Shown here: piece by piece, positions 1 to 64,000 of the stretch
Layout of the letters: each line of letters opens with the position of its first letter
How positions within the stretch are numbered: position 1 is the stretch's first letter
Source of the DNA: Synechococcus sp. WH 8016
Lineage (GTDB): Bacteria > Cyanobacteriota > Cyanobacteriia > PCC-6307 > Cyanobiaceae
Length of the DNA: 64,000 nt
NCBI RefSeq assembly: GCF_000230675.1
Contig: NZ_AGIK01000001.1
Span: 868,001 to 932,000 of the forward strand
Reading direction: 5' to 3'
The notes under the pieces: model-generated
What the model saw: only the letters and a program-made list of their open reading frames with translations
What the model was told of the DNA's origin: nothing
Database searches by the model: none
Translations under genes and position numbers: made by a program

Positions 1-2
1 CA

Positions 3-260
3 GCGAAAGAAAGCGGAACCGGTTTGGTTCGTACAGGAATTTGGAGTGGTGTACGCCATATCAATTACACAGGAGACTTGATGCGCTACCTAAGTTTTAG
101 TGTGATAGCAGGTTCCCTTTGGGCATTCTTAGTGCCACTCTCAGTTTTTCTTTTGTACTTACAACGCATACGCGACAAAGAGGCATCAATGAGAATCAAA
201 TATCAGGATTTTTCGGATTACAAATCTACAAGTTTTCGCTTAATTCCTGGGATTTGGTAA
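3..260 (+). CDS. C-terminal part of an ICMT/DUF1295-like membrane methyltransferase
   Basis: The reading frame is open to the left edge of the window, so this is the 3' end of a longer gene. It holds RHINYTGDL, a membrane segment and a terminal YQDFSDYK...FRLIPGIW. This is the pattern seen at the C-terminus of isoprenylcysteine carboxyl methyltransferase / DUF1295 steroid-reductase-like proteins, where the RHPNY-type motif and the region after the last helix bind the cofactor. The catalytic substrate cannot be told. A YccF-like gene follows after 10 bases on the same strand. Confidence 0.6.
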   Translation, partial: AKESGTGLVRTGIWSGVRHINYTGDLMRYLSFSVIAGSLWAFLVPLSVFLLYLQRIRDKEASMRIKYQDFSDYKSTSFRLIPGIW

Positions 261-270
261 GAATACGTGC

Positions 271-681
271 ATGGTCAAATCAATTCTCAATATTCTTTGG
301 GTCATTCTTGGTGGCCTGCCCATGGCCTTGGGCTGGTGGTTGGCGGGTCTTCTCTCTGCCATCAGCATCGTGGGCCTGCCTTGGAGTCGCTCGTGTTTTG
401 TGATTGGTAAATTTGCTCTATGGCCCTTTGGGTTTGAAGCCATTAATCGACGAGAGCTCAATGGGCGCGTTGATTTAGGCACCGGACCGATGGGTCTCAT
501 CGGAAATGTGATTTGGTTTTTAGTGGCTGGCTGGTGGCTGGCAATCGGCCATCTCACCTCAGCACTGGCCTGCTTCGTCTCCATCATTGGGATCCCCTTC
601 GGGATTCAGCACATCAAACTCGCTGTGATTGCTATAGCTCCCATCGGAATGACCATCGTTCCAGTCAATCAAAACAACTAA
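271..681 (+). CDS. YccF/DUF307-family inner membrane protein
   Basis: 136 residues with two similar hydrophobic blocks, each of two helices. Small-residue motifs repeat: ISIVGLPWSR in the first half and VSIIGIPFGIQH in the second, as in the duplicated YccF domain (DUF307). The family is an integral membrane family of unknown molecular role. It follows the truncated methyltransferase-like gene by 10 bases, so both may share a transcript. ATG start; the length is normal for the family. Confidence 0.75.
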   Translation: MVKSILNILWVILGGLPMALGWWLAGLLSAISIVGLPWSRSCFVIGKFALWPFGFEAINRRELNGRVDLGTGPMGLIGNVIWFLVAGWWLAIGHLTSALACFVSIIGIPFGIQHIKLAVIAIAPIGMTIVPVNQNN

Positions 682-713
682 AAGCGAGGAACTCATCACG
701 AAGAGCCGACACC

Positions 714-827
714 ATGGATCCAGAGGTACGACAATTGGTGATCGCTCAGCTCCTCGTGATCGTGATCCCCGTTGGAACGCTGTTCGCGATCTGGATCAGC
801 ATGCTGCGATGGAAAGGCAATCGCTAA
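714..827 (+). CDS. 37-residue single-pass membrane microprotein
   Basis: A short frame MDPEVRQLVIAQ... with one hydrophobic helix (about residues 8-30) and a basic tail ending RWKGNR. It lies 32 bases after the YccF-like gene on the same strand. The size and topology resemble small thylakoid or plasma-membrane subunits, but I do not recognise a named family. A longer upstream extension exists in the same frame but overlaps the YccF gene, so I place the start at this ATG. Confidence 0.5.
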   Translation: MDPEVRQLVIAQLLVIVIPVGTLFAIWISMLRWKGNR

Positions 828-899
828 GGAAAGCGTGAAGACAGCTTGCAACGGATGTGGTTCTTCTAGACATCCGTTGCCAAGCTACAAACGACGAGC

Positions 900-1148
900 A
901 TGCCAATAATCAAAATCGCAATGAACATTCCCAGCGAGTTTCAAGCCTTCTCCAACGTCCACGCCATTAGAGATGGCAGTGCATTCATTAATGTTCTCGG
1001 TTGGATGTGGAGCGAAGACAAGGGGATTCAGTATCTGGCTTGGGATGGAAGCATCTATTCCGCGAGTTCCATTGACGGAATCAGCCCGCAGGCATCACAC
1101 CAGTTGTATCGAACGGCTAATTCCCTTGAAAAGCTGGCTGATCAGTAG
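900..1148 (+). CDS. hypothetical protein, 82 residues
   Basis: Soluble-looking frame with mixed composition and aromatic residues (GWMWSEDKGIQYLAWDGSIY), typical of a real small folded protein. No family recognised. An alternative start is the ATG at 921, which would give a 75-residue product. It stands alone between the 37-residue membrane protein and the next small gene on the same strand. Confidence 0.45.
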   Translation: MPIIKIAMNIPSEFQAFSNVHAIRDGSAFINVLGWMWSEDKGIQYLAWDGSIYSASSIDGISPQASHQLYRTANSLEKLADQ

Positions 1149-1177
1149 GAAAAAGCCTTGCAAAGTCACCGCAAGAC

Positions 1178-1453
1178 GTGCCAGAACAAGAGAACACATG
1201 CCTTTGGCAGATGACCAGCACAGCTCAACGCACGGTTCAAGCCACAACAGGCGAAGACATGCTGATTGATGCCTTACGAGGAATCAAAACGAAACCAGAG
1301 CTGATGCTCTTGCAAGACCGACTGACCTCAAACCCAGCCAACCCCCCCCTTTTTACTTGGGTTTGCAACCTATTGATTGAAAGAAGGATCTCAAGGGGAC
1401 TGGCCGCACGCGTGTTGTCCCAATTGCATGATGTTGATCCGTCGGCAAGCTGA
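1178..1453 (+). CDS. hypothetical protein, up to 91 residues
   Basis: GTG-started frame; the ATG at 1211 is an equally good start (80 residues). The second half (residues 25-88) is helical and leucine-rich: LRGIKTKPELMLLQDRL and LLIERRISRGLAARVLSQL. No family recognised. A proline/asparagine stretch (TSNPANPP) separates the two helical parts. The opposite strand also has a long open frame here, which I regard as a shadow. Confidence 0.4.
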   Translation: MPEQENTCLWQMTSTAQRTVQATTGEDMLIDALRGIKTKPELMLLQDRLTSNPANPPLFTWVCNLLIERRISRGLAARVLSQLHDVDPSAS

Positions 1454-1666
1454 GACCAGGACCAGGTGGAGGCCTCCAGGTCCGCCGACCAGCTAGCCGC
1501 TACCACACAAATCCTGGAGCAAGCGCACAGAGGCCGAAGAAGCGAAGCAACAACATCAACAGGCAAAAGCAAAACCTAGAGAACGAGAGGCACAAAAGAC
1601 ATCTGGATCGAAATGACAAGCCACAGGCCAGAAATACACAAAGAAAAATCAAATCAATCCAAAGTG

Positions 1667-1696
1667 TTGACGTAGATGAGGATGCGCTGTTAGTAA
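1667..1696 (+). promoter_or_regulatory. Sigma-70-type promoter of the cyAbrB gene
   Basis: TTGACG at 1667-1672, an 18-base spacer, then TAGTAA at 1691-1696, about 25 bases before the ATG at 1721. The -35 box is near consensus and the -10 box is moderate. The position fits a short 5' leader. Confidence 0.5.
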
Positions 1697-1720
1697 TAGT
1701 TTGTTGAGGCTTATTCCCAA

Positions 1721-2086
1721 ATGCTCACTGGTGCAGACCTGCTCGCTAAGGTCAAAGATCTTGGCGATGTATCAAAGACCGATTTAGCCACTCAGTGTGG
1801 CTACGTCTCAAAGAAGAAAGACGGAAGTGATCGTGTAAATTTCACTGCATTTTATGAGGCTCTTCTGAACGCCAAAGGTATTGATCTCGGAGGCGGAGCA
1901 GGGGGAATTGGCAAAGGCGGACGCAAGCTCAGCTACATCGCCAAAGTGCAAGGCAATGGAAACCTCTTAATCGGGAAAGCCTATACAGCGATGCTTGATC
2001 TGAGCCCTGGCGACAATTTCACCATCAAGCTAGGTCGAAAGCAAATCCGTCTCATCCCCGAAGGCAGTGAAGATACCGAAGATTAA
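1721..2086 (+). CDS. cyAbrB-family DNA-binding regulator
   Basis: 121 residues in the layout of cyanobacterial AbrB-like regulators. The N-terminal part (about 1-55) includes GADLLAKVKDL and TDLATQCGY. A glycine-rich linker (GGGAGGIGKGG) follows, then a swapped-hairpin AbrB domain at about 68-114 (SYIAKVQGNGNLLIGKAYT ... LSPGDNFTIKLGRKQIRLIP). The family (cyAbrB1/cyAbrB2) controls carbon/nitrogen balance and other global genes in cyanobacteria. Which paralogue this is cannot be decided from one copy. It is monocistronic, with its own promoter at 1667-1696 and a strong terminator at 2096-2134. Confidence 0.85.
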   Translation: MLTGADLLAKVKDLGDVSKTDLATQCGYVSKKKDGSDRVNFTAFYEALLNAKGIDLGGGAGGIGKGGRKLSYIAKVQGNGNLLIGKAYTAMLDLSPGDNFTIKLGRKQIRLIPEGSEDTED

Positions 2087-2095
2087 TTAGTCTCA

Positions 2096-2134
2096 GCAAA
2101 CAAAAGGAGGCTTTACACACCTCTTTTTGTTTGC
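2096..2134 (+). terminator. Rho-independent terminator of the cyAbrB gene
   Basis: Arms GCAAACAAAAGGAGG (2096-2110) and CCTCTTTTTGTTTGC (2120-2134) pair over 15 positions with one G-T pair, around a 9-base loop. The T-rich right arm gives the U-tract. It begins 9 bases after the cyAbrB stop codon. Confidence 0.8.
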
Positions 2135-2195
2135 GAACTACATTAAAAAATATCAAAAACAGAACAACTAGAAATTGAACGATAAAAAGCAATAA

Positions 2196-2390
2196 TTAAG
2201 CATTATCCCATTTAATTTTTCCATCAAGGAGCTCCATCAACTCCTCAAGCTTCTGATTGGTCACACGAACATCAGCGGCATCAGGCATGGTGCCCTCTTC
2301 AATCAGAACGTTGTAGTGTTCGCGACACATATTGCGAAGTTCCTGAAGGCGCTTCTTCGTAATGGTGCGCTTCTCTTCTGCTGTTGCCAT
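2196..2390 (-). CDS. hypothetical helical protein, 64 residues
   Basis: Highly charged, mostly helical frame: MATAEEKRTITKKRLQEL, then NQKLEELMELLDGKIKW. ATG start. It looks like a small coiled-coil or helical-hairpin protein. No family recognised. It converges on the cyAbrB terminator. Confidence 0.6.
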   Translation of the reverse strand: MATAEEKRTITKKRLQELRNMCREHYNVLIEEGTMPDAADVRVTNQKLEELMELLDGKIKWDNA

Positions 2391-2674
2391 GCTTGGATCC
2401 TAGACCTAGATACAGTCTGCCTTATCGAGTGAACTGATAGGGCACATTGGAAGGCAAGCATCGAAGCTTGCATCAACAACACGTTTAACCATTAAATCCT
2501 TGCAGGTGCAAGACTTTTCAACTCATCAATAAGCATCATTCAGAGAATGTTGCACCAAAGCCTCCATACACAGCCAATCACCCCCATCACAAAGCCTCGA
2601 TAGCTGCTGAATGCATCGTGCGAGATACGCGTCAAAGCCAACAAGGCCTAGCCGTGATCGGGTGTCGGCGGTCA

Positions 2675-2845
2675 TTAGCCATGACGGGCCGCCCACTTCG
2701 CGTGACGGTTCCGACTCTCAATTTCCCAACGTCGCCATTCCGAGGAAGAGGCTGGGAGTGCCGATGGCATCAAAGCTGGATCAGTCCAATAGTCGGGTGA
2801 ATCGAGGGTGGATTGATGGAGGGGGCAACAGGGTCCGTGAGCCAC
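2675..2845 (-). CDS. 56-residue Trp/Arg-rich microprotein
   Basis: Read from the bases: a GTG start (complement of 2843-2845), no internal stop, TAA at 2675-2677. The C-terminal part reads ...SPDYWTDPALMPSAL and SSEWRRWEIESRNRHAKW, with four tryptophans and a strongly basic end. This composition is typical of real picocyanobacterial small proteins and not of random sequence. The ATG inside (LMPSAL) is an alternative start giving about 31 residues. Longer open frames on the plus strand here look like shadows of this gene. No family recognised. Confidence 0.45.
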   Translation of the reverse strand: MAHGPCCPLHQSTLDSPDYWTDPALMPSALPASSSEWRRWEIESRNRHAKWAARHG

Positions 2846-3063
2846 GAGAGATAACTACAGATTTTCTTTATCATGCTCCCTTGAGCTCCTGCTGCGCAAT
2901 AGACAGATCAGCGCACCTTTACGCCACAACCTCCACAGCCCCGGCAAGCCGTCAGAGACACACAGAAACGAAATCCACGAAAAACCATCGGATCAGGGGA
3001 AAGCCCGTCAAGCAAACAACGAATTACAGAATTTCTGAAGGGCAGAAGAGAGATTGAGACCGT

Positions 3064-3273
3064 TTGGATTTCAAGATCCAACGTAAGCTCAATTACCTAT
3101 TGGACTGGTCGATGCCCTCACCTCTTCAAAAATACGAATTGTCATCGATGAAGTGGGCATCGAATGGAGAGCTTTCTGCCCATGACATCCATAAGCTGCT
3201 CAACAAGATGAGTCAGGCACAAGCCTTTGAGCGACAAACTCGGTGCCTTGAGCCAACGGAAAGTACAAAATAA
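3064..3273 (+). CDS. hypothetical protein, 69 residues
   Basis: TTG-started frame with MDFKIQRKLNYLLDW and an amphipathic stretch SAHDIHKLLNKMSQAQAFERQT. Composition is protein-like. An internal ATG (the Met of SMPSPL, residue 17) is an alternative start. No family recognised; it has no close neighbour. Confidence 0.4.
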   Translation: MDFKIQRKLNYLLDWSMPSPLQKYELSSMKWASNGELSAHDIHKLLNKMSQAQAFERQTRCLEPTESTK

Positions 3274-3463
3274 AACCATCACCAGATCCAGGCCACCACT
3301 TCAAGCTCTTCGCACAAGTCCGCGGCGATTTAAGTGAAATTAAATAAAAAATACAGAAATGCATTTGATTAATTCAGAATTTATTTCTGATTCCAAGGTT
3401 AATCAGTAGATCGCACGCTTTTGTCCCGCGAGAGGCCAACATATCGATAACGGTTAGATCTAG

Positions 3464-3661
3464 ATGTACACGATTGAGCACCTTTCTGATGAAAGCTGGA
3501 CAGCAGAAGTAACCAGAGAAACTGAGTTCAAAGCATTTGTTGATGCTCGGACAAAATGTATGGCTACTGGCAAAATTTATAGAGTTGTGGACGACAAGCA
3601 CAACGTAAGATATACAATCACACTCGATGCATGCAAAAAGCAGCTATTTTCGAATCACTAG
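3464..3661 (+). CDS. hypothetical protein, 65 residues
   Basis: ATG start, compact mixed alpha/beta composition: MYTIEHLSDESWTAEVTRET, then DARTKCMATGKIYRVVDDKHNVRYTI. The alternation suggests a small beta-sheet domain. No family recognised. The 3' end faces a 46-residue minus-strand gene 20 bases away. Confidence 0.55.
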   Translation: MYTIEHLSDESWTAEVTRETEFKAFVDARTKCMATGKIYRVVDDKHNVRYTITLDACKKQLFSNH

Positions 3662-3681
3662 CTGCGTGAATCGACGCATCA

Positions 3682-3822
3682 TTATTGAAGAGCAGGCATA
3701 GCCTCTTGCAGCTCATTAGAAGAATCAGAATCGTTCAATCCACTCGTGAGTTGGAACGCCAAAATAGCTGATCCGAGAGAAGCAACAATAACGATTACAC
3801 GCAAAACTTTGGTGGGATTCAC
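3682..3822 (-). CDS. 46-residue single-pass membrane microprotein
   Basis: Read from the bases: GTG at 3820-3822 (complement), then NPTKVLRVIVIVASLGSA, one hydrophobic helix (about residues 6-26), an acidic tail NDSDSSNELQEAMPALQ and TAA at 3682. Short basic start, helix and acidic tail suggest insertion with the tail outside the cytoplasm. Similar MNPxKVxRV... proteins are, as I recall, widespread in marine picocyanobacteria, but no function is known to me. Confidence 0.55.
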   Translation of the reverse strand: MNPTKVLRVIVIVASLGSAILAFQLTSGLNDSDSSNELQEAMPALQ

Positions 3823-3980
3823 AAAACAAAAACAATAGAAAAGATTATAGCGAGTACAGAAAAGAAAAGCCAGTTGAATTCATGTCAAACTCCTGTTCAT
3901 TCATACACTGGAGACAACATTGAAGCTCTATAAAATGGCTCAAAGCATTGAACGAGGGCAAGAGAGATACGTGACACCAC

Positions 3981-4006
3981 AAAAAAACCGCTCAACACAT
4001 GAGCGG
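3981..4006 (-). terminator. Rho-independent terminator, minus strand
   Basis: Stem CCGCTCA/TGAGCGG (7 bp) with a 5-base loop TGTGT, followed directly by TTTTTTT when read on the minus strand. Confidence 0.75.
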
Positions 4007-4130
4007 CCTGCAACCAAGTAATCCCCATCACCCGGCCTTTCGCATCACATTGAGTTGTGATGTGCAAAGCATAGGGACAACACACCCTAAGAGTGCATGA
4101 GTTTCGATTCACTCAAGATTATGACTACAT
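3981..4130 (-). ncRNA. Candidate small RNA ending in an intrinsic terminator
   Basis: The minus strand has a stem-loop (4043-4062, 7-bp stem) followed by a textbook terminator, CCGCTCA-TGTGT-TGAGCGG then seven T, at 3981-4006. A weak -10-like CATAAT lies near 4116-4121 on that strand, but no good -35 is seen. No protein gene lies just upstream to own the terminator, so a 100-130 nt RNA is inferred. I do not match it to a known Yfr family. Confidence 0.25.
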
Positions 4131-4274
4131 TGTGTAAAGCTTTAAAAGCAAAAACTCGCCAAACAGATTTTCGAAGATCTACAACCAGCTGTCACAATAA
4201 AATGTGACAGCGATCTAGCGCATAAAACCAAGACAATGAAGAAGCCAAAGCTCACACGAGGCAAAGAAATCAGG

Positions 4275-4508
4275 TCAGATCGAAACGATTGAGTATTCAA
4301 CCCGCTCATCAGAGCAACAAAGATCTCCATAAAAACGTTCTAATTCATCATAGGCGTCATCGTAATTAGCAAATCGAAACTTCGTGATCGAATCTTCTTG
4401 AAGATCATCGCGAACAATACGATACGAAGAAGATTTAGTATCTAAGCCATCAGAGATTGACCGCAAAGCTTCAGATGATTCACCTACCATGTACTTAAAA
4501 TCATCCAT
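4275..4508 (-). CDS. hypothetical acidic protein, 77 residues
   Basis: ATG start; acidic and soluble, with SSSYRIVRDDLQEDSITKFRF and YDDAYDELERFYGD. Two Cys occur together (DLCCSDERVE). The composition is protein-like. No family recognised. The terminator at 3981-4006 on the same strand is over 250 bases downstream and may or may not belong to it. Confidence 0.5.
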   Translation of the reverse strand: MDDFKYMVGESSEALRSISDGLDTKSSSYRIVRDDLQEDSITKFRFANYDDAYDELERFYGDLCCSDERVEYSIVSI

Positions 4509-4642
4509 ATTCTAATTATACGCCATCAACTGTGAAAGCCGCCAAGGATTGAAAAAAGAAAACTAAATCTATCTAGGCGCTATTAGCGATGAATAGTAAT
4601 CAGCCATTCATTCTTAGAAGGCTAGGAGATATTTTAAATGAA

Positions 4643-4948
4643 TTATGAAACAATGATGTCCTTGCCGGAATAAAAAGCAAATCTATAACGAATCGACTCA
4701 GCGTCAGGCTTTGGTGTTTCATAGCTCCAAGCCACATTAGTGATCACATGGTCACCAACAATGAGGTCCCAGTAGCGTGCTTTCCCTTTCCATCCACACA
4801 CCGTCGTGTGTCGAGAATCGCGAAAATATTCAGCATGCATCGCTTCACGAGGGAAATAGGGATTCCCATCCACATAAACAATATCGTCGCTTTCGGCAAG
4901 AACGCAACCATTGAAAACTGCTTTCATTGAGTTTGGTTTTTTCACCAT
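4643..4948 (-). CDS. DUF427-family protein
   Basis: The core reads MKAVFNGCVLAESDDIVYVDGN, then YFPREAM, VCGWKGKARYWD and WSYETPKPDAESI. These are the usual blocks of DUF427, a small beta-rich family of unknown biochemical function common in cyanobacteria and plants. The family consensus starts near the second Met (4927), which is the likely true start; the upstream ATG at 4948 adds seven residues. The length is normal for a single-domain member. Confidence 0.8.
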   Translation of the reverse strand: MVKKPNSMKAVFNGCVLAESDDIVYVDGNPYFPREAMHAEYFRDSRHTTVCGWKGKARYWDLIVGDHVITNVAWSYETPKPDAESIRYRFAFYSGKDIIVS

Positions 4949-5267
4949 AATAAGTAGGTATGGACTGTAGTGTGAGGCTTCAGATCATCAATTCGATGAA
5001 TCAAGCAACACAAATTCAAATGGAATAAGACAGAAAGCAGAAAATATTGACTTAAAACTATGTCCATCGAAATTTTTGAGGACTAAATTTAAATGCAACC
5101 AAACGATCTGGACATCTTGGGATGTATTGCGCATCGACGCCATGCAGTCGGTCAACGCATCAGTCTTTATTCTCCGCGAAAATCTATTTCGATCTGAAAA
5201 GGAACGGCGGAAAAACGAGCGCAATGCCTAGATCCTGATCTAGACCAAAGGTAACTGAGTCATTCCA
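4949..5267. other. Gap without a confident gene; palindromes near the right end
   Basis: 319 bases with only weak open frames. A perfect palindrome CTAGATC-CT-GATCTAG lies at 5228-5243. An imperfect stem, AAAGGTAACTG pairing with CAGTGACCTTT (10 of 11 positions), spans about 5247-5276 and runs into the next candidate gene. Confidence 0.4.
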
Positions 5268-5432
5268 GTGACCTTTCTCAGCAGAATCTGCGCTACATCC
5301 AAAGGTTCAACCATTGATGCCGTTGGGAATGGGAAATATCGAGTTTGTAACAAAGAATTGACATGCTCAGAAGTGGATGGCTTGTGGAAAGCCTATGAAA
5401 TGCTGAGAACTCAGGAGCAACGAGTGAGCTAA
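5268..5432 (+). CDS. Candidate 54-residue protein, possibly a remnant
   Basis: Read from the bases. The C-terminal part is protein-like: TIDAVGNGKYRVCNKEL, TCSEVDGLWKAYEML, TAA at 5430-5432. The only usual start in frame is GTG at 5268, which sits inside the right arm of a stem-loop (about 5247-5276). Either the start is occluded or this is the tail of a gene that has lost its front. No family recognised. Confidence 0.35.
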   Translation: MTFLSRICATSKGSTIDAVGNGKYRVCNKELTCSEVDGLWKAYEMLRTQEQRVS

Positions 5433-5541
5433 GCAATCCAACGCTTAGCGCAGCACAAATCGCAAGAGAAACAGGCAGGCATGACCTTTCACTCAGGTCA
5501 TCAGAGTATAGAAACATGCATAAAAACTATGGGCATGCAAA

Positions 5542-5931
5542 TCAGTAGCATGCATCCCCTTTCTTGAGCTTATAAGCAGCTTCAGGATATGCATTTTTCC
5601 AAATCACGCAATTCTTCTCTTCCTGAGACAAACGACTAAATTCATCGTTGGAAGCGGAGGGAGCAGCGGGTAGATTCTTATTTTGTGTTTGGCTAACATC
5701 TTTTTCTTGCGGGTTTGTTGTATTAGGAGTCTCACGACTGGGAGAAACTTCACTCACATAAGGCTTGGGAGCAGGCTCACTCACTTCTTGAGGTGATTCC
5801 AGATTGATTTTATTATTTAACGTGCTTCTAATCAAAAGTGAGCCGATAAAAAAACCAATCAGGGTGAAACCAATCCCCACTGATAACTCAAGCCTATTCG
5901 CTAGACGCAATTTTCCGAGCATATTGTTCAA
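5542..5931 (-). CDS. hypothetical membrane-anchored protein, 129 residues
   Basis: ATG start, basic N-terminus, one transmembrane helix (about residues 17-36, VGIGFTLIGFFIGSLLI). A proline/serine/glutamate-rich linker (about 45-95) and a small C-terminal region with two cysteines follow (EEKNCVIWKNAYPEAAYKLKKGDACY). The layout is that of a bitopic protein with its C-terminal region outside the cytoplasm, where the two Cys could pair. No family recognised. Confidence 0.6.
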   Translation of the reverse strand: MNNMLGKLRLANRLELSVGIGFTLIGFFIGSLLIRSTLNNKINLESPQEVSEPAPKPYVSEVSPSRETPNTTNPQEKDVSQTQNKNLPAAPSASNDEFSRLSQEEKNCVIWKNAYPEAAYKLKKGDACY

Positions 5932-6246
5932 ATCTCAGATAAAGGCATTTTAATTATAGAATCCAGCAAAACCTTGATTGAAGCTTAAAAGTTAGCAAAA
6001 GGTTTATGGAATAAGCAAAACGACCTAATCAAAAAGCTTTGCAGCCTGAATATTGCTGAATAACCATTCTCTAAAGCCCGAAAAGCCTCAACTTCCAAAA
6101 CTAATGCAAAAGAATTTCGAACAATAGTAAAGCCTATGTTGGAGCTTTGACAGACAACCAATAAAAACAATCACTCAATTCAAGTCGGAGTGATCACTCT
6201 GTCCAGGCCTTCATGGGCATGACAAAGGAGTCTCTCGAAAGATCAG
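5932..6246. other. Gap without a recognisable gene
   Basis: 315 AT-rich bases. Only short or hydrophobic chance frames are seen. It probably includes the promoter of the membrane-anchored gene on its left. Confidence 0.4.
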
Positions 6247-6486
6247 TCAGCTATGGCGTCCCAGAGGTTCGATCCAATCCACAAGGACCTCACGGTGATG
6301 CAGCCAGCGCTTGGAGACACGGCATCCGAGGTTGACTTGTCCTTCATCCATAAGACGACCTAGACGAAGCGCAGCTGCTTCTTCAGGCCTTGAAAAGGTC
6401 TGAAGATGATCAGTGAGCCAAGTGACCTCATCTTCCGTAATCACTCCGGTGGAAAGGGTTTCGAGCACGAGTTCGCCGACGGTCAT
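6247..6486 (-). CDS. conserved hypothetical protein, 79 residues
   Basis: The core starts MTVGELVLETLSTGVITEDE and continues WLTDHLQTF, AALRLGRLMDEGQVNLGCRV. It looks like a small all-helical protein with a basic end. The frame is open to 6552, but starting there would place a perfect 18-base palindrome (6493-6510) inside the coding sequence. With the start at 6486 the palindrome sits in the upstream region shared with the divergent gene at 6591. No function recognised. Confidence 0.6.
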   Translation of the reverse strand: MTVGELVLETLSTGVITEDEVTWLTDHLQTFSRPEEAAALRLGRLMDEGQVNLGCRVSKRWLHHREVLVDWIEPLGRHS

Positions 6487-6492
6487 GGGGTT

Positions 6493-6510
6493 TGTAACGA
6501 TTTCGTTACA
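6493..6510. promoter_or_regulatory. Perfect 18-base palindrome in a divergent promoter region
   Basis: TGTAACGA-TT-TCGTTACA: both 8-base arms match perfectly. It lies just upstream of the likely start of the minus-strand gene (6486) and about 80 bases from the plus-strand start (6591). It looks like an operator. The canonical NtcA site is GTA-N8-TAC, while here the spacing is 10. Confidence 0.4.
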
Positions 6511-6568
6511 TCTTGGCGCCTCCGTCGGCCAACCGTGGCCCGCGGTCTTCATGAAGAATTTTTAAGGT

Positions 6569-6587
6569 AGTGACAACTTTAGTCACT
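6569..6587. promoter_or_regulatory. Inverted repeat just before the start of the 52-residue gene
   Basis: AGTGAC (6569-6574), 7-base spacer AACTTTA, GTCACT (6582-6587), three bases before the ATG at 6591. It could be an operator or an RNA hairpin that covers the ribosome-binding region. No Shine-Dalgarno is visible there. Confidence 0.35.
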
Positions 6588-6590
6588 TCC

Positions 6591-6749
6591 ATGGAAGCCA
6601 CTCTTTCCCAGCAGTTCGAAACCGAATCCATCAAGCGTCAAATTGACTCCACCACCGACGTGGCGGAACTGCAACAGCTAGCCAGACACCTTGCGGATCT
6701 CTACTTAAAGCAACGGGTCGCCACTGCCTGGGTCATCGCCAATAAGTGA
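6591..6749 (+). CDS. 52-residue helical microprotein
   Basis: Read from the bases: ATG, EATLSQQFETESIKRQI, then DVAELQQLARHLADLYLKQR and TGA at 6747-6749. It is amphipathic throughout, like a helical hairpin. It is transcribed divergently from the 79-residue gene at 6247-6486. Similar short proteins occur in marine picocyanobacteria as far as I recall; function unknown. Confidence 0.6.
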   Translation: MEATLSQQFETESIKRQIDSTTDVAELQQLARHLADLYLKQRVATAWVIANK

Positions 6750-7130
6750 TCCATCGCTTGTCCAAGCTTGCATCCTCGAAAGATACGATCCACGAGACGA
6801 CCAAGTTGGTTCCGTTGATATTCAATGACAAGGAGAGTGTGATTTCCAGTTAGGTGTGACTGCTGACTGGTACTCCCTCCCTTAAAAGACCTCATTTTAA
6901 TTCTCATCCTCTACTGATAGTATTTTCCACAAAAAAAGCCTGGTAAAAGCAGCCATCAAACCTTGGATTGAATTTTCAATTCACCCTTATTGATTGTTGT
7001 TCCAATTTTTTAGAGTGCGAGAAGTTCTCAGAATCCGAGGATCCTAAAAGTCGTCTTCAATCCGCATGCCAAGCCGAATAGGCCCAAAGCAACAGCCAAG
7101 CCTCGAGACGCCTCAGTTCCAACAAGCTCC
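6750..7130. other. Gap without a confident gene
   Basis: 381 bases. Apart from a small palindrome (TGAATT-TTC-AATTCA near 6970) I see no gene or clear signal. Frames that overlap here are poor in composition. Confidence 0.4.
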
Positions 7131-7370
7131 ATGGGGCCTTGCGCCACAAGAGTCTCTAGGACGCACACCACTGAGCAAGTGCTCATCGTGTGCGCATCAT
7201 CTGTCAAACAGCTCAGAGTTCAAATACCGTTCCAAGCACGCTGGCTGGATGCTCAAACTGCTCTGCAGTTCGACGCTCAAGCTGAACCATCATCACCAGA
7301 TGAGCCGTGGTTCGAATCGCTGAGAGCAGCGCTAAGCCGATACAAAGAGGACAGTGAGTCAATGTCATGA
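7131..7370 (+). CDS. Possible hypothetical protein, up to 79 residues
   Basis: The later part is plausible: VLIVCASSVKQLRVQIPF, then PDEPWFESLRAALSRYKED. The N-terminal dozen residues (MGPCATRVSRTH) look less so. A competing frame (7066-7323) has a histidine/serine-rich composition and is less convincing. No family recognised. Confidence 0.3.
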   Translation: MGPCATRVSRTHTTEQVLIVCASSVKQLRVQIPFQARWLDAQTALQFDAQAEPSSPDEPWFESLRAALSRYKEDSESMS

Positions 7371-7451
7371 AGTCAATCTTGGAGCCAGTTCAAGCCTCTG
7401 ACCCCATTCCTTGCGATTTCTTGACTTAATGGAAGATTCGGCAGTGAGTGA

Positions 7452-7640
7452 TCAGAAGCGGCACCCTACCTCATGGATCAGGTCAATGCTGTTAGGCCAT
7501 CGCCGAATGTGTTCGTAAAACTCCATGGCAAGGATGCGAGCTTCCCAAGCATCGGATGCATAGAAGCAAGCCTCCTGCTTGCTGCCATCAGACATCTTGT
7601 AGCGAATCGTGAAATGTTTGTAGTGACTGAAATAAGCCAT
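7452..7640 (-). CDS. hypothetical protein, 62 residues
   Basis: ATG start; reads MAYFSHYKHFTIRYKMSDGS, then FYASDAWEARILAMEFYEHIR. This has the look of a small beta-alpha domain with a helix carrying DAWEAR. It lies 3 bases downstream of the 68-residue gene at 7644-7850 on the same strand, so the two are probably cotranscribed. No family name recognised. Confidence 0.6.
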   Translation of the reverse strand: MAYFSHYKHFTIRYKMSDGSKQEACFYASDAWEARILAMEFYEHIRRWPNSIDLIHEVGCRF

Positions 7641-7643
7641 CGG

Positions 7644-7850
7644 TTAAGCCACCAACTCGTGATCAGTTTGAATCGCAGTCGAACCAGCTCGGTTCATGAT
7701 GCAAACCATCTCATCCAAGGGGTTGAGGACTCTCGCGGATTGTCCTTCCTGCTGGCTGAGAGCATGCGCAGCCCAAAAAGCCTCTATTTCTGTTGTTCTG
7801 GATCCGTGATCCATCCAACCGGAAGAGCTCAGCTCCTGAATTCTGTACAT
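7644..7850 (-). CDS. hypothetical protein, 68 residues
   Basis: I use the ATG at 7850 (MYRIQELSSSGWMDHG). The rest reads IEAFWAAHALSQQEGQSARV, LNPLDEMVCIMNRAG. The frame is open further upstream (to 8096), but that stretch is cysteine-rich and unlike a protein domain. It is the first gene of a likely two-gene unit with 7452-7640. The pattern SxGWMDxG resembles other small picocyanobacterial proteins, but no function is known to me. Confidence 0.55.
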   Translation of the reverse strand: MYRIQELSSSGWMDHGSRTTEIEAFWAAHALSQQEGQSARVLNPLDEMVCIMNRAGSTAIQTDHELVA

Positions 7851-8191
7851 CAATGAACTTTCGTATGTACTCAACTTATGCACCCAACCTGCAAAACATG
7901 GTGCAAACCACTCACATTGATCAGAAGTCTTCGGGATCACGGATGATTCATGTGGTGATAGAGACAAACAACCGCCATTTTTCAAGATTTCAGCACATTC
8001 AAAGGAAATTCTGATCAGGAATAAAACGCATCCATCAGAGAGACAACAGGCCAATAAAAAGACCGTGACCCCCCGGCCACGGCCCGCGAGACGCATTCAT
8101 CAAGCTTGATCTGAGCCCTTCCCAATGGGCTCTTTCGTTATGGCGCATGCCATCTCCTCAACACATCAGTGTTTCTACTCAGAAGCTTGCC
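7851..8191. other. Gap without a confident gene; one hairpin
   Basis: 341 bases. A stem-loop GAGCCC-(8)-GGGCTC lies at 8113-8132, followed on the plus strand by TTTCGTT. It could be a weak terminator, but no plus-strand gene ends nearby. An upstream extension of the 68-residue gene is possible but not supported. Confidence 0.4.
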
Positions 8192-8464
8192 TCAGTAACG
8201 GTGTGGATATTCACCAGGATGATCAATACGAACCACCCGCATCCCTCTCAGAGACTTACCTGATAGCAAAAGCAGCTCACTTCCTGACACGGGATAGCCA
8301 AGCTCCTGAGCGATCATCGCAACCTCAGCAGCTGTCATTGCCGATTGAACACGGCTTTGCAAACGACCATCGCGTTGCAAGTGCTCCAAAAAGGACTGGA
8401 GAGCGCTCAAAACAGGTGTCCCATGCCCTTTTTCTCCGTGTAGTGAATCACGAAACCAATGCAC
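8192..8464 (-). CDS. Nif11-domain protein
   Basis: Residues about 20-75 match the Nif11 domain: ALQSFLEHLQRDGRLQSRV, then EVAMIAQELGYPVSGSEL. Nif11 domains act as leader regions of some cyanobacterial ribosomally made peptides and also occur as stand-alone proteins. Here the C-terminus (SGKSLRGMRVVRIDHPGEYPHRY) lacks a double-glycine cleavage site and Cys/Ser/Thr-rich core. No modification enzyme is nearby, so a peptide-precursor role is not supported. GTG start at 8464. It is divergent from the GH57 gene. Confidence 0.75.
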   Translation of the reverse strand: MHWFRDSLHGEKGHGTPVLSALQSFLEHLQRDGRLQSRVQSAMTAAEVAMIAQELGYPVSGSELLLLSGKSLRGMRVVRIDHPGEYPHRY

Positions 8465-8560
8465 AAAGGGATCGATTACCAGCGAATCCCAAGAACCTCA
8501 ACAAGACATGAAATCGGTCGTGAGCTGACGTCGAAGGCTCGATGGAGTACGAATCAAGTC

Positions 8561-10021
8561 ATGACCCATTACCAATCTCCAGCGATCGCCGGCCGCGAAG
8601 CCGATCTGCATTCCCTTTTGCAGAACCGCGAGCCCGTCTGGCTCCAAGACACCAATTTGAGACTTCAGGGGATCAGCTCAGCTTTTGCCTGTGCTCTGCA
8701 CATGCATCAGCCAACGATTCCCGCCGGCAAAAGCGGAGAACTGGTTTCCCATTTGCAATACATGGTCGAGAACCAGGGAGAAGGAGACAACCACAACGCG
8801 GAACCCTTCGCGCAGTGCTACCGACGGATGGCTGATCTCATTCCGCAGCTGATCAGCGAGGGCTGCAATCCAAGAATCATGCTCGATTATTCCGGAAACC
8901 TCCTTTGGGGAGTTCACCAGATGGGCCGTGAAGACATCACGGGGGCACTCCGCTATCTCGCCTGTGATCTGGAGATGCAACGCCACGTGGAATGGCTGGG
9001 TACGTTCTGGAGCCATGCGGTGGCTCCATCAACACCGATTCCGGATCTCAAGCTTCAGATCAGTGCCTGGCAACACCAGTTTGTTGATCTCTTTGGGGAA
9101 GAGGCACTCAAGAGGGTGAAAGGGTTTTCACCACCGGAAATGCATCTTCCCAATCACCCAGACACCCTTCATGCCTTCATTCAAGCCCTCAATGAATGCG
9201 GCTACAGCTGGTTAATGGTTCAAGAACACAGCGTCGAAAACCCGGATGGATCCCCTCTTTCCCATGCACAGAGATATCTCCCCAACCAACTGGTTGCACG
9301 CAGCTCAACAGGAGACATTGCAAGGATCACAGTCTTAATCAAGACACAAGGCTCAGACACAAAGCTCGTGGGCCAAATGCAGCCGTATTACGAGGCTCTC
9401 ACCCTTGGGAAACAACCGCTTGGAAACAGACAGGTTCCATCCTTGGTGACCCAAATCGCTGATGGCGAAAACGGGGGGGTGATGATGAATGAATTCCCTG
9501 AGGCATTCCTTCAAGCGCACCGCAAAGCATCCAATCGCAACCCATCCGACAACGAACAAGCCCAAACGGTGGCGATCAACGGAAGTGAATGGCTTGAACT
9601 TCTTGAACAGGAAGGAGTTACGGCCTCCGATTTCCCCGAAGTACAAGCCGTGAAGCAGCACCAGCTATGGGAGAAGGTGGGCAGCTGTTCGACGCGTGAA
9701 ACCGTCAACGCAGCAATCGATGAACTCAAAGCCAATAACAGCGGCTTCTCGATGGAGGGGGCCTCTTGGACTAACAACCTCAGTTGGGTTGAGGGCTACG
9801 ACAACGTCTTGGAACCGATGAATCAACTCAGCGCAGACTTTCATCAACGCTTCGACCAGCAAACAGCAAAAGATCCATCGATCACAACGGGCGAAAGTTA
9901 CCGAAACGCGCTGCTTCATCTGCTTCTACTGGAAACAAGCTGCTTTCGTTACTGGGGACAAGGAGCATGGACGGAATACGCACGCAGCATTCACAGCCGA
10001 GGCAAGGCCTTGCTGAACTAA
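8561..10021 (+). CDS. Glycoside hydrolase family 57 protein
   Basis: 486 residues from the ATG at 8561 (MTHYQSPAIAGREADLH). GH57 hallmarks include ACALHMHQP (region I histidines) and FSPPEMHLP, where family members have a conserved Pro-Glu segment. GH57 includes alpha-amylases, 4-alpha-glucanotransferases and branching enzymes that act on alpha-glucans such as glycogen. The exact activity cannot be told. The frame is open 34 residues further upstream, but that stretch overlaps the divergent Nif11 region and has poor composition. Confidence 0.8.
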   Translation: MTHYQSPAIAGREADLHSLLQNREPVWLQDTNLRLQGISSAFACALHMHQPTIPAGKSGELVSHLQYMVENQGEGDNHNAEPFAQCYRRMADLIPQLISEGCNPRIMLDYSGNLLWGVHQMGREDITGALRYLACDLEMQRHVEWLGTFWSHAVAPSTPIPDLKLQISAWQHQFVDLFGEEALKRVKGFSPPEMHLPNHPDTLHAFIQALNECGYSWLMVQEHSVENPDGSPLSHAQRYLPNQLVARSSTGDIARITVLIKTQGSDTKLVGQMQPYYEALTLGKQPLGNRQVPSLVTQIADGENGGVMMNEFPEAFLQAHRKASNRNPSDNEQAQTVAINGSEWLELLEQEGVTASDFPEVQAVKQHQLWEKVGSCSTRETVNAAIDELKANNSGFSMEGASWTNNLSWVEGYDNVLEPMNQLSADFHQRFDQQTAKDPSITTGESYRNALLHLLLLETSCFRYWGQGAWTEYARSIHSRGKALLN

Positions 10022-10043
10022 CCCATCCCGTGACCAAGGTGGA

Positions 10044-10071
10044 GACACGTCAGGACTCGTTCTGACGTGTC
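10044..10071. terminator. Strong inverted repeat between convergent genes
   Basis: GACACGTCAG (10044-10053), 8-base loop, CTGACGTGTC (10062-10071): a perfect 10-bp stem. It lies between the GH57 gene (+) and the 100-residue gene (-), where a two-way terminator is expected. No U-tract follows, so the role is inferred from position. Confidence 0.45.
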
Positions 10072-10123
10072 ATAGAGCTGATGAATCCCCCCGTCATGCA
10101 GGGAATCGAAATGTCCTAGCTGG

Positions 10124-10426
10124 TTACCCTGCTGCACGTGATCGACGACGCACGACGCGTCGACCATCGGGGGTCTGATCCACCTCGGGTTCGCTATCAG
10201 AGCTGGTGGTGACATCTTTGCCCTCAGGTTCGTTTTCAGGCGGTTCTTGCTCTGCAATAAGACCCACAACCACCGCAGCCTGAAGCTGATCAGAAAGATC
10301 ACCAATCACCATCAAGGCCTTGAGGGTGAGCTCCAATCGAGACTCACGAGGCAAACCCGGGCGCAGCTTCTTGACAGAACCCCACAACTCCTGCCCGACT
10401 TCCTTGAGTAGCTCCTTGTCCGCCAT
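10124..10426 (-). CDS. conserved hypothetical protein, 100 residues
   Basis: N-terminal helical part MADKELLKEVGQELWGSVKK, LELTLKALMVIGDLSDQLQAA (about 1-60). An acidic, probably disordered stretch (EQEPPENEPEGKD...SDSEPEVDQ) and a basic tail (RRVVRRRSRAAG) follow. A basic tail after an acidic linker could bind nucleic acid or membrane; this is inference. ATG at 10426. The start is only 4 bases from the opposite open frame of the DCC gene. Confidence 0.7.
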   Translation of the reverse strand: MADKELLKEVGQELWGSVKKLRPGLPRESRLELTLKALMVIGDLSDQLQAAVVVGLIAEQEPPENEPEGKDVTTSSDSEPEVDQTPDGRRVVRRRSRAAG

Positions 10427-10430
10427 CTAA

Positions 10431-10853
10431 ATTATTGTCAATGACATCAACTTACCGAACGAACGGCTGGAGGGGTTTCTGAAGACGCTCGTCTACGACG
10501 GTGGCTGTCCTTTCTGCAAAGCATTTGCATTGCGCAGCGAACTAAAAGGAGGCATTCCAGATCTGCTGATCCGGGACGGAAGGCTTGAACATGATCTCCG
10601 CAACGATTTACGTAAACGGGGATTCAATTTAAGCGAGGGAGCCGTATTGATGGATGGAGATCAAATTTGGCACGGGAGCGAAGCCATTTCAATTCTCTGC
10701 AGCCAGCTCAAACCAAGCGATCCACTATTGGCCTTGCTCAACGGCCTCTTTCAAAATAAAAAAAGAGCCAAGTATTTGTATCCAGGGTTGCTTGCTGCCC
10801 GTCAATTCGCACTCACACTCAAAGGGCTGCCCTTGGATCCAGATCTTGCCTGA
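10431..10853 (+). CDS. DCC-family (DUF393) thiol-disulfide protein without a canonical start
   Basis: The frame carries the family signature TLVYDGGCPFCKAFALRSEL, with DxxCxxC as the redox centre, and ends KGLPLDPDLA. The family is named for its DxxCxxC motif and is thought to act in thiol-disulfide exchange. The frame opens after a TAA at 10428-10430. It has no ATG, GTG or TTG before the motif; the first TTG (10530) would remove the catalytic part. Possible starts are ATT (10431/10434) or CTG (10479), or a frameshift links it to an ATG at 10441 in another frame. The coordinates give the whole open frame. Confidence 0.6.
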   Translation: MIVNDINLPNERLEGFLKTLVYDGGCPFCKAFALRSELKGGIPDLLIRDGRLEHDLRNDLRKRGFNLSEGAVLMDGDQIWHGSEAISILCSQLKPSDPLLALLNGLFQNKKRAKYLYPGLLAARQFALTLKGLPLDPDLA

Positions 10854-10975
10854 GCTTTTTGAAAGCGCTGTTCTTCAAGGTCCATTTGATAGGAAAACTC
10901 ACGTATCTCAGCTTGCATTTCTAAGAGCATGACCACGAGTGAACGTGCCAGTTCCCTGCTAAAACTGTTCTGCAT
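10802..10975 (-). CDS. 57-residue helical microprotein
   Basis: Read from the bases: ATG at 10973-10975 (complement), then QNSFSRELARSLVVMLLEM, QAEIREFSYQMDLEEQRF, basic end, TGA at 10802-10804. The first 45 residues look like one long amphipathic helix. It overlaps the 3' end of the DCC-family gene by 52 bases in the convergent direction. No family recognised. Confidence 0.5.
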   Translation of the reverse strand: MQNSFSRELARSLVVMLLEMQAEIREFSYQMDLEEQRFQKAQARSGSKGSPLSVSAN

Positions 10976-11271
10976 GGACGATGCTCAATACAGGTCAAGA
11001 CTCTTCTAAGTGACTTGAACGACCGTTCGTGGATAAGGTGAGCCTGCTGTCACACAGCTCAATGATTGTGAGTGGAAAGATGATGTCCTGCCAAGGAAAC
11101 AGCTTGAACATCGGATCAAAAGTTCAATGGGAAACAATCAGCGATTGAACAAAAGCGCTGAAACACTCATTAAACGATGCTTTCAGCTAGCAAATTTTCC
11201 GAATAGGCAGCATCAAATATTTCCTAACAGCAACAAACAAACCTTGGTTCTAACCACATCGATCACGCGAT
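10976..11271. other. Gap between two minus-strand microprotein genes
   Basis: 296 bases. Only short chance frames are seen on either strand (for example 28 codons from 11065). It should hold the promoter of the 57-residue gene. Confidence 0.35.
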
Positions 11272-11442
11272 TCAGAGCAAGAGGCCACGCGTGGAAGGTT
11301 TCTGTTTTGGAAGCTGAAACAGCTCAGGCGAACCTTGAGGCACGACCCTGTAGCGAACGCGAACTTGGGTCTTGGATGCGCAGTGGGTAAGCACACCCAA
11401 AAGAACCACAACTAAGAGCCCACGAACAACATGGTGATTCAC
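11272..11442 (-). CDS. 56-residue predicted lipoprotein
   Basis: Read from the bases: GTG at 11440-11442 (complement), NHHVVRGLLVVVLLGVLTHC at the N-terminus. This is a basic start, a hydrophobic core and the lipobox LTHC with Cys at residue 21. The mature part is short and basic (ASKTQVRVRYRVVPQGSP...), ending GLLL then TGA at 11272. It would be lipid-anchored outside the plasma membrane. No family recognised. A plus-strand frame over the same bases has poor composition. Confidence 0.55.
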   Translation of the reverse strand: MNHHVVRGLLVVVLLGVLTHCASKTQVRVRYRVVPQGSPELFQLPKQKPSTRGLLL

Positions 11443-11562
11443 GCTTTCACCTCGTGGTCGCTGGTTGGAAGATCAGCAATGCAAGCCCAAAAATTCTGCC
11501 TGGGAACATTGATAAAACCTTCACCAGTTCATTGCTTTCATCGTACCCACTTTTCCATTGCC

Positions 11563-11679
11563 ATGAGCACTGCACTCAAGAACGCCCACTCTGAACAAGA
11601 CCGGGAGAGCGTTCCTGCAGCGAAAAAACCTACTACAACCGTTAAGACAAGAGTGATTCAACCAAAGCAATTCGGCTAA
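11563..11679 (+). CDS. Possible 38-residue basic microprotein
   Basis: ATG at 11563, MSTALKNAHSEQDRES..., then a lysine/threonine-rich tail KKPTTTVKTRVIQPKQFG and TAA. It is short and low in complexity, so support is limited. The frame is open upstream but that part looks non-coding. Confidence 0.3.
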   Translation: MSTALKNAHSEQDRESVPAAKKPTTTVKTRVIQPKQFG

Positions 11680-11732
11680 AAGTGCCAGAAAAGGACAAAA
11701 TTCAGCCGAAGAGCCTCTTAAATCAAAGCCAT

Positions 11733-12542
11733 TTACTTCTTCGATCCAACGATCACAGAAGGCATAGCACCATTGGTTCCAGGCAGACCTGGGACAACCT
11801 GAGTCATTCCGTCCCACTTATCAAGGAAAAGTTTGTACAAAACGCGTTCGTTAAGGCCTTTGTTCAAGGTGTCGTAACGCAAAGCCTCCTGCTCAGCAAT
11901 TTTCACCTCGGTTTGGGCCCTGAGAAGTTGCTGTTCAGCAATCTGTTTCTGCTCAATCGCGGCACGATATTCTTCGGCAATTTCCAGTCCCGTGAGGTCA
12001 AGACCCAGCACCTTTACATAATCAAATTGATCAAGTTCGTCGGCAACTGTCTCTGCAACGAGCGTTGAGATGTCATTCCATTCAGAGGCGATGGTGACCA
12101 ACTCATATTGAGAAAACACAGACTTGAGTGCTTTCAACAAGGACGGCTGAATAATTCTCGGATACACATCGCGATCACTGCTTGCAATCGTGCTGTAAGC
12201 ACGACCAGCTTGATCCGCCCGTAACGCGTATTTGATGGTGGCCGTGGCCTCAATTACCTGCAAATCCTTCGTAAGAGTGGCAAAGTTTTCAGGCCGTACT
12301 TGCGTTCGGATACTGAAAGGCCATACCTGCTGAACGAGGGGAATTTTGACATTCAAGCCAGGCTGACGTGGGGCACCACTGACTTTGCCAAGGGTTGTCA
12401 CAACAGCAACTTCACCAGCTGGCACCACAAACAAGGCCTGAGCAAGCAACAACAAAGCGGCTAAGACGAGACCAAGGATCGCGACCAGCCCTCCTTCAGG
12501 CCCTCCTGGGGTCACCGAACGCATCTGAGATGGGGTCTGCAT
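11733..12542 (-). CDS. Prohibitin-like SPFH/Band 7 membrane protein
   Basis: 269 residues. One N-terminal membrane helix (about 18-40), then the SPFH domain with VPAGEVAVVTTLGKV, PGLNVKIPLVQQV, DLQVIEATATIKYAL. A helical part rich in Glu/Gln/Ala follows (IEQKQIAEQQLLRAQTEVKI), as in prohibitins, and a short C-terminal tail. These proteins form large ring-like membrane assemblies that scaffold or protect membrane proteins. ATG start. It is monocistronic here; the plus-strand gene at 12656 is divergent from it. Confidence 0.9.
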   Translation of the reverse strand: MQTPSQMRSVTPGGPEGGLVAILGLVLAALLLLAQALFVVPAGEVAVVTTLGKVSGAPRQPGLNVKIPLVQQVWPFSIRTQVRPENFATLTKDLQVIEATATIKYALRADQAGRAYSTIASSDRDVYPRIIQPSLLKALKSVFSQYELVTIASEWNDISTLVAETVADELDQFDYVKVLGLDLTGLEIAEEYRAAIEQKQIAEQQLLRAQTEVKIAEQEALRYDTLNKGLNERVLYKLFLDKWDGMTQVVPGLPGTNGAMPSVIVGSKK

Positions 12543-12655
12543 GGGGAATGTTGTCCGCTAGAGCTTTGATGCACCTTCTCTAGCGAAGATGACCGGGATT
12601 GAGGCGATGATCGTGCTCAAAATGCCACAGTGATCTTGGTATCGACTGGAGAGCG

Positions 12656-12820
12656 ATGTCCCAGCGATTCACAGTTTTCTTCAAACTCACGGGTGAGAGT
12701 GTCAGCTCGATCACCGTGTTTGCCTCGGACCACGCGGCAGCATGGGCCGCTGCACTCGACGAATTCGGAGCTCGCACCATCTCCGTGGTTCGTACTCCTG
12801 ACGATGACAGCGACCTATGA
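12656..12820 (+). CDS. 54-residue microprotein
   Basis: Read from the bases: ATG, SQRFTVFFKLTGESVSSI, TVFASDHAAAWAAALDEF, GARTISVVRTPDDDSDL, TGA at 12818-12820. The beta-strand / helix / beta-strand order suggests a compact fold. It overlaps the 3' end of the following convergent gene by 6 bases. No family recognised, but coding character is strong. Confidence 0.6.
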   Translation: MSQRFTVFFKLTGESVSSITVFASDHAAAWAAALDEFGARTISVVRTPDDDSDL

Positions 12821-13147
12821 ACGTCGATTCAGCGACGCTTTCCATCTGTCCCACAATTTTTGCTGCCAAGGGGTCACATCCATGGGGATGCGCTCAGATG
12901 ACGTCTTCTGAACCTGGTCAAGTTGCTCTAGTTCGTTGCGCAATTGACGGAGGATCGGGATCAGGGCGAGCCCGGCCAACAAGCCAGCAATCAAAAGAAT
13001 CGGCAAGACGACGGGTAGCAACGCCGCCATCAGCACCAATCCCAAACCAAAAACAAGACCAGAAATAAGTTGTTGCTGCCATCGAGGACGCGATCGACCT
13101 GGAAGCTGTTTCATGGCATCGCTGTCAGCCTGAGCGCACTCTTCCAT
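12815..13147 (-). CDS. hypothetical protein with a hydrophobic hairpin
   Basis: About 110 residues from the ATG at 13147 (MEECAQADSDAMKQL). A strong hydrophobic stretch (FGLGLVLMAALLPVV, LPILLIAGLLAGLALI) forms one or two helices. A charged helical end follows (LRNELEQLDQVQ ... PWQQKLWDRWKASLNRRS). An earlier ATG (13171) would overlap the start of the divergent SDR gene. No family recognised. Confidence 0.65.
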   Translation of the reverse strand: MEECAQADSDAMKQLPGRSRPRWQQQLISGLVFGLGLVLMAALLPVVLPILLIAGLLAGLALIPILRQLRNELEQLDQVQKTSSERIPMDVTPWQQKLWDRWKASLNRRS

Positions 13148-13158
13148 ATCAGCCCCGG

Positions 13159-13977
13159 ATGACCAAGCCACAACGCACTGTCTTGATCACTGGGGCTTCC
13201 AGCGGAATTGGCAAAGCAACCGCTCAACGGCTCCTTCTTCAAGGCTGGAAGGTGATCGCTGCGGCACGAAAAACTGAAGCGATGAATGATCTTCGTGAGT
13301 TAGGGGCCGAAGTGCTGACTCTTGACATCACGGACATCCAATCAAGGCAAGCCGTTGTGACGCATATCCATCAACAATTTGGTGCTCTTGATGCCCTTGT
13401 GAACAACGCTGGATTTGGAGATGTTGGTCCCATCGAAACCATGCCAATTCAGACCGCTGAAAACCTGTTTCAGGTCAATGTCTTCGGTCTCATCGGCCTC
13501 ACTCAGTTGGTTTTACCTGAAATGAGAAAGCGTGGAAAAGGCACGGTCATCAATCTTTCCTCGATCGCGGGCCGATTTGTTACCCCTGGAGCCGGGTGGT
13601 ATGGAGCAAGCAAATTTGCTTTAGAGGCGCTCAGCGATGCCTTACGTCTCGAGCTTCACCAATTCGGAATCAACGTCGTCGTCATCGAACCCGGCTTAAT
13701 TGCAACTCGCTTCGAAACTCTCACGAGGAAATCCATGGCCGAAGCCCAAAAAGACCCCGCTTGGGCTCCCATGATGAGGAAAGTGGAAGAAAATTGGCAG
13801 GAGGGGTTCAAAAGGGCATCTCCAGCAGACGTTGTGGCGGCAACCATCCAAAAGGCCTTGGATGCTCGCACTCCAAAAGCGCGATACCTCTGCGGACACC
13901 GAGCCGAGTCTGCAGTCATACAAAGACTGTTGCCCACTAATCTGTGGGACGGCATCGTTCGCTGGCAAATGACGTAG
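13159..13977 (+). CDS. Short-chain dehydrogenase/reductase (SDR)
   Basis: 272 residues with all classical SDR motifs: TGASSGIGKAT (cofactor loop, about 11-21), LVNNAGFGDVG, catalytic Ser in INLSSIAGRF and YGASKFALEAL (Tyr-x3-Lys). The C-terminal part (about 185-270) is the variable substrate region. It would reduce or oxidise a carbonyl/alcohol with NAD(P)H; the substrate is unknown. The start lies just beyond the divergent membrane gene. ocp begins 81 bases downstream. Confidence 0.9.
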   Translation: MTKPQRTVLITGASSGIGKATAQRLLLQGWKVIAAARKTEAMNDLRELGAEVLTLDITDIQSRQAVVTHIHQQFGALDALVNNAGFGDVGPIETMPIQTAENLFQVNVFGLIGLTQLVLPEMRKRGKGTVINLSSIAGRFVTPGAGWYGASKFALEALSDALRLELHQFGINVVVIEPGLIATRFETLTRKSMAEAQKDPAWAPMMRKVEENWQEGFKRASPADVVAATIQKALDARTPKARYLCGHRAESAVIQRLLPTNLWDGIVRWQMT

Positions 13978-14030
13978 GAGCTACCAAATCAACGCCCAAA
14001 GCGCGACGTTTTCGATACAGAGTGTTACAG

Positions 14031-14053
14031 TACCGGCACCTTCAGGTGCGGTA
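14031..14053 (+). promoter_or_regulatory. Stem-loop in the leader just before the ocp start
   Basis: GCACCT-TC-AGGTGC (6-bp stem), flanked by TACC and GGTA that extend it with one bulged G. It ends 5 bases before the ATG at 14059, so it covers the ribosome-binding region. It could tune translation of ocp. Confidence 0.4.
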
Positions 14054-14058
14054 ATTCC

Positions 14059-15015
14059 ATGTTCACGATCGATAAGGCCGCGCAAATATTTCCAGATACA
14101 CGCACAGCAGATGCCGTTCCAGCGATTACTGCTCGCTACAAGCTGTTGAGTGCAGAAGATCAACTCGCTTTGATCTGGTTTGCCTACTTAGAGATGGGGC
14201 GCACGATCACCGTGGCCGCTCCTGGCGCTGCTCGAATGGCAATCGCCCAGCCAACCTTGGATGAAATTACAGGGATGAGCTTCAGTGAGCAAAGTCGCGT
14301 GATGTGCGACTTAGCTGGAAAAGTTGATGCTCCAATTTCAAAGCGTTATGCCTTCTGGTCGATCAATGTGAAATTGGGATTTTGGTACGAACTTGGCGAA
14401 CTGATGCGTCAAGGGAAAGTTGCACCAATTCCCGATGGCTACAAGTTGTCTTCCAATGCCAACGCCGTTCTTGAATCAGTCAAGAAAGTTGAGCAAGGAC
14501 AGCAAATCAGTATTCTGCGTAATTTCGTTGTCGATATGGGTTTCGACCCTGACAACGATGATTCAGCCATTGTTTCTGAACCAATCGTCGATCCAACTCC
14601 TTCAGAGGCTCGCGAAAAGGTCTTTATCCCTGGGGTCCTGAACCAAACGGTTTTGGACTACATGGAACTGCTTAACTCCAATGATTTTGATGCACTGATT
14701 AAGCTGTTCTTGTCGGACGGAGCGCTCCAACCTCCCTTCCAAAGACCCATTGTGGGCACTGATGCGATTCTGAAATTCTTTAAGCGGGATTGTCAGAATC
14801 TAAAGCTGCTTCCTAAAGGTGGTTATGGAGAACCTACCGATGGCGGTTTCAATCAAATCAAGGTTACTGGACAAGTTCAAACACCTTGGTTTGGAGGTGA
14901 AGTTGGTATGAATGTTGCTTGGCGCTTCCTACTAGATGAGAACGACAAGATCTACTTTGTTGCCATCGACCTCTTGGCATCACCAGCTGAACTTCTGAAA
15001 CTTGGTGGTAGCTGA
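14059..15015 (+). CDS. ocp: Orange carotenoid protein (OCP)
   Basis: 318 residues. The all-helical N-terminal carotenoid domain (about 15-160) is followed by a linker and the NTF2-like C-terminal domain (about 193-312, LNQTVLDYMELLNSNDF). Residues known from the family are present: Tyr43 and Trp109 (Tyr44/Trp110 in Synechocystis), Arg154, Tyr201 and Trp288, the last two binding the keto group. The Arg-Glu interdomain salt bridge has Asp244 in place of Glu244. OCP senses blue light, binds the phycobilisome and quenches excess energy. It is the first gene of ocp-crtW-frp, overlapping crtW by 14 bases. Confidence 0.97.
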   Translation: MFTIDKAAQIFPDTRTADAVPAITARYKLLSAEDQLALIWFAYLEMGRTITVAAPGAARMAIAQPTLDEITGMSFSEQSRVMCDLAGKVDAPISKRYAFWSINVKLGFWYELGELMRQGKVAPIPDGYKLSSNANAVLESVKKVEQGQQISILRNFVVDMGFDPDNDDSAIVSEPIVDPTPSEAREKVFIPGVLNQTVLDYMELLNSNDFDALIKLFLSDGALQPPFQRPIVGTDAILKFFKRDCQNLKLLPKGGYGEPTDGGFNQIKVTGQVQTPWFGGEVGMNVAWRFLLDENDKIYFVAIDLLASPAELLKLGGS

Positions 15016-15751
15016 ATCAGTTCAGCAGCGTGATCTCGGTTTAATTTTCGCCGCAATAATTGCGGCGATTTGGCTCATCACACTTGTGGTTTGCCTGTCA
15101 TTAAATCTTGAATCTTTGCCGCTTGCAACACTCATTCCACTGGTTTTGTTGAGAACTTTTGTTCAAACAGGTTTGTTCATTATTGGCCACGATGCCATGC
15201 ATGGAATTCTTGCGCCCAAAAGATTAAAACTCAATCATTGCATTGGAGCTGTAGCACTCATTCTTTATGCGGGTCTCAGTTATCGACGTTGCAAAAGCAA
15301 TCATGCTCTCCATCACTTAAAGGCGGAAACAGAGCGCGATCCTGATTACCAAAGCCACCCAGATCATTCCGTTTTGAGATGGTTTTGGGATTTCATGAGT
15401 CGGTATATGAATGCCGGAGCCCTCACGATTTTGGCTTTGTTTTGGATGGCACTCACCATTCTCAACCCTTCAACGGATCAACAAGCCGTTTTATCCGTTT
15501 CTGTGTTCTGTGCCCTCCCTTTAATCCTGAGCGCTCTGCAACTCTTTTTCGTTGGAACCTGGTTTCCCCATCACCTCAATAAAAACAACCCCAACCGTCA
15601 GACACCAAGGAGTTTGACGATCCACCCATTGCTCTCGTTCGCAGCTTGCTATCACTTTGGATATCATCGCGAACATCACCTATCACCGTCCACCCCCTGG
15701 TTTGATCTTCCGCGTTTGCGTCAACGATCCCCATTGAGTCAGACGGCCTGA
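15002..15751 (+). CDS. crtW: CrtW-type beta-carotene ketolase
   Basis: 249 residues, a membrane di-iron enzyme of the fatty-acid-desaturase superfamily. Histidine boxes: GHDAMHG, SNHALHHLKAETERDPD and YHREHHLSP. It would add the 4-keto group to beta-carotene, giving echinenone/canthaxanthin-type carotenoids, which OCP needs as ligand. The start (TTG 15002 or GTG 15005) overlaps the end of ocp, a sign of coupled translation. Its place between ocp and frp supports the assignment. Confidence 0.92.
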   Translation: MVVAESVQQRDLGLIFAAIIAAIWLITLVVCLSLNLESLPLATLIPLVLLRTFVQTGLFIIGHDAMHGILAPKRLKLNHCIGAVALILYAGLSYRRCKSNHALHHLKAETERDPDYQSHPDHSVLRWFWDFMSRYMNAGALTILALFWMALTILNPSTDQQAVLSVSVFCALPLILSALQLFFVGTWFPHHLNKNNPNRQTPRSLTIHPLLSFAACYHFGYHREHHLSPSTPWFDLPRLRQRSPLSQTA

Positions 15752-15786
15752 ACCTCCGGCTAACACCATCCCTTTTGATTCACGTC

Positions 15787-16107
15787 ATGACGCAAGTTGA
15801 CTGGCCTTCCACAGAAACAGAAATCGCTCGTAAAGCTTTCCACAAAGGCAATGAGCGCGCGGTGACTGTTTTAATTGGTGTGATCCAAACTAAGAGTCAA
15901 TCCCTGAACTCGCTGGAATCAGTTTGCTCACTACACGATTATCTCAGCACTGAAAGGTACGAGATCGAAGGGAGAATGGAATTCAACTACGACACGATCC
16001 TTTTCTCTCTCGCAGAAATGATGAAAAGGAATCTCATTGAAGCAACAGACCTACAAGGCTTAGACCCCAAAAAGGTGTCGAAGATCAAAGCGATGTCTCT
16101 ATTCTGA
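15787..16107 (+). CDS. frp: Fluorescence recovery protein (FRP)
   Basis: 106 residues, the size of the functional short FRP. The pattern matches FRP: an N-terminal helical part (ETEIARKAFHKGNERAVTVL) and the conserved core SLHDYLSTERYEIEGRMEF, as in HDFLSAKRHEIDGK of the Synechocystis protein. It ends SKIKAMSLF. FRP binds the C-terminal domain of active OCP, speeds its return to the orange form and releases it from the phycobilisome. I use the ATG at 15787. It lies 36 bases after crtW and completes the operon. Confidence 0.9.
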   Translation: MTQVDWPSTETEIARKAFHKGNERAVTVLIGVIQTKSQSLNSLESVCSLHDYLSTERYEIEGRMEFNYDTILFSLAEMMKRNLIEATDLQGLDPKKVSKIKAMSLF

Positions 16108-16225
16108 ATAAAAGCTAGAGTTAATTTTCAACAATAAACAAGCTCGATATTTCAACATTTTTAACTTAGAACAGTTTCATACAGATACGCACGGATATTA
16201 CTTCGTAAAGCCCGAAACAAATACG

Positions 16226-16393
16226 TCAATGAACTTCTGATTCAGTCGCATTTTCACTTGAAGGACCCTGCTCAAGTTTCCTCTGTGCCTTTGCAGCTTT
16301 CTTCAAGATTTTTTGTGCCTCTCCTCGTGTGAGGCACTCCTCTGCCCGAGACTGAAGCTTATGGAGCTTTCGATGCTGCTTAGCGGGGTTCAT
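16226..16393 (-). CDS. 55-residue basic helical microprotein
   Basis: Read from the bases: ATG at 16391-16393 (complement), NPAKQHRKLHKLQSRAEECL, TRGEAQKILKKAAKAQRKL, then a polar tail and TGA at 16226. It is strongly basic, probably a helical hairpin. It starts 4 bases after the end of the next minus-strand frame (16397-16540), so the two may be cotranscribed. No family recognised. Confidence 0.55.
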   Translation of the reverse strand: MNPAKQHRKLHKLQSRAEECLTRGEAQKILKKAAKAQRKLEQGPSSENATESEVH

Positions 16394-16396
16394 CCT

Positions 16397-16540
16397 TTAC
16401 CTACCCATATACCTTTTTAACATTCTCTGAGCCGCAGTGGCAACTGTGTGGTTCATATCGGGGTTAGCCAACAACATCAGTAACCATCTGAGCTGAGAAG
16501 CCACATTGCGACGGCCTTTCAAAGCATGCTGAAACAGCAA
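16397..16540 (-). CDS. Possible 47-residue microprotein
   Basis: From a TTG at 16538-16540 (complement): LFQHALKGRRNVASQLRWLL, MLLANPDMNHTVATAAQRML, KRYMGR, stop at 16397. Protein-like, helical, basic. It starts 14 bases from the divergent TSUP gene. The frame is open further upstream but that overlaps the TSUP coding region. The start codon is uncertain. Confidence 0.35.
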   Translation of the reverse strand: MLFQHALKGRRNVASQLRWLLMLLANPDMNHTVATAAQRMLKRYMGR

Positions 16541-16553
16541 GCAAAGAGATGCC

Positions 16554-17393
16554 GTGGTGCCTTGGTGGGATATTCCGCTCTTGATCAGCCTCGGACTCTT
16601 GGCAGGAGGGTTGGCTGGATTGTTAGGAATCGGCGGTGGTCTCATTTTTGCACCGGTTTTGCTCTGGCTCAACCTGCCTCCTCATCAAGCGCTCGCCACT
16701 AGCAGCTTTGCCATTGTCCCCACAGCTCTAGCAGGGACAATCGTGCATCTTCAAAGTGGAAGCCTGCCAACACGATCAGCCCTAGCCATCGGCTTAGCAG
16801 GATTCGGATCAGCATTTTTATTTGGAGGGCTTGGTGGCCTTGCCGCTGGATGGGTGCTGTTGGCAATGCAAACAGCGGTCTATGTGTTGTTGGCTTTTTC
16901 TATCAAAGAGCCGCCTCAAGCTGAGGAAGAAGCTGGGGAGGAAGAGAACAAGGAAAATGAAGAGGAAAAAGAGCCACTCTGCTTGGAAACGGAAGAAACC
17001 TCCGCGCCCCTGCTGGCTGGTGTGGGCTGCATCGCCGGCTGGACAGCGGGCATGCTTGGCCTTGGTGGAGGACTCGTGCTCGTCCCACTGATGAGTGGGC
17101 CTTTTTCAGTCCCGATCCATCAAGCCATTCGACTCAGCACAGTCGCCGTGTTGTGCTCAGCGAGCGCAGCATCCCTGCAATTTCTGCATGAGGGCCGGGG
17201 CATTCCTTGGATGGGGCTCACGCTGGGAAGTGTGGCAGCACTGGCGGCCCAATGGACAGCAAGGCGCCTCGATCTTTTTGATTCGGCTGTGTTGGTTCGT
17301 TGTCTACGAGGACTGGCCATCGTCTTGGCCGTCGATAGCAGCCGACGAGCCATTCAACTTGTCCTGAGTCAACCCCACTTGTTCATGCACTAA
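16554..17393 (+). CDS. TSUP/TauE-SafE family membrane transporter
   Basis: 279 residues, two related halves each with the family glycine motif: LAGLLGIGGGLIFAPVLL (about 18-35) and TAGMLGLGGGLVLVPLM (about 166-182). About eight membrane helices. The family exports sulfite, sulfonates or other small organic anions. The central loop is unusually acidic (EEEAGEEENKENEEEKE, residues about 123-139) and should lie on one membrane face between the halves. GTG start. Substrate unknown. Confidence 0.88.
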   Translation: MVPWWDIPLLISLGLLAGGLAGLLGIGGGLIFAPVLLWLNLPPHQALATSSFAIVPTALAGTIVHLQSGSLPTRSALAIGLAGFGSAFLFGGLGGLAAGWVLLAMQTAVYVLLAFSIKEPPQAEEEAGEEENKENEEEKEPLCLETEETSAPLLAGVGCIAGWTAGMLGLGGGLVLVPLMSGPFSVPIHQAIRLSTVAVLCSASAASLQFLHEGRGIPWMGLTLGSVAALAAQWTARRLDLFDSAVLVRCLRGLAIVLAVDSSRRAIQLVLSQPHLFMH

Positions 17394-17523
17394 GAGACAG
17401 ACCAAAGGAATGAGTCCAACTCCAGAAGTCTCAGATTTCATTCATATTTAACTGATCCTTCAGAAAACTCTAAGAACAACAAGATTCGGCTCAATATTAT
17501 TTCTAGAAGAACACATCCGATTC

Positions 17524-17697
17524 ATGACAAGCGCTCTTAAGGGGTTTCATTATGGCCATACTGAACATAATCAGCTTCGCCAGCTCCTTGCACACACCAT
17601 TGTGATCGGAGTAATTGCACCAGTCCTGACGGTAGTTTCTCTTAGCCAAAAGCTGTCACCTTCACCGACAGAGACGAAGACTTTTCAACTGTGGTAA
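17524..17697 (+). CDS. 57-residue single-pass membrane microprotein
   Basis: Read from the bases: ATG, TSALKGFHYGHTEHNQLRQL, hydrophobic helix HTIVIGVIAPVLTVVSL (about 25-43), polar tail ending TFQLW, TAA at 17695-17697. The histidine-rich N-terminal segment (FHYGHTEHN) is notable. No family recognised. Confidence 0.5.
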   Translation: MTSALKGFHYGHTEHNQLRQLLAHTIVIGVIAPVLTVVSLSQKLSPSPTETKTFQLW

Positions 17698-17743
17698 TCG
17701 AATGGACTAAGGAAACGGGGCAGCATCTTGCAAATTTCTCTCA

Positions 17744-17941
17744 ATGAAGAGAGAATCTAAAGATAGCCGTCAACGACAAATGAGCAACGAGTCAGACAAA
17801 AACAAAGAGTATTGGATCGATGAAATCGCCTTCCTGGAAGCGAGACTGAATGGAAGCCAAGGGGATATCGACTCCGAAGATCGATCTGCTTGCGAAGAGG
17901 CGCTTAAAACAGCAAAAACAAATCTTTCCGCCTACAAGTAG
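17744..17941 (+). CDS. hypothetical acidic protein, 53-65 residues
   Basis: The core, from the ATG at 17780 (MSNESDKNKEYWIDEIAFLE), is acidic and helical: EARLNGSQGDIDSEDRSACE, EALKTAKTNLSAYK. The upstream ATG (17744) adds twelve basic residues. It probably forms a small helical hairpin. No family recognised. Confidence 0.5.
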   Translation: MKRESKDSRQRQMSNESDKNKEYWIDEIAFLEARLNGSQGDIDSEDRSACEEALKTAKTNLSAYK

Positions 17942-18231
17942 GCATACGAAGGACAAAAGCCAAGCACACAATTCAGCAAGAAGCAATTATTAGGAATTCA
18001 AGTATTAACTTGGCAGCAAAAACAAAGTCATCAAGAAGAGCAATGCCATTTCCATTGACTCACCTAGACATCAATACCAGGACACGTTGTTCCCAAAAAA
18101 ATCAATCAACCTTCACCAGAAAGCTCTTCTGACGGTGCCTCATGCCACGACATTGACTGACAACCTCAAGAGCAAAGGCTCAAAGAAGCCCCTCACTGCG
18201 GCATGGTGAAGGTCTGCCCCCACTCCATGCC

Positions 18232-18735
18232 ATGCTTCGGCGCTCTTTGATGTCCATCCTGATCGCAGTGTGTTTGCTGATCGGGACGCCCGTGCTGGCC
18301 GCAGAGTTGCGGTTGAGTGACGTGGCCTTAGCTCCCTGCGATGCCAATGATCCAGGGGCACAACCAGGACAGGCGATTGGAAATACCCGCAACAACATCA
18401 CAAGTCCAGAGGGGGCTAGCTGCTACGTGCTGAGCGGAACAGTCGTGAATCCCAGCAAACGCGCTGTCGTGGATACGGATGTTTATGCACGCATTCTTGA
18501 TCGAAGCGGTGAGCCAGTGCTTCAAAACCGCACAAGGGTTGGGTCTATTGGAGACGTTGAGCCAGGGTCGCAAGCGTTTGCCCTCCGCCTCGCCGTTCCC
18601 AAAGGCACTCCAGGCCCCTTTGATGTCAAAAACCCAAGAGCACGGGGATTCAATGCTCCTGTCCGTAGTCGTGCGAACGACGACGATGAATTGCTACCAC
18701 TCGAACAGACTGTGGTGACGGCTGCGCAGGATTGA
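18232..18735 (+). CDS. Exported hypothetical protein
   Basis: 167 residues (or 161 from the ATG at 18250). A Sec signal peptide is clear: MSILIAVCLLIGTPVLAAEL, with cleavage likely after VLA. The mature part has two cysteines (APCDAND, ASCYVLSG) that could pair, and beta-rich blocks such as SGTVVNPSKRAVVDTDVYAR and EPGSQAFALRLAVP. The layout resembles a small FxLYD-like beta-sandwich, but that is only a guess. It is followed 3 bases later by a 58-residue gene on the same strand. Confidence 0.7.
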   Translation: MLRRSLMSILIAVCLLIGTPVLAAELRLSDVALAPCDANDPGAQPGQAIGNTRNNITSPEGASCYVLSGTVVNPSKRAVVDTDVYARILDRSGEPVLQNRTRVGSIGDVEPGSQAFALRLAVPKGTPGPFDVKNPRARGFNAPVRSRANDDDELLPLEQTVVTAAQD

Positions 18736-18738
18736 AAA

Positions 18739-18915
18739 ATGCTCACACCGATCAGGTCTGGGATCACGTTGCTGGGCTTAATCGCCTTGATGTTGCTCAT
18801 CAGCTCGAACCCAAGAACCGTGAATCGAGACGCCCCTCTGCGTTCCCTGAAGGACAATCGAATGATGCCCCGCAACAGCATTCGACGCCTCAGGGAACAA
18901 CGGATTCGAGACTGA
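18739..18915 (+). CDS. 58-residue membrane or exported microprotein
   Basis: Read from the bases: ATG three bases after the previous stop codon, LTPIRSGITLLGLIALMLLI (one hydrophobic helix, about 7-24). An Arg/Asn-rich region follows, RMMPRNSIRRLREQRIRD, with TGA at 18913-18915. The tight spacing argues for cotranscription with the exported protein. It may be a signal anchor with a strongly basic tail. Confidence 0.55.
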   Translation: MLTPIRSGITLLGLIALMLLISSNPRTVNRDAPLRSLKDNRMMPRNSIRRLREQRIRD

Positions 18916-18975
18916 GTGGCAAATCATTGAAGGAAACTAGCCTTAATTATTAAGCATTAATTTATTGATCCCAGT

Positions 18976-19635
18976 TCAGTTGATCTCAAAGAGCGAGCCC
19001 TGAATGGACGATGGAGAGGGCTCATTCCTGCGCCGTTGAATGGGGTCCACCTTCCAACCTTGAGGATCCCAACCCATCAGGAGTGGTTCTAAAGCCCTTA
19101 GGTCATGCCCATCAGCGACGGCTAACCACGCCTCTTCCAGACCATCCGGAATTAACACAGGCATTCGATCATGCAGGGGTTGAATGAGAGCATTCGGCGC
19201 AGTGGTGAGAATCGTGCAGGTATCAAGTTCACTCCCATCCGAACCAAGCCAGCGTTCCCACAATCCAGCGATCCAAAAGGAACGTTGATCAAGACGGCTT
19301 ACAAAATAATTTTTCTCGAAAAATCCAGTGGCTGGGATTAAACATCGCCGATGGCGCCAAGCCGCTCTGAAGCTTGTTTTGTCAGCAACAGTCTCAGAGC
19401 GAGCATTGATGGGTCTAGGTCCACTAGAGGGGTCTTTCGCCCAGGAAGGGATCAACCCCCAAAGCATGAGCGCCGCTTCGGTTTTGCACTCCTCTCGACG
19501 CAATCCCAACACGGGTTCAGAAGGGCGTATGAGCTGCCGGGGCGCGTAGCGCGCGAGATGCACATCAGACATCCGCTCCCGTAGAACCTCCGGGAGCTGA
19601 AGAGCATCGGCAGTAAGGGCAAAACGACCACACAT
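18976..19635 (-). CDS. SRAP-domain (YedK/HMCES-type) protein
   Basis: 219 residues from the ATG at 19635, chosen because it places the catalytic Cys at position 2 (MCGRFALT) after Met removal. Other family motifs are present: INARSETVADK, RRCLIPATGFFE with the conserved Glu, and LHDRMPVLIP with the active-site His. SRAP proteins crosslink through Cys2 to abasic sites in single-stranded DNA and shield them from damage. An upstream ATG (19647) would bury the Cys and is rejected. Confidence 0.92.
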   Translation of the reverse strand: MCGRFALTADALQLPEVLRERMSDVHLARYAPRQLIRPSEPVLGLRREECKTEAALMLWGLIPSWAKDPSSGPRPINARSETVADKTSFRAAWRHRRCLIPATGFFEKNYFVSRLDQRSFWIAGLWERWLGSDGSELDTCTILTTAPNALIQPLHDRMPVLIPDGLEEAWLAVADGHDLRALEPLLMGWDPQGWKVDPIQRRRNEPSPSSIQGSLFEIN

Positions 19636-19832
19636 AACACCCATCATCTAGGGCTGATGGCATGGGTGGGGGAAGACATCGATCAAAGCTCTCACGGATG
19701 AGAGATCAAACTCGTCAGAATCGAAGAATGTATGTAACCGAAGGAATGCTGCTTCTTAATCCGTTTTGCCTGATCCGTGCAGGCCAGGTGGCTGGTCTTA
19801 AAGCCACCATCGTGATCTTGATGATGATGTTG

Positions 19833-19973
19833 ATGAAGTCCAAGCTTCTGCGCGTGAAGATGTCGCTTCTTGGCTCCTTGATTGGTTTCACTCTGTTGGT
19901 TGGCTTCCTGCTCACCACTGGCGTGCTGACGCTTGTTGCAGGTGGAGCCGTCGTCTACGCAGCAAAGAAATAA
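19833..19973 (+). CDS. Small membrane protein, about 46 residues
   Basis: From the ATG at 19833: MKSKLLRVKMSLLGSLIGFT, LLVGFLLTTGVLTLVAGGAV, VYAAKK. Basic start, a long hydrophobic stretch (about 11-43) and a lysine end. The frame stays open back to 19662 but the upstream part lacks protein character. No family recognised. Confidence 0.45.
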   Translation: MKSKLLRVKMSLLGSLIGFTLLVGFLLTTGVLTLVAGGAVVYAAKK

Positions 19974-20023
19974 CCCTTGGATGAAGCCTGTTCGAAGATG
20001 AACAGGCCAAAGTGCCGTACCAA

Positions 20024-20902
20024 TCAACCCAATTCCAAACAGGCAAGAGCAAACACATCATCTAAAGCCTGTTTCGGCAGATCACCTCGATACATCCGCA
20101 TGGTTTCTGACTCAGTCTTAAAACCCAGATCTGCCATGAGCCCCTTCGCAGCAACGTTGAAACCAGGGGTATCGATCAACAGCACCCCTGGATGGCGTTG
20201 CTGAAGTTTTTGAATCAGATACACGGCTAACCCAGGGGAATCGGCGAGCAGGGGACCGATGCGCCAGCCTTCACCGTCTTGCAAAAGGCATGGGCGAATG
20301 CGACCAAAACCATGACAGTTTCCGTTCTCATCCAGGAGAGCAAGAACTTGACCCGACGGATGTCCAAGCCAATCAGCAAGGAAATGAGGCCTAGGACTGG
20401 GCTCTCGTTGGGCGTCGTACAGCTGAACAGCCTCTGAGGGAATATGGCTGCCCTCCACCACATGCAAACCGGTTGGAAGTTCCCCCCTCAAGTCGACGGC
20501 GTGGCCCTCGTTGAAGCAACGCCAACGGGTGGTTAACGAAGATGATTCAAATCCCCATCCCGCATAGTCCAAGATTCGAGCAGGCGCTGCCTCCAATCCA
20601 ATGCAGGTGAGATCGGAAAGGTGATCGAGAGCATGCTTCCAAAGCTGTTGGCCATACCCGTGACCTCTCTGATGGGGCACGACGAGATACAGGCCAATAA
20701 ATCCGTAATCTGGGTTATACCGGACGCCTGCAATGCATCCAATCGGCTCATGATCAAGCCAGGCAATCCACAAGCCTTGACGATCCGTGTGCCGATAAAT
20801 CTCTATATCTCCAAGACCTGGAGCAAATCCCTCACGACGAGACCAGTCGGTCACGATTGGAATCTGATCTGACTCCAATTCGCGAATATCAAGACACCCC
20901 AT
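20024..20902 (-). CDS. Two-part GNAT-family acetyltransferase
   Basis: 292 residues from the ATG at 20902 (MGCLDIRELESDQIP). The N-terminal GNAT domain (about 1-130) shows IGLYLVVPHQRGHGYGQQLW, the acetyl-CoA loop QRGHGYG in the expected place. The second half (about 150-285) has the partner-domain pattern, with LLIDTPGFNVAAKGLMADLGF and ESETMRMYRGDLP. Substrate unknown. Confidence 0.82.
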   Translation of the reverse strand: MGCLDIRELESDQIPIVTDWSRREGFAPGLGDIEIYRHTDRQGLWIAWLDHEPIGCIAGVRYNPDYGFIGLYLVVPHQRGHGYGQQLWKHALDHLSDLTCIGLEAAPARILDYAGWGFESSSLTTRWRCFNEGHAVDLRGELPTGLHVVEGSHIPSEAVQLYDAQREPSPRPHFLADWLGHPSGQVLALLDENGNCHGFGRIRPCLLQDGEGWRIGPLLADSPGLAVYLIQKLQQRHPGVLLIDTPGFNVAAKGLMADLGFKTESETMRMYRGDLPKQALDDVFALACLELG

Positions 20903-20958
20903 CAAACCAGCCAAAACGAGGCACGCCCTCAATCATGGGGAACAACACGCCCAAGCAC

Positions 20959-21141
20959 TCAGAATTCATTCTTGAATATTCGCTCCAAGTCTTTTCGAAA
21001 CTGTTGGGAGCTCAGGGGCAGAGCTTTTTGACGCGCTGAGTTTCTAAACAGCAAGGAGCGAATCCACCAGATTTGAAGAACTGCGAAGAAAAACCCCACA
21101 ATCAGCAGGCTGACCGTGGGGGAATCGAGAGGAACGTTCAT
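20959..21141 (-). CDS. 60-residue single-pass membrane protein
   Basis: From the ATG at 21141 (MNVPLDSPTVSLLIVGFFFA). One helix at about 10-28 (VGFFFAVLQIWWIRSLLF), then a basic and finally acidic tail (QQFRKDLERIFKNEF). Divergent from the 55-residue gene at 21165, with 23 bases between the two starts. Function unknown. Confidence 0.55.
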   Translation of the reverse strand: MNVPLDSPTVSLLIVGFFFAVLQIWWIRSLLFRNSARQKALPLSSQQFRKDLERIFKNEF

Positions 21142-21164
21142 CAAAGTGACACTGATCAAGCAGG

Positions 21165-21332
21165 ATGGAGTCTGATTGGGACAGAACCTTGCGCGAAATG
21201 AGTGTGGCCGAGCTGTTACTCCGCAACGTCGGAAAGTTTGCGGCCGTTTCAGGGGTGATCGGCGTTGTGATCTGGTTGAGCTGGGTAATGCTCGATGTCA
21301 AACACCTTCAGTCAGGATTTACCCTTCCTTAA
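21165..21332 (+). CDS. 55-residue single-pass membrane microprotein
   Basis: Read from the bases: ATG, ESDWDRTLREMSVAELLLRN, helix FAAVSGVIGVVIWLSWVM (about 24-41), polar end and TAA at 21330-21332. A charged helical start and a Trp-rich membrane helix are typical of real small membrane proteins. Divergent from the 60-residue membrane protein at 20959-21141. No family recognised. Confidence 0.6.
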   Translation: MESDWDRTLREMSVAELLLRNVGKFAAVSGVIGVVIWLSWVMLDVKHLQSGFTLP

Positions 21333-21343
21333 GGACCTAAAAT

Positions 21344-21823
21344 TTAAGCGACGCCGTCGGAAATCACTGTATCGATTGGACCGGATTGCTCACGTTCTAG
21401 CTCTGGACTAAAGCGACGAACAATCAATTCATCGATGGCTAAGCGTCCAGGACCCATGGCCAGAATTGCAACGGCCGAAGCAAAGTAAAGACCTAATAAT
21501 TCCAAGAGATAGATATTGAAACCGGCAGTAATGATGGCGTGATAGATGGCGACCGAAATCGTGCCCATGATCGCAAGGGCACCAAAGCGCGTCAGAAATC
21601 CCGTAATCAACAACCAGCTCCCAATAACCTCGGAAAACGCTGCGATGTAAGAAAGGAGAATGGGGAAAGGAAGGTGGAGAGGACGCACGAATGCGTCAGC
21701 AAAATTTTCGATATTTGCCAACTTCTCATATCCATGATGGATGAGAAGTGTTCCAGTGAAGACTCTCAGAATCAAAATTCCAAAATCGGAGAGGAACGGT
21801 TTTGTCGCGAGAATTCTCAGCAC
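21344..21823 (-). CDS. DoxX-family membrane protein
   Basis: 159 residues with four helices and DoxX hallmarks: LILRVFTGTLLIHHGYEKL, then a second-helix group PFPILLSYIAAFSEVIGSWL with the conserved Glu, and ITGFLTRFGALAIMG. DoxX proteins are small quinone-linked or redox-associated membrane proteins; the physiological role in cyanobacteria is not settled. It has an extra acidic C-terminal tail (SPELEREQSGPIDT). It converges on the 55-residue gene with an 11-base gap. Confidence 0.85.
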   Translation of the reverse strand: MLRILATKPFLSDFGILILRVFTGTLLIHHGYEKLANIENFADAFVRPLHLPFPILLSYIAAFSEVIGSWLLITGFLTRFGALAIMGTISVAIYHAIITAGFNIYLLELLGLYFASAVAILAMGPGRLAIDELIVRRFSPELEREQSGPIDTVISDGVA

Positions 21824-21969
21824 TGGAGTTTACGTTTCTCCACATACCGTAATGAAAAGTAGGGCCTCTTGCGAAAAGAAGCCCAGAAACGGCCCGCTAT
21901 AGGAATAAATACTCACTTGCAAGCCAGCGAGCGAATACGCCATAATGAAATTTGTATCAGTCTGTTGAC

Positions 21970-22083
21970 ATGTCAAGCGAAGCTTTGATTACCGTTTTCC
22001 TTGGATTTGGCGCCGCCGTCACAAGTCTCACCTTTTGGAAGCTGAGCCAAGCCCAGACATCCGATAGTTCCTCACCTCGCTGA
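21970..22083 (+). CDS. 37-residue single-pass membrane microprotein
   Basis: Read from the bases: ATG, SSEALITVFLGFGAAVTSL, TFWKLSQAQTSDSSSPR, TGA at 22081-22083. One hydrophobic helix at about 5-23, with a polar tail. It resembles the size and topology of small thylakoid subunits but matches none that I know. Confidence 0.5.
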   Translation: MSSEALITVFLGFGAAVTSLTFWKLSQAQTSDSSSPR

Positions 22084-22124
22084 AGCAGGGCTGATCAAGC
22101 TCTCTTCCTTACTGTTCTGATTAA

Positions 22125-22544
22125 TTAGTCCACAAATCGCTTGTAAAGCCAGCGTACAAACCCTCCAAGTACAGGTACAGGACCAAAGGTGGGGCCAACG
22201 AAATCAAAGTAATCTCTATGACTGATAACTTTTCCGTCAGAGTTTAGTTCTAACCGAGAAGCACCGGGATAAATAAACTCAATGCCCTTAATTTTCAATC
22301 CCATTTCCCACTCAATAAAAGCAATATTTTCATTGATGGCGATGGCACCAGGCACAAGATAGATGTCATCGCAACGCTTCATTAACCCATCTTGTGCTGC
22401 GATATAGGCATCAATGCCATGACGCTCCTGCGTTGGATCTTGAAAACAAACTTGTTCGTCATACAACTCTCTCCATTGAGACTCCGTTGGGGCTGGTTTT
22501 CCATATGGTTTCGTAAACAGTGCTTTTAAACGGTCGGAATCCAT
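22125..22544 (-). CDS. SnoaL/NTF2-like protein
   Basis: 139 residues with the order of an NTF2-like fold: an N-terminal helix, then YDEQVCFQDPTQERHGIDAY (conserved FxDP), a beta segment NENIAFIEWEMGLKI and SDGKVISHRDYFDF. These proteins bind small hydrophobic ligands or act as isomerases/hydrolases. Similar cyanobacterial proteins are annotated as nuclear-transport-factor-2-like. ATG start. Ligand unknown. Confidence 0.82.
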   Translation of the reverse strand: MDSDRLKALFTKPYGKPAPTESQWRELYDEQVCFQDPTQERHGIDAYIAAQDGLMKRCDDIYLVPGAIAINENIAFIEWEMGLKIKGIEFIYPGASRLELNSDGKVISHRDYFDFVGPTFGPVPVLGGFVRWLYKRFVD

Positions 22545-22627
22545 GGGTTCAGGCTTAAGGGTGTCCTAAGCCTATGAAACGAAGCTGAATCTCTGCATAA
22601 ACTCAATTTCGAATTGATAGAGCCCCT

Positions 22628-22846
22628 TTGTCACGCCAAAATTTCCAGTACGAACCTTTGGAAGCTTTCGGCGAGGGTCTGACCACGAAACGCCCATGGA
22701 ATCAAGGATCTCTGGGTTTTGTTGAGCGTCTCAACGGGCGTGTGGCGATGTTGGGTTTTATGGCTGCGATCATTGGTGAATTGATCAGCGGTCATGGACC
22801 TGCAGGCCAAGTTGCAGCCGTTATCCGCTGGTACTTATCCCTGTAA
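22628..22846 (+). CDS. hli: High-light-inducible protein (Hlip)
   Basis: 72 residues with the chlorophyll-binding helix ERLNGRVAMLGFMAAIIGEL, i.e. the ExxNGRxAMxGF motif of light-harvesting-like proteins. One membrane helix, preceded by a polar N-terminal part (EAFGEGLTTKRPWNQ). Hlips bind chlorophyll and carotenoid and protect photosystem assembly under high light. TTG start at 22628. Monocistronic. Confidence 0.9.
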   Translation: MSRQNFQYEPLEAFGEGLTTKRPWNQGSLGFVERLNGRVAMLGFMAAIIGELISGHGPAGQVAAVIRWYLSL

Positions 22847-23148
22847 GGCCCGTTCCAGAGACTTCTTTCCCATTTCAAGAGAGCTTGATTTACACAAAAT
22901 ATTGTTAAAAACAATACAAAGCTAGAGGTCGCTTTTAATCGTCAGCAGAAATCATTGAAGCGCTTGGGCGAGATCATTATTCTATATTTTCCAGACACCA
23001 TCAACAGCAACACTGAAGAGTTTGTTCATTCTAATCTCTAGCAAATAATTAACAGCCACCGATCCAATCAACCCATTCAACCTAGGAACTGCGTTGTTTA
23101 AAAACACAATCCGGATCACAGGAGAGCTGGCAAGACCCAGCAATCATC
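22847..23148. other. Gap after the Hlip gene
   Basis: 302 AT-rich bases with short inverted stretches (ATTGTTAAAAACAAT near 22900-22916) but no clear terminator with a U-tract and no gene that I can support. Confidence 0.35.
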
Positions 23149-23286
23149 ATGAGCTCTAGACATCAGGTTGGCCTAATCGATCAGCGGAGCTCCTCCTGCC
23201 ATCTCAAAATCACACGAATCAGAGTTCGCTTTGAGCACTATCAAGGATCACTGCAACGCATCAGACAAAACAGTAAAAAACAGTAA
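23149..23286 (+). CDS. Possible 45-residue basic microprotein
   Basis: Read from the bases: ATG, SSRHQVGLIDQRSSSCHLKI, TRIRVRFEHYQGSLQRIRQN, SKKQ, TAA at 23284-23286. Very basic, low in acidic residues. The composition could be chance, but the frame sits alone in an otherwise empty 500-base gap. No family recognised. Confidence 0.25.
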   Translation: MSSRHQVGLIDQRSSSCHLKITRIRVRFEHYQGSLQRIRQNSKKQ

Positions 23287-23354
23287 AAATAGCAAAAAAA
23301 TCCAATAACAGAGGACGTATAAAATATATTCAAGCGACGGCTATTTGATTGCAA

Positions 23355-23900
23355 CTATCCGCTATACAATCGGCTCAACCACGGCACGAACCACCAACCT
23401 GTTACCGCAACAGTAATGGCATTACTGTTCAACATATTGAGTGGTAAACGTAAAACCCCAAGTACGCTCTGACCACTCACGATCAAAACCATGACGGAAG
23501 GATAAAGAGCCAACCAAACCAAGAGATTGATCTTCCAAACTGGAGTTTGGATACCTTTGCGAGAATCAAGCCACTGATCAAAAGAATGGGGCTCTAACAG
23601 CGAATGATATTTATAGTCAAGTGAAGTTTCTGCCTCATTCAACAGCTTACGCCGTTCAGTGCTGTCCAACCAAGCCAAACAAAATTGAAGGCTCATGAAC
23701 TTCACTCTTGCAGTACAACGATACCCATCTCGTAACGGATGGGGAGAAAAACTAAGCTCCTGCCCGAGATAGCCTTCAAACTTCATAGCCGCATGGTTCA
23801 TTCTCTCCTGGATCTTTTTAAAGTCATTGAGCTGAGAACCAGAAAGTTCACTCTTAAATGTATAAATAAACCCCTCTCCAGTTGACCTTGAGGCCATCAT
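23355..23900 (-). CDS. ABM-domain protein with C-terminal membrane helices
   Basis: 181 residues. The N-terminal part (about 1-95) reads like an antibiotic-biosynthesis-monooxygenase-type ferredoxin fold: ...FIYTFKSELSGSQLNDFKK, MNHAAMKFEGYLGQEL, FCLAWLDSTERRKLL. The C-terminal part has two membrane helices (KINLLVWLALYPSVMVLI; AITVAVTGWWFVPWL). Such fusions occur in bacteria as hypothetical membrane proteins, perhaps acting on reactive small molecules at the membrane. ATG start at 23900 or 23897. Confidence 0.7.
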   Translation of the reverse strand: MMASRSTGEGFIYTFKSELSGSQLNDFKKIQERMNHAAMKFEGYLGQELSFSPHPLRDGYRCTARVKFMSLQFCLAWLDSTERRKLLNEAETSLDYKYHSLLEPHSFDQWLDSRKGIQTPVWKINLLVWLALYPSVMVLIVSGQSVLGVLRLPLNMLNSNAITVAVTGWWFVPWLSRLYSG

Positions 23901-23967
23901 TTCTACTCCTTAACATGACTTGGATTGGCACTGAGCAGCCTGCAAATCAAGCAAAACAACCACTGCG

Positions 23968-24312
23968 TCACGACGCCAGGGTGTCTGACACCTCAGGCTG
24001 AAGCAAAACGTCTCGAGCATTGTTTAGACGCGTCATTACATCTGGATCGCCACCCTTATCAGGGTGATGCTGCACGGCCAACGCTTTATGCACCCGCTTA
24101 ACGGCCTGTTCCGTTAACCGACCGGAGAGAGCCAATCCCAAGGTCTGCCTTGCACAAATCGCTTCAAAATCTGGATCGCGACCCAGGGGCTGACGCTCAC
24201 GACCATGGTTGGAGTGACCTGGTTTGCGCTTGCTATTTCGGTTGCGCTTGCTCCCTCCAGCGTTACCAGTTCCGAAACCTGAGCCCCCTGGGGCCTCTTG
24301 AGCGCTTGACAT
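23968..24312 (-). CDS. J-domain protein
   Basis: 114 residues from the ATG at 24312 (MSSAQEAPGGSGFG). A disordered Gly/Asn/Lys/Arg-rich N-terminal half is followed by a C-terminal J-like domain (about 53-110) with ALAVQHHPDKGGDPDVMTRL, i.e. the HPD motif that activates Hsp70. The DnaJ zinc-finger and substrate domains are absent, so it is a type III J protein, likely a specialised DnaK partner. Confidence 0.82.
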   Translation of the reverse strand: MSSAQEAPGGSGFGTGNAGGSKRNRNSKRKPGHSNHGRERQPLGRDPDFEAICARQTLGLALSGRLTEQAVKRVHKALAVQHHPDKGGDPDVMTRLNNARDVLLQPEVSDTLAS

Positions 24313-24372
24313 GGTGATCTCCCTTGACGTGCCAGCCTGCCGGATCGCGATCACCAAAGGCCAAGCAAGTCC

Positions 24373-25623
24373 TCACGGATTCAAAAATGGCCTGGGGTCT
24401 TGATCGAAACGATGCTCAAAAGGTGGCGGGGCTGGCTGCGCCTCGCCATCCAGAGCGGCAGTTGCTTCAAGGGCCTTCCTTAACAAGCGAGCACTCTGCA
24501 AAGGCATATCTCTCGGCACCGAAATGCGATCTCTCAAATAGCGCAGCCCGATTGCAGTATCAGCATTTGGCTGGCAAAGCTTGCCAGAGATCAAATGGGT
24601 CAGTGCAGCCCGCAGGGGCTGATCAAAGGCAGCACCGAGGGGATTCCTTGCTACCAGCGCTGAACGATGGCGCAACACTCTCTCCAGTGCCCTGTCTGAA
24701 GCCCGCACATCGTCGTCGCCTATCTGAGCAGTCCAGCTGGTTTCGAGTGCAGCAAGACCAGCACCTTGATCCACCGCCAGCGCCATCGCTTGCTGTTCTG
24801 GACGTCCATTGCTCCAACAACCACCCATTTGTGGAGGTAAGTCGTGGGCATGGGTATGAACATCACTCTGGGTACCGCGATACGTCGCAAGCTGCTCCAG
24901 TGCGTTGAACCATCGATCGATTCCTGGATGCTCGTCACGTAAGGCAAAGCCCTTGAAATAAGCCAAGGAGGCATTCATCCGCTCGACGTAAGGAACGAAC
25001 ACCAGATCTGCCGTTCCTGGATGAGCTCCACCCGGATGATCAGGATCAAGCCAATGGCCACCGCCTTCTGCTAGAGCCGCCTCCATTTGACGGGCCACCG
25101 CCTGAAACTGTTCACGCGCTTGATCCTCCTGCCGATTGTTCAGCCTCGGTGTGCAGAGCCAAAGACACCAAGCGCGAAACAAAAGGCGTTCAAGCTCGCG
25201 CAACCGGCGCACACGTTTGTCGTGCATCCCTGCGCCCAAGGCGCCAAAGGCATGCTCCAACGCTTCAAGGATGCGATCACTTTCTGTGATGAGTTGTCCA
25301 TCCAACTCAAGGGCCGGAAGCATGCCTGAAGGCACCTTGGCGGTAAACCAGGGCTCTTTTGGCCCGTAGCAGCGCATGGTGACCTTACGAATCCGATAGG
25401 GAACTCGACGAAACTCAAGCCATAGCCATACTTTCTGGCAATAGGGGCACCAAGCGTGATGATCACGAAACAACGTGACCCGCACATCTGACTCCGGCTG
25501 TCCAAACAGGCGCAATGTGGATTGGGCATTCGCAGGGCCTTCACATCGCTCCGCAGGGGCGGGAGCCAAAGCTTCCAACTGCTCCCAGTTCAGAGCAACA
25601 GCGTCAGCGAGCAGGTCGGCCAT
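24373..25623 (-). CDS. Glutathione S-transferase family protein, long form
   Basis: 416 residues. The thioredoxin-like N-terminal domain (about 48-125) contains HHAWCPYCQKVWLWLEFR, with a CxxC glutaredoxin-like active site, and VPSGMLPALELDGQLITESD, which ends in the ESD glutathione-binding motif. A helical C-terminal domain follows (about 140-260). A further region of about 140 residues extends well beyond the usual GST length (about 220). Role: glutathione-dependent reduction or conjugation; substrate unknown. Confidence 0.85.
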   Translation of the reverse strand: MADLLADAVALNWEQLEALAPAPAERCEGPANAQSTLRLFGQPESDVRVTLFRDHHAWCPYCQKVWLWLEFRRVPYRIRKVTMRCYGPKEPWFTAKVPSGMLPALELDGQLITESDRILEALEHAFGALGAGMHDKRVRRLRELERLLFRAWCLWLCTPRLNNRQEDQAREQFQAVARQMEAALAEGGGHWLDPDHPGGAHPGTADLVFVPYVERMNASLAYFKGFALRDEHPGIDRWFNALEQLATYRGTQSDVHTHAHDLPPQMGGCWSNGRPEQQAMALAVDQGAGLAALETSWTAQIGDDDVRASDRALERVLRHRSALVARNPLGAAFDQPLRAALTHLISGKLCQPNADTAIGLRYLRDRISVPRDMPLQSARLLRKALEATAALDGEAQPAPPPFEHRFDQDPRPFLNP

Positions 25624-25648
25624 AGCCCATGTTCAGATTGATTCATGA

Positions 25649-25849
25649 TCAAGGATCAGCCAGCCTGCGGTGGCTGATCAAGGCATACTCCCGAGCCTCG
25701 GCTGTGATGTGCAGCATTGGCTCGCCGCCATTCAGCAACCAGATTTCAAGGCGAGCCTCATCTGGGGCCTCAAAAAAGTAAACCTCAGACGGCATCAAAA
25801 CTTTTTCACAAAAAAATTGACTCTCGCCGATACATTTGAGGATTACCAT
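25649..25849 (-). CDS. DUF1830-family protein
   Basis: 66 residues from the ATG at 25849 (MVILKCIGESQFFCEKV). The family pattern is visible: a first strand, FFCEKVLMPSEVYFFEAP and ARLEIWLLNGGE. DUF1830 is a small cyanobacterial family of unknown function with a compact beta fold. The frame extends upstream to 25885, but the added residues are not family-like. Confidence 0.72.
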   Translation of the reverse strand: MVILKCIGESQFFCEKVLMPSEVYFFEAPDEARLEIWLLNGGEPMLHITAEAREYALISHRRLADP

Positions 25850-26021
25850 TTTTGATGAATCGTTCCGATAACAACACTCACCCATCGAAGAATTCCATCA
25901 GCTGATGCAGGAACATCCCCTGGAAATCCAATAAAAATTGTCTAGCTCAACACAAAAACAGATGCATCTTTAGATTCTTTTTATTTCCAATGCGACGATT
26001 GTCTTGCCCCAGCTTGCTTTC

Positions 26022-26495
26022 ATGAATTTCGCCATTCTCAGCGCGAAGGAGAGGGCTGTCCGCCTGAAAGGCACTGGCCTCGAAGGCGCTGATCTCCTGG
26101 GCTGCTGGCATCTGCAAACGGTTTGGGCCAAGGGAGCACAAACATCAAATCCATTCAGCAGCTGGATGCTGCGAAGCCTGGGTGCTCGCCTGGAGATCGA
26201 AACAGGGTTAAAGAACAACGGCAAAGAGTTGCGTCTCTCTAATGCCGTCAACTTGGGGCCTATTGAACTCAAATTTCAAGGTCCAGGGTCGTTGATAGGG
26301 AAACGCCCGCTGCTGAGCTTTCATTTCAACTCGCTCACCCTGCGAATGGGTGCCCTTGTCTTGCTCAAGAAAACACTGCCCACTCCAGACCAAAGGCGCA
26401 CGCCATTTTTCGCTCTGATCGAACGCAACCCTGAAGGGTGGATGGCAGCTCGTGGACGGGGTGGCGGACTCGCGCTCTGGACCCTCAAGGATTGA
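26022..26495 (+). CDS. Conserved cyanobacterial hypothetical protein
   Basis: 157 residues from the ATG at 26022 (MNFAILSAKERAVRLKG). Blocks: LEGADLLGCWHLQTVWAKG, FSSWMLRSLGARLEIE, NLGPIELKFQGPGSLIG, and LIERNPEGWMAARGRGGGLA. The beta-rich order and the placement of WxLxxVW recall lipocalin-like or fibrillin-like (plastoglobulin) proteins of cyanobacteria, but I cannot confirm membership. The 3' end overlaps the next gene by 11 bases in the convergent direction. Confidence 0.65.
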   Translation: MNFAILSAKERAVRLKGTGLEGADLLGCWHLQTVWAKGAQTSNPFSSWMLRSLGARLEIETGLKNNGKELRLSNAVNLGPIELKFQGPGSLIGKRPLLSFHFNSLTLRMGALVLLKKTLPTPDQRRTPFFALIERNPEGWMAARGRGGGLALWTLKD

Positions 26496-27057
26496 GCCTT
26501 TGTTCTTGCCATTCGGTGGCCGATGTCCACACGCGTCGCAAGTGGGGGTGTGGCTTGAGATCGAGCTGCTCAACTTGATGCAACGCAATCCGCAGCAGGC
26601 GCAAATGCTCTGGCATCGCTGAGTCATCTGACACCTCCTGAGGCCATGGCCCTTGAACATCGAAAGGATCACCGGGAGGAGGCCAGGCCCAGACCGATCG
26701 CCCAGAGGGTGAGAGCTGCCTCCAAGACTGATCCAGTACGACAGGATCCTGTCCGGGAGCGATCAGTCTTGCCGTTCCACGAAGGCGAAACTGCTCGCGG
26801 GCCTTACGAAACAGCCAGCACAACTCCACCTCAGGCGTTCTTTGAATTTCGAGGGTCTTGTCGCTGCGGGCATCCGTGAGCAGATCCAGCGTCGCCGACG
26901 CACTCCAATCGCGAAAAACAAGCGTTCGCACCCGCGGGCAGCCATCCATAGCAAGAGTTGCAAGCTGCAACCAGCGACCACCCGGTGAGCGGCCTTCCCG
27001 CTTGCGCGCCGCAGACAACAGAGGTCTCCAAGGAGGAAGCGACTGAGCTGCTTCCAT
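26485..27057 (-). CDS. PPOX-type FMN-binding flavoprotein
   Basis: 190 residues. The N-terminal half resembles the pyridoxamine 5'-phosphate oxidase split barrel: LQLATLAMDGCPRVRTLVFR, DARSDKTLEIQRTPEVELCW, and RKAREQFRLRGTARLI. The C-terminal part has WAWPPPGDPFDVQGPWP and a helix EHLRLLRIALHQVEQLDLKP. This combination matches the Npun_F5749-like FMN-dependent family of cyanobacteria. The substrate is not known. It follows the peroxiredoxin-like gene on the same strand by one base. Confidence 0.82.
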   Translation of the reverse strand: MEAAQSLPPWRPLLSAARKREGRSPGGRWLQLATLAMDGCPRVRTLVFRDWSASATLDLLTDARSDKTLEIQRTPEVELCWLFRKAREQFRLRGTARLIAPGQDPVVLDQSWRQLSPSGRSVWAWPPPGDPFDVQGPWPQEVSDDSAMPEHLRLLRIALHQVEQLDLKPHPHLRRVWTSATEWQEQRLNP

Positions 27058-27058
27058 T

Positions 27059-27754
27059 TCAGTGCTCGCTTTTCAACCAAGGGTCAAGAAAAGCGAGGGG
27101 CTGGTTCATGGTTTCCGAGAAGCCCAAAATACCCTGGTCTCGGTGGACATAAAGAACGGAATCATCCTCGTCCAACAGAAAGGTGCCGCCTCGCTGCGTG
27201 ATGTAGGCGTTATTGGGTACGTAGGTACTCCACTTCGTCAGCACTTCGTTCATATTGCGAAGACGAACCGTGGCCAGCTCGAACGGACGCTGGAATCCGC
27301 TTCCCCCAGCCAGGCGAAACAGGGAAGAATCATCAAAGCGGGCGGGTGCGCTGCGATCCCCTGTGTATCCCCTTAGAACTTCAGCAAGCGTGCCCGGTGA
27401 GCCAATCCCCGCACACATCAACAAAAGAGATGACCAAGGGCCGCCAGCAGCCTGAAGCCCGGGTGAAAGACCAACACTGCGATGCAAGTCCGCATCGGAA
27501 ACCACCCGAAGCTGAGACCTTGGAAATCCAGTGAAAACGCAGAAACGATCAGCACCTGCTTGATCACCGATTGCGATGGCCAAAGTCTTGATGCCTACCT
27601 GCTCCAAACGAGAGAGCGCAGGCACCAGGGCTTGGGCATATTCCATCGAGTCGAAATCACCAAGCTGAGTGAACAGCAGCACCAAACGCTTGGCGCCTGA
27701 TTCCATACCAGGGATTTGCTGGAGATAGGCGAGTAAAGCTTCTGGTGCTTTCAT
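27059..27754 (-). CDS. Peroxiredoxin-like (AhpC/TSA-related) protein
   Basis: 231 residues. Thioredoxin-fold features include RLVLLFTQLGDFDSMEYAQA, ALSRLEQVGIKTLAIAIGD and, at the end, GGTFLLDEDDSVLYVHRDQGI. The normal peroxidatic Cys position after the first strand reads FTQLGDFDS and has no Cys. The protein may therefore not be a classical peroxidase; another Cys (RFCVFTGFP) lies further on. It is probably cotranscribed with the PPOX gene, one base downstream. ATG start. Confidence 0.75.
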   Translation of the reverse strand: MKAPEALLAYLQQIPGMESGAKRLVLLFTQLGDFDSMEYAQALVPALSRLEQVGIKTLAIAIGDQAGADRFCVFTGFPRSQLRVVSDADLHRSVGLSPGLQAAGGPWSSLLLMCAGIGSPGTLAEVLRGYTGDRSAPARFDDSSLFRLAGGSGFQRPFELATVRLRNMNEVLTKWSTYVPNNAYITQRGGTFLLDEDDSVLYVHRDQGILGFSETMNQPLAFLDPWLKSEH

Positions 27755-28133
27755 GTTGGATTGAGCCTTAACAGAGCAGTGCGAAGCTGAGGCTCTAGAC
27801 CCTAATCAAAATCTAGGCTTGTCTTCAGATTTTAAAATTTCATGCGCGGGGAAAAGGAGAGAAAGCCCTTAGCAAAATCCCTTCAATTCATGGTTGCAAC
27901 ATCAACAACAACCCAACACAATCCGATCCCACACCAATCGATCTCAGGGCCGTTCCAAGAGAATTCCAGGGAAATTGATTCCAGTGCAATCGAGTGGAGA
28001 TCGACCAATCAGCGTCTGATTTCCCTAAATACATCCATCGAATAGTTCAAAGAGCTATCGCTTCTTTTCAGCTGAATTTGCTTTTTCCAATCCCTTCACC
28101 CCTGTCGCATCAGCACCCATCAAGGGAGCGACA
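27755..28133. other. Gap with only weak open frames
   Basis: 379 bases. A plus-strand frame (27842-28045) has Ser/Thr/Gln-rich composition and no domain. A 29-codon minus-strand frame (28055-28144, MRSNVAPLMGADATGVKGL...) starts inside the stop region of the 60-residue gene (ATGAGATCTAA), which could allow coupled translation. I cannot decide whether it is real. Confidence 0.3.
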
Positions 28134-28316
28134 TTAGATCTCATCACTGCGACCACCAAAATCCGAGATCATCGACTGGATGGCTTCTTCAATGTCTAAT
28201 TCTTCTAATCTCCACTGCTTGGAGGAGGCGTTGGGGATGTCAATACGTTTGTAAATGTGACCATCAGTCACAAGGTACTGGCTGGGATCAACCCTTTTTT
28301 TAGAGGTCACGATCAA
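28134..28316 (-). CDS. hypothetical protein, 60 residues
   Basis: Reads MIVTSKKRVDPSQYLVTDGH, IYKRIDIPNASSKQWRLEEL, then DIEEAIQSMISDFGGRSDEI. It has a beta-rich first half and a helical, acidic second half. The composition is protein-like. No family recognised. Its last codons overlap a possible 29-codon frame. Confidence 0.5.
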   Translation of the reverse strand: MIVTSKKRVDPSQYLVTDGHIYKRIDIPNASSKQWRLEELDIEEAIQSMISDFGGRSDEI

Positions 28317-28516
28317 CGAGAGGTCTCCATCAACTTTAATCTGATCGAACCATGCAGGAAGTCACAAGGGTTTGTCCTGGAGAGCACATCAAAAGACGCT
28401 GGCCTTTCCAGCCCCCACGCACGATCACAAGCCTTAGCGAGCAGCCATTGGGAACTGTGATTCGAGTGCCGCGGCGCGGAGCGATGATGACCTCATTCAT
28501 GAATGCAGCATTCGGC

Positions 28517-28867
28517 ATGAAAACCCAACATGTGTGCTTTCCGCTGCTGTTGCTTGCGCTAACAATCCCCAGCTCTGTGCATGCCAATTGCGAGATCTTT
28601 TCAGCCAGCCTCAACAGGATCAATGCTGCAGAGGAAGAGTCCCTCAAAAAAGCTAGAAAACAGCATGTAAGAAAGAAATGCGGATCTCAAAGCCAATCTT
28701 GGATAGGAGGAGCGGCAGGCTCCAGGCGATTTGAATATTTAAATTGCAAACTCAGTGCCCGTAATAGCGAAGAGTTCAAAAAAACATGGGCTGTCGAAGC
28801 GGCGACTTGGCAGGCCAAGCGAGAAAAACTAACAACTGAACGCCTCTCTTCCGGTTGTACTGAATGA
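28517..28867 (+). CDS. Exported hypothetical protein
   Basis: 116 residues from the ATG at 28517: MKTQHVCFPLLLLALTIPSS, then VHANCEIF, a Sec signal peptide with cleavage after VHA. The mature part is helical and basic with four Cys (NCEIF, KKCGSQS, LNCKLS, SGCTE), an even number that could form two disulfides in the periplasm. No family recognised. The frame is open to 28352 but that stretch has no coding character. Confidence 0.6.
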   Translation: MKTQHVCFPLLLLALTIPSSVHANCEIFSASLNRINAAEEESLKKARKQHVRKKCGSQSQSWIGGAAGSRRFEYLNCKLSARNSEEFKKTWAVEAATWQAKREKLTTERLSSGCTE

Positions 28868-28916
28868 TTGATTTCGCTACATCTACCAGACAGCCAAGCG
28901 CTGGCTCACCCATCCC

Positions 28917-29918
28917 TTAGGCCACCTGATCAAGAACGAAGCGGTAGCGCACATCACCACGATGCAAGCGCTCAATTGCTTCATTGACTTGATCCAAGGG
29001 CAAATGCTCCACCTGGGGTTTGATGTCGTGCCTCACGCAGAACTCCATCATTTTCCGAAGACTCCCTGGTGAGGACGTGGGACTACCCGTGATCGACCGA
29101 CGGAAGGAGATCAAATCGAAAGCACCCACTTGGATTGGCTGCAAGACGGCTCCAAGCTGATGCAAGCGGCCCCGTGGGGCGAGAGATCCCATCACGGCAG
29201 ACCAGTCGAGCGCTTGATTCACGGTGTTAATGACGAGATCGAAGCGTCCAAGCAATGCGGGGAGCTCTTCCAAAAGCATCACATTGTGAGCCCCAAACCC
29301 CCTGGCCTCATCCGCCTTCGTGCCGTCAGTGGTGAGCGCGGTGACCTCACAGCCCCAGGCTCTAGCGAACTGCAGCGCCAGATGGCCGAGACCACCGATC
29401 CCAACAACCGCCACATGGGCCATCGGCGAGACCTGCTCATCCACAAGCGGTGCGAAAACTGTGATTCCAGCGCAAAACAACGGACCTGCCACCGCAGGAT
29501 CCAACCCTTCGGGAAGAACCACGGTCCAATCCTGGTGGGCTTTCACGTGGCTGGCAAAGCCGCCCTGGCGACCAACAATCGTCGCCTCCAGCGACCCACA
29601 AAGATTGCTGGTTCCCTCCAAACATTGATTACAGCGAAAACAACTGCCACTGATCCAGCCCAAACCACGGATCTGCCCGATCACGGCTGAGTCCACGCCC
29701 GGTCCTACAGAGACGACCCTGCCCACAACTTCATGCCCAGGAACGAGCGGGTACTGGCTGATGCCCCAGCTGTTGTCGATCATCGACAGGTCGCTGTGGC
29801 AAAGACCGCAGTGAAGGACTTCTAAAACTAGTTCGTCCTGACCGGGCTCAAGCAGAACTCGCTTGACCTTTTGGAGAGATGCCGTTGCACTCCCCGCTTC
29901 CCAGACCGAAATGTCCAC
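28917..29918 (-). CDS. Zinc-dependent alcohol dehydrogenase (CAD-like)
   Basis: 333 residues of the MDR family. Catalytic zinc ligands: HCGLCHSDLSM (Cys) and YPLVPGHEVVGRV (His-Glu). The structural zinc loop is SGSCFRCNQCLEGTSNLC. Rossmann motif: VAVVGIGGLGHLALQFARAW. The sequence is of the cinnamyl-alcohol-dehydrogenase/YahK type, which reduces a broad range of aldehydes with NADPH. ATG start. Confidence 0.92.
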   Translation of the reverse strand: MDISVWEAGSATASLQKVKRVLLEPGQDELVLEVLHCGLCHSDLSMIDNSWGISQYPLVPGHEVVGRVVSVGPGVDSAVIGQIRGLGWISGSCFRCNQCLEGTSNLCGSLEATIVGRQGGFASHVKAHQDWTVVLPEGLDPAVAGPLFCAGITVFAPLVDEQVSPMAHVAVVGIGGLGHLALQFARAWGCEVTALTTDGTKADEARGFGAHNVMLLEELPALLGRFDLVINTVNQALDWSAVMGSLAPRGRLHQLGAVLQPIQVGAFDLISFRRSITGSPTSSPGSLRKMMEFCVRHDIKPQVEHLPLDQVNEAIERLHRGDVRYRFVLDQVA

Positions 29919-30097
29919 GATTGATCCTGCAAGCCTGATTCAGCTGTAGCCAGCAACAACCAGCAAGGCATTGACGCCCACACACAACTCTACTAGAACA
30001 CCTGTACCAGCGACAGAATCTTGGCTCCGAGTTCGCCCTACGCCCCCTTCCAGGCTGAAGCGTGGATGCATGACTCTGTCATCAGCCCTCGAAAGAC

Positions 30098-30346
30098 ATG
30101 CCACGCCAGGCCTGGATCCAGGACCCAAACTCCACTGACACGAAACGCTTCCACCCCGACGAAAAAAGTGGGGGCCGTGATCCACACGTCTTCGTGGATT
30201 CAGGGCGACCTCTTTCAGGTGAACCTCCCCTTTTAAAGACACGTGTCCATTTGAGCCAGCAAACGGCTGATCAACTTTGGCGAGAACTCGTCCGGGTTGG
30301 CTGGAGACCTTGCGCCCCTCAGTGGAGTGCAGATTCAGACATCTGA
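30098..30346 (+). CDS. DUF1651 protein
   Basis: 82 residues. The family pattern is clear: MPRQAWIQDPN, RFHPDEKSGGRDPHVFVDSG, RPLSGEPPLLKTRVHLS, and QLWRELVRVGWRPCAPQW. DUF1651 is a short protein family found almost only in marine Synechococcus and Prochlorococcus, often in many copies; its function is unknown. The opposite strand also has an open frame here, which I reject. Confidence 0.82.
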   Translation: MPRQAWIQDPNSTDTKRFHPDEKSGGRDPHVFVDSGRPLSGEPPLLKTRVHLSQQTADQLWRELVRVGWRPCAPQWSADSDI

Positions 30347-30398
30347 GTGTCTTCCCACAACAAACAAAGCTGGCTTCGGAATCTCTCTTTCGAAGCGC

Positions 30399-30671
30399 CT
30401 AGCCAAATTGATAATGCTTGCGGACAGGTTGGTGAACTTCCCAAGTGCAGCTCAGCCCCCTTGGAAACACCACGAGGTCTCCCGCCCCAAAGCGGACGGG
30501 CTCGCCACCATCCGGCGTCACCGTCACATCCCCCTCTAACAACAAACAGGTTTCACGCTGGTCATAGGTCCAGGGAAATGTGCTGATGTCGCAGCCCCAG
30601 ATCGGCCAATCACGTAACCCAAGCGCCACGATCGTGCTCTCAGGACAAGGCGATGTGACGCTGATCATCAT
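30399..30671 (-). CDS. Cupin-domain protein
   Basis: 90 residues from the ATG at 30671. Single cupin: FPWTYDQRETCLLLEGDVTV (motif 1 with the family Glu) and RFGAGDLVVFPRGLSCTWEV (motif 2). It is of the cupin_3 / (S)-ureidoglycine-aminohydrolase-like type, common in cyanobacteria and chloroplasts as a stand-alone protein. It lies 19 bases downstream of the Rieske oxygenase gene on the same strand, so the two are probably cotranscribed. Confidence 0.85.
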   Translation of the reverse strand: MMISVTSPCPESTIVALGLRDWPIWGCDISTFPWTYDQRETCLLLEGDVTVTPDGGEPVRFGAGDLVVFPRGLSCTWEVHQPVRKHYQFG

Positions 30672-30690
30672 GCAAATCCAGCAGACCCCT

Positions 30691-32013
30691 TCAGATTCGC
30701 TGATTTCGGGGCGGCTGGCCATCCCCGATGCGCAATCCACGCTGCCAACGCGACGTTTGTCGGAGCAGAAGACCGCTGAGGGCCGCGAGACCTACACCCA
30801 TCCAAAGCAGCCAACTCAACTGACCCGCTCCAATCAACACCGCAGACAACCACAGCGAACCCCATAGCCAAGGCCGTAGCGAGCGAATACGCCGGAAAGC
30901 AACCGAACAACTTGCACAGTGCTTGGTATGACTGTGATATCGGTCCATCAAGGCCTCCACATCCTGTCGTGGCGGAAGTGGTCGGCCTGCGAAGGGGCCG
31001 CCTCCTTGGCCATTAACCCAGCGATGCAGCGCCTTGACATACACATCGGCAGACGTCTTGAGGACAAAGGCTTGTTCAGCAGCAGCACTACCACCTGCTG
31101 TTTCCAGGACCCTTTCTTGCCAATGCAGAAACACCTGATCGTCTTCCAACACCTTGTGGTTGCCAATGTGCTGCAACCAGCGGGGCCGCAAGCCCACCAA
31201 GACTCGGGGAAGGGCAGACTTGAACTGAAAGGGGAACCGAGCAAACAATCGACATTTTCCCCGGCTGATCGGTACGGCGTAAACCACCGTCAAGATGCGC
31301 GCGAAACCCTTCGCCGTGAGGTCATGCCACATCAGCTGGGGAGCTCGAAAGTGCGTGTTCTGTGAACCGAGCTTTCCCTTGCGAGGGCCTTCTTGCCAAA
31401 ACGCTTCAAACCCTTGGGAGTCCTCGCGGGTGATCACCGCCTCAACGGGAGATGCATTCTCCCTTTTACCCACGGTGCGGTGATGGGTAAAAGGGACATG
31501 ACTCACATCCAAGACGTTCTCAAGGAGGGTGAGCGCATCCATTGGCAGATCTCGGAAGGTATCCTGCACAATCCAGCCATTCGCCCAGCCATCTCCCTGC
31601 TCCTGGAGCACAGGCACCAAGGGAAGCGCTGCAGAGTCAGCGGCTGAAGGGGTCCCACTCCACACAAACAACAATCCCTGGCCTATGGCAGTAGGCAAGC
31701 TCCCACAGGCCGTTCGCCGGGATTCCGAGCGAGCTCTTGCCCCCAATTGAGGGATGGCCCGACAGCTGCCCTGCCCGTCAAAACTCCAACCGTGATAAGG
31801 GCATTCCAATTGACCGGCACTATTAATCCGCCCTTCACTGAGAGGAACTAAACGATGAGGGCACACATCTTTAAAGGCCCTCCAGCTTTCACCTGGAGCA
31901 TCCCACCACAACACCAAATCTTGCTCGAGAAGGGTGAATCGCTGGGGACGGGTTGGGTCAAGATCGCGCACATAGGCCACTGGCCACCACTGTTCACTCC
32001 AGCTGGGGTGCAT
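30691..32013 (-). CDS. PAO-type Rieske oxygenase
   Basis: 440 residues. Rieske centre: VCPHRLVPLSEGRI ... LECPYHGWSFDG (CxH-x16-CxxH, about 47-70). The mononuclear iron site is LLENVLDVSHVPFTHHRTVG (about 163-182). Near the C-terminus are the CxxC group HTKHCASCSVAFRRI and two membrane helices (LRPWLWGSLWLSAVLIG; LLWMGVGLAALSGLLL). This is the layout of the pheophorbide-a-oxygenase / chlorophyll-a-oxygenase-like / Tic55 family, which acts on tetrapyrroles or related substrates at the membrane. Followed by a cupin gene. Confidence 0.88.
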   Translation of the reverse strand: MHPSWSEQWWPVAYVRDLDPTRPQRFTLLEQDLVLWWDAPGESWRAFKDVCPHRLVPLSEGRINSAGQLECPYHGWSFDGQGSCRAIPQLGARARSESRRTACGSLPTAIGQGLLFVWSGTPSAADSAALPLVPVLQEQGDGWANGWIVQDTFRDLPMDALTLLENVLDVSHVPFTHHRTVGKRENASPVEAVITREDSQGFEAFWQEGPRKGKLGSQNTHFRAPQLMWHDLTAKGFARILTVVYAVPISRGKCRLFARFPFQFKSALPRVLVGLRPRWLQHIGNHKVLEDDQVFLHWQERVLETAGGSAAAEQAFVLKTSADVYVKALHRWVNGQGGGPFAGRPLPPRQDVEALMDRYHSHTKHCASCSVAFRRIRSLRPWLWGSLWLSAVLIGAGQLSWLLWMGVGLAALSGLLLRQTSRWQRGLRIGDGQPPRNQRI

Positions 32014-32152
32014 AGACGCTTCACAACTAACGCCATGATCGTCGGATCAGGATCCATACCGTGAGGATTCACCCTGTACCGAGCAGATTGACTGTTCAGT
32101 GCGGGAGCATCGGCTCCTGCACACCCTTGATCAACGCTGAGAAAGCTTTCCT

Positions 32153-32554
32153 ATGGTCTTGACCATTTTTTCCGTTCTTCTGGCTCTATTTCATTTCGTT
32201 GGGCCGATGCCCACCGATCTCGGCATCCATCAAGGTCAACTCAGTCCCTGCGAATCACCCGCCCACTGCGCTCGAAGCGATTGGGAGCGTAACGATCCGA
32301 TCGCAAGCCTGAACAAACTCGCCGACGTCATCCAACAAACCCCACGATCAGAAATCGTTGAACAGCGAACGGACTACCTGCATGCAACTGCCAGCAGTGA
32401 GATCTTCGGCTTCGTTGACGATCTGGAGCTCTATGCCGATACGGAGCGATCTCTTCTCCAGGCACGCTCCGTGTCAAGACTGGGAGAATCAGATCTTGGG
32501 GTCAACGAACAACGTCTTCGAAGCCTGGAGACTGCGTTGATGAAGCAACAGTGA
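32153..32554 (+). CDS. DUF1499 protein
   Basis: 133 residues. The start is hydrophobic (MVLTIFSVLLALFHFVGPMP), a signal or anchor. The DUF1499 blocks follow: LSPCESPAHCARSDW, PIASLNKLADVIQQTPRSEI, DYLHATASSEIFGFVDDLEL, SRLGESDLGVNEQRLRSL. DUF1499 is widespread in bacteria and chloroplasts and of unknown biochemical role. Two Cys near the N-terminus could pair outside the cytoplasm. Confidence 0.85.
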   Translation: MVLTIFSVLLALFHFVGPMPTDLGIHQGQLSPCESPAHCARSDWERNDPIASLNKLADVIQQTPRSEIVEQRTDYLHATASSEIFGFVDDLELYADTERSLLQARSVSRLGESDLGVNEQRLRSLETALMKQQ

Positions 32555-32709
32555 TTGAGATCGTGTGGCATTCAATGTCAAACGACCGAGTAGATCAGTG
32601 CAACTTAAACACATACAAGGCTCGTCATCATGCACGCTGGCATGGAGCTGAACAGGGCGATAATCCGAGCGCATGCGTGATCCTCTTTGGACTGTTTTGA
32701 CGCATGAAC

Positions 32710-32739
32710 GAACCGATCACCAGCTCTGGTGATCGGTTC
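32710..32739. terminator. Long perfect inverted repeat between convergent genes
   Basis: GAACCGATCACCAG (32710-32723), 2-base spacer, CTGGTGATCGGTTC (32726-32739): a perfect 14-bp stem. No U-tract on either side. Its position between the DUF1499 gene (+) and the flavoprotein gene (-) suggests a two-way terminator or an RNA-stabilising hairpin. Confidence 0.45.
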
Positions 32740-32795
32740 TGAAACTGTTGTTATTAATTCCTCGGCGACTCACCCTCAGTCCCATCCGTCTTCAC

Positions 32796-33932
32796 TCAGA
32801 TCCATTGATCAGCCAGATCAACCGCACTTTGAAGAGCCCCTTCAGCCATCCCAAAACCTGGGCCGGCGATCCAATCTCCACAAAAACCAACAGCGCTGGG
32901 TTGACACCATTGAAGGGACGGTGGCAGGGGAGCATCCAAGGGCTGAGACGCTCCCCAGCGCATGACCCCCAAAGAACGGGCCATCGGGAGTGCCTGAGCC
33001 AACTCGGGCCAGGGCAGCAAGAGCTCAGCGAGAGCCTTCCGTTGGCGTGATTCCTGCTCCAACAACAAACGTGGCTGACTGGCTGGCGTGATGGGAGATC
33101 CGTCGTCCAAACCGTGCACGACTAAGCCCAGCCGTCGGTCCTGCTGACGATGGAGAACAATCCGTTCAATCCCAAATTTTTCTTGAGCATCAGATGTCAA
33201 CCAAATCTGCCTAGGAAGCTCTTCAGGAAAGCAATGAAAGTCGAGCATTAAATTCCAGCGCACCGATGCATGCATCTCACGAATTCGCTCAAGTGCAGCA
33301 TCCAAGGTGAGATCCAGATTCAGCGGAACAGATGAGCGCAACGGGACATCGTGCCAACCCAACATCGCCAGGGAACGGGGATGGGCCAAAAGATTGCCCG
33401 TGACCACTAAAGAGCGCGCCCGCAGCTGACCTGAAAAACACCACCAACCGTTCTCTCTGCGCAGGCTGCTGATTCGTTCTCCGAACACCCCTCGCGTGTT
33501 CGCACCTGCGAGCTTCAGCAAAGCCTCTGGCACCGAGGCCATCGTTGGAACACCTCGAAAGCATGGGCCCTGGAGAAGGGGATGATCCGGTGGATCAACA
33601 AGACAACCCGTCTCGTTCAAACCAACAACAAGCCCACAATCGGGCTGGACAATCCCCTGCTCCAGAAGGGGATTCCATAGGTCAGCAAGAGGCCCCTGCG
33701 GTGCTTGGCTAAAGCTGAAACAAGGGGCTCCATGGTCAAGCCGCCATTGCAAATCATCACGTCGGCGCCGCGTCGCCGCCCGGCCACCCGGACCCCGACC
33801 GGCCTCAAACAGCAGAATTGTGCCCTCAAAACCGCGTTGGCGAAGCGAGGCAGCAAACCCAGTGCCGGCAAGACCGGCTCCAATCACAGCAAGATCAACG
33901 TCTGATTGCTGAGAATCACCAAATAAGATCAT
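32796..33932 (-). CDS. Renalase-like FAD/NAD(P)-binding oxidoreductase
   Basis: 378 residues. The N-terminal dinucleotide fold is VDLAVIGAGLAGTGFAASLR (GxGxxG), then LLFEAGRGPGGRAATRR and a family-typical DHGAPCFSFS. The C-terminal FAD contact is VGFCGDWIAGPGFGMAEGAL. The pattern is like renalase/amine-oxidase-like flavoproteins of cyanobacteria. The substrate is unknown. It is divergent from the bestrophin pseudogene, with 29 bases between the starts. Confidence 0.85.
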   Translation of the reverse strand: MILFGDSQQSDVDLAVIGAGLAGTGFAASLRQRGFEGTILLFEAGRGPGGRAATRRRRDDLQWRLDHGAPCFSFSQAPQGPLADLWNPLLEQGIVQPDCGLVVGLNETGCLVDPPDHPLLQGPCFRGVPTMASVPEALLKLAGANTRGVFGERISSLRRENGWWCFSGQLRARSLVVTGNLLAHPRSLAMLGWHDVPLRSSVPLNLDLTLDAALERIREMHASVRWNLMLDFHCFPEELPRQIWLTSDAQEKFGIERIVLHRQQDRRLGLVVHGLDDGSPITPASQPRLLLEQESRQRKALAELLLPWPELAQALPMARSLGVMRWGASQPLDAPLPPSLQWCQPSAVGFCGDWIAGPGFGMAEGALQSAVDLADQWI

Positions 33933-33961
33933 GCGTGTGAAGCGCCAAAGGCCGCGGATTT

Positions 33962-34924
33962 ATGTCAAAGCGATTCTTAGGGAACGCCATGTCAATTAAG
34001 TCTGGGCCCTACGGAGATCCACCGCGTACAGCGCGACGGGACTATTTCGTTGTTTTGCTGTTATTGCTGTGGCGTATGCGCTACGACCTGCTGTTATTAG
34101 CGGTTATCGGGGCGCTGATATTAAGCGACACAGTGCCTACAAATTGGCAACAAAGTGGCAGCGTCGTTTCAATTATGGGAATCACGGTTTCCATCTTTAT
34201 TGGTTTTCGAAATACGCAGGCGATTGGCCGCTGGTAGGAAGCTCGGCAACTATGGGGCGCCATTGTTAACCACAGCCGCAATTGGTCGGACATCCTGACA
34301 AGCCTCCTACCAGAGGAACATTTGGTCAGTGCACACGGACGCAACTTAGTGCGTTATCAAGTGGCCATGGTTTGGCAACTGAATTTTCAGTTGAGAAACT
34401 TTTATCATCAAGATTTGAGGCGCTTCCAAGACTACCTCCTGGAAAATCTGGAGATGAAGCCAACTACAACATTAAGGCAATTAGGGCAGGCCAGGGCAGC
34501 AGCAGTTCGCAACCTTTACGAAAGCAAGAAAATTAATGCTCGCGGCAGGGAACAATTAATGAATATCGCCAACGCCACAGTCGATGCAATCGGCGGGCTG
34601 GAAAGGATTAGAAACACCCCATTGCCCGCTAGTTACGACGTCTTTGTTCGCATGCTTAGCTGGGTCTTCGGTTTTCAACTGCTGCTGAATTTCAAGACGG
34701 ATGGGGCATCTTTAGTCGGCAACATCACGGGAGTTGTGCTGTTCCTAGGCTTCTTAATGGCCGAACGGATTGGCGCCTACGTTGAAGGTCCATTTGATGG
34801 AGATGGAAGCACATTTGCACTCCCCCTCAATGCGATCTGCCTCACGATTAGCCGGGACTTACTGGGGAATGAAACCGATTCATGTCTCCACCATTTCTCC
34901 AAAGACCCTGTTCGCTGGACATAA
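33962..34924 (+). pseudogene. Bestrophin-family channel gene interrupted by an in-frame TAG
   Basis: Two collinear parts in the same frame: 33962-34237 (91 residues, ending SIFIGFRNTQAIGRW) and the rest to 34924. Between them is a TAG at 34235-34237. Past the stop the frame continues EARQLWGAIVNHSRNWSDIL, which is exactly the bestrophin/UPF0187 pattern FRNxQAYxRWWEARKLWGxIVN. The TAG stands where a second Trp (TGG) is expected, so one G-to-A change explains it. The remainder shows no other stop or shift and reaches a normal end. Intact bestrophins conduct chloride/bicarbonate across thylakoid or plasma membranes. It could be a recent pseudogene, a sequencing error, or read-through. Confidence 0.85.
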
Positions 34925-34980
34925 AATAGTTAAAACTGAACTCACAAGCCATAATTGGAGAGTGCTGTACAACAGGAAAG

Positions 34981-36360
34981 ATGTCAGAAGCGCAAGGCCT
35001 GGAATCGATAAATCCTGCCACAGGATCAAAAATCGCCACATATCCATTAATGAGACAAGAGGAGATCATCGAAGCGATAGAGAAGGCAGATTCTGGTTTC
35101 CAACAATGGAGAAACTCTGAGTTTTCATTAAGAAAGAAAGCACTCAATCAAGTTTCCCAAGCTCTAGAAGCTAACAAATCAGCCTTGGCAAAAGGCATTA
35201 CTCAAGAAATGGGAAAGCCCATTCAACAATCAGAGGCAGAAGTCGAAAAGTGTGCCTGGGTTTGCAACTATTTTGCGGAGAATGGAGAGAAACTCCTTGA
35301 AAATGAAACGATCGACCTGGGTGAAGGGAATGCAACCGTAACGGCTCAACCCCTTGGAATTCTGTTTGCTGTGATGCCTTGGAATTTCCCGTTATGGCAA
35401 GCATTCAGGGCGATTGCCCCTACCTTAATGGCAGGAAATACCCTGCTTCTGAAAGGTGCATCCAATGTGCCGGGATGTAGCAGTGCCATTCAAAATATCT
35501 TTAACAGCTGCGACATCCCTGAAGGTGTCTTCACAAATATGCCCATGCGATCGGCAGATGCAAAACTTGTTATTGCACATCCAAAAGTACGCGCTGTCAC
35601 CCTTACAGGAAGCGAAGAGGCCGGTCGAGCTGTGGCATCCATTGCAGGCGCCAATTTAAAAAAATGTGTTTTAGAACTTGGAGGACAAGATCCTTACCTG
35701 ATCCTTCACGATGCAGATCTTGATTTAGCGGCTGATCGCTGTGCAGCAAGTCGAATGCTTTGCACCGGACAAGTTTGTATTGCAGCCAAACGCCTTATTG
35801 TGGTCAACGATATCTACGATGAATTCTTTAAACTCTTACAAAAAAAGCTGGATTCTTATGTCATGGGAGATCCCATGAATCGCGCCTTCAATATTGGACC
35901 TTTAGCAAGATTAGATCTACGGCAACAGGTTCATCTTCAAGTCCAAAAAAGTGTTGAACAGGGAGCAACCCTGCGACAAGGAGGGATGATACCAGAACAA
36001 AAAGGCTGGTGGTATCCCATCACGATTCTCGAAGATGTAAAGCCAGGGATGTCCGCATTTGACGACGAAATTTTTGGGCCTGTGCTGAGCCTTGTACGTG
36101 CTGAGAATGACAACCATGCGGTTGAACTTGCCTCAGATACTCGCTTTGGACTGGGAGCAGCCATTTTCTCAGCGAATACCGCCAATGCCAAAAGAATTGC
36201 CGTGAAAGAAATTGAAGCAGGCTGCGTTGCGATCAATGATTTTGTAAGAAGTGATCCACGGGTTCCCTTTGGAGGAATTAAAGATAGTGGCTATGGCAGA
36301 GAGCTGGGGAAGCTTGGCATCCATGAATTCATTAACAGCAAAAGTATTGTGGGGGCTTGA
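34981..36360 (+). CDS. Aldehyde dehydrogenase, succinate-semialdehyde type
   Basis: 459 residues of the ALDH superfamily. Motifs: MPWNFPLWQAFRAIAPTLMA, AVTLTGSEEAGRAVASIAG (cofactor), KKCVLELGGQDPYLIL (general-base Glu), MLCTGQVCIAAKRLIV (catalytic Cys), DEIFGPVLSLV. The order and length fit NAD(P)-dependent succinate-semialdehyde dehydrogenases, which complete the 2-oxoglutarate-to-succinate bypass of cyanobacteria; the specificity is inferred. AGGAAAG lies before the ATG as ribosome-binding site. A terminator follows at 36398-36424. Confidence 0.9.
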   Translation: MSEAQGLESINPATGSKIATYPLMRQEEIIEAIEKADSGFQQWRNSEFSLRKKALNQVSQALEANKSALAKGITQEMGKPIQQSEAEVEKCAWVCNYFAENGEKLLENETIDLGEGNATVTAQPLGILFAVMPWNFPLWQAFRAIAPTLMAGNTLLLKGASNVPGCSSAIQNIFNSCDIPEGVFTNMPMRSADAKLVIAHPKVRAVTLTGSEEAGRAVASIAGANLKKCVLELGGQDPYLILHDADLDLAADRCAASRMLCTGQVCIAAKRLIVVNDIYDEFFKLLQKKLDSYVMGDPMNRAFNIGPLARLDLRQQVHLQVQKSVEQGATLRQGGMIPEQKGWWYPITILEDVKPGMSAFDDEIFGPVLSLVRAENDNHAVELASDTRFGLGAAIFSANTANAKRIAVKEIEAGCVAINDFVRSDPRVPFGGIKDSGYGRELGKLGIHEFINSKSIVGA

Positions 36361-36397
36361 TGAGGATGGGATCAACAGAAAGACTCATCAGCCATTA

Positions 36398-36424
36398 AAA
36401 AAGATGGGTGGCGGCCCATCTTTT
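36398..36424 (+). terminator. Rho-independent terminator after the ALDH gene
   Basis: AAAAGATGGG-(TGGCGG)-CCCATCTTTT: an 8-10-bp stem ending in TTTT, with matching A-run on the left, so it can work in both directions. It lies about 40 bases after the stop codon. Confidence 0.75.
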
Positions 36425-36494
36425 CAACTTGATTGCAACGACCAGAGATCAAACCCCGATGGTGGATTTATCGCACATCAGCAAGACCTGGTCT

Positions 36495-37172
36495 CTAGGA
36501 ATCAATACTCAATAATGCATCGGGCAAACTAATCACTGGTCGAGACACACTGCTTGTCACCTCAAGGATCCTTCCGATCGAAGCAGGAGTATTCAAGGCC
36601 TCTAAGCAACAACGAGCAACCAGACGCCTTGGGATGGAATCATTCTCCTGCTGATCGGGACCTGACCAATACACCCCCTCTTCCTCCAGGGTTTCCTCTC
36701 TTTCACTGAGACCTCCTGGCCTGATCACAGTCCAATCCAAGCCGCTGTTCTCCAGAGCCTGCTCCCCAATTCGTTTCCAAACAAGAATCAAACCGAACAG
36801 GTTGAGGGGGTGACGCCAACGCCCCGCACAAAGAGAACTCACGAGAATCACCCTGGTCACCCCAACTCTCAGACAGCTTTCCACCTGAGCACGCACACCC
36901 CATGCATCAACCCGCATCGGCCCTAACAAATCAATCGAAGGCCTCGCACCCGTTGCAATCACAAGGGCATCTACGCCCTTTAAGGCTGAGTCCAAAGCGA
37001 TTGGATCTTGCAAGCTGAGTCGAACTTGATCAGCATTCATGAGGGTGTCGGGAATCACCGACGAAGATCGCACCAACAAACGCGGACGATCTCCATGCAC
37101 CATCAACTCTTCAGCGATACGAAAGCCTGTTTTTCCAGAAGCTCCAGTAATCGCAATCGTTCGGTCACTCAT
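36495..37172 (-). CDS. Atypical SDR, NAD(P)H-binding protein
   Basis: 225 residues. N-terminal cofactor motif IAITGASGKTGFRIAEELMV (GxxGxxG), then LSLQDPIALDSALKGVDALV and LVIATGARPSIDLLGPMRVD, later VTRVILVSSLCAGRWRHPLN and LDWTVIRPGGLSE. It is of the NmrA/complex-I-like atypical SDR type. Cyanobacterial relatives act in photosystem or NDH assembly, or as simple reductases; the role here is unknown. It lacks a clear YxxxK catalytic group, so it may bind the cofactor without catalysis. Confidence 0.85.
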   Translation of the reverse strand: MSDRTIAITGASGKTGFRIAEELMVHGDRPRLLVRSSSVIPDTLMNADQVRLSLQDPIALDSALKGVDALVIATGARPSIDLLGPMRVDAWGVRAQVESCLRVGVTRVILVSSLCAGRWRHPLNLFGLILVWKRIGEQALENSGLDWTVIRPGGLSEREETLEEEGVYWSGPDQQENDSIPRRLVARCCLEALNTPASIGRILEVTSSVSRPVISLPDALLSIDS

Positions 37173-37277
37173 CCAACTCTCCGAGCAGAAATCAAGAATG
37201 CATGAATCAACCGTAAACGAGAACTAAGATGAATGGTCATAAAAACAGCATCATTCGGGAGACAAACGGATCAACCA

Positions 37278-37544
37278 ATGAAATCCCTAACAGCCATTGC
37301 CTTGCTGACAATCTCCAGCTTGCATCCACCGCAGAGCCAAGCGATGACAGAGTGTGAACTTCTCACTCGAGTCATGAATAATTTGGGGGCAAAAATGAGC
37401 ATCAATCGCTACGTTATCTCGAGCAAAGACGACAAAGATCTAATCGAACAAGCGAGCAGAGATCTCTCCGAACAAACTAAAAACTACAGAAACGCAAAGG
37501 AACAATATAAAAAAGCCAAGTGCAAAAGCATCTGGGACAAATAA
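37278..37544 (+). CDS. Exported small helical protein
   Basis: 88 residues from the ATG at 37278: MKSLTAIALLTISSLHPPQS then QAMTECELL, a Sec signal with likely cleavage after SQA. The mature part is charged and helical (DLIEQASRDLSEQTKNYRNA, KEQYKKAKCKSIWDK) with two Cys, one near each end. The upstream frame (from 37233) is not supported. No family recognised. Confidence 0.6.
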   Translation: MKSLTAIALLTISSLHPPQSQAMTECELLTRVMNNLGAKMSINRYVISSKDDKDLIEQASRDLSEQTKNYRNAKEQYKKAKCKSIWDK

Positions 37545-37565
37545 TATCCATTGCGATCAATCCAT

Positions 37566-37596
37566 GCAAAACCCCAACAACCATTGGTTGCTGGGG
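37566..37596 (-). terminator. Terminator for the DUF4278 gene (minus strand)
   Basis: On the minus strand: CCCCAGCAACC-(AAT)-GGTTGTTGGGG followed by TTTTGC. The stem has 10 pairs and one mismatch (37572-37596). The T-run suits the minus-strand gene 37638-37814; the position is also just past the plus-strand exported gene. Confidence 0.6.
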
Positions 37597-37637
37597 CAAG
37601 GGATTGAATTTACAATCTAAAATCGATAAAATCTAAT

Positions 37638-37814
37638 TTATCTAGAGTAAGAAACTCCCCGATAGGTCAAAGTGGGATGCTCTTGCATCTCAGCCTTAAC
37701 AAGCTCACGGCACGTGTTGTAGTGCTCATGGCGATAAGTCAGCTCAATGCATGCTTTGACGTCAGACGTCTTAGGCGTTACGTAGGCCTGACCTCTGTAA
37801 AGAAGAGTAGTCAT
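37638..37814 (-). CDS. DUF4278-family protein
   Basis: 58 residues from the ATG at 37814. The family repeats are visible at both ends: MTTLLYRGQAYVTPK and HPTLTYRGVSYSR, with KACIELTYRHEHYNTCREL between. The two LTYRGxxY-type strands are typical of DUF4278, a small cyanobacterial family of unknown function. The frame is open to 38060, but that stretch holds three stem-loops and is better read as a leader. Confidence 0.75.
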   Translation of the reverse strand: MTTLLYRGQAYVTPKTSDVKACIELTYRHEHYNTCRELVKAEMQEHPTLTYRGVSYSR

Positions 37815-38333
37815 GATGTTCTCCGAGAAAACCCAGGTCCCCGTTCCTTGGCCTGGGTCGGTCTGCGCCTCGGAAAACCGAGGTGAACGATGCAATAGGT
37901 AGCGGTTGCTACTCCATAAACCTAGCCAACCGTCATCCCAGGCGTCGTTCGTGCTGATACAAAGACAACAACCGCTTGAATCCATGGAGGCAAGGCAGCG
38001 AATCGCAAAGGCCGGACGAAAAGGTCTGTCGATCGAAAACACCACCTCGACCTGCTTCAAAACGCCTCGTCATCGCTCTTGCCCATGCCCCTCGGATGGG
38101 CCAATCATCCATTCTGACTCGATAGAGCCCTTCAGATCAGCAACTGCCGGTCTCCTAATCGAGTGCTCAGGGAAAGACTTCTATGATGAAGGGATGACAG
38201 CCAGCGCAGCAAACATCCCCAAAAAGCATTCCAGAGACTCTTGTCTGCCCACTAAGAAAGGGAAAAGGATTCAGCATCCAGCTTGAGGCGATGAATCAAG
38301 CCGTTCAATCCTTAAAAAGTACAAATACTCACC
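37815..38333. other. Gap with a structured leader region
   Basis: 519 bases. The left part (37831-37912) holds three stem-loops upstream of the DUF4278 gene. The rest has weak open frames on both strands (for example 37906-38286, plus strand) without protein character. Confidence 0.4.
37831..37912 (-). promoter_or_regulatory. Three consecutive stem-loops upstream of the DUF4278 gene
   Basis: On the minus strand in order towards the gene: GTAGC-AACC-GCTAC (37912-37899), CCTCGG-TTTT-CCGAGG (37883-37868), ACCCAGG-(14)-CCTGGGT (37858-37831). The last lies 16 bases before the ATG; CGGAG between it and the start may be the ribosome-binding site. A structured 5' leader or a small RNA is inferred. 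Confidence 0.4.
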
Positions 38334-38912
38334 ATGATTCGTCCTCTTCAAGCTCTAGGCATCACAGTCCCCCTGCTGATGCTGAGCTGTGAAGCTGGAC
38401 AATCAGCCAAACAAATTCCAGTCGTAGAAACAATCGAATCCGTCGCATTCCAAACACCACCAACACAAGCTCCAGGCCAACAGGGCCCCTCTCCAGCTTT
38501 GCTTCAAGTGAAACAAGGAGAAAGCTTTTCACTCAAGGCAAGGCGCAACGACCCAAAAGGATTCACGCCAAGTGGCGCTTGGACGCTTGAATTGTTTAAA
38601 GGAGAACAACTGCTTGCTGAATGGCCAGCCGTTAGCGGTTACAACAGCAAGCAAACAGCCGACCGTCTCTGGAGTCCAGGCAACGGTGCACCCCTACCGA
38701 TTGGCACGTATGCACTGGGCCAACCAGAACCGTGGGGAACAGATCTTTGGCTTAACTTAGAGCCCCAATTCGAAACAGATCGAAGCGGCCTTGGAATTCA
38801 CAATTGCAACCCAGGAAGTGGATGTCTATGCCTTCCCAATCGCAAAGACCTTGAAACCCTTGCGGACTGGGTCCAAGCAACAGGAATCCGAAAACTCACA
38901 ATTATCGACTAA
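38334..38912 (+). CDS. Lipoprotein, L,D-transpeptidase-like
   Basis: 192 residues. Lipobox in LGITVPLLMLSCEAGQ (Cys at about 19). A proline/glutamine-rich linker (about 35-60) is followed by a beta-rich domain. The domain has WSPGNGAPLPIGTYALGQPE and ends TDRSGLGIHNCNPGSGCLCL. The order (PxGxYxxG, then GIH...SGCLxLP) recalls YkuD/DUF2778-like domains, whose catalytic Cys sits in an SxGC motif. A cell-wall role outside the plasma membrane is inferred. ATG start. Confidence 0.65.
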   Translation: MIRPLQALGITVPLLMLSCEAGQSAKQIPVVETIESVAFQTPPTQAPGQQGPSPALLQVKQGESFSLKARRNDPKGFTPSGAWTLELFKGEQLLAEWPAVSGYNSKQTADRLWSPGNGAPLPIGTYALGQPEPWGTDLWLNLEPQFETDRSGLGIHNCNPGSGCLCLPNRKDLETLADWVQATGIRKLTIID

Positions 38913-39345
38913 CAAAAGTAAAATACACATCCAGACAAATCATTCCCAAAAAGCTCAAAGACCTGCATCAACTGGGCATGATCAAACACATTGCAAACCT
39001 ATCGAAACCAACGACAACGCCAAACGACTGCTAAGACTGCAAGGATTCTTTTAAGGCGTAGGCCAAGAAATCTGATCAAGAGGCAGTCTAAACATCCCCA
39101 ATCGGTCCATTTGGGACTAATGAATGAAACAAGAAAGCATAATGAACCCCATATCAAACGAACGATGCCGTTTCTTTCCAATCCTGCCAACTTCGGCTGG
39201 CGCCTCAATCAATTAAGTCTTCTACGGCCTTGATCCACAATTCACAAAAAATTGCAACCCCTTTATTTGGCATAGGGTGCACCAAACCCACCTAAAATAT
39301 TCTCACATTCGCCAACGAATCAACCCTCGAATTTGTTCCAAAAAG
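38913..39345. other. Gap without a confident gene
   Basis: 433 bases, AT-rich. One minus-strand frame (38999-39208) encodes a hydrophobic, Arg/Trp/Leu-rich peptide without a known pattern; I do not accept it. The right end should hold the promoter of the TIGR02450 gene. Confidence 0.35.
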
Positions 39346-39561
39346 ATGACCTGGAAACTAGCCAAAGCCTGGACAAGCGTGCTTCCTCAGGAAGGGTATC
39401 GACACTTTCGGGTGATTTTCCAGGGAGGAAAAGGTCAGGATCGCTGGGTTGAACTCGAAGCTGTCCTCGACGCAAGTATTCGACGACGCATCGCCTGGAC
39501 GGAGCTCAAAAATCAGGATGTCTGGACGAGCGGTTGGAGACAACTTCCACCGACGGAATAA
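39346..39561 (+). CDS. TIGR02450-type Trp-rich protein
   Basis: 71 residues from the ATG at 39346 (MTWKLAKAWTSVLPQEGYRH). Family features: W-T at the start, RHFRVIFQGGKGQDRWVELE, then RRRIAWTELKNQDVWTSGWR, with five Trp. This is the tryptophan-rich family defined as TIGR02450, common in cyanobacteria and gammaproteobacteria and of unknown function. The upstream in-frame extension is not family-like. Confidence 0.8.
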   Translation: MTWKLAKAWTSVLPQEGYRHFRVIFQGGKGQDRWVELEAVLDASIRRRIAWTELKNQDVWTSGWRQLPPTE

Positions 39562-39670
39562 GTGATCAAGACGATCCCTTTCACTGATTGCTTGTTCCCA
39601 GTGCGCGTCACATGTTCGTATCGATGAACGGCACTCGCAACGACGCCATTCCTTTCGCCACAATGAGTTA

Positions 39671-40324
39671 ATGGCAACTCAAGTCTTAACGGAAGACCAG
39701 CGTTTCAAGCTCGACCGCGAGCCAGATCGGGTCTTTTATTCTGAACCACGCTTCGTCCAGCACCTCGACGAAGGCTTCAGAACACGCCTCACCAGTTTTT
39801 ATCGAGAACACATTCCGTCTGGGGCAATTGTTCTTGATCTCGGTTCGTCATGGGTGAGTCACTTGCCAGAGGACATTCATTACGAGCGCGTGATTGGCCA
39901 CGGCATGAATGAGGCGGAACTCGTCGCCAACCCAAGGCTCGACAGCCACTACGTCCAAGACATGAACTTGGACCCAACCATCCCGTTAAAGGATGGATCG
40001 GTTGATGCCTGCCTAGCTGTGGCCGCTTGGCAGTACTGGACGCAACCAGAAAATGTTGCTGCGGAAATGCTTCGCGTTACCAGGCCCAATGGCACAGCCA
40101 TCGTTGCCTTTTCCAATCGGATGTTTTTCACGAAGGCGCCACAGGTTTGGACTGACAACGACGACATGCAGCACCTTGACTATGTCGGAACGGTGCTGCA
40201 AGCCAATGGCTGGACCGACATCCGTGTTTTTGCTGAGGAAACCAAAGCCGGTGGCTTGATGGGACTGGTAGGAGGAAAAGGTGATCCCTTTTTTGCCGTT
40301 GTCGCGCGCAAAAGCATCGACTAA
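39671..40324 (+). CDS. Class I SAM-dependent methyltransferase
   Basis: 217 residues. Motif I is AIVLDLGSSWVSHLP, motif II lies near YVQDMNLDPTIPLKDGSVDA, and VTRPNGTAIVAFSNRMF is the post-II strand. The family resembles methyltransferase type 11 proteins. Substrate unknown. It converges on the flavoprotein gene at 40361 with 36 bases between. Confidence 0.85.
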   Translation: MATQVLTEDQRFKLDREPDRVFYSEPRFVQHLDEGFRTRLTSFYREHIPSGAIVLDLGSSWVSHLPEDIHYERVIGHGMNEAELVANPRLDSHYVQDMNLDPTIPLKDGSVDACLAVAAWQYWTQPENVAAEMLRVTRPNGTAIVAFSNRMFFTKAPQVWTDNDDMQHLDYVGTVLQANGWTDIRVFAEETKAGGLMGLVGGKGDPFFAVVARKSID

Positions 40325-40360
40325 CCACCTCTCTTCAGGAACATCGAAGAACGGAAGCGC

Positions 40361-41893
40361 CTACAGCTCGAGGAATCGAAGCAATTCCTTCTGAGCCTTG
40401 CGTCCCGTAATGGCGTGGGCCGCCATCGCACCACTTGCAGCCACGGGTGGAATCCCAATTCCTGGAAAACAACTGGCACCACACTGAAACAGACCCTGCA
40501 GGGGGGTGGTCACCCCAGGGAACAGACCCTTCGCCGCTGACAACGCAGGTCCATAACTGCCTTGATGCGTGGATAGGTAATGACGGTGGGTAAGGGGAGT
40601 CCCCTCCATCACCACTTGGCAACGACTGCGGAGATCGGGAATGCGTTGTTCCAACACATCCCAAAACACCTGACAGCGTTGTCCACGTTTCTCCTGATAG
40701 GCCGCTGTTCCTCTCTGCAAACCAGCCCACTCTGACCAGGGTTCATTGGCCGGGGTATAGGCATGCAGCACGTGATGTCCCTCCGGCGCCATCGATGGAT
40801 CGAGCACCGATGGAATCGACACCACCACAGCATTGCGCTCAGCATCAATTCCCCGTTCCCAGTCACCAACCCAAACGGTATGGATCGGCAGATCCTCCAG
40901 GCCGCTCGCATCAAATCCCAAGTGCAGGTGCAGAAAAGAGTGACAACCAGGAGTCGAAAGCCGTTCCTGACCCCAAGCCTTCGCAGCCATCTCGGGTAGC
41001 AGAGACGCTGTCCCCCAAGCATCCGCATTGCTCACCACAACATCAGCGTGAAGCGTCTCGCCATTGCTGATCTCCACGCCAATGACACGATCACCATCGA
41101 GTAGCAGCTGGCGCACGTTGGCTCCGAGCCGCAAACTGCCGCCGTGAGACTCCAAGCCACGCACGAGTGCATCAACCACAGCCGCACTCCCTCCCCGCGG
41201 AAAGTCGAGGCACGAATCTGGGTCAAACCACTCACCAAACAGAGTGGCCATCGCTGCTGCATTGGTATCAGCCATCGGCATGCCACTGATCAAAAAACAG
41301 AGCAAATCCACCCAATGACGCAGAAATGGATCCTGTAGATGACGGTCCACGAGAGGTCCAAAAGCACCACTGAGATGGCGGATGGCTGGCAAATGCTGAA
41401 CCAGTCGCCCACTACGCCTCAAAAGAGGACCAATTCCATCCACAGATGCGGGTAACGCCAGCAATGGCAGGGCATCTGCAGCAGCTGCAATCGGCTGCAA
41501 GACGGCGGTGAAGCGCTGCCACTCAGCCACAGCCTCCGGTCCGCGCAGTCTCTCCACCACGCGTTCAAACCCATCCCCTCCAACCCCAACGCGGAGATGT
41601 CCTTCCGGGAACAAAACATCCCAGTCCTTGTAACTCACAACATCCAAGGGCTGATCCAAAGCACGCAGGATCTGAGTGAGGGGGTTGCTGCTTGGCCAAC
41701 GTGACAATCCACTCCAGAGGGAGGGACCCGATTCGAAGTGATAGCCCTGACGTTCAAAGCCATGGGCAGCGCCGCCTGGTTGGCGATGGGCTTCAAGAAC
41801 AAGAACGTCCTTTCCAGCCCGTGCGGTGAGACCAGCACAGCACAAGCCACCGATCCCGCTGCCAATCACGATCACCTCAGCGCTTTTTGGCAT
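40361..41893 (-). CDS. Carotene-isomerase-like FAD oxidoreductase
   Basis: 510 residues of the phytoene-desaturase/CRTISO family. N-terminal FAD motif VIVIGSGIGGLCCAGLTARA and VLVLEAHRQPGGAAHGFERQ. Then LDFPRGGSAAVVDALVRGLE (second conserved block), LHADVVVSNADAWG and the C-terminal GLFQCGASCFPGIGIPPVAA, which matches the family end motif. It could be CrtH-type cis-carotene isomerase or one of the related flavoproteins that cyanobacteria carry in several copies; sequence alone does not settle it. ATG start. Confidence 0.82.
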   Translation of the reverse strand: MPKSAEVIVIGSGIGGLCCAGLTARAGKDVLVLEAHRQPGGAAHGFERQGYHFESGPSLWSGLSRWPSSNPLTQILRALDQPLDVVSYKDWDVLFPEGHLRVGVGGDGFERVVERLRGPEAVAEWQRFTAVLQPIAAAADALPLLALPASVDGIGPLLRRSGRLVQHLPAIRHLSGAFGPLVDRHLQDPFLRHWVDLLCFLISGMPMADTNAAAMATLFGEWFDPDSCLDFPRGGSAAVVDALVRGLESHGGSLRLGANVRQLLLDGDRVIGVEISNGETLHADVVVSNADAWGTASLLPEMAAKAWGQERLSTPGCHSFLHLHLGFDASGLEDLPIHTVWVGDWERGIDAERNAVVVSIPSVLDPSMAPEGHHVLHAYTPANEPWSEWAGLQRGTAAYQEKRGQRCQVFWDVLEQRIPDLRSRCQVVMEGTPLTHRHYLSTHQGSYGPALSAAKGLFPGVTTPLQGLFQCGASCFPGIGIPPVAASGAMAAHAITGRKAQKELLRFLEL

Positions 41894-41981
41894 CCATCAC
41901 CTATCAGGGATCTCAGCTCGGGTCATAGCCAGTCACAGCTGTGATTGCGAAAAACACGTCCCAATCCAAAAATCGGTTGAA

Positions 41982-42764
41982 ATGGTTGAAAGCCCAAAGT
42001 CCGTGACAGACCCTTCGTCCTCAGGCCAGAACCAGCTGCCGCTATGGCGTCGAACACCTCCCTTGGTGTTGCCAATGCTGGTGCTCAGCGGCGGACTTGT
42101 TGTGGCTGGAGCTGTTGCGGTAAAGGGAATTCGAACCGCAACAGACACCGTGACGGTGACCGGTGCCAGCACCGAACGGCTGCGCAGTGACTATGCGGAT
42201 TGGACCGTCACGGTGAGTGGTGGCGGTCTTAGCCAACAGCAGGCCTATCAAAATCTTCAACCTGATTTGAAGCGCACGCTTTCCTTCCTTCGCGATGCGG
42301 GCATTCCAGAAAGCAGCACCCAACTCACTGTTTTAAGAACGGATCGCAACGAAATTCGCAACCGTGTGACAGGCGTGCTCACCAACACAGAGTGGACGGC
42401 ACGTCAGTCCATTCACGTTGGCAGCTCAGATGTGGCGTTAATCCGAAAGGCATCCAACAACATCAGCAACTTGATTGGCGATGGTGTCTCGTTGGCGATT
42501 CAACCACCGGCTTACACCTACACAAAACTGGCTGAAAAACGCGTCGATATGTTGGCCAAAGCCACCGCCGATGCTCGAGAACGCGCGATTGCGATCGCAG
42601 GTGAGGCTGGCTCCGGCATTGGAGCCATCACCAATGCCGACACAGGAACCTTCCAAATCACCGTTCCGAACTCCACCAAAATGGGGAGCTATGGCTCCTA
42701 TGACACGAGCACGATCGATAAAGACATCACTGCGGTGATGGGAGTGACATTCAGAGTGCAGTGA
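41982..42764 (+). CDS. SIMPL-domain (DUF541) protein
   Basis: 260 residues from the ATG at 41982. N-terminal anchor or signal (PLVLPMLVLSGGLVVAGAVA, about 31-50), then the SIMPL domain: DTVTVTGASTERLRSDYADW, LSFLRDAGIPESSTQLTV, KATADARERAIAIAGEAGSG, ending GVTFRVQ. SIMPL proteins are periplasmic or outer-membrane-associated and of loosely defined role in stress and signalling. The stop overlaps the start of the rhomboid gene (GTGA), a sign of coupled translation. Confidence 0.88.
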   Translation: MVESPKSVTDPSSSGQNQLPLWRRTPPLVLPMLVLSGGLVVAGAVAVKGIRTATDTVTVTGASTERLRSDYADWTVTVSGGGLSQQQAYQNLQPDLKRTLSFLRDAGIPESSTQLTVLRTDRNEIRNRVTGVLTNTEWTARQSIHVGSSDVALIRKASNNISNLIGDGVSLAIQPPAYTYTKLAEKRVDMLAKATADARERAIAIAGEAGSGIGAITNADTGTFQITVPNSTKMGSYGSYDTSTIDKDITAVMGVTFRVQ

Positions 42765-43297
42765 TTGCTCTTCCCTTGATCCTTTTAGGCCTGTCCTGGC
42801 TACAGGAAGGCATCGACCAACTCCTGCTGGGGGGACGCTGGAATTTGGCGATGGGGCCTGGCACGCCTTGGTGGACTCTGCTCACCGCTCCCTTCAGCCA
42901 TGGAGATCTTGGCCACCTGATTGGCAACAGCATCGTTTTTTTGCCCCTCAGCTATCTGGTGCTGTTGAAAAGCCTGCGCGGTTACGTGGCGGTTTGGATT
43001 GCTGTGATTCTTCTCGAAATTCCGCTCTGGTTGTTTTGGCCGGTTGGTAGCCACGGATTGTCTGGAGTCGTCTATGGACTTCTTGGCTACCTCGTTCTCA
43101 TCGGATTTCTCGAACGACGACCGCTGGCCATTGCGTTAACCGTTATTGCCGTTGCTTTTTACGGAAGCGCCCTCCCTGGATTGCTGCCCTGGGCCTCACC
43201 CGCGGGAGTGAGCTGGATTGGCCACGCGAGTGGATTCATTGCTGGCCTTTTGGCAGCAGGCGCTGTTTCGCGCGAGCCCCATCAGCCGTCAGCCTGA
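42761..43297 (+). CDS. Rhomboid-family intramembrane serine protease
   Basis: 178 residues, about six membrane helices. Catalytic Ser in SHGLSGVVYGLLGYLV (GxSG) and catalytic His in SWIGHASGFIAGLLA. The helix-2 element SHGDLGHLIGNSIVFLPL is also present. Rhomboids cleave membrane proteins inside the bilayer. GTG start overlapping the SIMPL stop codon. The end overlaps the convergent 74-residue gene by 16 bases. Confidence 0.88.
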   Translation: MIALPLILLGLSWLQEGIDQLLLGGRWNLAMGPGTPWWTLLTAPFSHGDLGHLIGNSIVFLPLSYLVLLKSLRGYVAVWIAVILLEIPLWLFWPVGSHGLSGVVYGLLGYLVLIGFLERRPLAIALTVIAVAFYGSALPGLLPWASPAGVSWIGHASGFIAGLLAAGAVSREPHQPSA

Positions 43298-43506
43298 TCC
43301 TCAGCTGATTTGAGAAAGCGTCCAGACAGACGAACAGCCAAAACAGAACAAGCGGCGCCGTAGCCGATAAATGTGGCCACTTGTCCGAAAGACCCCATCT
43401 CGTAGACCTCTCCGCTTAACAACACCCAATCCACGAGTGATGAGGCGACACCCCACACAACAACCCAAACCGAAACGTAGAGAATCCCCCTCACGGCGGT
43501 GTTCAC
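43282..43506 (-). CDS. Two-helix membrane protein, 74 residues
   Basis: Two hydrophobic helices: ILYVSVWVVVWGVASSLVDW (about 8-27) and FGQVATFIGYGAACSVLAVR (about 40-59), with a charged tail KSAEDQADG. The topology suggests both ends on the same side. ATG start. Convergent with the rhomboid gene. No family recognised. Confidence 0.6.
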   Translation of the reverse strand: MNTAVRGILYVSVWVVVWGVASSLVDWVLLSGEVYEMGSFGQVATFIGYGAACSVLAVRLSGRFLKSAEDQADG

Positions 43507-43675
43507 GGCAGCTCCTTATGAAAATGCTTGTTCAATTCGACGCTAGGCCAACCGTTCATTCAATTCGTTCAGCCAAGGAGTTTCTTTCAAAGCTTCTTGA
43601 AGCAACCTGACATTGAGCCTGCACCTCGCTAAGACCTTGGGGTGATCACTTTGATAGAAGCAGCAGGGTCCTCCT

Positions 43676-43894
43676 ATGTCTGAAGGCAATCAGCAGCAAC
43701 CTGTTGTGATCAAGCAAGGAGGCGGCGGCACGGGCATTGGCTTGGTTTTAGCGGCGTTAATTCTTGGAGGTGCGCTTGTGTATGCCGTCACCATTTGGTC
43801 AAACACACAGAAAAGAATGATCGAAGCTCCCAAAGAAGCGATTCAGAAAGGAGTGGACACCCTTAAAAAAGCGATTCAACCGGTTGCCGACTAG
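43676..43894 (+). CDS. Single-pass membrane protein, 72 residues
   Basis: Gly-rich polar start (VVIKQGGGGTGIG), one helix (LVLAALILGGALVYAVTIW, about 24-42) and an amphipathic basic C-terminal helix (RMIEAPKEAIQKGVDTLKKA). The tail may lie along the membrane. ATG start. No family recognised. Confidence 0.6.
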   Translation: MSEGNQQQPVVIKQGGGGTGIGLVLAALILGGALVYAVTIWSNTQKRMIEAPKEAIQKGVDTLKKAIQPVAD

Positions 43895-43944
43895 CCAATC
43901 CCTCGTGTCTTGATCAGGCAGCATGGAGGCAACGATCCCAGCCT

Positions 43945-44202
43945 TCAGGCTCCCTCGAGCGTTTGCTGCCGACTGTGATGGCGGTAGAGATCGGAATCTC
44001 CATCAGCTTCGGGCTCAGCGATCGCTTGGCTCACGCGGGGCTCAACCGCTGCGATCCGCTGAGTGGGGATCACGGCGTTTTCTTCTCGAGCGATCGCACG
44101 CTGATAGGCCGACGTGACGTCTGATGAACCGTCGTGACGAACCGATGTCATGGCCGCAAAAGCAGTGCGGCCATGATGGCAGTCCTGCAACTCAATGACC
44201 AT
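43945..44202 (-). CDS. hypothetical protein, up to 85 residues
   Basis: Soluble and acidic: AYQRAIAREENAVIPTQRIA, AVEPRVSQAIAEPEADGDSD, LYRHHSRQQ. The start at 44202 shares a base with the start of the endonuclease III gene on the other strand. The internal Met at 44151 (MTSVRHDGSSDVT) is an alternative start giving 68 residues. A 9-bp hairpin (CATGGCCGC/GCGGCCATG, 44149-44175) sits at that internal start. No family recognised. Confidence 0.45.
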   Translation of the reverse strand: MVIELQDCHHGRTAFAAMTSVRHDGSSDVTSAYQRAIAREENAVIPTQRIAAVEPRVSQAIAEPEADGDSDLYRHHSRQQTLEGA

Positions 44203-44855
44203 TGCTCAGAAAAGAGCGTGCTTCCCATCTGCTCTGCCGCCTGGATGAGCACTATCCAAATCCACCCATTCCTCTTGATCACAGCGACCCTTTCAGCCTG
44301 TTGATCGCTGTGCTCCTGAGTGCACAGTGCACTGACAAAAAGGTCAATGAAGTGACTCCAGCCCTGTTTGCTGCTGGACCCACACCCACTGCCATGGCGG
44401 CCTTAACCGAAGAAGAGATTTATGGACACATCCGCCAGCTCGGGCTCGCCAAAACGAAGGCCCGCAACGTGCACAAACTCGCTCAGCTCTTGATCACCGT
44501 GCACGGGGGGACCGTGCCCAGCAGTTTTGAGGAACTAGAAGCCCTACCGGGAGTCGGCCACAAAACCGCCAGCGTGGTGATGGCCCAAGCCTTCGGAGTA
44601 CCGGCTTTCCCCGTGGACACGCACATTCATCGCTTGGCGCAGCGCTGGGGACTCAGCAGTGGAGAGAGCGTGGAGCGCACCGAAAAAGATTTGAAATCCC
44701 TCTTCCCAGCAGAACACTGGAACAAGCTTCACCTGCAAATCATTTTTTATGGGCGAGAACACTGCACGGCGCGTGGATGCGATGGCACCGTTTGCCCGAT
44801 GTGCCGCGAGCTCTATCCGAAGCGACGAAAGCCGGTGATTTGGAAAAGGCCCTAG
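44202..44855 (+). CDS. nth: Endonuclease III (DNA glycosylase/AP lyase)
   Basis: 217 residues, TTG start. Helix-hairpin-helix region EALPGVGHKTASVVMAQAFG with the catalytic Lys, then FPVDTHIHRLAQRW with the catalytic Asp. It removes oxidised pyrimidines from DNA and nicks the abasic site. The C-terminal iron-sulfur cysteines are spaced C-x4-C-x4-C-x2-C (EHCTARGCDGTVCPMC) and not C-x6-C-x2-C-x5-C as in E. coli Nth; the four Cys are all kept. Divergent overlap with the 85-residue gene. Confidence 0.92.
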   Translation: MLRKERASHLLCRLDEHYPNPPIPLDHSDPFSLLIAVLLSAQCTDKKVNEVTPALFAAGPTPTAMAALTEEEIYGHIRQLGLAKTKARNVHKLAQLLITVHGGTVPSSFEELEALPGVGHKTASVVMAQAFGVPAFPVDTHIHRLAQRWGLSSGESVERTEKDLKSLFPAEHWNKLHLQIIFYGREHCTARGCDGTVCPMCRELYPKRRKPVIWKRP

Positions 44856-44913
44856 CTCTTACACGAGCACACGTCAAACCTCTGTTACAGTTCGTTTCAA
44901 TTGATGCATCACC

Positions 44914-45150
44914 ATGGATCGCACCCCTGCAAACGACACCTGGTTCCAAGGAAAAGCAGCTCGTTCCATTCACGAAGATCAACTCAAGAAGGTTGAGCTC
45001 TTCAATGGTCGCGCCGCCATGATCGGTTTCGTCATCGGAGTGATCACGGAAGGACTCACAGGTCAGGGAATCCTCCATCAGATCGGCCTCGGCCCTCTCG
45101 TGGATGGCTACGCGACTTGTAGCGCTCAGATGCTTCCCTTCTGTTTCTGA
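44914..45150 (+). CDS. hli: High-light-inducible protein (Hlip)
   Basis: 78 residues. The chlorophyll-binding helix reads ELFNGRAAMIGFVIGVITEG (ExxNGRxAMxGF). A polar N-terminal part with paired charged residues precedes it. After the helix it has an extra C-terminal segment (LVDGYATCSAQMLPFCF) with two Cys that most Hlips lack. ATG at 44914. Same protective role as the Hlip at 22628. Confidence 0.9.
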   Translation: MDRTPANDTWFQGKAARSIHEDQLKKVELFNGRAAMIGFVIGVITEGLTGQGILHQIGLGPLVDGYATCSAQMLPFCF

Positions 45151-45162
45151 TCAAATCGGCCA

Positions 45163-45204
45163 ATGTCTGTCAGCCCCTGGCCCTAAGATCAGGAGCTGAC
45201 AGTT
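45163..45204 (+). other. Inverted repeat upstream of the 89-residue gene
   Basis: CTGTCAGC (45167-45174) pairs perfectly with GCTGACAG (45195-45202) around a 20-base loop. It ends 9 bases before the ATG at 45212. It could be the terminator of the Hlip gene without a U-tract, or a leader hairpin. Confidence 0.3.
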
Positions 45205-45211
45205 CAGGCCA

Positions 45212-45481
45212 ATGGCTCGGAAGCGGCGCAAACTCAGCAAAGACATGGAAGCCGAAATCAAAGCGGCCCATAAGAAAGTCGAGTTTATTTCCGCCCTCAT
45301 TCGAGACATTCGCGAAGAAGACATCCAAAACGAATACGCGGAAGCTTTTGTGCAAGTGCATGCCGCATGCACCCATCTCGCCCAGCTATATGACGCCGAA
45401 GGCATCACAGAAGAAAGTGAAGGAACTCTCGTTCTCTACAAAGGTCTTCTCAATCAATTTGAAGAAGATTACGAGCTATAG
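45212..45481 (+). CDS. Conserved hypothetical protein, 89 residues
   Basis: Helical and charged: MARKRRKLSKDMEAEIKAAH, KKVEFISALIRDIREEDIQN, EYAEAFVQVHAACTHLAQLY, then a short acidic end. The basic N-terminus may bind nucleic acid. Similar short proteins are common in marine picocyanobacteria, but no function is known to me. A terminator follows at 45532-45560. Confidence 0.6.
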   Translation: MARKRRKLSKDMEAEIKAAHKKVEFISALIRDIREEDIQNEYAEAFVQVHAACTHLAQLYDAEGITEESEGTLVLYKGLLNQFEEDYEL

Positions 45482-45531
45482 AACCTCGAGGACATTTTCA
45501 AAATCTGGACCTCAAGCACTAATTTTTTTTT

Positions 45532-45560
45532 AAAAACCCGGTACAACCAGATGGGTTTTT
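45532..45560 (+). terminator. Rho-independent terminator after the 89-residue gene
   Basis: AAAAACCC-(13)-GGGTTTTT; the 8-bp stem ends in five T. A run of nine T lies just before the stem on the left, so it may also stop minus-strand transcripts. It separates the upstream gene from the 45573 unit. Confidence 0.6.
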
Positions 45561-45572
45561 AGATTGATTGGC

Positions 45573-46106
45573 ATGCCAGACAACAACGATCCGCGCTGGT
45601 TCACGCTAGCCATGGCGAGCCGATGGCCCCTCGCTGTTGTGATTGCGGCATGGTCTGTCGCTCTTGCTGCAACTCAGATTCTCCGCCAACCCATCCCCAT
45701 CGGACTGCCCCTCGGACAGCCGTTTCCAGTCCGCCTGGTCGGTGGAGTCACGGTTGATGAGCTCAAAGCACCCGTCAGCGTGAAAAGTGAAGGTTCGATC
45801 GCCATTGAAGCTTCGAAAAATCTTCCCATTGAGGCTCCTGAAGCCCTTCCCGTTCAAGGCCAAGTTTCCGTCACTAAACCCGTCCTGATTGACTCAAATC
45901 GATCACTTGAGGTGCAAGGACAAGTGTCTGTTGACGAAGTCACCGCCCCGGTCAAAGTGCAAGGTGTGGATGAAGGTCCAGTCCTCGTAGGGACATCCGA
46001 TGAAGATCAGCTGACCATCGGTGGAGCGGTAGACGTCACCCAGGTGGGCGGTCGAATCAATGTGCGCCTCCGAGATGCAGCCAAATCAGTCCTGCCGATT
46101 CCTTAA
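45573..46106 (+). CDS. Membrane-anchored repetitive beta protein
   Basis: 177 residues from the ATG at 45573. One N-terminal helix (LAVVIAAWSVALAATQIL, about 20-37), then an external part made of short degenerate beta repeats: FPVRLVGGVTVDELKAPVSV, ALPVQGQVSVTKPVLI, SLEVQGQVSVDEVTAPVKVQ, ending GGRINVRLRDAAKSVLPIP. The repeating PV-x-V-x-G pattern suggests a small beta structure. It stops exactly where the PfkB kinase starts (no gap), so they are cotranscribed. Confidence 0.65.
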   Translation: MPDNNDPRWFTLAMASRWPLAVVIAAWSVALAATQILRQPIPIGLPLGQPFPVRLVGGVTVDELKAPVSVKSEGSIAIEASKNLPIEAPEALPVQGQVSVTKPVLIDSNRSLEVQGQVSVDEVTAPVKVQGVDEGPVLVGTSDEDQLTIGGAVDVTQVGGRINVRLRDAAKSVLPIP

Positions 46107-46928
46107 ATGAGATCACTGCCCGCTGATCTCAAGCTTGCTGTTGTAGGGCACCTCGAATGGGTCACCTTTCTTGCCGTCAATGAGCTCCCTTCGCCTGGAC
46201 AAATCAGTCGTGCCCATCGCTCTCTCGAGGAGCCAGCGGGTGCTGGCGCTGTCGTCGCTGTTCAATTAGCCAGGCTAACGGGCCAAAAAGTGGCCTTCTT
46301 TACAGCCCTTGGCAAGGATGAAATCGGCGCGCGAAGCGAAGCACGCCTGCGCGAGTTGGGTGTCACCCCAATCATTGCCTGGCGTGACCAACCCACCCGC
46401 CGAGGCATCAGCTTGGTCGATCGCAGCAGCGATCGGGCGATCACGGTGATTGGAGAGCGGCTAACGCCGATCGCTGCTGATCCACTGCCCTGGGAGCATC
46501 TCGCCGATTGCGCTGGCGTCTTCGTCTCTGCGACCGATCCGCAGGGCCTGAAGCTGGCACGAGCCGCCAAGGTTTTAACGGCAACCCCTCGCCTTCGCTT
46601 GCCGGTTCTTCAAGAGGCGAAAGTCAGTCTCGATGCCTTGATCGGCAGCCATCTGGATCCAGGCGAGTGCATCGAAGAGGGTGCCCTCACCCCAGCGCCA
46701 TGCTTGCGGATCGCCACGGAGGGAGAGAGGGGGGGGCTCCTTTTCCCAGGAGGACGATTTGAAGCCGAACCTCTGCCTGGCCCCCTTGCGGAAACCTACG
46801 GATGCGGCGATAGCTTTGCAGCTGGAGTCACAGCAGGACTCGCCGCAGGATGGTCAACGACGGACGCCGTCAAGCTTGGGGCCCAGTGCGGAGCGACCTG
46901 CGCAACACACTTCGGGCCTTACTCCTGA
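46107..46928 (+). CDS. PfkB-family sugar/nucleoside kinase
   Basis: 273 residues of the ribokinase family: KLAVVGHLEWVTFLAV (start of the fold), LEEPAGAGAVVAVQLARLTG (substrate Gly-Gly region), FFTALGKDEIGARSEARLRE, and the catalytic/anion-hole motif YGCGDSFAAGVTAGLAAG with the general-base Asp. It would phosphorylate a sugar or related substrate with ATP; which one is unknown. It directly abuts the upstream gene. Confidence 0.88.
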   Translation: MRSLPADLKLAVVGHLEWVTFLAVNELPSPGQISRAHRSLEEPAGAGAVVAVQLARLTGQKVAFFTALGKDEIGARSEARLRELGVTPIIAWRDQPTRRGISLVDRSSDRAITVIGERLTPIAADPLPWEHLADCAGVFVSATDPQGLKLARAAKVLTATPRLRLPVLQEAKVSLDALIGSHLDPGECIEEGALTPAPCLRIATEGERGGLLFPGGRFEAEPLPGPLAETYGCGDSFAAGVTAGLAAGWSTTDAVKLGAQCGATCATHFGPYS

Positions 46929-47016
46929 GCCCAAAACGCTGCGTCAGAGCGGTGTGGGCGACGCCCTTATTTATGCATAGTCTCCAGAAGACAGGAACCC
47001 AGCAAAGACCACTGCC

Positions 47017-49209
47017 ATGTCTGATCTGAGATGCCCCTTTCATGGCCACACAGGAGCTACAACTCCAGCTGGACACACAGGTAATCAACAGTGGTGGCCT
47101 GACCAGATCGATCTCAAGATCCTGCATCAACACCATCCATCTGCGAATCCACTCGGAGAGGACTTCGACTACGCCACCGCGTTTTCAAAATTGGATTTTG
47201 AAGCGCTGAAAGCTGACCTCCACAGCCTGATGAGGGACTCCCAAGAGTGGTGGCCTGCCGACTGGGGGCACTACGGCGCCTTATTCATCCGAATGGCTTG
47301 GCACAGCGCAGGCACCTACCGCATTGGCGACGGCCGTGGCGGTGCCGGCCATGGCAATCAACGCTTTGCACCGCTAAACAGCTGGCCTGATAACACCAAC
47401 CTGGATAAAGCTCGACGTTTGCTCTGGCCGCTCAAACGCAAGTACGGGAACAGCATCTCTTGGGCCGATTTAATCATTCTCGCGGGGACCATCGCTCTTG
47501 AATCGATGGGATTCCGCACCTTTGGTTTTGGAGGGGGTCGCACCGACATTTGGGAACCCGAAGAGGACGTGTTCTGGGGGAAAGAAACACAGTGGCTCGC
47601 CGACGAACGCCACGACGACTCCGGGGCACTCGACCAGCCGCTTGCGGCTGTGGAAATGGGTTTGATCTATGTGAATCCCGAAGGACCACATGGCCATCCC
47701 GATCCCATCGCATCGGGCAAAGAAGTGCGCGACACCTTTTCACGCATGGGGATGAATCCCGAAGAAACCGTGGCGCTCGTCGCTGGCGGACATACCTTCG
47801 GGAAATGCCATGGAGCAGCCTCCGCCGACCATCTGGGCGTCGAACCAGAGGGGAGCGAGCTCGAAGCCCAAGGCCTGGGCTGGAGCAATCGCTTCCAAAC
47901 AGGTAAAGCGGAACACACCATCACCAGCGGAATTGAGGGGGCGTGGAAACCCCATCCCACGCGCTGGGATCAGGGCTATTTCCAAATGATGTTCAGCTAC
48001 GAATGGGAACTCACAAAAAGTCCAGCTGGTGCCTGGCAATGGGTCGCAAAAGACGTCCAACCAGAACACATGATTCCCGATGCACACGTTGCCGGGAAGT
48101 TTTCGGCTCCGATCATGACGACAGCCGATTTGTCCCTACGCCATGACCCGATCATGGAGCCGATTGCTCGGCGCTTCCACCACGATCAGGAAGCCTTTGC
48201 CGATGCGTTTTCCCGAGCCTGGTTCAAGCTGACCCATCGAGACTTGGGTCCGCGTGCGTTGTACTTAGGGCCCGACGTTCCCACCGAGGTCCTGATCTGG
48301 CAAGACCCGATCCCAACAGTGGATGCCCCACTGATCAACGCCACGGAGATCTCTTCACTCAAGCAACAAATCCTTGAGACCAATCTGAGCGTCCAAGAGT
48401 TGGTGGCAACGGCATGGGCCTCTGCCTCCACATTTCGGAGTTCCGATCGACGGGGAGGTGCCAATGGCGGCCGCGTTCGCCTCTCCCCACAAAACAGCTG
48501 GGACGTCAACAACCCAGACACCTTGAAGAGAGTGATCACCCAGCTCGAAAGCCTTCAGGACTCGTTCCATCGTGCATCTTCTGAAGGCAAGCATGTCTCC
48601 ATCGCCGACTTGATCGTGCTTGCTGGGGGCACAGCCATCGAGAAAGCAGCAGCCGATGGGGTGCACCTTGTGACGGTGCCATTCCAACCAGGCCGCAGCG
48701 ATGCAGGTTTAAAAGAGACAGACAGTGCCTCGTTTAATGCTCTGAAACCTCTTGCTGACGGCTTCAGAAATTGGAAACGGGCCGACTTACCCCTGCGCGA
48801 TGAGGAGCTGTTGGTAGACAAAGCCCAACTTCTCTCACTCAGCGCCCCAGAGATGACCGTGCTGGTGGCAGGCCTGCGCGTGCTTGGCGCCAACACAGCC
48901 GGCAACCAGCAAGGCGTCTTCACAGACAGGCCTGGAGTTTTGAGCACAGATTTCTTCACCAATCTGCTCGACATGAGTACGGTTTGGACGCCAACCAATC
49001 ACCAACAAGACAGCTACATCGGTTGTGATCGCAGCACTGGTGAGCAACGCTGGACGGCAAGCCGTGTTGATTTGGTGTTTGGATCGCACAGTCAACTGCG
49101 CGCCATTGCAGAGGTTTACGCCCAAAACGATGGTGAGAAGCGATTTATTGGAGATTTTGTAGCCGCTTGGGTGAAAGTTATGGAGCTCGATCGCTTTGAT
49201 TTGCGCTGA
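47017..49209 (+). CDS. katG: Catalase-peroxidase
   Basis: 730 residues, two haem-peroxidase-like domains. The distal haem motif is [18 protein letters not shown], with Trp and His. The proximal motif is [16 protein letters not shown]. The Tyr of the Met-Tyr-Trp adduct is in [13 protein letters not shown]. The second domain repeats the pattern without haem contact ([20 protein letters not shown]). KatG removes hydrogen peroxide by catalase and peroxidase cycles. It converges on psbA and shares the terminator at 49258-49294. Confidence 0.98.
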
Positions 49210-49257
49210 GCTCATTCCTTAAAAAACCAGCCATAAAAACCAGCCATAAAAACCGGG

Positions 49258-49294
49258 CACAAAAAAGCCCCCTCCTTTTGGGAGGGGGCTTTCT
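49258..49294. terminator. Strong bidirectional terminator between katG and psbA
   Basis: AAAAAAGCCCCCTCC-TTTT-GGGAGGGGGCTTTCT. The minus-strand reading ends in GGCTTTTTTG, a good U-tract for psbA; the plus-strand reading ends in GGCTTTCT, which suits katG. The stem is GC-rich, 10 bp or more. Confidence 0.85.
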
Positions 49295-49329
49295 AGTTCA
49301 GTTGATCTGAACTTTTAAGGGGTTCCAGA

Positions 49330-50406
49330 TCAACCGATTGCAGGTGCTTGGAGAGCCACAGGTGTGGACTCAGCAGCTGCCAGGTCGAGGGGGAAGTTAT
49401 GAGCGTTGCGCTCGTGCATCACTTCCATGCCGAGACCGGCACGGTTCAACACATCGGCCCAGGTGTTCAGGACGCGGCCCTGACCATCAAGGATGGACTG
49501 GTTGAAGTTGAAGCCGTTCAGGTTGAAGGCCATGGTTGAAACACCCATGGACGTGAACCAAATACCGACAACAGGCCAAGCACCCAGGAAGAAGTGAAGG
49601 CTACGGCTGTTATTGAAGGAGGCGTATTGGAAGATCAAGCGACCGAAGTAGCCGTGAGCTGCAACGATGTTGTAGGTCTCTTCTTCTTGGCCGAACTTGT
49701 AGCCGTAGTTCTGGGACTCGGTCTCGGTTGTTTCACGAACCAAGGAAGAGGTCACCAGTGAGCCGTGCATGGCGGAGAACAGTGAACCACCGAAGACACC
49801 AGCCACACCAAGCATGTGGAAGGGGTGCATCAGGATGTTGTGCTCAGCCTGGAAGACCAACATGTAGTTGAAGGTTCCAGAGATGCCCAGGGGCATGGCG
49901 TCAGAGAAAGAACCCTGACCGAAGGGGTAGACCAGGAAAACTGCCATGGCTGCAGACAGCGGAGCGCTGTATGCAACACAGATCCAAGGGCGCATGCCCA
50001 AGCGGTAGGAAAGTTCCCACTCACGTCCCATGTAGGCGTAGATGCCGATCAGGAAGTGGAAAACAACCAGCTGGTAGGTGCCGCCGTTGTAGAGCCACTC
50101 GTCGAGTGAGGCAGCTTCCCAGATTGGGTAGAAGTGCAAGCCGATGGCGTTGCTGGAAGGAACAACAGCACCAGAGATGATGTTGTTGCCATAAAGCAAG
50201 GAGCCAGCGACAGGCTCGCGAATGCCGTCGATATCAACCGGAGGGGCGGCGATAAAAGCGACGATGAAGCAAGTGGTAGCGGCAAGCAGACAAGGGATCA
50301 TCAGCACACCAAACCAACCGACATAAATGCGGTTGTTGGTGTCTGTGACCCACTGACAAAAGTTTTGCCAGCTGCTTAAGCGACCGCTGCGAACGGCAGT
50401 TGCCAT
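49330..50406 (-). CDS. psbA: Photosystem II D1 protein, Glu130 form
   Basis: 358 residues from the ATG at 50406 ([16 protein letters not shown]); an upstream ATG (50439) adds eleven non-conserved residues. All ligands are present: Tyr161 in [19 protein letters not shown] (Glu189, His190, His198) and [13 protein letters not shown] (His332, Glu333, His337, Asp342, Ala344). Cleavage after the DLA gives the mature C-terminus. At standard position 130 the residue is Glu (MGREWEL), the high-light (D1:2) type. A Thr replaces the usual Pro in YNGGTYQL. Confidence 0.97.
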
Positions 50407-50539
50407 GAGAAAAGAATAAGAACGGGATCGATCAAACAATCCTCAAAAAAGGATCCATGATCAAAGTCAAGATGATGAAAAGGCCTCCACAGTTCAAGCA
50501 AACCAAACGGATCTCATCATCTCGACAACATTTTTCATG

Positions 50540-50568
50540 ACAACTTCATGAACCATTCATGAAGTTGT
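50540..50568. promoter_or_regulatory. Long inverted repeat upstream of psbA
   Basis: ACAACTTCATGAA (50540-50552), 3-base spacer, TTCATGAAGTTGT (50556-50568): perfect 13-bp arms. A further TCATGA lies close by (50535-50540). It lies about 130 bases before the psbA start and right after the stop of the upstream gene on the same strand. It could be the 3' hairpin of that gene or an operator for psbA. Confidence 0.45.
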
Positions 50569-50569
50569 G

Positions 50570-51916
50570 TCATGCACTGGCCACTGTCTGCGTCTTCAGC
50601 CATTCCTTTGCCTGATCAGCAAAACCAGGGAGATCCAAGCGTTCCCGCTCAGCCGCCTTGGCCACCAACAACGGGGCCTGACGTTTGAGCTCTTCCAGAT
50701 CAGGCTGGGCAACTCCGGCATTCAGGGCCATCCAATCAGCCATGGATACCCCAACAACCCTTGTGAGATAGGCAGCGCTGAGGCCTTGAAGCAGCCCCGC
50801 CGCCAACCAGGTACCACCGTCCAATTTGGCCATGCCAAGCAGCGCCTGACCGCTCCACTCCACAACCCCTTGCCCAAGAGCGGCGGTCCCCAATTGGCGC
50901 GCCACGACCTGCAACACCTCAGAGCTCCAGGAGCAACCCCAAATTTGAGCCATTTCCTTCACCATCAAGCCGTTCACCACAGCCACACCAAGAAGATCAA
51001 CGCTTGGGACAGGGGAGGCAATCACAACACCAGCCACAATCCACTGACTCCTTTGAAGCAGGGAGCGGAATCGCGCACGCCGCAACTGTTCCAGCTCTGC
51101 TTGCCAACGGCGATGAAGAGAGGTCAACAACCGTTGCTTGGTGATCTCGCGGCTCCGAGCCGGCTGAGCGAAATGACGTCGAACTGGAGACAAACCCCGC
51201 CGTAAATCAGCGGACTCTCCGCTCCAGAACAACAGTCGATCGCACCATGGCTTGGGTAACTGACAGGACAAAGCTTCCTGTCGTGCTTCACGCGAGTCCT
51301 GAAGAGAATCCTGGATAAGCAACCAAGCCGGGCGATCGGTGGGCAACTGTTCCAAGCGCAGAAGATCAGCTGCCCGGAGGGGCATCGGAAGTCCGTACAA
51401 AATCACATCGAGCGGCTCAAGCTCCTGAGGCCAGCTCCAAGCGTCGGCAACCACCGGTAAAGGCTTGGCAATGCATAGGTCAAGAGGATTGGCCCCTTGC
51501 AAAGCAGCTTGGAGCTCTGGAGTGCTCGGGTGGGTGGCTCCCTCACTGATCACCACTCCCACACTCAGGGGAGCCTGCTGAGCTTTCAAGCCATCAAGCT
51601 CCTGTTCTCGAGGTGATCGCAGACCTTCAAGACCCAGCGACAACTCAAGCTCGCTGAACTGCGCGAGCACCAACTCACAACGACGGATCCAGCCAGGGAT
51701 GGAAGAAGGCTCTGAAAAAGAGGCGGGTTTGGAAGGACGGGTCAGCCACCAGGCGCCTGCACCAAGCACCAAAAATCCCGCGCCACCTCCAGGAAGATGC
51801 ACTATGTCGCTCAATAACCAGCTACCAAAGGCCAAGGTCCCTCCAGCCAGAGCAAGTTTCCCTGCGATGGATGGAATCAGCTTGATGGTGCTGATTGATG
51901 GAACCGGCATCAGCAC
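50570..51916 (-). CDS. DUF697-type membrane protein with a degenerate GTPase-like region
   Basis: 448 residues. Two hydrophobic helices near the start (SIAGKLALAGGTLAFGSWLL; GFLVLGAGAWWL). The middle region (about 60-230) has the layout of a nucleotide-binding domain (SVGVVISEGATHPST, LEPLDVILYGLPMPLR), but no P-loop is visible. The C-terminal part (about 270-430) matches the DUF697 helical region: QWIVAGVVIASPVPSVDLLG, VARQLGTAALGQGVVEWSG, LQGLSAAYLTRVVGVS. Cyanobacterial relatives carry an active Era-like GTPase domain; this copy seems to have lost it. GTG/ATG starts are near 51916. Confidence 0.75.
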   Translation of the reverse strand: MLMPVPSISTIKLIPSIAGKLALAGGTLAFGSWLLSDIVHLPGGGAGFLVLGAGAWWLTRPSKPASFSEPSSIPGWIRRCELVLAQFSELELSLGLEGLRSPREQELDGLKAQQAPLSVGVVISEGATHPSTPELQAALQGANPLDLCIAKPLPVVADAWSWPQELEPLDVILYGLPMPLRAADLLRLEQLPTDRPAWLLIQDSLQDSREARQEALSCQLPKPWCDRLLFWSGESADLRRGLSPVRRHFAQPARSREITKQRLLTSLHRRWQAELEQLRRARFRSLLQRSQWIVAGVVIASPVPSVDLLGVAVVNGLMVKEMAQIWGCSWSSEVLQVVARQLGTAALGQGVVEWSGQALLGMAKLDGGTWLAAGLLQGLSAAYLTRVVGVSMADWMALNAGVAQPDLEELKRQAPLLVAKAAERERLDLPGFADQAKEWLKTQTVASA

Positions 51917-52068
51917 AGCAAATCCATAACTTGAGCTTTCCTAGCTCACCTTTCTAGTCAGGACCAGCACTTGCGCACCTATGACAACTGGCAGCCCCGA
52001 CTCCGTCCCTTCCAGCGAGATCTCTGAGCTGGGAATTCATATGGTTGGGGGGTCTATAGCTGACATCG

Positions 52069-52974
52069 ATGGCCCGCGATCGTCGTCATGAGGTCAAACG
52101 GGTCTTAATGGTGGCCCTCACCATCAACGTGACCATGACGTTGCTCAAGATGGTGGTGGGTCTAGCGAGCGGATCACTCGCTGTCATCGCAGACGCGATG
52201 CACAGCGCGACCGACGCCCTTTCAAGTTTGACCGGACTGATCACAAATGGGCTCTCGGATCCGAAACCGGATCGTGATCATCCCTATGGCCATCACAAAT
52301 ATGAAGGAATTGGAGCTCTGGCGGTGGCCGGTTTCATCTTCTTCACGGCGATCGAAATTCTGATCACGTCCGGCGAACGTCTCACGGAGGGGTTGCCCGA
52401 ACTGCGGATCAATGCAACGGAGCTGTTGCTGCTCCTGCTCGTGCTCGTCTTCAACCTTCTGCTCGCAAGCTACGAGCGACGTCAGGGACGCCGATTAAAC
52501 AGTCAATTGCTCTTAGCCGATGCCCACCACACCACGAGTGACATCTGGACCACTGTGATTGTGCTCGTGGGACTCACAGGAGCCTGGCTGCTCAAGATCA
52601 GCTGGCTCGACGTCGCCCTTGCCATGCCACTTGCCGTGCTTCTGATCCGTGTCTGCTGGCAAGTTTTACGCGACAACCTCCCCTGGCTTGTGGATCACAT
52701 AGCCATTGCACCCGAAGCCATCAATGAGCAGGCGTTGGGTGTCCCTGGAGTCCTGAATTGCCATGACATCGCCAGCAGAGGAATCCTGGGACAACAAGTC
52801 TTTATTGACATGCACATGGTGGTGGATGTCGATGACCTGGTTGCGGCGCATCAAATCACGGAACGGGTCGAAGAGCGCCTGGAATCCCACTTCGGCCCCG
52901 TTCGCTGCACCATTCATCTCGAACCTCGGGACTACGCCGAGCAAGTGATCACCTTTCGTGGAACCCATGGATAA
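52069..52974 (+). CDS. Cation diffusion facilitator (CDF) transporter
   Basis: 301 residues, six membrane helices and a cytoplasmic tail. Metal-site motifs: VIADAMHSATDALSSLTGL (HxxxD) and LLADAHHTTSDIWTTVIVLV (HxxxD), with basic KPDRDHPYGHHKYE between. The C-terminal domain (about 205-300) has GVPGVLNCHDIASRG and IDMHMVVDVDDLVAAH. It exports zinc, iron or manganese by proton exchange; the metal is not decided by these motifs alone. ATG start. Confidence 0.92.
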   Translation: MARDRRHEVKRVLMVALTINVTMTLLKMVVGLASGSLAVIADAMHSATDALSSLTGLITNGLSDPKPDRDHPYGHHKYEGIGALAVAGFIFFTAIEILITSGERLTEGLPELRINATELLLLLLVLVFNLLLASYERRQGRRLNSQLLLADAHHTTSDIWTTVIVLVGLTGAWLLKISWLDVALAMPLAVLLIRVCWQVLRDNLPWLVDHIAIAPEAINEQALGVPGVLNCHDIASRGILGQQVFIDMHMVVDVDDLVAAHQITERVEERLESHFGPVRCTIHLEPRDYAEQVITFRGTHG

Positions 52975-53050
52975 GCAAGGAGATCAAGAAAGGAGGCCTC
53001 TAGAAGTTCAATGATGCGTCACACTTGCGCCTGATTCCAGGCCTCGGGCC

Positions 53051-53569
53051 ATGACTGATTCCAACCGCGATTCCCGTCAACAGGGCAGACAAGGTGAGGG
53101 CGGCGGGGGCTCCCGTGGCGGCCGCAATTCCGGCAGCCGAGAAGGGGGCGGATTCCGTATTCGACTCAGTGACAACGAAATGCGTGCGGTGAGAGCCCTA
53201 CAAGAGGCTTTCAATCTGCGTTCAACCGTTGCGGTGCTGGGGTTTGCGGTTCGCACTCTTGCTCAAATGCTGGAGGACGGACAACTCACGGAGCTGGTCG
53301 CTCAGCAGAAAGCCCAGGGCGGCGGACGGCGATCCGACGATGGACGCGGAGAAGGCAATCGAGGGGAACGGAATCGGACACCACGTCCTGATCCTTTTGC
53401 ACGACCAGCAAAACCCCAACCGCCTGCACCTGAGCCAGAAGCTGCTTCGGAGCCAGAAGCTGCAGCAGAACCAGAGACTGCTCCTGAAGAAGACGCTTCT
53501 TCAGACGCCAGCGCGAGTGATGCGACTGACACACAAGCGACTGACGACAACCCTGAGACAGGAGCCTGA
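53051..53569 (+). CDS. Protein with a helical core between disordered ends
   Basis: 172 residues in three parts. A Gly/Arg/Ser-rich start (about 1-35, GQGGRQGEGGGG-type composition) is followed by a short helical domain (about 36-80, FRIRLSDNEMRAVRALQEAF, NLRSTVAVLGFAVRTLAQML) that looks like a ribbon-helix-helix or similar DNA-binding unit. A long acidic tail follows (about 110-172, PEPEAASEPEAAAEPE...). The trpS start follows 3 bases later. The basic and acidic ends make it look like a nucleic-acid-associated protein; that is inference. Confidence 0.6.
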   Translation: MTDSNRDSRQQGRQGEGGGGSRGGRNSGSREGGGFRIRLSDNEMRAVRALQEAFNLRSTVAVLGFAVRTLAQMLEDGQLTELVAQQKAQGGGRRSDDGRGEGNRGERNRTPRPDPFARPAKPQPPAPEPEAASEPEAAAEPETAPEEDASSDASASDATDTQATDDNPETGA

Positions 53570-53572
53570 TCG

Positions 53573-54583
53573 ATGGGGCGGCCGAGGGTTCTCTCCGGCG
53601 TTCAACCAACAGGGGCTCTTCATTTGGGCAACTGGTTGGGCGCCATTCGCAATTGGGTGGATTTGCAGCACGACAACGACACATTCTTTTGTGTCGTTGA
53701 TCTGCATGCCGTCACCGTTCCACACCAACCGGATCGCTTAGCGGGGGACACCCTCAGCACTGCAGCCCTCTACCTGGCCTGCGGTCTTGATCCTGCTAAG
53801 TCCACCGTCTTTGTCCAAAGTCATGTCAAAGCTCACAGCGAGCTGTGCTGGCTTCTGAACTGCGTCACGCCCCTCAACTGGCTTGAGCGCATGATTCAGT
53901 TCAAGGAAAAGGCCGTGAAGCAAGGCGACAACGTGTCGGTAGGCCTTCTTGACTACCCAGTGCTGATGGCCGCCGACATCCTTTTGTATGACGCAGACCT
54001 TGTGCCTGTTGGCGAAGATCAGAAACAACATTTGGAATTGGCGCGCGACATCGCCCAACAACGCATCAACGCGCGCTTCGGCTCAGAGGATCAACCGCTA
54101 CTACAGGTGCCCAAGCCCTTGATCATGCGCGAAGGGGCGAGGGTGATGAGCCTCACGGATGGCCGCAACAAGATGAGCAAAAGCGATCCAAACGACAACA
54201 GTCGGATCACCCTGCTTGATCCACCTGCCCTGATCACCAAAAAAATTAAACGCGCCAAAACGGACCCTCAAATGGGTCTTGAGTTCAGCAACCCTGATCG
54301 ACCGGAAACCGACAACCTCCTAGGCCTCTACGCGCTGCTGAGTGGCAAAGGCCGGGCAGCCGCGGCCGCTGAATGTGCAGAGATGGGCTGGGGCACGTTC
54401 AAGCCCCTCCTGGCAGAGGCCGCCGTGAGTGCTCTTGAGCCGATCCAAAGCCGATACAACGAACTGATGAATGATCGCGCCGAGCTGGAGAACGTGCTGA
54501 AACAAGGCCGTGACCGGGCTGAAGGCGTGGCCACAGCCACCGTGGATCGCGTACGCAAAGCCATGGGCTTCCTGGCGACTTAA
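53573..54583 (+). CDS. trpS: Tryptophanyl-tRNA synthetase
   Basis: 336 residues, class I fold. HIGH-like motif in PTGALHLGNWLGAIRNW, KMSKS motif in DGRNKMSKSDPNDN, and QVPKPLIMREGARVMSLTDG before it. The length is normal for bacterial TrpRS. It charges tRNA-Trp with tryptophan. The ATG lies 3 bases after the preceding gene, so the two are probably cotranscribed. Confidence 0.97.
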   Translation: MGRPRVLSGVQPTGALHLGNWLGAIRNWVDLQHDNDTFFCVVDLHAVTVPHQPDRLAGDTLSTAALYLACGLDPAKSTVFVQSHVKAHSELCWLLNCVTPLNWLERMIQFKEKAVKQGDNVSVGLLDYPVLMAADILLYDADLVPVGEDQKQHLELARDIAQQRINARFGSEDQPLLQVPKPLIMREGARVMSLTDGRNKMSKSDPNDNSRITLLDPPALITKKIKRAKTDPQMGLEFSNPDRPETDNLLGLYALLSGKGRAAAAAECAEMGWGTFKPLLAEAAVSALEPIQSRYNELMNDRAELENVLKQGRDRAEGVATATVDRVRKAMGFLAT

Positions 54584-54829
54584 TGATTGAAGGGACCTTT
54601 GAAAAGATTATCTAATGTTTAAAGCTTGCTGAGAAGTCTTGACGCCAAACCCGAGAAATGCCAGCAATAACCAGCCAAATCAGCGTGTCTCGCGAGTCTC
54701 AAGCAGGGATTAATTAAGTGTTTCTGCTCATGCACAACCAGCACTCACTCGTCAAGACCGGTCCCAAGCGCCTCGCCAAAGGCTTCCCATCCTGACGAAG
54801 GTGGCGGTTCCATTACGGAACATCACCTT

Positions 54830-55504
54830 TTGCTGAGCTCCTTCAACAAGCTGCCTCTTGCCGTCTTACCTGCTGTCCGCCAAGCCAGCGGTGTTGGTGT
54901 TCTCAGCGTGGGGTTGCTATTGGGTCTCGGACACAGCCTTCATGCCGAACGCTCCAGCGAAAGGGTTGAACAAGCAGAAGAAGTGGCATCAGCACTTCAA
55001 CAGGACGTCAAGACGGATCACAAAGCCACTCCTTATTCGATCACTCCGGAACGACGTGCCCTGCTCAACACCATTCGCTACGCGGAAGGGACCTGGAAGG
55101 ACGGCAAAGACCTTGGCTATCGCACCCTCTATGGAGGCGGCCAGTTTGAGGATCTCTCCAAACATCCAGAGAAGGTGGTCGTGAAGCGTTATGTCAGCGC
55201 CGCAGCAGGGGCCTATCAGTTTTTGCCAACCACCTGGCAAGAGGTTTCAGGTCGTTTGAAATTGCCTAGTTTTTCTCCAGAACACCAAGACCAAGCGGCT
55301 CTTCATCTGGTCAAGAGACGCGGAGCCCTCAACGAGGTGGACCAGAAAGGCTTAACAGCTGAAGCCATGAATAGCCTCGCTCCTGAATGGGCTTCCTTTC
55401 CCACCCATTCGGGACGCAGTGCCTACGGTCAGCCCGTCAAAACTCACGCTGAGCTAGCAAGTTTCTATTCAAAAAATCTGCAGAAGCTTCGTCAAGGCGC
55501 CTAG
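54830..55504 (+). CDS. GH104-like muramidase, exported
   Basis: 224 residues. The N-terminal hydrophobic segment VGVLSVGLLLGLGHSLHAER is a signal peptide. The catalytic domain (about 70-215) has LLNTIRYAEGTWKDGKDLGY (Glu as likely acid), RTLYGGGQFEDLSKHPEK, AAGAYQFLPTTWQEVS and ALHLVKRRGALNEV. The pattern is that of lambda-endolysin-like/GH104 lytic transglycosylases. It would cut peptidoglycan in the periplasm. TTG start. It overlaps the convergent DUF2605 gene by 4 bases. Confidence 0.82.
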   Translation: MLSSFNKLPLAVLPAVRQASGVGVLSVGLLLGLGHSLHAERSSERVEQAEEVASALQQDVKTDHKATPYSITPERRALLNTIRYAEGTWKDGKDLGYRTLYGGGQFEDLSKHPEKVVVKRYVSAAAGAYQFLPTTWQEVSGRLKLPSFSPEHQDQAALHLVKRRGALNEVDQKGLTAEAMNSLAPEWASFPTHSGRSAYGQPVKTHAELASFYSKNLQKLRQGA

Positions 55505-55818
55505 AGCGAGTTCTTCGCCTTCGCCTCCGAAACCCGGGCTGCGAGAGCCCAAACCTCGATCACGAGCTGATGCCAAGGAGTCATCGACTCCATCGAGATG
55601 GCCATCGCCGCCGGAGTGGCATTCACAAGGGCTCTAGTGGCCGTAATGGCCCGAAGCCCTTCATCAATGCGCACCCCCATCACTTCGCGTTCGTCCGGAG
55701 TCATCACGGAATCCGGGCATGACGCTAGAAGCTCCTGGCCACGCTTGAACCAGTGGTTGAAGTCGTTGAGCAAAGAGTCCAACAAGGATTCGAGCAGAGC
55801 ATCCGCGTCCTGATTCAT
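55501..55818 (-). CDS. DUF2605-type protein
   Basis: 105 residues from the ATG at 55818 (MNQDADALLESLLDSLLNDF). Helical throughout: NHWFKRGQELLASCPDSVM, RIDEGLRAITATRALVNATP, AMAISMESMTPWHQLVIEVW. It fits DUF2605, a cyanobacteria-specific family of unknown function. The frame extends to 55983, but that part overlaps thrS on the other strand. The start is 25 bases from the divergent thrS start. Confidence 0.72.
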   Translation of the reverse strand: MNQDADALLESLLDSLLNDFNHWFKRGQELLASCPDSVMTPDEREVMGVRIDEGLRAITATRALVNATPAAMAISMESMTPWHQLVIEVWALAARVSEAKAKNSL

Positions 55819-55843
55819 TGCTTGTTCAACGCACCCCCATAGG

Positions 55844-57697
55844 ATGGCGGGCCTTGAACAGGAAACGGTGAGCAGCGTCGCAGCAACCACTCCAGCCCCT
55901 ACCGCGCCTGTGGTTCTGCCCAAGACCAGCGACAGCGAGAACCTGCTGAAGATTCGCCACTCGATGAGCCATGTGATGGCCATGGCGGTTCAGAAGCTGT
56001 TTCCCCAAGCCCAAGTGACCATTGGTCCCTGGACTGAAACAGGCTTTTATTACGACTTCGATAATCCAGAACCCTTCACGGAAGCCGATCTCAAGGCGAT
56101 CAAGAAGGAGATGGGAAAAATCATCGGCCGCAAGCTTCCGTTAGAGCGCATTGAAGTCAGTCGCGATGAGGCAGAACGTCGCATCAAGGCCCAAAACGAA
56201 CCCTACAAACTGGAAATTCTCGAGCGCCTGGTCGAGCCAATCACGCTCTACACCCTGGGGGAACAGTGGTGGGATCTCTGTGCTGGCCCGCATGTGGCCA
56301 ACACGAGCGAACTGAATCCAAAAGCCTTTGAGCTCGAAAGTGTGGCGGGTGCTTACTGGCGTGGTGACGAAACCAAGGCTCAGCTCCAACGTATTTACGG
56401 CACTGCATGGGAAACCGCCGAGCAACTGTCTGAGCACAGACGCCGCAAAGAAGAAGCACTCCGTCGGGATCACCGCCGCCTCGGCAAAGATCTCGATCTG
56501 TTCTCCATCGAAGACGAAGCGGGAGCCGGACTTGTGTTCTGGCATCCCCGGGGCGCACGCATGCGTCTGCTGATTGAAGACTTCTGGAAGCAAGCGCATT
56601 TCGAAGGGGATTACGAACTGCTGTACACGCCCCACGTCGCGGACATCAGTCTCTGGAAGACCTCAGGTCACCTCGACTTCTATGCGGAAAGCATGTTTGG
56701 CCCCATGGAGGTTGATGAGAGGCAGTACCAGCTCAAACCGATGAACTGTCCGTTCCACGTTTTGACCTACGCCAGCAAACTGCGCAGCTACCGAGAACTC
56801 CCGATCCGATGGGCGGAACTCGGAACTGTTTACCGCTATGAGCGACCTGGGGTGATGCATGGGCTCATGCGAGTGCGTGGCTTCACGCAAGACGATGCAC
56901 ACGTTTTCTGCCTACCAGAACAGATCAGTGATGAGATTTTGCGCATCCTCAATCTCACAGAAAGAATTCTGTCGACATTCGATTTCAGCAACTACGAGAT
57001 CAACCTTTCCACCAAACCAGACAAAGCCATTGGCGATGACGCTGTCTGGGAACTCGCCACCAAAGGCCTGATCGAAGCTCTTGAGCGCAAGGGCTGGGAC
57101 TACAAAATTGATGAGGGTGGCGGAGCCTTTTACGGACCCAAAATCGACCTGAAAATTGAGGATGCGATTGGGCGGATGTGGCAGTGCTCCACCATTCAGC
57201 TCGATTTCAACCTGCCTGAGCGTTTCGCCCTTGACTACATAGCTGCTGATGGCAGCAAACAGCGCCCGATCATGATTCACCGGGCCATCTTCGGGTCACT
57301 GGAACGGTTTTTCGGAATCATGACCGAAAACTATGCGGGAGATTTCCCGTTTTGGCTCGCTCCAGAACAGATCCGGCTGCTTCCCGTCACTGATGAAGTT
57401 CTGGGTTACGCGGAAGAACTGCAAACCCAGCTCAAAGCAGCTGGAATTCGCGCCAGCATTGACCGCAGTGGAGACCGCCTCGGGAAGCTGATCCGTACGG
57501 GTGAGCAGATGAAAATCCCAGTGCTCGCTGTGATTGGAGCCAAAGAAGCTGAACAGGGCGCTGCCAGCCTGCGCAGCCGCCGCGATGGAGACCTGGGTGT
57601 GATCACCAAGGAGCGTTTGATCTCAACAGCACAATCGGCAAACCAAGATCGGCAGGCATCGCTCTCTTTTGCCGGCAGTGGGAGCATCGGGGAATGA
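55844..57697 (+). CDS. thrS: Threonyl-tRNA synthetase
   Basis: 617 residues, class II. It lacks the N-terminal TGS domain and begins with a short linker, then the editing (SAD-like) domain: IRHSMSHVMAMAVQKLFPQ and WWDLCAGPHVANTSEL. The catalytic domain has HPRGARMRLLIEDFWK, MNCPFHVLTYASKLRSYREL (zinc Cys), RYERPGVMHGLMRVRGFTQD and MIHRAIFGSLERFFGIMTEN. The C-terminal anticodon domain follows. The TGS-less form is normal for cyanobacteria as far as I recall. It overlaps the next gene by 4 bases. Confidence 0.95.
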   Translation: MAGLEQETVSSVAATTPAPTAPVVLPKTSDSENLLKIRHSMSHVMAMAVQKLFPQAQVTIGPWTETGFYYDFDNPEPFTEADLKAIKKEMGKIIGRKLPLERIEVSRDEAERRIKAQNEPYKLEILERLVEPITLYTLGEQWWDLCAGPHVANTSELNPKAFELESVAGAYWRGDETKAQLQRIYGTAWETAEQLSEHRRRKEEALRRDHRRLGKDLDLFSIEDEAGAGLVFWHPRGARMRLLIEDFWKQAHFEGDYELLYTPHVADISLWKTSGHLDFYAESMFGPMEVDERQYQLKPMNCPFHVLTYASKLRSYRELPIRWAELGTVYRYERPGVMHGLMRVRGFTQDDAHVFCLPEQISDEILRILNLTERILSTFDFSNYEINLSTKPDKAIGDDAVWELATKGLIEALERKGWDYKIDEGGGAFYGPKIDLKIEDAIGRMWQCSTIQLDFNLPERFALDYIAADGSKQRPIMIHRAIFGSLERFFGIMTENYAGDFPFWLAPEQIRLLPVTDEVLGYAEELQTQLKAAGIRASIDRSGDRLGKLIRTGEQMKIPVLAVIGAKEAEQGAASLRSRRDGDLGVITKERLISTAQSANQDRQASLSFAGSGSIGE

Positions 57698-58104
57698 GCG
57701 ATCCAGCCATCACGGCTCTGGCCGACCTCAATCGATTGCGCACGGCCCCAGCGCTTAGTGCGCGCGAGCGCAAGGATCTCAAAAGCGAACTCATCGCTGC
57801 GATGCAGCCTTTCGCCTGGTTCACGGTTGGCGTCATGGCCTCCTCGTCCACGGAAGCCATGCGCTGTCTTCGCGACCTTGAACTGGCGATGGGATGGCCT
57901 GCCATGCGACTCGAAGACGAAACGGACATTGACAGCGGCGTTTTTCTCAAAGCCAACCAATCCACCGGTTTCATTCGCATCCGAGAGGAGGCGGGACTGG
58001 GCGAAGGCGTCTTGATCAGCGGACATCAAAGCGAGTTGGCACAAGTTGGCTCACAGTCAGGGCCGACCTGGGGGCCGCTGCCTCTGGACCTTTTTCGAGA
58101 CTGA
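57694..58104 (+). CDS. DUF1824-type protein
   Basis: 136 residues. Reads LADLNRLRTAPALSARERKD, LIAAMQPFAWFTVGVMASS, EAMRCLRDLELAMGWPAM, then GVFLKANQSTGFIRIREEAG, LGEGVLISGH. The order fits DUF1824, a cyanobacterial family of unknown function. The ATG overlaps the thrS stop (ATGA), so translation is probably coupled. Confidence 0.78.
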   Translation: MSDPAITALADLNRLRTAPALSARERKDLKSELIAAMQPFAWFTVGVMASSSTEAMRCLRDLELAMGWPAMRLEDETDIDSGVFLKANQSTGFIRIREEAGLGEGVLISGHQSELAQVGSQSGPTWGPLPLDLFRD

Positions 58105-58182
58105 GCGTTCCAGACACGCATCAAGACTTGTCGATTTCGAGCACAGCCATCAGCCTTGGGCTGAGATGCGCCGACAGATCCA

Positions 58183-59256
58183 ATGCAGGCAACCACCTAC
58201 CTGGCCGGGGATCTCGGTGGCACCAAAACGCTCTTAGCGATCTACAGCGATCAAAACGGCAAGCTGAAACAAGAGCATGTCCAGCGTTACGTGTCGGCAG
58301 AATGGACGTCTCTCGAATCGATGCTCAAGCACTTCCTGCAAACGAGCCCAGACACCAACGGCACGCCTCAAACCAGTTGCTTTGCCGTCGCAGGTCCGGT
58401 TAAAAACCGCGCTGCTGAACTCACCAATTTGGGGTGGAGCATCAGCCAGGAGTCGTTGCAACAATCGGCGGGTTTGGAGCGAGTTGAGCTCGTCAACGAT
58501 TTCGCCGTTCTGATCTACGGCCTGCCGCATTTCAGCGACAGTCAGCAGATCACGCTTCAAGCCGGATCAGGATTGGATTCAGAAGGCAGCCAAGCCGAGC
58601 GAGGTCCCGTCGCCATTCTTGGAGCGGGAACAGGCTTGGGGATGGCTCGGGGACTTCCGAGCAAGACAGGCTTGATTGCGTTACCCAGCGAGGGGGGACA
58701 CAGAGAGTTCGCTCCCCGTTGCAACGATGAATGGGCCCTTGTGCAATGGCTCAAGCGCGATCTCTCCCTCGAGCGAATCTCCGTGGAGAGAGTTGTCAGC
58801 GGAACCGGTTTGGGCCATGTCATGAACTGGATGCTCCAGCAGGCTGAGAACGCAACGCACCCGCTTCAAGAGAAAGCCAAGGCGTGGAGATACAACACAC
58901 CAGACCAACCCGGCTATCACGATCTCCCCGCTTCCACATGCCAATACGCCCAAGCCGGCGACAGCATCGCGAACGCGGCGATGACGCTATGGCTCAGTGC
59001 CTACGGAGCAGCGGCCGGGGACCTGGCGCTCCAAGAATTGTGCACGGGTGGGCTCTGGATCGGTGGGGGCACAGCCGAAAAAAACCAAGCTGGTTTGAAG
59101 TCCATTCATTTCTTAAATTCCCTGCGCCAGAAAGGGCGGTTTAAGCCGTTTTTGGAAGGTTTGACAGTGCGTGCTGTCATTGATCCTGGCGCTGGTCTGT
59201 TTAGTGCTGCCTGCAGAGCACGAGAACTGGCTGAGTCGAGTGGGACACTGACTTGA
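58183..59256 (+). CDS. glk: Glucokinase
   Basis: 357 residues of the glucokinase family. N-terminal phosphate motif LAGDLGGTKTLLAIYS; then FAVAGPVKNRAAELTNLGWS, catalytic region RVELVNDFAVLIYGLP with Asp, GAGTGLGMARGLPSKTGL, and LPSEGGHREFAPRCNDE. It phosphorylates glucose at C6 with ATP. The stop overlaps the possible thrB start (TTGA). The length is close to that of other cyanobacterial glucokinases. Confidence 0.93.
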   Translation: MQATTYLAGDLGGTKTLLAIYSDQNGKLKQEHVQRYVSAEWTSLESMLKHFLQTSPDTNGTPQTSCFAVAGPVKNRAAELTNLGWSISQESLQQSAGLERVELVNDFAVLIYGLPHFSDSQQITLQAGSGLDSEGSQAERGPVAILGAGTGLGMARGLPSKTGLIALPSEGGHREFAPRCNDEWALVQWLKRDLSLERISVERVVSGTGLGHVMNWMLQQAENATHPLQEKAKAWRYNTPDQPGYHDLPASTCQYAQAGDSIANAAMTLWLSAYGAAAGDLALQELCTGGLWIGGGTAEKNQAGLKSIHFLNSLRQKGRFKPFLEGLTVRAVIDPGAGLFSAACRARELAESSGTLT

Positions 59257-60218
59257 GTGGAAACGCAGGGATGGCGCAGCCGCGTATCGGCCAAACAGTG
59301 GTGGTGGACGTTCCCGCTACCACCGCCAACATTGGCCCAGGATTCGACTGTCTAGGCGCTGCTCTGGATCTCAACAACCGTTTCACCATGCGCCGCATTG
59401 ATGGCGATGGAGAGCGATTTGAACTGATTATCGAGGGACAGGAGGGGTCTCATCTACGGGGAGGACCAGACAACCTCGTGTATCGAGCCGCTCAGCGGGT
59501 CTGGAAAGCAGCCGGCCAGGAGCCCATCGCCATTGAGGCTCGCGTGCGTTTAGCCGTTCCTCCAGCCAGGGGGCTAGGCAGCAGCGCCACAGCCATCGTG
59601 GCGGGACTTGTGGGTGCCAATGCCTTGGTTGGAGAACCTCTCAGTCGAGAAAAACTGCTGGAGCTCGCCATTGATATCGAAGGACACCCAGACAACGTTG
59701 TGCCTTCGCTTCTGGGAGGACTGTGCATGACAGCCAAGGCTGCGTCTCAACGCTGGCGCGTGGTGCGTTGCGAATGGATGCACAGCATCAAGGCAGTCGT
59801 TGCGATCCCCGCCATTCGTCTCAGCACCAGCGAAGCGAGACGGGCCATGCCCAAATCGGTCCCCATCGGAGATGCAGTGGTCAACCTTGGTGCCCTCACC
59901 CTGCTGCTGCAAGGTCTAAGGACCGGAAACGGCGATTTGATCTCAGACGGAATGCATGATCGGTTGCATGAGCCCTATCGCTGGAGGCTCATCAAAGGCG
60001 GGCAGGAAGTCAAAGAAGCTGCCATAGCAGCTGGAGCCTGGGGATGTGCCATCAGCGGCGCAGGGCCAAGCATCTTGGCGCTGTGCGCAGAAGAGAGAGG
60101 ACCAGCCGTGAGTCATGCCATGGTGAAGGCTTGGGAAGCGGCGGGCGTCGCTAGTCGCGCTCCACTGCTTAACCTTCAAACGGCTGGGAGCCACTGGCAG
60201 CCCAAAGAGGCTGGGTAA
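59253..60218 (+). CDS. thrB: Homoserine kinase
   Basis: 321 residues of the GHMP family. The N-terminus reads [20 protein letters not shown]; the ATP loop is [20 protein letters not shown] (PxxRGLGSSA) and the C-terminal motif is [17 protein letters not shown]. It phosphorylates homoserine in threonine and methionine synthesis. The TTG at 59253 overlaps the glk stop; the ATG at 59271 ([14 protein letters not shown]) is the other candidate and looks at least as good. Confidence 0.95.
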
Positions 60219-60230
60219 AATTACTCAGCA

Positions 60231-60245
60231 CAGCCCCTGGGGCTG
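60231..60245 (+). repeat. Short palindrome between thrB and ndhD
   Basis: CAGCCCC-T-GGGGCTG, 7-bp arms, 13 bases after the thrB stop and 30 before the ndhD start. It has no U-tract; a role as weak terminator or leader hairpin is possible. Confidence 0.35.
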
Positions 60246-60274
60246 ATAAGTTCAATCACAATCTTGCGAATGCC

Positions 60275-61846
60275 ATGGACGCCAATTTGCCGCTGACGGC
60301 TGCGTCCCAGGCAGCGTTCCCCTGGCTCTCACTCATCGTTTTGCTTCCTGCAGCGATGGCTCTCTTGATGCCATTGCTTCCAGGAGACGACTCGCAGCAA
60401 TCTCCTTTGCCGCGAAATCTGGCCATCGGCGTCCTCCTCGTCGATCTCGTCCTAATGCTGGTGGTCTTTAGCCGCCATTTCGACCCCAGCGATAGCAGTC
60501 TCCAACTCGTGGAACGCGTGAGCTGGGTTCCATCGATCGGTTTGGAATGGTCCCTCGGAGCCGATGGACTTTCAGCGCCACTTGTGGTGCTCAGCGGACT
60601 TGTCACGCTTTTATCCGTAGCCGCCAGCTGGAACGTTCAACACAAGACCAAGTTGTACTTCGGTCTTTTGCTCGTCCAAGCCTCAGCCCAAGGACTGGTC
60701 TTCCTCTCGCAGGATTTCCTGCTGTTCTTCCTCGCTTGGGAGCTGGAACTCGTCCCTGTGTATCTCCTGATTGCGATCTGGGGAGGAAGCAATCGTCAAT
60801 ATGCAGCCACAAAATTCATCCTCTACACCGCTGTCGCGTCCCTGCTGATCCTGATAAGCGGTCTTGCCCTGGCCCTCTCCGGAGACACGTTCACGCTCAA
60901 CCTGTCTGAACTTGCTGCGCGTTCCCCTGGTGGAACATTCGGACTGCTCTGTTACCTCGGATTCTTGATTGGCTTCGGGGTGAAGTTACCGATGTTTCCT
61001 CTTCACACCTGGCTCCCTGACGCCCACGGAGAAGCCAATGCTCCTGTATCGATGCTGCTCGCTGGTGTGTTGTTGAAAATGGGCGGATATGCCCTGTTGC
61101 GCTTCAACGTTCAAATGCTTCCGGAAGCGCATCTTGTTCTTGCGCCAGCACTCATCGTTCTCGGCATCGTCAACATCATTTATGGAGCGTTGAACGCCTT
61201 CGCTCAAGACAATGTCAAACGGCGCATCGCCTGCAGCTCCGTTAGCCATATGGGCTTTGTGCTGCTTGGAATCGGTGCCGTGGATGCCCTCGGTCTGAGT
61301 GGTGCCATGCTCCAAATGATCAGTCACGGACTGATTGCAGCGGCCATGTTCTTCGTGACCGGCTGTTTTTACGAACGCACCAAAACCCTGTCTATCCCCA
61401 ACATGGGCGGACTTGCCAAGGTGCTGCCAATCACCTTTGCCTTTTTTCTCGCCAGCTCCCTGGCATCCCTTGCCCTTCCAGGCATGAGCGGATTCATCAG
61501 TGAAATCACCATCTTCTTGGGCGTCACCAATCAGGAAAATTTCACCACCTTGTTCCGCGTCACCACCGTGGCCATTGCAGCGATTGGTCTGGTGCTCACC
61601 CCGATGTATCTGCTCTCCATGTGCAGGCGCGTGTTCTTCGGGCCACGAATCCCAGCTTTGGCCTTCATCGATGACATGCGGCCTAGAGAACTGGTAATCG
61701 GGCTCACCCTGATGGTTCCCACATTGGTGATTGGCGTTTGGCCCCGTATCGCCATGGATTTCTACGAAGCAGCCACCGATGCTCTCGCCAGTGATCTCGG
61801 CACTCATAGCCTGATTGCACTCACGACCCTGCTGCCGGCGGGCTGA
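60275..61846 (+). CDS. ndhD: NAD(P)H-quinone oxidoreductase chain 4
   Basis: 523 residues, about 14 membrane helices. Conserved blocks of the antiporter-like subunit: [20 protein letters not shown] (Glu in helix 5), [38 protein letters not shown] (Lys), [20 protein letters not shown] and [20 protein letters not shown]. It is part of the photosynthetic complex I that takes electrons from ferredoxin and pumps protons. Which ndhD paralogue this is cannot be told here. The next gene starts 6 bases after its stop. Confidence 0.95.
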
Positions 61847-61851
61847 CAGCG

Positions 61852-63969
61852 ATGACCAAACCAGAACTCTTGCGCGGACATGGCTTACCGCGCTTCGAGG
61901 CCATCGATGCATCCCAGGTAAAAGCGCATATCCCAGCCCTGATCCAGGAATTGGAAGATCAGCTGAGCATGCTGGAATCCACTCTTCAGCAACGCTTGTC
62001 TGACAACACACCGCTGAGCTGGGATGAGGTGATGACACCCCTTCACCTGCTTGGGGAACGCTTGCGCTGGAGCTGGGGGGTGGTGAGCCATCTCAACGGC
62101 GTCTGCAACAGTCCTGAGCTGCGCGAAGCCCATGCGGCGCAGCAACCCGATGTCGTGCGTTTCAGCAACCGCGCTGGGCAGAGCCAAGTCATCCACCAAG
62201 CACTGGAAAGGCTTCAACAGAACCCCAGTCATCCGTTGGACTCCACCCAAACCCGGATCCTTGATGCCGAGCTGCTGTCGATGCGCCATCGAGGAGTGGG
62301 TTTGAACGGAGCTGCCCAAAAGTCCTTCAATGAAGCCAGCGAACAACTCGCATCCCTGTCCACCCGATTCAGCAATCACGTTCTCGATGCCACCCAAGGC
62401 TGGACCCTTTTGGTGCATGACGCTGACCAACTCAAGGGCATACCAGAACGGGCCCTGCAAGCTTTGGCGGCTGCCGCCAAAGCTGCTGGAGATCAACATC
62501 GCGATGGACAAGAGCCCACAGCCTTGGAAGGGCCTTGGCGTCTGGGCCTCGATATGCCCCGATACCTCCCCGTACTGACCCATGCCGACAACCGCCATCT
62601 GAGAGAAACGGTTTACAGGGCTCAGGTGAGTCGGGCGAGCTCTGGAGAACTCGACAACACTCCTCTCATCGAGGAAATCCTGGACCTGAGGTCCCATCAA
62701 GCAGCACGGCTGGGCTATCAAAACTGGGCTGAGAAAAGCCTGGCTTCAAAAATGGCTGACAACGTCGAAGCCGTTGAAAGGCTTCTCGAAGAACTTCGCG
62801 TTGCCGCCCTGCCCGTCGCGGAACGAGAGATTGAAGAATTGAGGGACTGTGCCCGTCGTCATGGCGCAACAGAAGCTGATGCTTTCAGCGCCTGGGATGT
62901 GAGCTACTGGGCAGAGAAACTTCGTCAAGAGCGATTCAATCTCAATCAAGAAGCGTTGCGTCCATGGTTCCCACTGCCACAAGTGCTCGATGGCCTGTTC
63001 CATCTTTGCGAACGTTTGTTCTCCATCCAGATTGAAGCTGCTGATGGCGAAGCACCGATCTGGCATCAGGATGTGCGCTTTTTCCGAGTGAGCGATCAAG
63101 AGGGGAAGCCACTCGCAGCCTTTTATCTCGATCCCTTCAGCAGACCCGCCAGCAAACGAGGTGGAGCCTGGATGGATGAATGTCTGAACCGGTCTCGCAA
63201 TTCTGAAGGTGAGATCACCCACCCTGTGGCCTATCTGATTTGCAATCAGACCCCTCCCGCCGGAGACATTCCAAGCCTGATGAGTTTTGAAGAGGTAGAG
63301 ACCCTCTTCCATGAGTTTGGCCACGGCCTTCAACACATGCTCACCACGGTGGAACATCCCCAAGCCGCAGGCATCAACAATGTGGAATGGGACGCGGTGG
63401 AACTACCCAGTCAGTTCATGGAGAACTGGTGCCTTGATCGCCAAACCTTGATGGGAATGGCCCGTCATTGGAAAACAGGGGAGCCATTGCCTGAAGAGGA
63501 CTACAACAAACTGCGCAACAGCCGCACCTTCATGCAGGGATGCGGAACGCTCCGCCAGGTTCATTTCGCCTTGACTGATCTACGTCTTCACAGCGTTTGG
63601 AGCCCCGAGCTTGGTCAATCCCCGGATGCCTTCAGACGGTCGATCGCAGAGACCACAACCGTGTTGCCACCGATTCCGGAAGACCGATTCCTTTGCGCCT
63701 TTGGCCATATTTTTGCTGGTGGTTACTCCGCTGGTTACTACTCCTACAAGTGGGCAGAGGTCTTAAGTGCCGATGCTTTTGCCGCTTTTGAGGAAGTGGG
63801 ACTCGATCAGGAAGAGGACATCCAAGCCACCGGTCAACGCTTCCGAAACACGGTTTTGAGCCTCGGTGGCAGTCAAAGACCAGCGGATGTCTACAAGTCT
63901 TTCAGGGGGCGAACAGCCAGCACTGAGGCATTAATTCGCCACTCCGGCTTGGCAGTAGCAGGTCGTTGA
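61852..63969 (+). CDS. prlC: M3-family oligopeptidase A (thimet-like)
   Basis: 705 residues, helical, zinc metallopeptidase of family M3A. Zinc motif VETLFHEFGHGLQHMLTTVE (HExxH, Glu as base), with the third ligand expected in NNVEWDAVELPSQFMENWCL. The C-terminal cap includes GHIFAGGYSAGYYSYKWAEV. Oligopeptidase A degrades small peptides such as cleaved signal peptides. Complete; the stop lies 31 bases before the window end. ATG start, 6 bases after ndhD. Confidence 0.93.
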   Translation: MTKPELLRGHGLPRFEAIDASQVKAHIPALIQELEDQLSMLESTLQQRLSDNTPLSWDEVMTPLHLLGERLRWSWGVVSHLNGVCNSPELREAHAAQQPDVVRFSNRAGQSQVIHQALERLQQNPSHPLDSTQTRILDAELLSMRHRGVGLNGAAQKSFNEASEQLASLSTRFSNHVLDATQGWTLLVHDADQLKGIPERALQALAAAAKAAGDQHRDGQEPTALEGPWRLGLDMPRYLPVLTHADNRHLRETVYRAQVSRASSGELDNTPLIEEILDLRSHQAARLGYQNWAEKSLASKMADNVEAVERLLEELRVAALPVAEREIEELRDCARRHGATEADAFSAWDVSYWAEKLRQERFNLNQEALRPWFPLPQVLDGLFHLCERLFSIQIEAADGEAPIWHQDVRFFRVSDQEGKPLAAFYLDPFSRPASKRGGAWMDECLNRSRNSEGEITHPVAYLICNQTPPAGDIPSLMSFEEVETLFHEFGHGLQHMLTTVEHPQAAGINNVEWDAVELPSQFMENWCLDRQTLMGMARHWKTGEPLPEEDYNKLRNSRTFMQGCGTLRQVHFALTDLRLHSVWSPELGQSPDAFRRSIAETTTVLPPIPEDRFLCAFGHIFAGGYSAGYYSYKWAEVLSADAFAAFEEVGLDQEEDIQATGQRFRNTVLSLGGSQRPADVYKSFRGRTASTEALIRHSGLAVAGR

Positions 63970-64000
63970 GCTTGCAGGCATGGAGCATGACCTGCTTGCG

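Follow-up and report, generated by a model that had tools for sequence, protein, structure and literature searches.

In Synechococcus sp. WH 8016, a bestrophin gene is interrupted by a single in-frame amber codon that stands where all close orthologues encode tryptophan. The most probable explanation, to which we assign a probability of about 0.7, is a real and very young TGG to TAG nonsense mutation that inactivated this chromosomal gene and whose consequences are tolerated by the organism. The gene is located in a stretch of 64,000 nucleotides of contig NZ_AGIK01000001.1 (hereafter the window), which belongs to a draft assembly of 2.69 Mb in 16 contigs (genome G000).

An amber codon in a conserved bestrophin frame

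The reading frame comprises 320 codons and a final TAA, with only one internal stop (Table 1). When it is read with an X at this stop, it matches the profile PF25539 (Bestrophin_2) with 121 bits, well above the curated cut-off of 27, and covers positions 34–286 of the 288 profile positions; an intact orthologue reaches 127 bits. Taken alone, the N-terminal piece before the TAG aligns to profile positions 33–79 and remains below the curated cut-off, and the C-terminal piece aligns to positions 81–286, the two being in register on adjoining parts of the profile. These results bear out the original prediction of a bestrophin gene in one frame with the TAG as its sole lesion and an intact remainder behind it, as both halves belong to PF25539 and the sequence downstream of the stop is conserved up to and including the terminal TAA. 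The predicted frame thus stood, whereas the predicted start probably did not. Relatives differ in the codon at 33962 (AAG in G007, GTG in G024), and because all close relatives except CPC316, which has AAG there, share an ATG at 33989, the true start is probably this latter codon, judging from its conservation; the start described first would lie 27 bases too early. The CPC316 sequence (L084) comes from a contig assigned to a MAG of the Gammaproteobacteria, but it is clearly marine Synechococcus and was mis-binned, because it shows 82% DNA identity over 7 kb and the same gene order.

The stop replaces Trp92. All seven close orthologues, including the separately broken copy of genome G013, have Trp at codon 92, and the residue is invariant in an 11-row alignment as well as in a 31-row alignment that extends to other phyla. 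In the alignment with bestrophins of related Synechococcus the residue is thus present and is the Trp that had been expected, and the change from TGG to TAG needs one base only. Trp92 is not universal, with Val in the bestrophin KpBest of Klebsiella pneumoniae and Leu in a second bestrophin of G013 and G021. Among the 31 genomes of the genus, 25 possess a full-length copy, all 25 without an internal stop, and the stop at codon 92 occurs in G000 only. The relatives of the G000 genome that carry a name are marine Synechococcus, and a scan of contigs for records of the same species retrieved intact relatives and no second record of the species. On the sequence comparison, chance is no explanation for a collinear match over 320 codons at the 89–94% protein identity found between the G000 gene and its seven close orthologues.

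Table 1. Features at the bestrophin locus (window positions) and the second bestrophin of the same genome.
Feature	Position	Strand	Basis
NAD(P)/FAD-binding oxidoreductase, divergent neighbour, same neighbour in close relatives	32796..33932	-	Profile and locus comparison
Bestrophin open frame with one internal TAG	33962..34924	+	PF25539, 8.8e-35, read with X at the stop
Likelier start (ATG at codon 10 of the frame as first described)	33989..33991	+	Conserved in close relatives
Pore neck Ile74, Ile78, Phe82 (IIF; KpBest I62, I66, F70)	34181..34207	+	Alignment to KpBest chains
Amber TAG in place of conserved Trp92, within long TM2 helix	34235..34237	+	Ortholog alignments; predicted helix residues 66–115
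Intact, conserved remainder of the frame behind the stop (228 codons plus TAA)	34238..34924	+	PF25539, 7.5e-23 alone
Downstream aldehyde dehydrogenase, intact in G000 and missing from G013 and G024	34981..36360	+	Profile and locus comparison
Second bestrophin of G000	L169:3280-4179		

Several further observations concern the surroundings of the gene. The downstream aldehyde dehydrogenase gene is missing at nearly the same junction (window positions 34952 to 36390) in G013 and G024, which are not sisters, and survives in G020 (L177) as a broken remnant. Elsewhere in the window, an ORF of 272 codons at 13159–13977 has a counterpart with three stops in G013 (dN/dS 0.69) and is a decaying or spurious gene; another ORF of 333 codons at 28917–29918 is broken in G013 by stops and gaps. 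The gene of 730 codons at 47017–49209 differs from its match in G013 by a dS of 0.77, compared with about 0.08 for the neighbouring genes, an excess that may reflect a match to a second copy or replacement by recombination.

Predicted channel architecture and position of the stop

The AlphaFold2 model of L083, an intact orthologue, has a pLDDT of 86 and is predicted to have the fold of KpBest (PDB 4WD7/4WD8). All 50 Foldseek matches listed were KpBest or derived from it; the TM-score between KpBest and the model is about 0.7 when normalised to the query and 0.8 when normalised to the target, at 25–28% sequence identity. Alignment to the KpBest chains also yields a hydrophobic neck of three residues with the same Ile-Ile-Phe pattern, an assignment for which we infer a two-residue offset between the KpBest chain and the literature numbering (PMC8496536). 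The KpBest gene differs in being intact and in its Val at the amber position. KpBest is a Na+ channel with an Ile-Ile-Phe neck, while the eukaryotic Cl- bestrophins have Ile-Phe-Phe (PMC8496536). The neck deduced here being of the Na+ channel type, the product of this gene should not be taken to be anion-selective.

The original prediction had attached importance to the loss on the grounds that proteins of the bestrophin type let anions pass through photosynthetic membranes, a statement that stems from plant and algal bestrophins and is not established here. Chlamydomonas BST1-3 and plant VCCN1 resemble the present protein as bestrophin-family membrane proteins of photosynthetic organisms; they are located in the thylakoid and have a proposed role in HCO3-/Cl- transport, but neither location nor role is transferable to this bacterial branch.

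In the predicted model, the amber codon falls after the neck in the long TM2 helix, and termination therefore leaves TM1 and part of TM2. Translation would cover only 91 codons, or 82 when counted from the likely start, and break off within the pore helix; no five-subunit channel would then be formed, and the truncated peptide would presumably be degraded.

Age of the lesion and rival explanations

Selection was analysed by a branch codon model of the Goldman-Yang type (own code, F3x4 frequencies, stops masked, nine sequences). On the G000 tip, omega is ~0 and a value of 1 is rejected (2dlnL 6.4); the background omega is 0.08 and that of the stem shared by G000 and G013 is 0.04. Parsimony places seven synonymous changes, no amino-acid change and one stop on the G000 tip, in addition to which 12 synonymous and one amino-acid differences are not polarisable. 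Apart from the stop, the G000 gene thus shows no clear sign of decay, and the lesion must therefore either be very young, as had been proposed, or an assembly error. A very young pseudogene need not show relaxed selection. On the assumption that the gene evolved neutrally once it was lost, this loss occurred roughly within the last 8–26% of the branch since the split, where the upper values allow the one unpolarised difference on the G000 branch.

G013 is the closest relative, with 94.8% DNA identity over the gene, and its copy is broken elsewhere, by a TAA at codon 158 and a TAG at codon 171, neither of which is found in G000; Trp92 is kept. The same gene was lost there independently by different mutations. 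Its tip has an omega of 0.51–0.62 (p 8e-6 versus one omega), for which a value of 1 is not rejected, and carries five synonymous, 16 amino-acid and two stop changes, so that relaxed selection is detected in G013 and not on the G000 tip. Because of this contrast in tip omega and substitution counts, the gene has been decaying for some time in G013, whereas in G000 the damage is very recent or confined to the assembly.

The latter case, in which the stop is a single-base sequencing or assembly error and the gene is intact, is unlikely, though by no means negligible. The lack of relaxed constraint on the G000 branch fits an intact gene equally well, and an assembly in 16 contigs is a draft. However, bacterial genome assemblies seldom contain substitution errors, and in the 20 kb around the gene no neighbour with a clear orthologue has a comparable internal stop; other stops flagged in this region appear to belong to over-extended starts or spurious frames. 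Moreover, the sister lineage G013 shows that loss of the same gene is tolerated. We therefore presume that the stop is also present in the cells.

Read-through of the UAG by a near-cognate or suppressor tRNA, by which some full-length channel would be made, had been offered as a further possibility. The conserved sequence behind the stop would agree with it, as would the tolerance of the Trp position for Leu (second bestrophin of G013 and G021) and Val (KpBest), but recency of the lesion accounts for this conservation equally well, and machinery for read-through was not identified. All 42 tRNA genes detected and typed by a family search of the genome and fetched stretches have ordinary anticodons, none of them CUA; RF1 is present with a score above its cut-off; and PylS is represented by a sub-cut-off cross-match only, of a kind also seen in most control genomes. 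Furthermore, TAG terminates six of the 43 long ORFs in the window, and no relative examined has a stop at codon 92. We regard read-through as very unlikely, and it is more improbable still that translation passes the amber codon often enough to be useful, with the dose of the channel set by leaky termination and the gene still under selection. Stop-codon reassignment was rejected, RF1 being present, TAG an ordinary stop and nearly all relatives free of internal stops.

The least probable alternative is that the gene had already lost its importance before G000 and G013 diverged and that the stops of the two genomes are late traces of one relaxation: both sisters are broken, but in the branch codon model the stem is strongly constrained and the G000 tip rejects an omega of 1, G013 retains Trp92 and G000 lacks both G013 stops, all of which disfavours a shared ancestral loss.

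Recurrent damage and a second bestrophin in the genus

Across the genus, the bestrophin gene is broken by different lesions in three to five of the 31 genomes. In G009, whose assembly is 99% complete in three contigs, about 100 codons have been deleted in frame, apparently between CTGCAG repeats, and with them TM1, the neck and the RWWEAR motif. G003 has a one-base deletion adjoining a TTTT run, which may be an artefact, as the assembly is possibly that of a single-cell genome. The gene is in fragments in G030, which has a fragmented assembly, and is cut by a contig end in G027.

Between fabI and hisB, both G000 and G013 have a second bestrophin gene, which is intact and 299 codons long. G024 presents the reverse situation, the main gene being intact and the second bestrophin reduced by a large internal deletion to a remnant (L163:3206-3474) that is still flanked by fabI and hisB. 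The two bestrophins thus look partially redundant, and the second gene might compensate for loss of the first in G000. As a general rule, such compensation was rejected: G009 has lost the main gene, and no second bestrophin was seen in its genome; redundancy is therefore not required for the loss. A separate peculiarity of the second locus is the allele of G013 and G021 (L164, L167), in which the conserved Trp is Leu and which is 94% identical between the two but only about 73% to G000. Because fabI and hisB on either side are at least 90% alike in these three genomes despite the divergent bestrophin, this allele is attributed to local replacement.

In the reading that we favour, a real and very young nonsense mutation, the gene would be dispensable in the genus and its loss therefore tolerated: several lineages have it broken, each by another lesion, and G000 keeps a second intact bestrophin. 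The same two observations make the loss less consequential than was originally claimed. An open-access literature search for bestrophin in marine Synechococcus returned no dedicated study, only a review on CO2 concentration and an unrelated paper.

Recently formed single-lesion pseudogenes of bacteria likewise combine one nonsense change, a conserved remaining frame and intact orthologues in related species, and all that sets the present case apart from these ordinary ones is that other members of the genus have independently acquired lesions in this gene. The G000 gene is most likely a real, ordinary recent pseudogene and a small example of repeated gene loss that involves no new mechanism. 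Its import is modest, and the useful part is comparative: the broken copies are natural knock-outs for the role of bacterial bestrophins in marine picocyanobacteria.
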